64,000 nt of DNA from Trissonchulus latispiculum. Lineage: Eukaryota > Nematoda > Enoplea > Enoplida > Ironidae. Within the stretch, counting starts at the first letter, position 1; every line of letters begins with the position of its first letter. The stretch is taken from assembly GCA_030248195.1 (NCBI GenBank), contig JASAND010006629.1, forward strand, positions 30,832-94,831, written 5' to 3'. The notes under the pieces were generated by a model. It did not search any database. It had not been told where the DNA came from and saw only the letters and a program-made list of their open reading frames with translations. Below, piece after piece: positions 1 through 64,000 of the stretch. The translations under genes and the position numbers were made by a program.

Positions 1-1137
1 GGCATTGCGCGGAGGATGTACTAAAAGGGAGTTATTTCTGAAAGTTTCGTCAAATTTCATGTTGATTTACGCCGCAAAATAACAATATGTGCCCAAAAGG
101 AATCACCACTTTAACCATTGGAATTAACTCAAAGGTTGTAATGGAAAAATGTTTTGTTTTGTACCATCTTTCGATTCATAACAATCAATCCGTGTACAGA
201 CTACATACTGAGAGAATGATGGCAAAAAATTCCGAAAATTTCTCATCTTTTCACTTATCCGGGACTGGCTTCAGAATGCCAAACACACCAAACAAACCAA
301 ACACACAAAACACACTGCAAAGTTTCGTCTGTTTTCAGAAATAAATTGAAGCCGGTAGGTCCAAATTTACACAAAGTGATACCAGTACCTTAAAAGTGAA
401 AAACCTTAAAAGACCGTTTCGCGAGCAGGATTAGTGAACAACACTACGATCATATCTATCCATACCATTTAGAATCTAGTAAAACTTTTCAATTCATGAA
501 GCAAGCTTAAAGAATTATGTCGCAAGACAAACCGTTCACTTTAACCAAAAAATAGCTTTACAGACAAAAGGGCATGCTTTTACTCTACAATTATAACAAC
601 AAAGACCGTCTAATATCTTCAATTATTAGCAGTTTCTTATGTTTAGTTACCATTACCTAATCATCGACCAATCTGCAATGTATATATTTGAAAACTTGTT
701 TCGTACTCCGGTTAAGGTTTATTTACTGTAAAATTTATTTATGTTTGTGTTTATTTATATTTATTGATTCATAGGTTTATAAGGGAATTGCTATCGGATG
801 GTTACTTGTTAATATTCTCTGTTTCTGTTGTAGTCGCCATATGCAATCCCAAAGACGACTGGTCTGTTATATGCTATTGTTTCAGGTCTCTCAGAATTTT
901 AGATTATGCCGGGGTCAGTCTCCTCAATCGCAGATGAACACACGCTCAGGAGGGACTTTATTAACCGTAAACTAGTGATATAGCGATAGCCTGATGTTGA
1001 TTAGCCACAAAAATTTATGTACTTTGTACTAAGTAATTTTAAACCAATGAAGCGAACTCTGGCAAAACAAGGCTGGCTTTGGAAACGTAATAAAGTAAAA
1101 ACAAAAACAAAAACAAGAAGAAGAAATAAAATACAGT
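1..1137. other. AT-rich intergenic sequence
   Basis: I see no gene or clear repeat here. The only open frames are short, unsupported by composition and without recognisable motifs. Confidence 0.5.
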
Positions 1138-1203
1138 AATAATAATAATAATAACAATAATAATAGTAATATATAATAATTATAATAATAATAATACTAT
1201 ACA

Positions 1204-1237
<34 letters not shown>

Positions 1238-1323
1238 TAATAATAGTAATATATAATAATAATAATAATACTAATACTAATACTAATAATAATAATCACA
1301 ATAATAGTAATTAATTATTATTA
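1138..1323. repeat. (AAT)n microsatellite
   Basis: An imperfect AAT/ATT trinucleotide run with occasional C, G and T interruptions. The poly-Leu/Ile/Tyr frame read through it on the minus strand is a by-product of the repeat. Confidence 0.9.
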
Positions 1324-1602
1324 TTGCACATTAATAATTACACCAAACAACAAACTATAACTCAATTGCTTTTCCCATCTCTATCCCTGTGTCTCGTTCC
1401 TTTATGGGTGCGCATGCACAACACAAATTTGTGGCACAAATTTAAGTGCACAAATTTGTGGCCTGCTCAGAGACTATGTAAATCCCCAAAGCTAAATCTA
1501 GTCTTATTTCGGAAATTCTAGCAAAACTTCTATAAATGTGCAATTTTACTTCAACTAAAGACATTTCATTTGGCTTCCAACAGAAAGAAATATGTAAGAA
1601 CA

Positions 1603-2060
1603 AAAGTCTAAAACCAGGACCAGGAACAGGATTAAATTTTTAGTTAGAGAAACAGGATCAGGAACAGAGGTCTAATTCACAGAAACAATTTCTTAATTTC
1701 TTTGTCTTTCGGTTTCGTACCTGCTGTTCAAAACAGAATCCTGGTTCAGTTCCTGTCCCAGAAATTAGACTCCTGCTTCCGTTCCATAAATCTAACCTCT
1801 GATACTGATTCTGATCTGGAAAAAACAAAAGCTCTGTTCCTGCTTTTAGTCACCACCAGACATGTGCAGGAGGGGAAGTTCTGGGGGGGGGGTGAAGGGC
1901 GGCCGAAGGCCGCCGAAAAACCGGATTTTTCCGGTTTTTAACCGGAAAAATCCGGATTCTGTGGGGGGGGTGAGGGACACCTCTGGGGGGTGAGCTCAGG
2001 TCTGGGGGGGGGGTGGAACCCCCCCCCCCAAACCCCCAAGCACACGTATGGTCACCACTA
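1603..2060. mobile_element. Degenerate short copy of the GTCTAAAACCAGGAACAGG foldback family
   Basis: The left side carries GTCTAAAACCAGGACCAGGA and the right side ends in an inverted TCCTG-CTTTTAG-TCACCAC. This is the same terminal logic as the 4.16-kb element at 4192-8347, including interior units of the type AGGAACAG-GTCTAAT. Its right end is split by the hAT-like MITE at 1857-2050. The copy is diverged and I could not define its own TSD. Confidence 0.55.
1857..2050 (+). mobile_element. hAT-like MITE with CCGG palindrome, copy 1
   Basis: Flanked by an 8-bp TSD GTCACCAC (1849-1856 and 2051-2058). The ends are an imperfect 11-bp inverted repeat (CAGACATGTGC against CATACGTGTGC). The interior is G-runs around a palindrome in which CCGGATTTTTCCGG faces ACCGGAAAAATCCGG. 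A second copy in the opposite orientation is at 15027-15189. An 8-bp TSD with CA-type ends fits a non-autonomous hAT element; no coding capacity is present. Confidence 0.75.
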
Positions 2061-3200
2061 AACGAAAGAAAACGTTGCATTTTCCCAACAGTCGATAAGC
2101 TGCAGGGAAGTAATAGTCAGTTTAGTACATGGCTTATTATTTACCATTAACTATTCATTTATTAATATTTTTAAAATTATGTTTCAGCTGTAGTTTCAGT
2201 TGCTCACTACTACAAATAGTTATTATCATCGACTATCGACGTCTTAATCCAAGAAGGTATCCAAAAAGGTACTTCAAATAGTTGCAAATTGGAAATGTTC
2301 AAATGACCCGTTTGTGGCCAAAACTATATGTAATAATTACCTTATTACCAAAATCAAGTCAGAAAGTACAACTTTAGACGTTTTTCTGAGTTTAGTTATT
2401 CTAAGCTTTCTAATTATAATTGCATCTTGTACTTGTACCTAACATAGCTGGTCGTTGCTTTCAAATCTAACAAAAACGGCAGACCCCTCTGCGAGTTTTA
2501 CCAACAGCTATTTTTTCCTAGTTGCCTTGTTTTCAGTTTTGAGGAAAATTACTATAAAATATATAAAGAATTTTAGAGATTTTTTCAGAAGTTCTTTTAA
2601 CTAACTAACTAACTAACTCGAAAAACTTTTTGAAAATCTCCAAAATTCTTTTTTTATACTTCATTTTGCCCAAAACTCTGAAAACTGTCAAAAATTTATC
2701 ATTTTTGTAAATTTTGAGGTAATATTTTGGAATTTTTCAGCGGCAGGGCAGACCCCCGTCGGGATAGACGAACGACCTCAGAATGGGACCCTGCGTTAAT
2801 GTATGCCAATTGCCAGCAACTGTAGAGCAAACAAGAAAATTTCACTAAAAATTAATTCCCTGCGTTAGAGAGATAATTCACTTGGTAGATAAAAGTGTTC
2901 TTTTCCAATCAGCATTCACTCTCGCTAGGCGGCGCTATGCAAGCTTATCTCCGCCTTTTGAGGTTTAACACAAACCTAACCGATTAGAAAGCGCCGAAAA
3001 GGTTTGCAGCTTTCTTGACGGAATTTTTCCCCCCTTGTTTTCTGAATGGCAAAAGGGTTGAGCGGAGTGTGATATTGTTTTATTAATTATTAATTATGAC
3101 AGCTTTACCCTGGAATTAATTTCACTAATTTTTCCCCGCCAGATTTTTGTCTAAGCTTTATGGGGCAGACTTAAACTTTTGACGGTTTAAGTCATACCTA
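2061..3200. other. Upstream region of the collagen gene
   Basis: No gene is recognised. It contains a short (CTAA)n run near 2600-2617. It should include the promoter and 5' UTR of the collagen gene that starts at 3201, but I cannot point to a convincing core promoter element. Confidence 0.4.
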
Positions 3201-43654
<40,454 letters not shown>

Positions 43655-45334
43655 TGTCCACAAGGAGGGTGTTAATTTGAAAATTAAAATTAAATTTAGT
43701 TAAATTTAGTCTTGATAAATTTGTGATAATTTGTGGGTGAAGTTGAAATAGTTTTTGAATTTCTAATGCTTTGAGAGGGTTGTTTAAAACAGTGTTTGAT
43801 GGTTTAGTATGCTGGGGTTCATCTATGGTTCAATTAATCGATTATTGCTAGTGAATTTTTATTTAAAAGTTTATGCATTTGGCTTGTTAATTCCTACTTG
43901 TCATATAGTCAATAATTTGATGATTTTAAAAGTGTAAGTGTCAAGTATTATATGCTTATGGTAATTTGCGGCTGTTTTGCGAATTTTTAATATTGTTTTT
44001 GATTTGCACTTTTTGCGTTAAACTGCCATTTTTGTTACAATCGTTTTTGGTTCACTGTTGAATTCAACTTTATGTTGTTTCAATTAATTCTACTGATTTT
44101 GGTTTCATTGTCTACAATTTTAGGATCAATTTTAAATTTCGAAATGTTAAAATCTTAAAATTTAAAGATCTTTAAAATGCTAAAAGAAGATAACTTCTCA
44201 TCTTATTTCAACAAATTGTGTTTTTGATATTTTGAATTTCCTCATCTTTCGTTAAGATTTCGGTGTGAACAATCATATTTTTGCAACACTTCATAATTTA
44301 AATTTTGGTTTATGGTTGACTATTCTAATTGCAGACACCCATTTCTATCTGTCCTTTCTTCCTTTGACACATTTTGCCACAGTAATTGTAATTAAATGTA
44401 ATTAAGTAAGTATAGCTTAATTAGTACACAGTTTTATGCCAAAGATTTTGTGCTATGTTGTATTTGAACTGTAAACTTGTATTTTCTTTTTGCTTTGCAT
44501 AAACAAGAGTACATAATAGATAAAGAGTAAATTAACTGGCTCGCCGAGCGAACTTCAAAAATCTATTGACATCTGACCCATCTTTGACTATTATGTATTC
44601 TTGCGGACTGTAAAAAATTTTGCTGCCAGTTTTCTGTAGTTTTAGCTAAGCTTTGTTCTTGTTTCTCTATTTTGTTACACGATCAATGACCTTGGAGATT
44701 TAATTTGGAGCTGTACGATACTGAGGTAAATCAGTCAAGTGCAAAAGGGTTGGGGGCACACGGATACCGTATCTTTTTTGCGCAAATGTGTCCAAAAATG
44801 TTGAATCGGAAGAAATTTCGAATCCTAGTGGATCGGACCCTAAGATGGAAAGTATCCCCTGATTAGGATTTTTGATTTTGTGGTCATTGTCATGTGCAAT
44901 TGTTATGTAAATAATTTATTTGCTGAGATAATGATTTAATATATTTAAATGTTCTGTTTTATTATTTATGGTTTGTATCTATTTTTTCCGATTTCCAGTT
45001 ACACATAAATTGTTTACAACTTTACCTGAATGATTTCAGCACCAGATTTGATTTAAACAGTTAACCATTTAAACACCAAAAATTTGTTAATAAGACCAAG
45101 TCTATCATATGTCTGAATGCTTTGTTGAGTCTTTTGTGATTTTGTGTGAAATAAAGTAAATTCGTGATCACATTACCTAGGATGGATTCCTCTTTGGCAA
45201 AAATTGGCTAATTTTCAACCGGTTAATTGGTTGAAGTAAGAACTTACATATAATAGGAAAAGTATGACACTAAGCGCTTTCCTACATGTATTAAGCCTGA
45301 AATATTAAAGCTGGAAACGTTAAGCCCGATCGCA
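43655..45334 (+). other. Collagen 3' UTR and downstream spacer
   Basis: AT-rich sequence with no further frame. A canonical AATAAA at 45150-45155 would give a 3' UTR of about 1.5 kb; nearer AATTAAA variants around 43680 are alternatives. Confidence 0.4.
44514..44603. mobile_element. 90-bp MITE with CAAGAGTACATAATAG ends
   Basis: The left end CAAGAGTACATAATAGATA faces CTATTATGTATTCTTG on the right. The same terminus occurs at several other places in the window, which marks it as a repeat-family end. Confidence 0.55.
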
Positions 45335-45752
45335 GGGGCCAACTTCATAAAAACTTCGCCACTTGAACTTGCACTTGAACTGTAGGTGCAAGTTGCCAGT
45401 GTTTCATAATTTCGTAGTCCTTGCAAGATTTTGGTTGTTCTTTATGAAGTCTCATTAGATCCAATAGGGCTGCGTGTGCCAAAGCACAAAGATGCAATTT
45501 CGGGATATCCCTGACTTACATAAAACAGTATATTTACTTTCAATTTCATAAATGTCATTTAGATGATGAAACGAATTTAGGCAATCTAGGTTTTAGGTCA
45601 AACATATAGGGTTCTATGAAAACTTAGCTTTTGTCGAACTAGCCAACTTGCAGTTCAAGTGCAAGTACGCAAATCCCACTCTGGGTTTATGGATCACTTT
45701 ACTTGCAACTTGCAGCAAACTTACAAGTTTAAAGTTTTATGAAACTGGCCCC
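45335..45752. mobile_element. 418-bp foldback MITE
   Basis: Ends GGGGCCAACTTCATAAAAAC and TTTTATGAAACTGGCCCC are inverted. The subterminal CACTTGAACTTGCACTTGAA matches TTCAAGTGCAAG on the other side. A partial TSD (GATC within 45327-45334 and 45753-45760) is visible but weak. Confidence 0.7.
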
Positions 45753-46268
45753 AGATCACGTAGCTTAATTGATGGTTCATTCGGCGCCAAGCGAGTTCAT
45801 TCTGTACTGGCTGAACTTAAGTTGGAGACAAGATCAAAGTTATATTTCGGACGTTTTGTGGTACATGACGTTTTCATTATGGCACTTTTATGTCAGTGAC
45901 TTCTACTGGGGAGGAGTGCTAACTCCAGCGTACTACTCATTGACTAATTATTTGGCACATGATGTGCTTTTTCGGGCTGTTTTCTTTAAGTTAATTAGGT
46001 ATACATTAATTGCGTCCTACTATACTTGTACTGAAAAGAATAGTCTGCAATTACAGTAATCATCCAAGCATACAATGGGAACTAAACGCGGTAGAAAGAT
46101 TTCAAAGAAGTCATTCAAACAGCGATAATATCGTTAATTGTTTCGAAAGTTAAGCCATAGCATTAACTTGCACGGTAAGTTAATTTGTTTGCTTTGTTTA
46201 TGTGTTTTTCTGTACCTCTCGGTCTGAGTACACCATTATAGCAAGATTCCTTAGATCAGACGCACACG

Positions 46269-46269
<1 letters not shown>

Positions 46270-46312
<43 letters not shown>

Positions 46313-46324
46313 GTAGTAGTAGTA
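46270..46324. repeat. (TTA)n microsatellite
   Basis: Pure TTA run turning into TAG repeats at its end. Confidence 0.95.
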
Positions 46325-46369
46325 CAACAGAAGTTGTGTTTTAACAAAAGACGAAACAAGACGGTTGGG

Positions 46370-47941
46370 TCATCTGCAAGGAACAAATAAACAGATCATG
46401 TATAACAAAAAGCTATAAATACTAAAATTACCAGAGACGATTAAAATAACCAAGAAGATAACAGGGTGGGAATGGTAGGCCGCTGGGGCTGACGGCCCCC
46501 CGTTATAAACTGGGGCCCGATGCACTGTAATATCCGACGGGGCGGTGTCCTGATTTGGGACTAAATTTCCGTACTGATCACGAGATAACGTAAACCCGCC
46601 CATTACGTGGAACGTGGAAGACGATAAGTTAAATCGTCCCGCCGTGAAGTTTGAGCCGAATTTGCGGCACCCGACTGCACCAGAGCCCCTGGCTGCAACG
46701 GCTGGGGACAGAAATTTTGATCGCCATAGGTTGTGGATTCGATCCCCACCTCAGGCTCGAATTCTTCGGGTCGGAGGTACTGTAGTGACAATCTTAGGTT
46801 CGTTTGTTCTTTCATTTGGCCAGAAATTATAGGGACATGGGTGGGGGGACCACCAGAAGTTGCCTTCTGTTCTGTTCTCCCCTTGACATAAAACCGAGTC
46901 AGATGAGAAGGAGTCGGACTCCTCCCCTCCCCACCCGACGAATCAAGATCCGTGACTGACAGCCGAATCGTAAACTGACCCACCCACCCACAAAATTTTG
47001 GGGGTAGGAAAATTTTGAAGGGGGGAAGCCTCACCCCGGCTGGGCTAAGCTGAAACTCTACCGTACCTGGGAGAGACTGAGGGGGGAAGACAGCACTAGA
47101 ATTTTGGATGAGGATACACAGACCATAGGCGCAATTTGACTGAATTTCGCCAGAGGCTGGAGGAAGTAATTGGGGCATGAAGTGGACGAACCACCTCCTG
47201 ATTGACTAGACTGACATCCTGTCGCTCGGAAAGGGCACTCCCACCCCTTGACATACCTCCCGATCCAAAGTTGTACTACAAGCCAGATCAAAACGAGGCA
47301 AAATGGAATTATCAAAACTATTCCAGAAATTGGAGCCTTCTGAGTTCTTCTTCTTCTGAGGCCTTCTGTTAGAGAATCACCCCCGGAGGTGCTGAATTTA
47401 CAGCCCCCAGAGCGAGCGGCTAGTGTCCCCGGAGACTGCAAAGCAAACTGCGAAACGGCCTGAGAGGCCCCCGAAATTGGTCCAACCCAGCACACGAACA
47501 GCCGTGTCCCCCGTAATTTCCGAATTTTCTGGGTCCAGAGTAGTTTCTGAATTTTCGGAGGAGAATTTCTGTCTAGAAGCAGGTGGGACACCCGAACCAT
47601 CAGGGACCGCCGGGGCCCCCCAAGCGTTCTGCAATGCTCCCGAAAATTCAAACACACCCCGAATTCCAGAATTTTACTGTGAACGTCTAGTAGCCGGACC
47701 CCGCCTCCCCACTGGTGGAGTTGGAGGCTGAACCGCCCCCCCCGAAAAATTGGGGGAGGGGGTGGGGGTCCCGACTGCAGAATTTGGGGAGGTTCCGAAA
47801 TTTGATTCGGAGGAGGAGGGGTGGAGCCGAGACTAGGCTCTGCTGCGGGGGAAGGGGAAGAAATAAACACTTGGGGAGCTGGGGTGGGGACACTGGGAAC
47901 TTTGGGGGGAGTGGGAATTGAACAATTTTGGGGGAGTGCAT
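46370..47941 (-). CDS. Possible minus-strand gene with Pro-rich region and one membrane segment
   Basis: A GC-richer block with long minus-strand frames. Frame 47058-47870 (270 codons) has a Pro-rich start (PSLGSTPPPPNQISEPPQIL) and a hydrophobic segment (ISGIVLIIPFCLVLIWLVV) preceded by RRRRTQK; a good donor, GTATGT, follows it. Further along, the frame ending at 46370 contains NFTAGRFNLSSSTFHVMGGF and DQYGNLVPNQDTAPSDITVH, which look protein-like. No single frame spans the block, so introns or decay must be assumed, and I could not settle a transcript. A SINE-like B box at 46736-46747 overlaps it. The product is not recognised. Confidence 0.35.
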
Positions 47942-48003
47942 CCCCCCGACCGCCGACCCCCCAGCAAAAAAATTCTAAAATTTCGACTCAGAAAACTGTC
48001 TGA

Positions 48004-49212
48004 GTGTTCTGGTGCCTGATTTGCCGTAATTCACTTAACAACCGGGCAGTTTCATCGCAAATCCTTTTAAATGCCCAGCTAACCGGACATGAAAAATCTG
48101 ACATGCTGCTAATCTGAGAACGGTCGCCAGTATGTAGAGATTTGGGTACAGTGAAATGAATTTCTGGACAAACGATTTAATCACAGGACTAAACGTGTAG
48201 AAGGTACACCCTGAGGAGTGTGACTCCCGACAAATAAATCCCCGGAAACTACGAAGATTGCAAAAGTTCTACCGACTGTGCGTATGCCAGATTCAACTCG
48301 TCAAATTACCCTACCCAACTACAAAAAGGAGAAGACAAAGCTAATTAACAGTGCGAGTTTATTAATTGTTAACAAAAAATATATTTCACCAAAATGAGTT
48401 TACAAAAAGACACCAGTGCTAAATTTTGATACAAACCAGAAGCCCAACAAACCTGACCGAAAAATCATAAACGAATAGACAATAGGAAAAAGGGTGCCTA
48501 CAAGGCGAAAAGTTAATGAGGCGCACACATAGAAAAAGAACCCGCGTACACTTGACAAGAGTTCACTCCCAACTGAAGGTTACGCGCCCAAATTTGAGTC
48601 AGAAAGTGAATTTGCTAAATCCGGCCTTGAACCGTACACAGAAGTACAATTTTAAATTGATTGTCCATGAATTTAGCATTACATTTGTTAATTTTGAATT
48701 CAAAATATCGGAAATAACAGAAATAACTCCACACCATTTTTGTGAATACACGGCATAGCATTTTCGTGCGTACCAGAAAAAGCAATTCACAAAACACGAA
48801 TAAATTATCTAGCACAACTACCTATGCAGTCAACCACTAATAACATAGTGAATTCCAGAGTTATTGTAAATGAAAATCAATCGTTGCCGAAGCTTAAAGC
48901 CCCACGAACAAAAAACAAAATCGAGGGATCATCAAGCAATTTTAAAAAAGCAAACTTAACGACACACATAAATAAATAGAGAATTGTTGGTGTATGGATG
49001 AGAAATGGACTCATCACTAGACTAAAAGTAGTATAAAAACCCAGGTTCCAGCTCACTTAGTTAATAGTTCTGGCTTCTACTGGCTATGCGCTTTTACACA
49101 CTAGTAGCTACAATGAAGTTCTATACCCTTAGCCTTAAATTGAATTAGCTTTTTACGACCTAAGGTTTGTAACAACTATGACCTTGAAATTCTAACCAGC
49201 CCTAAAATCCGT
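48004..49212. other. Spacer left of the palindromic element
   Basis: No gene or bounded repeat recognised. Confidence 0.4.
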
Positions 49213-49739
49213 AGTAGTATAGGAGACATCAAATGGGACCAGTTTGTACAGGTATGCTGGAGTCAAATGGGAGCTAATTAATCATACAGGTAAGGTCATT
49301 AATCATGGAGGCAGATGTTCTCAAGGTCATTGTTGGCCAATTTTGCCTTTAGCTTAGATAAGCTTTGTAACATTGTACTAAATTTTTAACACAGTGTTAT
49401 TGGACTATATTGTCTACGTATGTAACTTTACCTATGTACTTATCTAGTTTGTTTACCTGCCTAATTAGTGTTTATTAATTAACGGTCTAATTAAGTAATA
49501 TGAAGTAACATTTTCAAACTTTTTATTTACCTGACTGTTTGCCAATAGATTCTTACCTATCTATCTCAGCATCGTATAGACCAAAAATATTATTGCAAAA
49601 TTTTCTTCCCTTATCAACTAAAATTTTCCATTTCTTGTTTCATATTGAATTTCTTCATCTGGACCTTTGTACTAACCTTGAAACGGAAGACATGTAACAC
49701 TTAAAGAAGACAAGATTGTTACGTACTTCAGAATATACT

Positions 49740-50445
49740 GATGTTAGCTGCCTGCTAGTGTTAGCATATCTTTAGCATACTGAGGACTCAAACCTGTCAA
49801 AAGTCTTTCTCCCTGCTAGCTGCCTGCTAGTGTTAGCATATCTTTAGCATACTGAGGACTCAAACCTGTCAAAAGCCTTTCTCTCCCTGCTTGCTTAAAA
49901 TTTTCTTCCCCTATTAGCAGCCTTCTAGTGTTAGCATATCTTTAGCATACTGAGGACTCAAACCTGTCAAAAGTCTTTCTCCCTGCTAGCCCCCCTCTAG
50001 TGTTAGCATACCTTTAGCATAGTGAGGACTCAAACCTGTCACTATTTTTCTTCCCCTGCTAGCTGCCTGCTAGTGTTAGCATATCTTTAGCATACTGAGG
50101 ACTCAAACCTGTCAAAAAATTTTCTCTCCCTGCTTGCTTAAAATTTTCTTCCCCTATTAGCTGCCTGCTAGTGTTAGCATATCTTTAGCATACTGAGGAC
50201 TCAAACCTGTCACCACTTTTTCTCTTCCTGCTAGCTGCCTTCTAGTGTTAGCATATCTTTAGCATACTGAGGACTCAAACCTGTCAAAAGTCTTTCTCCC
50301 TGCTAGCTGCCTGCTAGTGTTAGCATATCTTTAGCATACTGAGGACTCAAACCTGTCAAAAGCCTTTCTCCCTGCTAGCTTAAAATTTTCTTCCCCTATT
50401 AGCTGCCTTCTGGTGTTAGCATATCTTTAGCATACTGAGGACTTT
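49740..50445 (+). repeat. Iteron-like subterminal repeats, left arm
   Basis: Nine copies of a core TTAGCATATCTTTAGCATAC followed by TGAGGACTCAAACCTGTCA. Start-to-start spacings are about 73, 98, 72, 73, 98, 74, 72 and 96 bp, a higher-order pattern of about 243 bp. Inside each core TTAGCATA occurs twice, 11 bp apart (one helical turn), as protein-binding iterons often do. Confidence 0.9.
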
Positions 50446-50539
50446 AACCTGTCTCCCAAAGCTTACCAATTCGCCTTACCTAGTTTGATTGCACCTGTCT
50501 CATTGAAATTAAAGACGTAAACATTGGTTGAAAATGAAA

Positions 50540-51095
50540 ATTTTATGTCTCCAATTACGTAATATTGGCAACACTTATCACACTAATTTTGGTGTCAACG
50601 TAAAGAGCAAACCGTGAACCAACTTCGGTCACCTATTGGTAATTATTTGTTGGCTAGTTAGTTAGTAATAATTGGTTAAAGTTGACTATGAAAATTGGCT
50701 GAAAATGTGTGATTTTAATTTTATGTCTCCAATTACGCAAGATTGGGAAAACTTTATGTGATAAGTTTTATGTCAACGTAAAGAGCAAACCGTGAACCGA
50801 CTTCGGTCAACTAATTTTGATTAGTAGTTAACTAATTAGTTAGTAATAATTTATTAAAGTTAACTATGGCTGAAAATGGGTGATTATAATTTTATGTCTC
50901 CAATTACGCAAGATTGTTGACACATATTGGGTTAATTATGGTGCCTGTGTAATAAAGTAATAATGAACTAACTTCGGTCACCTGTCGATAATTATAGGTT
51001 AACTAATTAGTTAATAATTAATTAAATGTGACTCGAAAAATTTGTGTGTAATGAATATGACAACAATTACGTGAAATTGGGAATAGGCTAAAGGT
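50540..51095 (+). repeat. hr-like repeats, left arm
   Basis: Three good units and one decayed unit of about 165-180 bp, each with ATGTCTCCAATTACG, a GTAAAGAGCAAACCGTGAAC or related string, ACTTCGGTCACC and an AT-rich TTAGTTAGTAATAAT tail. They lie just upstream of the CARD gene, where they could act as promoter or enhancer or as replication sequences. Confidence 0.8.
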
Positions 51096-51315
51096 TAAAA
51101 GAAAAAGAGTATACAACATTTGTTCAATAATTAACTCCTAACTATGACCTGAACAAGGCAATACAAAATTGATATATGTGTACAGCCTATTTTATGAAAC
51201 CTAGCACAAGAATGCTGCAAAGTTTAGACATATATTGCAAGTTTGGTAGGTTTATTAACCCTACTGACATTGACTTTCACCATACTTGTTGACTTAACTA
51301 TACATCACCACGACA

Positions 51316-52064
51316 ATGAATTCCGTTGAGACTGGTAAGATATTTAATTGTAGCATTTTTAAAAGTTGTAATTTTAATGATTGCATTTTAGTAGTTGCAT
51401 TTTTCAGTCATTCACATTTTATCTAATATATTTTAGCCATTGTATTTTTTAACGATTGTATTTTTTTAGTCATTGTCACATTTTTAGCAGTTGTGAACAT
51501 TCCGTAGTTTTCAGAGTTTAGGCATTGTAAAATATTATTTGTTGCTGAAATGTTCCAGGTTCACCATCTGTGGAAAAGATCATTGACAATTTGGTTATTC
51601 TTTGTGATGAAATGGATCCAGCGCCCGTGGCAGACTATATGGTTGAACATCGGCGGATAACCCCGGATTATCGAGATATCATCAAGTCCGAAACAAGATA
51701 CGATGGAGTGTTTGATCTCCTACTGCGACTAAAGCGGAGCAAAGATATCGTGCCCCTGCTCCACGAGGCCTTGGTTCAATCGAAGCAGTACAATCTAGCC
51801 AAACTATTCGAAGGAGGAACCAAGGAGAAAGGGGTCACGTGGAAGATTTACACAAAGAGCAAATATTTGCTAAGAGAAAGCCAGGACACCTTCCCTACGG
51901 TACAAGCAGCGAGACTGGACGCAGCGGTGGCCCTTGGACCCTTGGGATGCGACAACCGTGCCGTCGTATTCATCGAGTGGATTGGAAATTCTATGGTGAA
52001 ACAGTGGAATGTGCCGGAATGGTTCGTATCTCCGTGGAATCATCAGGACTGCAAAGAACACTAA
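51316..52064 (+). CDS. CARD-domain protein, left copy (2 exons)
   Basis: Exon 1 is 51316-51334 (MNSVETG, donor GGTAAGA); exon 2 is 51559-52064 (acceptor TTCCAG), giving 174 residues. Residues about 8-96 match the helical pattern of a caspase-recruitment domain, for example ITPDYRDIIKSE, then GVFDLLLRLKRS, then LLHEALVQSKQYNLAKLFEG. The C-terminal 80 residues, with conserved Trp (EWIGNSMVKQWNVPEWFVSPW), are not recognised. CARDs mediate homotypic assembly in apoptosis and RIG-I/MAVS-type sensing; a viral or element copy could act as a decoy, which is inference. The start was chosen because both arms keep this ATG and splice donor. Confidence 0.7.
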
Positions 52065-52079
52065 CAATTGCATAGCACC

Positions 52080-52290
52080 ATTGACTATTATTATTACTAT
52101 TATTGACTCATATGGCATTACTCATGTACAGTAAACCATTGACTATTATTACTATTATTATTGCATAACACTGTTAACCATTATTATTGAATAACAGTAA
52201 ACCATTGCATAACACTGTAGTATTGCATATTACTGTAAAATGTTGCATACAGTAAACGAAATGTTACGGATAACATTAGTTGCAATGTAG
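52080..52290. repeat. TTATTA/TTGCATA simple-repeat spacer between convergent genes
   Basis: A short-period repeat between the convergent 3' ends of the CARD and dsRBD-like genes. The right-arm equivalent is longer and contains a pure (TAA)n run at 55458-55515. Confidence 0.7.
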
Positions 52291-52298
52291 GTAGGCAG

Positions 52299-52685
52299 TT
52301 AGCCATGAAAAAACGGATTTTTGAGCATTTCTGCTTCTAGCCTGTCTAGCATATTGTAGATGGGTTGAATACTTCTGCGATATCTTTTGTATTCACGTAG
52401 GTCCCTCATCTTATCCCTGACTGCATCAATTTCGTAGATATGAGGTCTTGGTGGTAATCCGCATTCACGTCTGATGAGATGTTCGTCGCCGTGACATAAC
52501 GTACCGTAGGCTTTACGAGAAACTTCCTCAATGGCAGTACGTGGGTCAGGACATTGTGAGCTTGTCCATGTCTTACTGCCTATAGTCATGACTGCAACAT
52601 AATGACCGGTAATCTCAATGCGAATAGGTGGACTTTGGCGCAGGGCCTTTTGTAACAGTTCGTTCAACAGGCTTCGGGCAGACAT
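52299..52685 (-). CDS. dsRBD-like 128-aa protein, left copy
   Basis: Residues about 4-63 follow the double-stranded-RNA-binding-domain order helix-strand-strand-strand-helix: SLLNELLQKAL, IRIEITG, YVAVMTIGSKTWTSSQCP, then the helix RTAIEEVSRKAYGTL. The canonical Lys-Lys motif at the start of the last helix is not conserved (DPRTAIEE), so RNA binding is uncertain. Residues 85-122 are a charged helical region (RDKMRDLREYKRYRRSIQPI). The ATG lies 6 nt after the TBP-like stop codon, implying a shared transcript or virus-like packing. Both copies encode the same protein, with three synonymous differences that I counted. Confidence 0.55.
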   Translation of the reverse strand: MSARSLLNELLQKALRQSPPIRIEITGHYVAVMTIGSKTWTSSQCPDPRTAIEEVSRKAYGTLCHGDEHLIRRECGLPPRPHIYEIDAVRDKMRDLREYKRYRRSIQPIYNMLDRLEAEMLKNPFFHG

Positions 52686-52691
52686 GATGCA

Positions 52692-53186
52692 CTAATGAAC
52701 TTTAAACCTTATCACCTTCTTATTAACTAAAGACCTTGCATCTGATAGGGCAGACTCACTTCGAGCACCAGTTAATATGACCTTGCCAGTGTGGAAAATG
52801 AGTGCAGTAACTTTGGCAATCTTACACGTGAGACCATTAAATAGCTCCGGTTCATAGCAAACTTGATGGGTATGCCTGATACTTTCATATAAATTCCTTA
52901 GGTCTATATACCTGCCAACTGAGAAGGATCCCACCAGGTTCACCACTTCGCCTTCGCGAAGAATACCGACATTAAGAGCGCCTGCTAGTTGACGAATACA
53001 CTGATTAGCTCGTTCGATTGATTTACATCCGAGGCAAACAAAACTACCACTGGTGAATAATTGGAAAGTCGCCTCCTCGTGTTTCAGACTACCGCCAATA
53101 AATCCACGATAGAGTCTAATGTTAGGAATGTTCGTTAAGTGAAGTTCCCTGTCAAAGCGTCCACTGAGAACAACATTAACAATCAT
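52692..53186 (-). CDS. TBP-like protein, left copy
   Basis: 164 residues: a core made only of the two TBP repeats (about 2-74 and 82-163), with no N-terminal tail. Repeat 2 is very close to eukaryotic TBP: YEPELFNGLTCKI followed by ALIFHTGKVILTGARSE. The DNA-intercalating Phe pair of repeat 2 is present (F116, F131). In repeat 1 the pair aligns as Y26 and F44. It probably binds a TATA-like promoter and recruits TFIIB/Pol II, or competes with host TBP. It is divergent from the host-type sequence in repeat 1 (LHLTNIPNIRLYRGFIGG). It starts 49 bp from the divergent 98-aa ORF. Confidence 0.85.
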   Translation of the reverse strand: MIVNVVLSGRFDRELHLTNIPNIRLYRGFIGGSLKHEEATFQLFTSGSFVCLGCKSIERANQCIRQLAGALNVGILREGEVVNLVGSFSVGRYIDLRNLYESIRHTHQVCYEPELFNGLTCKIAKVTALIFHTGKVILTGARSESALSDARSLVNKKVIRFKVH

Positions 53187-53235
53187 TGTTACCCCCTTGG
53201 TATCCTTATTAATATCACATCTCCCTCACTTATTA

Positions 53236-53532
53236 ATGTGGAACACTAAGGTATCACCCCACGTCTATAAAAAGCATGGTAGTAGGGCTAATACAAAGAC
53301 GGCATCTAAATTCTATGGTAATAAGAAGCGAATAGAGGTACTGTTAAAGTGCGCCGTACAAGATCCTGACTATGGCTACTGGTGCAAATTCCCAAGAAGG
53401 GCATTCCTTTTTAAACTATACGAAACTCCAATTGGTCAAAGGAGTTCCCTGTATAATCACAAGCCTTCTCATAAAATTTTTATTGTCTACGATTGTATTA
53501 GCGATTTTGTTGTCACAGCATACCCAGTGTAA
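53236..53532 (+). CDS. 98-aa ORF overlapping the membrane-protein gene, left copy
   Basis: Starts MWNTKVSPHVYKKHGSRANT and is basic (KKHG, GNKKRIEV). From 53372 on it overlaps the membrane-protein frame. It is open in both arms, but since the arms are so similar this is weak evidence. The alternative is that 53236-53371 is only 5' leader. Function unknown. Confidence 0.4.
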   Translation: MWNTKVSPHVYKKHGSRANTKTASKFYGNKKRIEVLLKCAVQDPDYGYWCKFPRRAFLFKLYETPIGQRSSLYNHKPSHKIFIVYDCISDFVVTAYPV

Positions 53533-53626
53533 GCTACCACCACTGAAGGATTCCGTTACGATAGACAATGCCATCTTTATTCATAATGGTTGGACTGAGC
53601 ACCTTGTATTACTTGTAAGTTTCTAG
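53372..53626 (+). pseudogene. Truncated membrane protein, left copy
   Basis: Same protein as the 149-aa right copy for about 76 residues, then TEHLVLLVSF and a TAG where the right copy has a His codon and continues. The arm homology fades at this point, so the Cys-rich ectodomain is lost. The membrane segment remains. Confidence 0.7.
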
Positions 53627-53670
53627 TTTCAGTCTATATTACGGATCCATCCATTTATAAAATTGTTGCT

Positions 53671-53772
53671 TTATGAGAGTGTGATCCATGCAGGTAGTTC
53701 ATATCGTCTGCATTTATTCTTGTGGTAGCGGCTGAGGCGGATCAGGCTCTGGAGTGCCTTATAGATACCCAT
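53671..53772 (-). CDS. Small basic 33-aa ORF in the palindrome centre
   Basis: Starts MGIYKALQSLIRLSRYHKNK and ends TAA at 53671-53673. It lies in the unpaired centre, 48 bp after the stop of the 149-aa membrane protein and on the same strand, so it fits the tight packing but is too short to support alone. It could also be the first exon of something disrupted. Confidence 0.3.
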   Translation of the reverse strand: MGIYKALQSLIRLSRYHKNKCRRYELPAWITLS

Positions 53773-53820
53773 GGTGCAATATATGGAATAGAGGTATTTA
53801 CACCAGTATCGTAGGCCTAC

Positions 53821-54270
53821 TTATTGACTATAGAGCTGGTATATCTGGTCTGCTGTAAAACTGACAGGACCAACAAAGCCACAAAGGACACGCTTATCTT
53901 GATCCAGGCAAAGAGTTGTCTCGTTATATGTGGATGTGTAAGGACACGGTATCGACCCGTTGATATAGACTGGGCATTGGAAGTTTAGACAATTGTAGAT
54001 GAATTGGCGGATCTCGTGAAAGCTATCAAGTGATACCTGGTGCTCAGTCCAACCATTATGAATAAAGATGGCATTGTCTACCGTGACGGAGTCCTTCAGT
54101 GGTGGTAGCTTACACTGGGTATGCTGTGACAACAAAATCGCTAATACAATCGTAGACAATAAAAATTTTATGAGAAGGCTTGTGATTATACAGGGAACTC
54201 CTTTGACCAATTGGAGTTTCGTATAGTTTAAAAAGGAATGCCCTTCTTGGGAATTTGCACCAGTAGCCAT
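53821..54270 (-). CDS. Single-pass membrane protein with Cys-rich ectodomain, right copy
   Basis: 149 residues. A 24-residue N-terminal part is followed by a hydrophobic segment (about 25-48, VPCIITSLLIKFLLSTIVLA). The remaining 100 residues carry six Cys (53, 94, 99, 109, 121, 130) and two N-glycosylation sequons (N104-GS, N116-ET). This is a type II arrangement like many virion envelope proteins; baculovirus-type PIF proteins have a comparable layout, but I see no diagnostic motif. Its C-terminal half lies in the unique centre of the palindrome. Confidence 0.65.
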   Translation of the reverse strand: MATGANSQEGHSFLNYTKLQLVKGVPCIITSLLIKFLLSTIVLAILLSQHTQCKLPPLKDSVTVDNAIFIHNGWTEHQVSLDSFHEIRQFIYNCLNFQCPVYINGSIPCPYTSTYNETTLCLDQDKRVLCGFVGPVSFTADQIYQLYSQ

Positions 54271-54406
54271 AGTCAGGATCTTGTACGGCGCACTTTAACA
54301 GTACCTCTATTCGCTTCTTATTACCATAGAATTTAGATGCCGTCTTTGTATTAGCCCTACTACCATGCTTTTTATAGACGTGGGGTGATACCTTAGTGTT
54401 CCACAT
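54110..54406 (-). CDS. 98-aa ORF overlapping the membrane-protein gene, right copy
   Basis: Same predicted 98-residue product as the left-arm ORF at 53236-53532. Overlaps the start of the 149-aa membrane protein in another frame. Function unknown; coding status unproven. Confidence 0.4.
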   Translation of the reverse strand: MWNTKVSPHVYKKHGSRANTKTASKFYGNKKRIEVLLKCAVQDPDYGYWCKFPRRAFLFKLYETPIGQRSSLYNHKPSHKIFIVYDCISDFVVTAYPV

Positions 54407-54455
54407 TAATAAGTGAGGGTGATGTGATATTAATAAGGATACCAAGGGGATAACA

Positions 54456-54950
54456 ATGATTGTTAATGTTGTTCTCAGTGGACGCTTTGACAGGGAACTT
54501 CACCTAACGAACATTCCTAACATTAGACTCTATCGTGGATTTATTGGCGGTAGTCTGAAACACGAAGAGGCAACTTTCCAATTATTCACTAGTGGTAGTT
54601 TTGTTTGCCTCGGATGTAAATCAATCGAACGAGCTAATCAGTGTATTCGTCAACTAGCAGGCGCTCTTAATGTCGGTATTCTTCGCGAAGGCGAAGTGGT
54701 GAACCTGGTGGGATCCTTCTCAGTTGGCAGGTATATAGACCTAAGGAATTTATATGAAAGTATCAGGCATACCCATCAAGTTTGCTATGAACCGGAGCTA
54801 TTTAATGGTCTCACGTGTAAGATTGCCGGGGTTACTGCACTCATCTTCCACACTGGCAAGGTCATATTAACTGGTGCTCGGAGTGAGTCTGCCCTATCAG
54901 ATGCAAGGTCTTTAGTTAATAAGAAGGTGATAAGGTTTAAAGTTCATTAG
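54456..54950 (+). CDS. TBP-like protein, right copy
   Basis: 164 residues, differing from the left copy at one position (KIAGVTAL instead of KIAKVTAL; an AAA-to-GGG codon change), while several codons differ only silently (for example GAG/GAA, GCG/GCA, ACC/ACT in the first repeat). Both repeats and the repeat 2 Phe pair are intact. It is followed after 6 nt by the dsRBD-like gene. Confidence 0.85.
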   Translation: MIVNVVLSGRFDRELHLTNIPNIRLYRGFIGGSLKHEEATFQLFTSGSFVCLGCKSIERANQCIRQLAGALNVGILREGEVVNLVGSFSVGRYIDLRNLYESIRHTHQVCYEPELFNGLTCKIAGVTALIFHTGKVILTGARSESALSDARSLVNKKVIRFKVH

Positions 54951-54956
54951 TGCATC

Positions 54957-55343
54957 ATGTCTGCCCGAAGCCTGTTGAACGAACTGTTACAAAAGGCCCT
55001 GCGCCAAAGTCCGCCTATTCGCATTGAGATTACCGGTCATTATGTTGCAGTCATGACTATAGGCAGTAAGACATGGACAAGCTCACAATGTCCTGACCCA
55101 CGTACTGCCATTGAGGAGGTGTCTCGTAAAGCCTACGGTACGTTATGTCACGGCGACGAACATCTCATCAGACGTGAATGCGGATTACCACCAAGACCTC
55201 ATATCTACGAAATTGATGCAGTCAGGGATAAGATGAGGGACCTACGTGAATACAAAAGATATCGCAGAAGTATTCAACCTATCTACAATATGCTAGACAG
55301 GCTAGAAGCAGAAATGCTCAAAAATCCGTTTTTTCATGGCTAA
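54957..55343 (+). CDS. dsRBD-like 128-aa protein, right copy
   Basis: Protein identical to the left copy (52299-52685). The nucleotide differences I found (GAA/GAG, GTT/GTG, CCC/CCT) are silent. Convergent with the right-arm CARD gene across a microsatellite spacer. Confidence 0.55.
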   Translation: MSARSLLNELLQKALRQSPPIRIEITGHYVAVMTIGSKTWTSSQCPDPRTAIEEVSRKAYGTLCHGDEHLIRRECGLPPRPHIYEIDAVRDKMRDLREYKRYRRSIQPIYNMLDRLEAEMLKNPFFHG

Positions 55344-55454
55344 CTGCCTACCTACCAACTAATGTTATCCGTAACATTTCGTTTACTGTATGCAATCAGT
55401 GTTATGCAATACTACAGTGTTATGCAATGGTTTACAGTAGTGTTATCTAATACC

Positions 55455-55457
<3 letters not shown>

Positions 55458-55515
<58 letters not shown>
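55458..55515. repeat. (TAA)n microsatellite
   Basis: Pure run expanded only in the right arm. Confidence 0.95.
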
Positions 55516-55516
<1 letters not shown>

Positions 55517-55673
55517 GTCAATGGTTTGCAGTGATTATGCAATACTACACTGTTATTCAATAATAATGGCTTACAGTGTTATGCAATAATAATAGTCAAT
55601 GGTTTACTGTACATGAGTAATGCCATATGAGTCAATAATAGTAATAATAATAGTCAATGGTGCTATGCAATTG

Positions 55674-56399
55674 TTAGTGTTCTTTACAGTCCTGGTGATT
55701 CCATGGGGATACGAACCATTCCGGCACATTCCATTGTTTCACCATAGAATTTCCAATCCACTCGATGAATACGACGGCACGGTTGTCGCATCCCAAGGGT
55801 CCAAGGGCCATCGCTGCGTCCAGTCTCGCTGCTTGTACTGTAGGGAAGGTGTCCTGGCTTTCTCTTAGCAAATATTTGCTCTTTGTGTAAATCTTCCACG
55901 TGACTCCTTTCTCCTTCGTTCCTCCTTCGAATAGTTTGGCCAAGTTGTACTGCTTCGACTTCACCAAGGCCTCGTGGAGCAGGGGCACGATATCTTTGCT
56001 CCGCTTTAGTCGCAGTAGGAGATCAAACACTCCATCGTATCTTGTTTCGGACTTGATGATATCTCGATAATCCGGGGTTATGCGCCGATGTTCAACCATG
56101 TAGTCTGCCACGGGCGCTGGATCCATTTCATCACAAAGAATAACCAAATTATCAATGATCTTCTCCACAGATGGTGAACCTGAAACATAAGTAATAATTT
56201 TCACACAACAAATAATGCTAATCTAAAAACTATGAAATGTTCAAACTGTAATATGTAATGTTTAAAATTGTAATGTGTTCAACTGCTAAAAATGTGACGA
56301 TCAAAATTTGAATGACTGAAAAAATACAACTACTCAAATGCAATCATTAAAAATACAACTTTTAAAAATGCTACAATTAAAAATCTTACCGGAATTCAT
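55674..56399 (-). CDS. CARD-domain protein, right copy (2 exons)
   Basis: Exon 1 is 56390-56399 (ATGAATTCCG, donor GTAAGA) and exon 2 is 55674-56179 (acceptor TTTCAG), giving 171 residues. Exon 1 is 9 nt shorter than in the left arm, so the protein starts MNSGSPSVEK with the frame kept. Against the left copy I see two further amino-acid changes (Gln to Lys, Val to Met) and about ten silent ones. The upstream in-frame ATG inside the intron would give an alternative start and is not favoured. Confidence 0.7.
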
Positions 56400-56619
56400 T
56401 GTCACGGTGATGTAAAATCTGGTGATTCAAATGTCAGTAAGGTGAATAAACCTGCCAAACTTACAATATATGTCTAAACTTTGCAGCATTCTTGTGCTAG
56501 GTTTCATAAAATAGGCTGTACACATATATCAATTTTGTATTGCCTTGTTCAGTTCATATCCTTGTTCATTAATTATTGAACAAAAGTTGTATTGTCCTTT
56601 TCTTTTAACTTTTAGTATA

Positions 56620-57010
56620 TTCCCAGTTTCACGTAATTGTTGTCACATTACACACAAATTTTCATAGTCACCTTTAATTATTATTAACTAATTAGTTAAC
56701 CTATAATCATCAACAGGTGACCGAAGTTAGTTCATTATTACTTTATTACACAGGCACCATAATTAACCAAATAGGTGTCAACAATCTTACGTAATTGGAG
56801 ACATAAAATTAAAATGACCCATTTTCAGCCATAGTCAACTTTCATAAATTATTACTAACTAATTAGTTAACTACTAAACAAAATTAGTTGACCGAAGTTA
56901 GTTCAACAGTTTGCTCTTTACGTTGACATAAAACTTATCACATAAAGTTTTCCCAATCTTGCGTAATTGGAGACATAAAAAAAGTATTGCCAATATTACG
57001 TAATTGGAGA
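56620..57010 (-). repeat. hr-like repeats, right arm
   Basis: Inverted counterpart of 50540-51095, with the CCAATTACG and GACCGAAGTTAGTTCA motifs; shorter, with indels. Confidence 0.8.
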
Positions 57011-57114
57011 CATAAAATTTTCATTTTCAACCAATATGTTTACGTCTTTAATTTCAATGAGACAGGTGCAATCAAACATAGGTAAGGCGAATTGGTAAGC
57101 TTTGGGAGACAGGT

Positions 57115-57550
57115 TTAAGTCCTCAGTATGCTAAAGATATGCTAACACTAGAAGGCAGCTAATAGGAGAGAAATTTTTACTTTTGACAGGTTTGAGTCCC
57201 AGTGTTAAATATATAGATTTTTGACAGCTTTGAGTCCTAGCAGCTAAGATATGCTAACACTAGAAAATTTTAAACAAGCAGGGGAGAAAGACTTTTGACA
57301 GGTTTGAGTCCTCAGTATGCTAAAGATATGCTAACACTAGAAGGCAGCTTTTGACAGGTGAGTAGTATGGAAAGATAAAAGTAGCTAGCAGGGAGAAGAC
57401 TTTTGACAGGTTTGAGTCCTCAGTATGCTAAAAATATGCTAACACTAGAAGGCTGCTAATAGGGAAAAAAATTTTAAGCAAGCAGGGAGAGAAAAGCTTT
57501 TGACAGGTTTGAGTCCTCAGTATGCTAAAGATATGCTAACATTAGAAGGC
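57115..57550 (-). repeat. Iteron-like subterminal repeats, right arm
   Basis: Four good copies (near 57121, 57311, 57418, 57516) and degenerate ones of GTATGCTAAAGATATGCTAA; fewer and more decayed than the nine on the left. Confidence 0.85.
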
Positions 57551-58153
57551 AGCTAGCAGGGAGAAAATTATAAATGAAGATATTTAAAGTGTATTCTGAA
57601 GTACGTAACTAACAATCTTGTCTTCTTTAAGTGTTTGTTACATGTCTTCCATTTCAAGGTTAATACAAAGGTCCAGATGTCATATAGAAGGAAATGCAGG
57701 AAAAGAAAATTTTAGTTATGAAAGGAAAATGGAAAAAAATTGTAGAAATATAGTTGGCATTTACAACCTTGAGCTGACAGGTAAGAACCGTCATTGACAA
57801 ATAGGTAAATAAAAGTTTGAAAAAAGTATGAAAATGTTACTTCATAATACTTAATTAGACCACTAATTAATAAACACTAATTAGGCAGGTAAACAAACTA
57901 TAGTCTAGCAAACTTAAAGTTAAATACGTAGGCAATATAGTCCAATAACACTGTGTTAAAAATTTAGTACAATGTTACAAAGCTTATCTAAGCTAAAGGC
58001 AAAATTGGCCAATAATGACCTTGAGAACATCTGCACCAACGGCTAGCATGATTAATGACCTTACCTGTATGATTAATGACCCTATTCGTCAAAGCCAGAA
58101 TGAAGCCAAAATACCTGTACAAAGAGGTCCCATCTGTCGGCTCCTATACTACT

Positions 58154-58735
58154 TAAGCATTAAATTATATGTAGATCTTTTTCCAACTCCAAACATCGAC
58201 AAAATTATATATAGGGTATCAAAAACACGGCACAGATAAATAGACACCACCACCTAAAAACTAGTTTTGATGTTATTTACATTTATGATTTGTGCTGTGC
58301 CGCGCATTTATTTTGCGAATGCAGATTATATAATCTTTTAAATGAATTCAAGCTTAATATATTAGTCTTAATCTTATGTCTCGATAGGAGAGATATTGAA
58401 GAAACACTTGTTCACTTTTTCGAAATTTTTAATTTTTTCGGTTTTTTGGAACCAATATCCCCCCAGCCACGCGAAAAAAATTGGTTCCGGGGTTTTGTAT
58501 ATATCTTGTGCTAACCCTGCCTGCGTTTAAATAAAAAAACATGATTACTTGGAACCGGCAGGATAGGGGATGGGAGGAAATAACAAAATTCTTGGTCATT
58601 TGGCAAACAAAATAAAAATAAGAACCAGGTAATTTGTGGCTGGTGCCTGGCGTGGATTGTTTAAATTCTGTTGGGTTGAAAAATATTTTAGTATGTCAGG
58701 AGGAAGTGTGTGTTTAATCAACTTATTTTATTTTT
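58154..58735. other. Spacer right of the palindromic element
   Basis: No gene seen. It does not pair with the left flank, which supports the element boundary at 58153. Confidence 0.45.
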
Positions 58736-58740
58736 TTAGG

Positions 58741-58835
58741 CATGGGCACGGGTAGTCGGGTACCCGACGGGTACCCGGGTACCCGAAAATTTTCGGGTAC
58801 CCGGGTCCTGCTTCGGGTACCCGATATCCAGTTAA
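58741..58835. repeat. GGGTACCC palindromic minisatellite
   Basis: Repeated CGGGTACCCG palindromes around a central CCGAAAATTTTCGG. A 30-bp unit ending AAAATTTGTAACCACCGAA is duplicated just downstream (58875-58940). Confidence 0.8.
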
Positions 58836-58960
58836 AACCGGATAAAACCGGATTAATCTGGGTCAAACAAAGAGAAATTTTTTGGCTCAGAAAATTTGTA
58901 ACCACCGAAAATTTTTGGCTAAGAAAATTTGTTACCACCGAAGACTTTCTAAGTATATAA

Positions 58961-59600
58961 ATTATAAAATTTATTATATATTATAAAACGATACTACAAC
59001 CGAAAAACGAAGTAATGGGAAGAGGAATTAGTCCTGGTATTTTTCAAACATTTTATAATTTTCTATTTTTAGTTTAGTTTTTAAAATACTAAATTTACCT
59101 TGCTCTAATAACTTTTTCTTTATTTAAACTCCTGTTAGAGCAATATGCAGAAGTCGATGAATTAATTAAAACTTAAAATTCACAAGATATAAACAAAACT
59201 GTTCGCATCAAATTAGTGACTTTTGCCACAGCTCTGCGTTGTTTTCTAAACTGTAAATAAAACAATACTAATTAATACCATTAGATGGTGTCAATGGTAA
59301 CTGAAATGATTTTGAAAGTTTAATGATTCTATTTAATGTCACATGGTCAATTCCAACGTTGAAAAAGTTCCTTCACTAATGCCCAACGCTCATTAAGTTT
59401 CAATTTTTGTCAACTTTAGCTGTTTCTAAACTGAATTCTGAGCTCAGAAAACGCTCCCAGATTGTTTGAACATCCATTAACCAAATGTTGAGCATACATA
59501 CGAGCATATTTTTGATGATTCTTTGGTATGCCCACGCCTATTATAGTGACTGAGAAAGTCTATAGTAGTAAAGGACGCGTAAAGCTTGTAGTTTTAGGGG
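58961..59600. other. AT-rich spacer
   Basis: Nothing recognised. Confidence 0.4.
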
Positions 59601-59790
59601 GGGAGGAGGGGGAGGGAGAGGCGCTGAGGCGCTGAGGCGCTGAGGTGCTGAGGCGCTGAGGTGCTGAGGCGCGGAGGCGCTGAGGGATTAGGGGGTGGAG
59701 GAGGGAGAGGCGCGGAGGCGCTAGGGGGTGGAGGAGGGAGAGGCGCGGAGGCGCTAGGGGGTGGAGGAGGGAGAGGCGCGGAGGCGCTCG
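59600..59790. repeat. GC-rich minisatellites (10-mer and 33-mer)
   Basis: GAGGCGCTGA decamers followed by three 33-bp units (period from the GGGGGTGGAG positions 59691, 59724, 59757). The Pro/Ala/Ser-rich frames on the minus strand come from the repeat. Confidence 0.9.
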
Positions 59791-59810
59791 AGCCGGCGCT
59801 GTAGCCGACC

Positions 59811-60720
59811 GGAACCACGGTCGACCCAAGCTTAAATTTAAAAATTGTCAATTTTCGCCGGGAAAACTTTATATAGGGGGTTTTCAGGGTCGTAGAATTC
59901 GAAAATCACATTAGTTTTTCTATCCTACGTAAGCTCCGTGCTCTATGTGACCCTTGCCCGGAACCACGGTCGACCCAATCTAAAATTGAAATTTGACCAT
60001 TTTCTCTGGAAAAACTTTTTATAGGGGTTTTTAGGGTCGTAGAATTCGAAAATGATATTTAAGTTGTCCTATCCTACGTAAGCTCCGTGCTCTATGTGAC
60101 CCTTGCCCGGAACCACGGTCGACCCAATCTTAAAATTGAAATTTGACCATTTTCTCTGGAAAAACTTTTTATAGGGGTTTTTAGGGTCGTAGAATTCGAA
60201 AATGATATTTAAGTTGTCCTATCCTAGGTAAGCTCCGTGCCCTGAGTGACCCTTGCCCGGAACCTTAGCTGACCCAAGCTTAAATTTAAAAATCGTCCAT
60301 TTTCTTTGGAAAAACTTTCTATAGGGGGTTTTCAGGGTCGTAGAATTCGAAAATCACATTAGTTTTCCTATCCTACGTAAGCTTCGTGCCCTGAGTGACC
60401 CTAGACCGGAACCTTAGCTGACCCAAGCTTAAATTTAAAAATCGTCCATTTTCTTTGGAAAAACTTTCTATAGGGGGTTTTCAGGGTCGTAGAATTCGAA
60501 AATCACATTAGTTTTCCTATCCTACGTAAGCTTCGTGCCCTGAGTGACCCTAGACCGGAACCTTAGCTGACCCAAGCTTAAATTTAAAAATTGTCCATTT
60601 TCTTTGGAAAAACTTTGTATAGGGGGTTTTCAGGGTCGTAGAATTCGAAAATCACATTAGTTTTCCTATTCTACGTAAGCTCCATGCTCTAGATGACCCT
60701 AGACCGGAACCTTAGCTGAT
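59811..60720. repeat. 149-bp tandem satellite, about six units
   Basis: GGAACC markers occur at 59811, 59960, 60109, 60259, 60408, 60557 and 60706, a period of 149-150 bp. Units share TCAGGGTCGTAGAATTCGAA and CCTACGTAAGCT. Two subtypes appear: the first copies have ACCACGGTCGACCC, later ones ACCTTAGCTGACCC. Confidence 0.93.
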
Positions 60721-60991
60721 CTATACCTAAAATTAAATCTGAAAAATTGTTCATTTTATCTGGCAAAAAGATCCAATATTGGCAGTTTTACGTGATCACA
60801 GGATATAAAATATGTGTGTAAAATATATAAAATATGGGCCCATAACCTATAGTTCATTCAGTTTGGGCTGACTTAGTTCCAAACAACAGCTTTTAGCGCT
60901 TGAATCTGGCAACACAGTTATGACTACTTCAACAAAACTGTTACAGGTAAAAGCACAAAACTCATGACATAAGTGGATATTTTTGCTAATA

Positions 60992-61006
60992 CTCCCACTT
61001 ATCCAC
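60992..61006 (-). promoter_or_regulatory. Polypurine tract of the copia element
   Basis: GTGGATAAGTGGGAG on the minus strand overlaps the pol stop codon (60999-61001). The 3' LTR would begin right after it; the usual TG start is not clear here (TATTAG), and the second LTR is outside the window. Confidence 0.55.
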
Positions 61007-64000
61007 TTATCTCATGAATACCAATTTTATAGCGAAGATTTTTAAATTTCATTTTATGTAGTGGCTTCGTAAGTATATCTGCTTGCATTTCGGTTGTAGG
61101 GCAGTAGATCACGGACAATTCTTTGTTGTTGACCTTTTCACGGATGAAATGATGCTTGATTTCAATATGCTTGTTTCTGGCATGGCAAACAGGATTCTTG
61201 ACCATTGAAATACAGCTTTGGTTGTCTTCAAAGATTAGAGTTGACTCTTTTTGCTCGAATCCTAATTCTTTAAGAAGACTGCGAAGCCACAGAGCCTCTT
61301 TTGTGGCAAAGCTTAGGGCCACGTATTCTGCTTCAGCGGTTGAAAGGGCTACTGTGGGTTGTTTCTTGCTCATCCAACTAACTGGACCTTCAGCAAGTTT
61401 AAAAATGTAGCCCATTGTTGACTTCCTATCATTGACGTCACCAGCCCAGTCAGAATCGCAGTAGCCATGAAGGATAACCTCCGAACCCGAACCCGAACGT
61501 TTGTAAGTAATACCCATCGTCAAGGTTCCTTTTACATAGCGTAAAATTCGTTTCACTGCTTGCCAGTGAAGCAAACCTGGATTGTTGGTGAACTGGCAAA
61601 CAACTCCCACTGAAGCTGCTAAATCGGGTCTAGTTGCAACAGTTGCATAAAGCAAACTGCCAGTCATGGCCTGATAGCATCTTCGCTGAGTTTCGTCTAA
61701 TTCTTGATCCTTGGAGACTTCTTTGGACAGCTTCAAACCAGGATCCATGGGAACTGTAGCTGGCTTACAGTCCTTCATCCCAAACTTCTCTAATACCTTT
61801 TCCAAATAACGCTTTTGACTAAGACGCATTTCTTTTCTTTGCTGATCGTAGGCAATTTCCACCCCAAGGTAGTAGTGGACTCTTCCCATATCTTTCATTT
61901 TAAATCTTTGTTTCAGAGTATTCTTTGTTTCTTCCAGTAAGGTTGTACTTTTCGTCACTATTAACAAATCGTCCACGTAAAGTGCCAGGACAACTTTTTC
62001 ATCTTTCTCGGTTTTGTGGTAGAGGCAGGCATCTGACTCGACCTTGATGAAACCACTCCTCTGAAGATAGTCATCTAAGGTCTGGTTCCAGCATCTTGGA
62101 GCCTGTTTTAACCCATACAGACTTCGCTGCAACTTGCAAACATGATCCTTTTTATCCTCTTTTACAAAACCTTCTGGTTGCTCCATGAAGATTTCTTCTG
62201 ACAGTGAACCATAGAGAAACGCGGTCGTTACATCCATTTGATGGACATCCATTCCTTCTTCAACAGCCAACGCCAGCAGCGTGCGCACTGTTGTAAATTT
62301 TACAACTGGTGCGAACGTTTCTTCGTAGTCGACTCCATAATTTTGTGAATATCCTTTCGCTACAAGCCGTGCCTTGAATCTCTCTATGGAGCCGTCAGAC
62401 TTGTATTTCACCTTGAATATCCATCGGCACTTGATTGGTGTTCGGCCTTCTGGTAAAGGAACCAATTTCCATGTGTCATTTTCTTCCAAGGAGTCCATTT
62501 CGGATCTAGCTGCTGCCTTCCATTCTGCAGCATGATTACTGTTCATAGCTTCCGTCATGGTAGCTGGTTCATCTATCTGGGCTCCAACACATGCAAAATG
62601 CACATGTGGTCTGGTAGCATCTTTCAGGGTTTCTCCAATTTGATCGTATGGAACAGGTTGACGTCTGATTCTTTTAGAAAGTCTTTCAGGAACCGGTCTT
62701 TCAGGAACCACAACTGGATCAGCTTCTACATCGACTTCTGCATCAGCTTCTACATCCTTTTCTTCTTCTGAACTGTCTTCAGACTCAACAACCACAGTCT
62801 TCCTGTCGCCTGTGTGACAATCGGCAAAAGTTGATTCATCAAATATGACGTCTCTGGCAACAATCACCTTCTGCTTCTCTATGTCGTACAGTCTGTAGCC
62901 TTTGGCTTTAGTACTGTAGCCTACAAATCTGCACTTCCGGGACTTTGAATCAAACTTGCTTCTGTTTACTTTTGGAACATGTGCAAAAGCGAAACAGCCG
63001 AATACTCGTGCGTGAGCCACACTTGGCATTCGTCCGAAGAATGCCTCAAATGGAGTCATTCCTTCGACAGTTCTGGTCAAACATCTGTTTCGTAGATACG
63101 CAGCAGTCGAAGTTGCTTCTGCCCAAAACTTCTTGGACAGATTGGCCTGCTGGAGCATCGACCGGGCAGATTCAACCAAGGTTCTGTTTAACCTTTCAGC
63201 TGTTCCGTTTTGTTCTGGCGTACTTGGAACAGTGTACTGATGTATAATCCCTTTCATTTTACAGAAATCTTCAAACGGGGAATTTGTGTACTCTGTTCCA
63301 TTATCAGTACGCAAGACTTTTATCTTCTTTCCAGTGAAATTGGTAACTTCAGCTTCATATTCTTGAAACTTCCGCAAAACATCGCTTTTCTTTTTGAGAA
63401 AATAGACGTGGGTATAGTGCGACTTTTGATCGATAAAAGTTAGAAAGAATCGTGACCCACCAATCGAAACGTTTTTCATGGGTCCACAAACATCGGAATG
63501 TACAATTTCTAAAACTTCGGATGGTTTATAGGAACTTTCTTTAGGAAACACTTGTCTACATTGTTTTCCTTCGACGCATGCTTCACAAAACTTTAGATGA
63601 GTTTGTTGTATCTTTGGAATACCTTTTACCAACTGCTGATTTGACATCAGTTTGAGGGTTTCAGAATTCAATTGCCCTAAGCGTTGATGCCAAACATCGA
63701 ATTCTTCCGTAGCAGCAACGCTGGCAATATTACCTGAATTCCAACTACAGTTCAACTTATAAAGTTTACCAGTTAACCCAGCCAGTCCCAGAAGTCTTCC
63801 CCTGCAAGAAATAGAGCAGCCATCTTTAGTGAATTTCACAGTTTTGTGGTTTTTAGTTATGGCCCGCACGGACAGGAGGTTCAGGGTGAGCTTGGGTACA
63901 TAGAAGACATTCCTAAATGAAACAGTTTGGTTACCCTTGGGCAGGTGCATTATCATGGCTATATTGCCACACCCAACAGCTTGCACCACTCTTCCATCTC
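60999..64000 (-). CDS. pol: Ty1/copia polyprotein (pol), 5' part beyond window
   Basis: One uninterrupted frame of about 1,000 codons, open through the window edge; the gag and protease parts are missing from view. In order: GAG-pre-integrase with an HHCC zinc finger (WHQRLGQLNSETL, then CEACVEGKQC), an integrase core with D-D-E residues in HSDVCGP, RTDNGTE and NGTAERLNRTL, reverse transcriptase with RFKARLVAKGYSQ, MDVTTAFLYG, YGLKQAPRCW and the catalytic LYVDDLLI, then RNase H with CDSDWAGD, STAEAEYVA and EDNQSC. The integrase-before-RT order is diagnostic of copia. The lack of stops suggests recent activity. It is inserted next to the 149-bp satellite. Confidence 0.95.
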   Translation of the reverse strand, partial: DGRVVQAVGCGNIAMIMHLPKGNQTVSFRNVFYVPKLTLNLLSVRAITKNHKTVKFTKDGCSISCRGRLLGLAGLTGKLYKLNCSWNSGNIASVAATEEFDVWHQRLGQLNSETLKLMSNQQLVKGIPKIQQTHLKFCEACVEGKQCRQVFPKESSYKPSEVLEIVHSDVCGPMKNVSIGGSRFFLTFIDQKSHYTHVYFLKKKSDVLRKFQEYEAEVTNFTGKKIKVLRTDNGTEYTNSPFEDFCKMKGIIHQYTVPSTPEQNGTAERLNRTLVESARSMLQQANLSKKFWAEATSTAAYLRNRCLTRTVEGMTPFEAFFGRMPSVAHARVFGCFAFAHVPKVNRSKFDSKSRKCRFVGYSTKAKGYRLYDIEKQKVIVARDVIFDESTFADCHTGDRKTVVVESEDSSEEEKDVEADAEVDVEADPVVVPERPVPERLSKRIRRQPVPYDQIGETLKDATRPHVHFACVGAQIDEPATMTEAMNSNHAAEWKAAARSEMDSLEENDTWKLVPLPEGRTPIKCRWIFKVKYKSDGSIERFKARLVAKGYSQNYGVDYEETFAPVVKFTTVRTLLALAVEEGMDVHQMDVTTAFLYGSLSEEIFMEQPEGFVKEDKKDHVCKLQRSLYGLKQAPRCWNQTLDDYLQRSGFIKVESDACLYHKTEKDEKVVLALYVDDLLIVTKSTTLLEETKNTLKQRFKMKDMGRVHYYLGVEIAYDQQRKEMRLSQKRYLEKVLEKFGMKDCKPATVPMDPGLKLSKEVSKDQELDETQRRCYQAMTGSLLYATVATRPDLAASVGVVCQFTNNPGLLHWQAVKRILRYVKGTLTMGITYKRSGSGSEVILHGYCDSDWAGDVNDRKSTMGYIFKLAEGPVSWMSKKQPTVALSTAEAEYVALSFATKEALWLRSLLKELGFEQKESTLIFEDNQSCISMVKNPVCHARNKHIEIKHHFIREKVNNKELSVIYCPTTEMQADILTKPLHKMKFKNLRYKIGIHEISG

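Follow-up and report, generated by a model that had tools for sequence, protein, structure and literature searches.

The 64,000-nucleotide stretch of DNA analysed here (the window) carries a palindrome that probably consists of two truncated Polinton (Maverick) right ends, placed head to head and belonging to a high-copy, TBP-encoding family; jointly with this reading, the TBP is likely used by the Polinton to start its own transcription. Many eukaryotic DNA viruses are regarded as relatives or descendants of Polintons, whose transcription and reactivation are, to our knowledge, little understood. With a TBP of their own, if true, Polintons would possess a factor for promoter recognition that can be separated from the host's. 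It could account for the escape of Polintons from host silencing, and it would offer an orthogonal TBP that is small and testable.

Arms, termini and centre of the palindrome

Self-comparison of the window revealed 97.7% identity between 52197-53615 and its inverted partner 55435-54027, 89% for the inverted pair 50719-52217 / 56980-55529, and 82% for the pair 49277-49739 / 58077-57588. Ungapped blocks shared by the arms (1336 nt at 98% and 602 nt at 97%) are far above chance. Each arm contains, in mirror order, a CARD-like gene, a dsRBD-like gene, TBP, and a membrane-type ORF; the last differs between the arms by five synonymous and five nonsynonymous changes, a weak sign of constraint. Alignment and ORF order thus bear out two inverted arms with the same ordered gene set, as described in an earlier sequence-only reading. 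Its 13-bp matching outer ends are also real, AGTAGTATAGGAG and CTCCTATACTACT being located at 49213 and 58153. In contrast, the repeat arrays that it placed outside the arms lie within them, between genes and ends (Table 1).

The two arms do not meet symmetrically at the centre: the left one ends at 53622, within the membrane-protein gene, and the right one begins at 53701, past the end of that gene. The 78 bp between them had no match in any of the six element copies compared. On the outer side, a second terminus, AGTAGTATAAAAACCC, at 49027 takes the left arm 186 bp farther out; no such extension was seen at the right arm. The extension has 40 scored matches genome-wide, the window counted. 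Target-site preference was rejected as the cause of this shared flank, because the 186-bp stretch opens with the second terminus and is inverted at both C12328 ends. No target site duplication (TSD) flanks the window arms (ATCCGT or ACTAAA on the left versus TAAGCA on the right), and no Polinton core genes were found within the window.

Table 1. Features of the palindrome, in window coordinates
Feature	Position	Strand	Basis or remark
Outer terminal extension, 186 bp, opening with second terminus AGTAGTATAAAAACCC	49027..49212	.	Left arm
Left arm, probable truncated Polinton right end in reverse orientation, terminus at 49213	49213..53622	-	
Tandem array, left arm, 72-73 bp units	49745..50453	.	
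Tandem array, left arm, 178 bp units	50539..51023	.	
CARD-like gene, left copy (ORF open from 51549)	51570..52064	+	Pfam, Foldseek
dsRBD-like gene, left copy	52299..52685	-	Fold basis is the right copy
TBP gene, left copy, 164 aa, two lobes	52692..53186	-	Shares 99% identity with the right copy, tested against Pfam
Membrane-type ORF, left copy, truncated at junction	53372..53626	+	
Junction filler, 78 bp	53623..53700	.	No match in six element copies
Right arm, probable truncated Polinton right end, terminus at 58153	53701..58153	+	Groups with other copies
Membrane-type ORF, right copy, 149 aa, intact	53821..54270	-	
111-aa ORF, overlapping	54110..54445	-	
TBP gene, right copy, 164 aa	54456..54950	+	Pfam
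dsRBD-like gene, right copy	54957..55343	+	Foldseek; no Pfam match
CARD-like gene, right copy, start tentative	55674..56204	-	Pfam, Foldseek
Tandem array, right arm, units of about 97 bp	57393..57567	.	

The probable parent Polinton family

When the same genome was searched for other copies and linked viral genes, both were found, and the genes are of Polinton type. An intact relative of about 15.6 kb, on contig C14075, encodes PolB (PF03175, E 1.3e-16, above the cut-off), an integrase with a chromodomain (rve PF00665, 6.3e-15; Chromo PF00385, 7.3e-10), an ATPase, and a capsid-like protein. The ATPase itself matches Pox_A32 weakly (E 0.1); it is 35% identical (E 1e-32) to the ATPase of a second family (family-ii), which passes the Pox_A32 cut-off with E 1.3e-07. 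The capsid-like protein matches PF21738 under the cut-off (E 0.017), has no relative in PDB, and is 22% identical (E 8e-25) to its family-ii counterpart, itself without a Pfam match. No Pfam match was obtained for the ORF in the PX position, nor, up to E 10, for the 157-aa ORF at the expected place of an Ulp1-type protease. A PHROGs search returned integrase matches plus one weak match and nothing else.

The cassette at the right end of this Polinton consists of TBP, the dsRBD-like gene, and the CARD-like gene. Among 20 fetched copies, a dsRBD-like match was present in all 20 and a CARD-like match in 19, and core genes, integrase match included, adjoin the cassette in 18. AGT-type terminal inverted repeats (AGTAGTATA...) stand at both element ends. 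Nine copies are two-ended: a perfect 6-bp TSD was detected in four (C6870, C11342, C14075, C4263) and was absent in five, and the 30-bp ends are identical in four (C6870, C11342, C4869, C13606). The gene set (PolB, capsid-like gene, ATPase, and an RVE integrase bearing a chromodomain), the AGT-type inverted ends, 6-bp TSD, 15.6-kb length, and accessory region at one end all resemble Polintons/Mavericks (Polintoviricetes; animal adintoviruses) as described in PMC8097293 and PMC11071308. Unlike the Polintons described there, this family carries TBP, dsRBD-like and CARD-like accessory genes, and nested double termini 186 bp apart.

The sequence-only reading had proposed that a mobile unit of viral origin carries a TBP of its own, and this part stands, with CARD-like and dsRBD-like partners probable. 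Its identification of the palindrome as the element is not supported: the unit is instead the right end of a Polinton of about 15.6 kb, and the arms cluster with different copies.

Joining of the two right ends

A tree was built from 14 arm sequences, taking in 12 of the 20 fetched copies and leaving out L014, L017, and L023-L028, the last of which are more diverged; in it, the left arm pairs with L020/L019 (support 1.0) and the right arm with L012/L018 (support 0.93). Segment identities against copies L009-L020 gave a similar picture: over eight segments, the best match of the left arm was never the right arm, and that of the right arm was the left arm once. Since the arms group with different copies, the palindrome is not one inverted duplication, and this origin was rejected on both tree placement and segment identities. 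The two right ends could have met through two insertions followed by loss of the DNA between them, or a chimeric double-right-end genome may have integrated, as at C4379.

The latter case bears on a further explanation, namely that the palindrome is itself mobile: a defective double-right-end Polinton that carries only the TBP/dsRBD/CARD cassette and is integrated in trans by a helper integrase. Two right termini bound the element at C4379 (L017:2868-9241, 6374 bp), which contains one TBP, one dsRBD-like, and one CARD-like gene and is flanked by a perfect TSD, CATTTG; tblastn with core genes gave a lone marginal match there (27.5% identity, E 0.005). Double-right-end units can therefore integrate, and the window arms, too, finish in intact termini. 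We nevertheless consider this explanation unlikely for the window, whose palindrome lacks a TSD. C4379 is the one TSD-flanked case found, and its terminal sequences diverge beyond the first 13 bp, as opposed to the identical 30-bp ends of four two-ended copies. The objection from unequal ends is weak, because TSD-flanked C14075 and C4379 both have them.

It is less probable still that the inverted layout is an assembly or library artefact fusing two copies of a high-copy repeat. The TBP family does have hundreds of candidate matches, many near-identical, and the mirror symmetry of the inverted pairs on C14533 and C15215 continues into the 14 bases of flank shown, as expected of folded-read artefacts or host-level inverted duplications. 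The arms of the window, however, have different groupings and different flanks, unlike a folded read, and their centre holds the distinct 78-bp filler.

By eye, nearby pairs among the matches listed are inverted on nine contigs and direct on one (a C8700 CARD pair, 0.9 kb apart, was set aside). This excess was dropped as evidence for satellites, because both pairs checked at their ends, C14533 and C15215, are the mirror-symmetric ones.

The element TBP and its partners

The TBP-like gene recognized in the sequence-only reading is a genuine TBP: the right copy matches PF00352 in two stretches, corresponding to the two lobes, with E 5.8e-29, and the family profile matches solved TBPs with E 3e-20. 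At least 151 matches are present in the genome (876 candidates, of which 150 were scored). The element TBP keeps four Phe at DNA-intercalating positions and the YEPEL stirrup, while its N-lobe is altered. Two further, very different TBP types adjoin Polinton-type genes in the same genome; the PolB matches listed did not yield a co-location with TBP that could be used.

It is very improbable that the TBP is a host gene of recent capture, amplified but functionless. TBP is a host protein, and an apparent host TBP was found on C14517 as two separate exon-like matches, but the element TBP is only 32% identical to it. The TBPs of two element families are 32-37% identical to each other and 29-35% identical to that of the host, about the same distance, and they have common gaps against it. 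Where computable, dN/dS is 0.08-0.12, with dS close to saturation in the widest comparisons, indicating purifying selection; neutral values across lineages were not seen. A segment of a nimavirus or another large nuclear DNA virus is very improbable: TBP-like proteins occur in some large dsDNA viruses (PMC7221094) and in mirusviruses (PMC10132985), but the linked core genes identified are of Polinton type, with no nimavirus link among them, and scans of viral contigs with the TBP (protein and alignment), the family-ii TBP, and the capsid-like protein found no relative.

In 16 of 18 copies, a TATAAAC lies in the 70 bp preceding the ATPase start, versus 42 of 5842 (0.7%) 70-bp strand windows, the copies being related and representing one gene cluster; TATA is missing from most other upstream regions. 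The four kept Phe suggest that the element TBP may bind TATA-like DNA such as this TATAAAC. Host TFIIB might be recruited through the kept YEPEL stirrup. The altered N-lobe could let the element TBP evade regulators of host TBP. The CARD-like and dsRBD-like proteins might act as decoys against death-fold and dsRNA sensing, respectively. The element TBP would likely dock host TFIIB to transcribe element genes, and the accessory proteins would blunt death-fold/dsRNA responses.

Viral TBPs of large dsDNA viruses share the two-lobe fold and the kept key Phe positions. According to PMC7221094, TFIIB-contact positions vary among viral TBPs, and almost all TBP-bearing viruses, poxviruses apart, have a TFIIB-like protein; the element TBP, by comparison, keeps YEPEL, and those C14075 ORFs that were scanned yielded no TFIIB-like match. 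KSHV ORF24, which takes the place of TBP at viral promoters (PMC12529657), is comparable in its way of working, as a virus protein standing in for TBP; it is a herpesvirus protein working in a six-factor complex.

The assignments of the two partners are plausible but weak, resting in part on folds modelled with low confidence. For the CARD gene of the sequence-only reading, PF00619 is matched by five of seven family members, at best with E 0.0048 (the match displayed in full falls under the curated cut-off), and the top three of nine Foldseek matches are Apaf-1/caspase-9 structures (E 2.6-4.2, model pLDDT 41); in a PDB profile search, designed helical proteins (best E 2.8e-06) outrank the Apaf-1 CARD (E 1.3). 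For the dsRBD-like gene, most of the best 50 of 305 Foldseek rows are dsRBD proteins (best E 0.12), and the predicted fold is alpha-beta3-alpha (pLDDT 50); on the other side, it has no Pfam match, and a PDB profile search found no dsRBD. Values of dN/dS, where computable, are 0.05-0.20 for CARD and 0-0.18 for dsRBD, consistent with purifying selection.

Protein database searches with the dsRBD-like, TBP, and CARD-like proteins found no matches. A literature search found no paper tying TBP to Polintons, both words occurring in PMC4602308, PMC12085832, and PMC7786948; beyond its coverage, the adintovirus paper veaa055 may report such genes. In a word search, TATA, TBP and CARD were not found in PMC11071308, TATA and CARD not in PMC8097293, and TATA and TBP not in PMC10120064.

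Taken together, the data can be read, tentatively and with considerable doubt, as follows. Animal Polintons would long have run their own transcription initiation: one genome has three strongly diverged TBP types, all next to Polinton-type genes, and two of these types are also accompanied by genes, different in each case, that resemble apoptosis or RNA-sensing genes. The cassette of TBP, dsRBD-like and CARD-like genes would also travel alone, as a double-right-end satellite integrated in trans, decayed in the window palindrome and TSD-flanked at C4379.

Polinton families differ in their accessory genes, with a TBP in each: CARD/dsRBD-like genes in one versus NADAR and possibly a Bcl-2-like gene in another.

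Inverted right ends and the intact element

Self-comparison of the window places two inverted arms that end in AGTAGTATAGGAG and CTCCTATACTACT (Table), each carrying, from outer to inner, a CARD-like ORF, a dsRBD-like ORF, a TBP gene and a membrane-type ORF. The inverted arms with one ordered gene set and the matching outer ends described in the sequence-only reading are confirmed. The arms are 97.7% identical near the centre, where identity is highest, and 82% near the ends. Their junction is asymmetric, and the 78 bp between them have no match in any of six copies tested.

The intact relative on contig C14075 is a Polinton/Maverick. Leftwards from its cassette (the TBP, dsRBD-like and CARD-like genes) lie an ATPase, two small ORFs, an integrase (PF00665, 6.3e-15) with a chromodomain (PF00385, 7.3e-10) and further ORFs, beyond which stand a capsid-like ORF, a protease-position ORF and a 1130-aa PolB (PF03175, 1.3e-16). 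Among 12 left-end stretches fetched for the search of target-site duplications (TSDs), five had no usable end pair (L032, L033, L034, L040 and L041). Perfect 6-bp TSDs flank four of the nine copies with both ends found (Table); none was found in C4869, C4676, C16129, C12328 or C13606, the last having 4 of 6 bases equal.

Coordinates of window features, and element copies with perfect 6-bp TSDs
Feature	Location	Position	Strand	Details
Inverted arms	window	49213-58153		
Collagen triple-helix repeat ORF	window	33549-33935	+	PF01391, E 5.8e-22
Satellite array	window	59823-60719		149-bp unit, six copies, 92% matches
Copia-type retrotransposon ORF	window	60999-63989	-	996 aa; RVT_2, rve and related domains
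ORF with weak CG-1 domain match	window	5223-5831	-	E 0.0005, below cut-off
Intact element	C14075	34510-50135		left outer to right terminus, 15,626 bp; TSD GTGGTC
Element copy	C6870			TSD GAGGAG
Element copy	C11342			TSD AATATT
Element copy	C4263			TSD TACAAG

The termini are nested. The 186-bp left flank of the left arm, with 40 scored matches from 152 candidates in the genome, starts with AGTAGTATAAAAACCC and stops where AGTAGTATAGGAG starts. Because this flank has its own terminus and sits inverted at both ends of C12328, some copies finish at the outer terminus and others at the inner one. The outer terminus is present on the left arm; none was seen on the right.

A search of the whole assembly (733.8 Mb, 21732 contigs) returned at least 151 matches to the window TBP (876 candidates, 150 scored), most of those listed without an internal stop, and at least 150 to the CARD-like gene (773 candidates, 150 scored). 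Twenty element copies were fetched for comparison as 9.9-kb stretches. TBP and dsRBD-like matches occur in all 20 and CARD-like matches in all except L014, some of these being broken; ATPase and integrase matches lie beyond the membrane-type ORF in all except L017 and L023. Separately, a PF03175 (Polinton-type PolB) profile search gave 935 first-look candidates, 77 of them scored. Many of the listed rows show an uninterrupted frame of 1100-1430 aa, and elements of this kind seem very abundant in the genome.

Origin of the palindrome

Neither arm is the closest relative of the other. A tree built from both arms and 12 of the 20 fetched copies, 14 sequences in all, places the left arm with L020 and L019 (support 1.0), whereas the right arm joins L012 (0.72) and L018 (0.93). 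Across eight segments compared with 12 copies, the right arm was never the best match of the left, and the left arm was the best match of the right in the dsRBD segment only, placements that recombination among copies could blur. No TSD was found around the arm pair. The palindrome had earlier been taken for one element, a view that these groupings do not support; we read it as a junction of the right ends of two strains. Differences between the arms are synonymous at 7 of 9 sites in TBP, 4 of 4 in the dsRBD-like gene and 17 of 20 in the CARD-like gene, and look as if they had accumulated in replicating lineages. The membrane-type ORF has five synonymous and five nonsynonymous differences, and an overlapping ORF none and one.

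Double-right-end units can integrate, since one on C4379 (6374 bp, arms about 85% identical, one cassette copy) has the perfect TSD CATTTG. Of the 20 fetched stretches, only the one that holds this unit, L017, contains arms of this kind; inverted matches in L023 and L025 stay below 200 bp. On C5733 the TBP frame is broken at the identical place in both arms, which suggests duplication. On C14533 and C15215 (L065-L068) the mirror symmetry of the inverted copies reaches into the flanks, suggesting that these are better explained as artefacts of assembling folded reads, or as inverted duplications of host DNA.

TBPs of elements and host

The window TBP matches PF00352 (E 5.8e-29, two stretches) and solved TBPs (6e-16), bearing out the earlier call of a TBP-like gene, and evolves with a dN/dS of 0.08-0.12. 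In alignments it keeps the four Phe at the DNA-intercalating positions of known TBPs and a YEPEL motif, with an altered N-lobe stirrup. In known TBPs these Phe intercalate DNA and the two Glu of YEPEL contact TFIIB. The description in PMC7221094 agrees with this.

The apparent host TBP, recognized as two exon-like matches on C14517, is 32% identical to the window protein, and its gene seems to be split by an intron. In a PF00352 search of the genome, 150 of 1271 candidates were scored, and every listed one lay above the cut-off. A second Polinton family, exemplified by C700 (L058, L050, L059), has a TBP of about 175 aa and a NADAR-domain protein (1.9e-32), besides an ORF that is possibly Bcl-2-like (E 0.016, which is below cut-off); it also encodes an integrase, an ATPase and a capsid-like protein, and over 553 residues its PolB shares 56% identity with the one in C14075. 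A third TBP type (L057, C8841) adjoins an integrase with a chromodomain and shares 42-47% identity with the TBP-like ORFs of L052 and L054. Between the first two families the TBPs are 32-37% identical, and both have the same gaps when aligned with the host protein, which suggests an old element lineage of TBPs.

Published work describes TBPs in large dsDNA viruses (PMC7221094), mirusviruses (PMC10132985), a giant virus (PMC11464507) and mirusvirus-like insertions (PMC10675990), and accessory regions in Mavericks (PMC8097293). The available text of PMC12220804 and PMC11640650, where 'adintovirus' and 'tata' both occur, shows no TBP gene. Partial texts of the open-access literature searched, which does not include the main adintovirus paper, yielded no report of a TBP in a Polinton.

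Possible roles of the cassette, and the host

The element TBP may bind TATA-like sites within the element and would then bring in TFIIB and Pol II of the host. None of the C14075 ORFs scanned with Pfam gave a TFIIB-like hit. One candidate for such a site is TATAAAC: 16 of 18 copies have it no more than 70 bp upstream of where the ATPase gene starts, compared with 42 of 5842 background strand windows, the 16 being related copies and not independent events. TATA is mostly absent from other upstream regions. Upstream of the ATPase gene in L024 and L026, a TATA-bearing unit is tandemly repeated.

The CARD-like protein, which in most comparisons diverges more than the rest of the gene set, might counter death-fold sensing, and the dsRBD-like protein dsRNA sensing. 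Evidence for both folds is weak. In their favour are low-confidence structure models with Foldseek matches to CARD and dsRBD proteins, respectively, and PF00619 matches in 5 of 7 members of the CARD-like family. Against them, the dsRBD-like protein had no dsRBD match in Pfam or PDB profile searches, and designed helical proteins ranked above the Apaf-1 CARD in the PDB profile search with the CARD-like protein.

The collagen-repeat ORF of the window probably represents one exon of a long-intron host gene. An animal host is likely, given this ORF and the apparently intron-split TBP of the genome.
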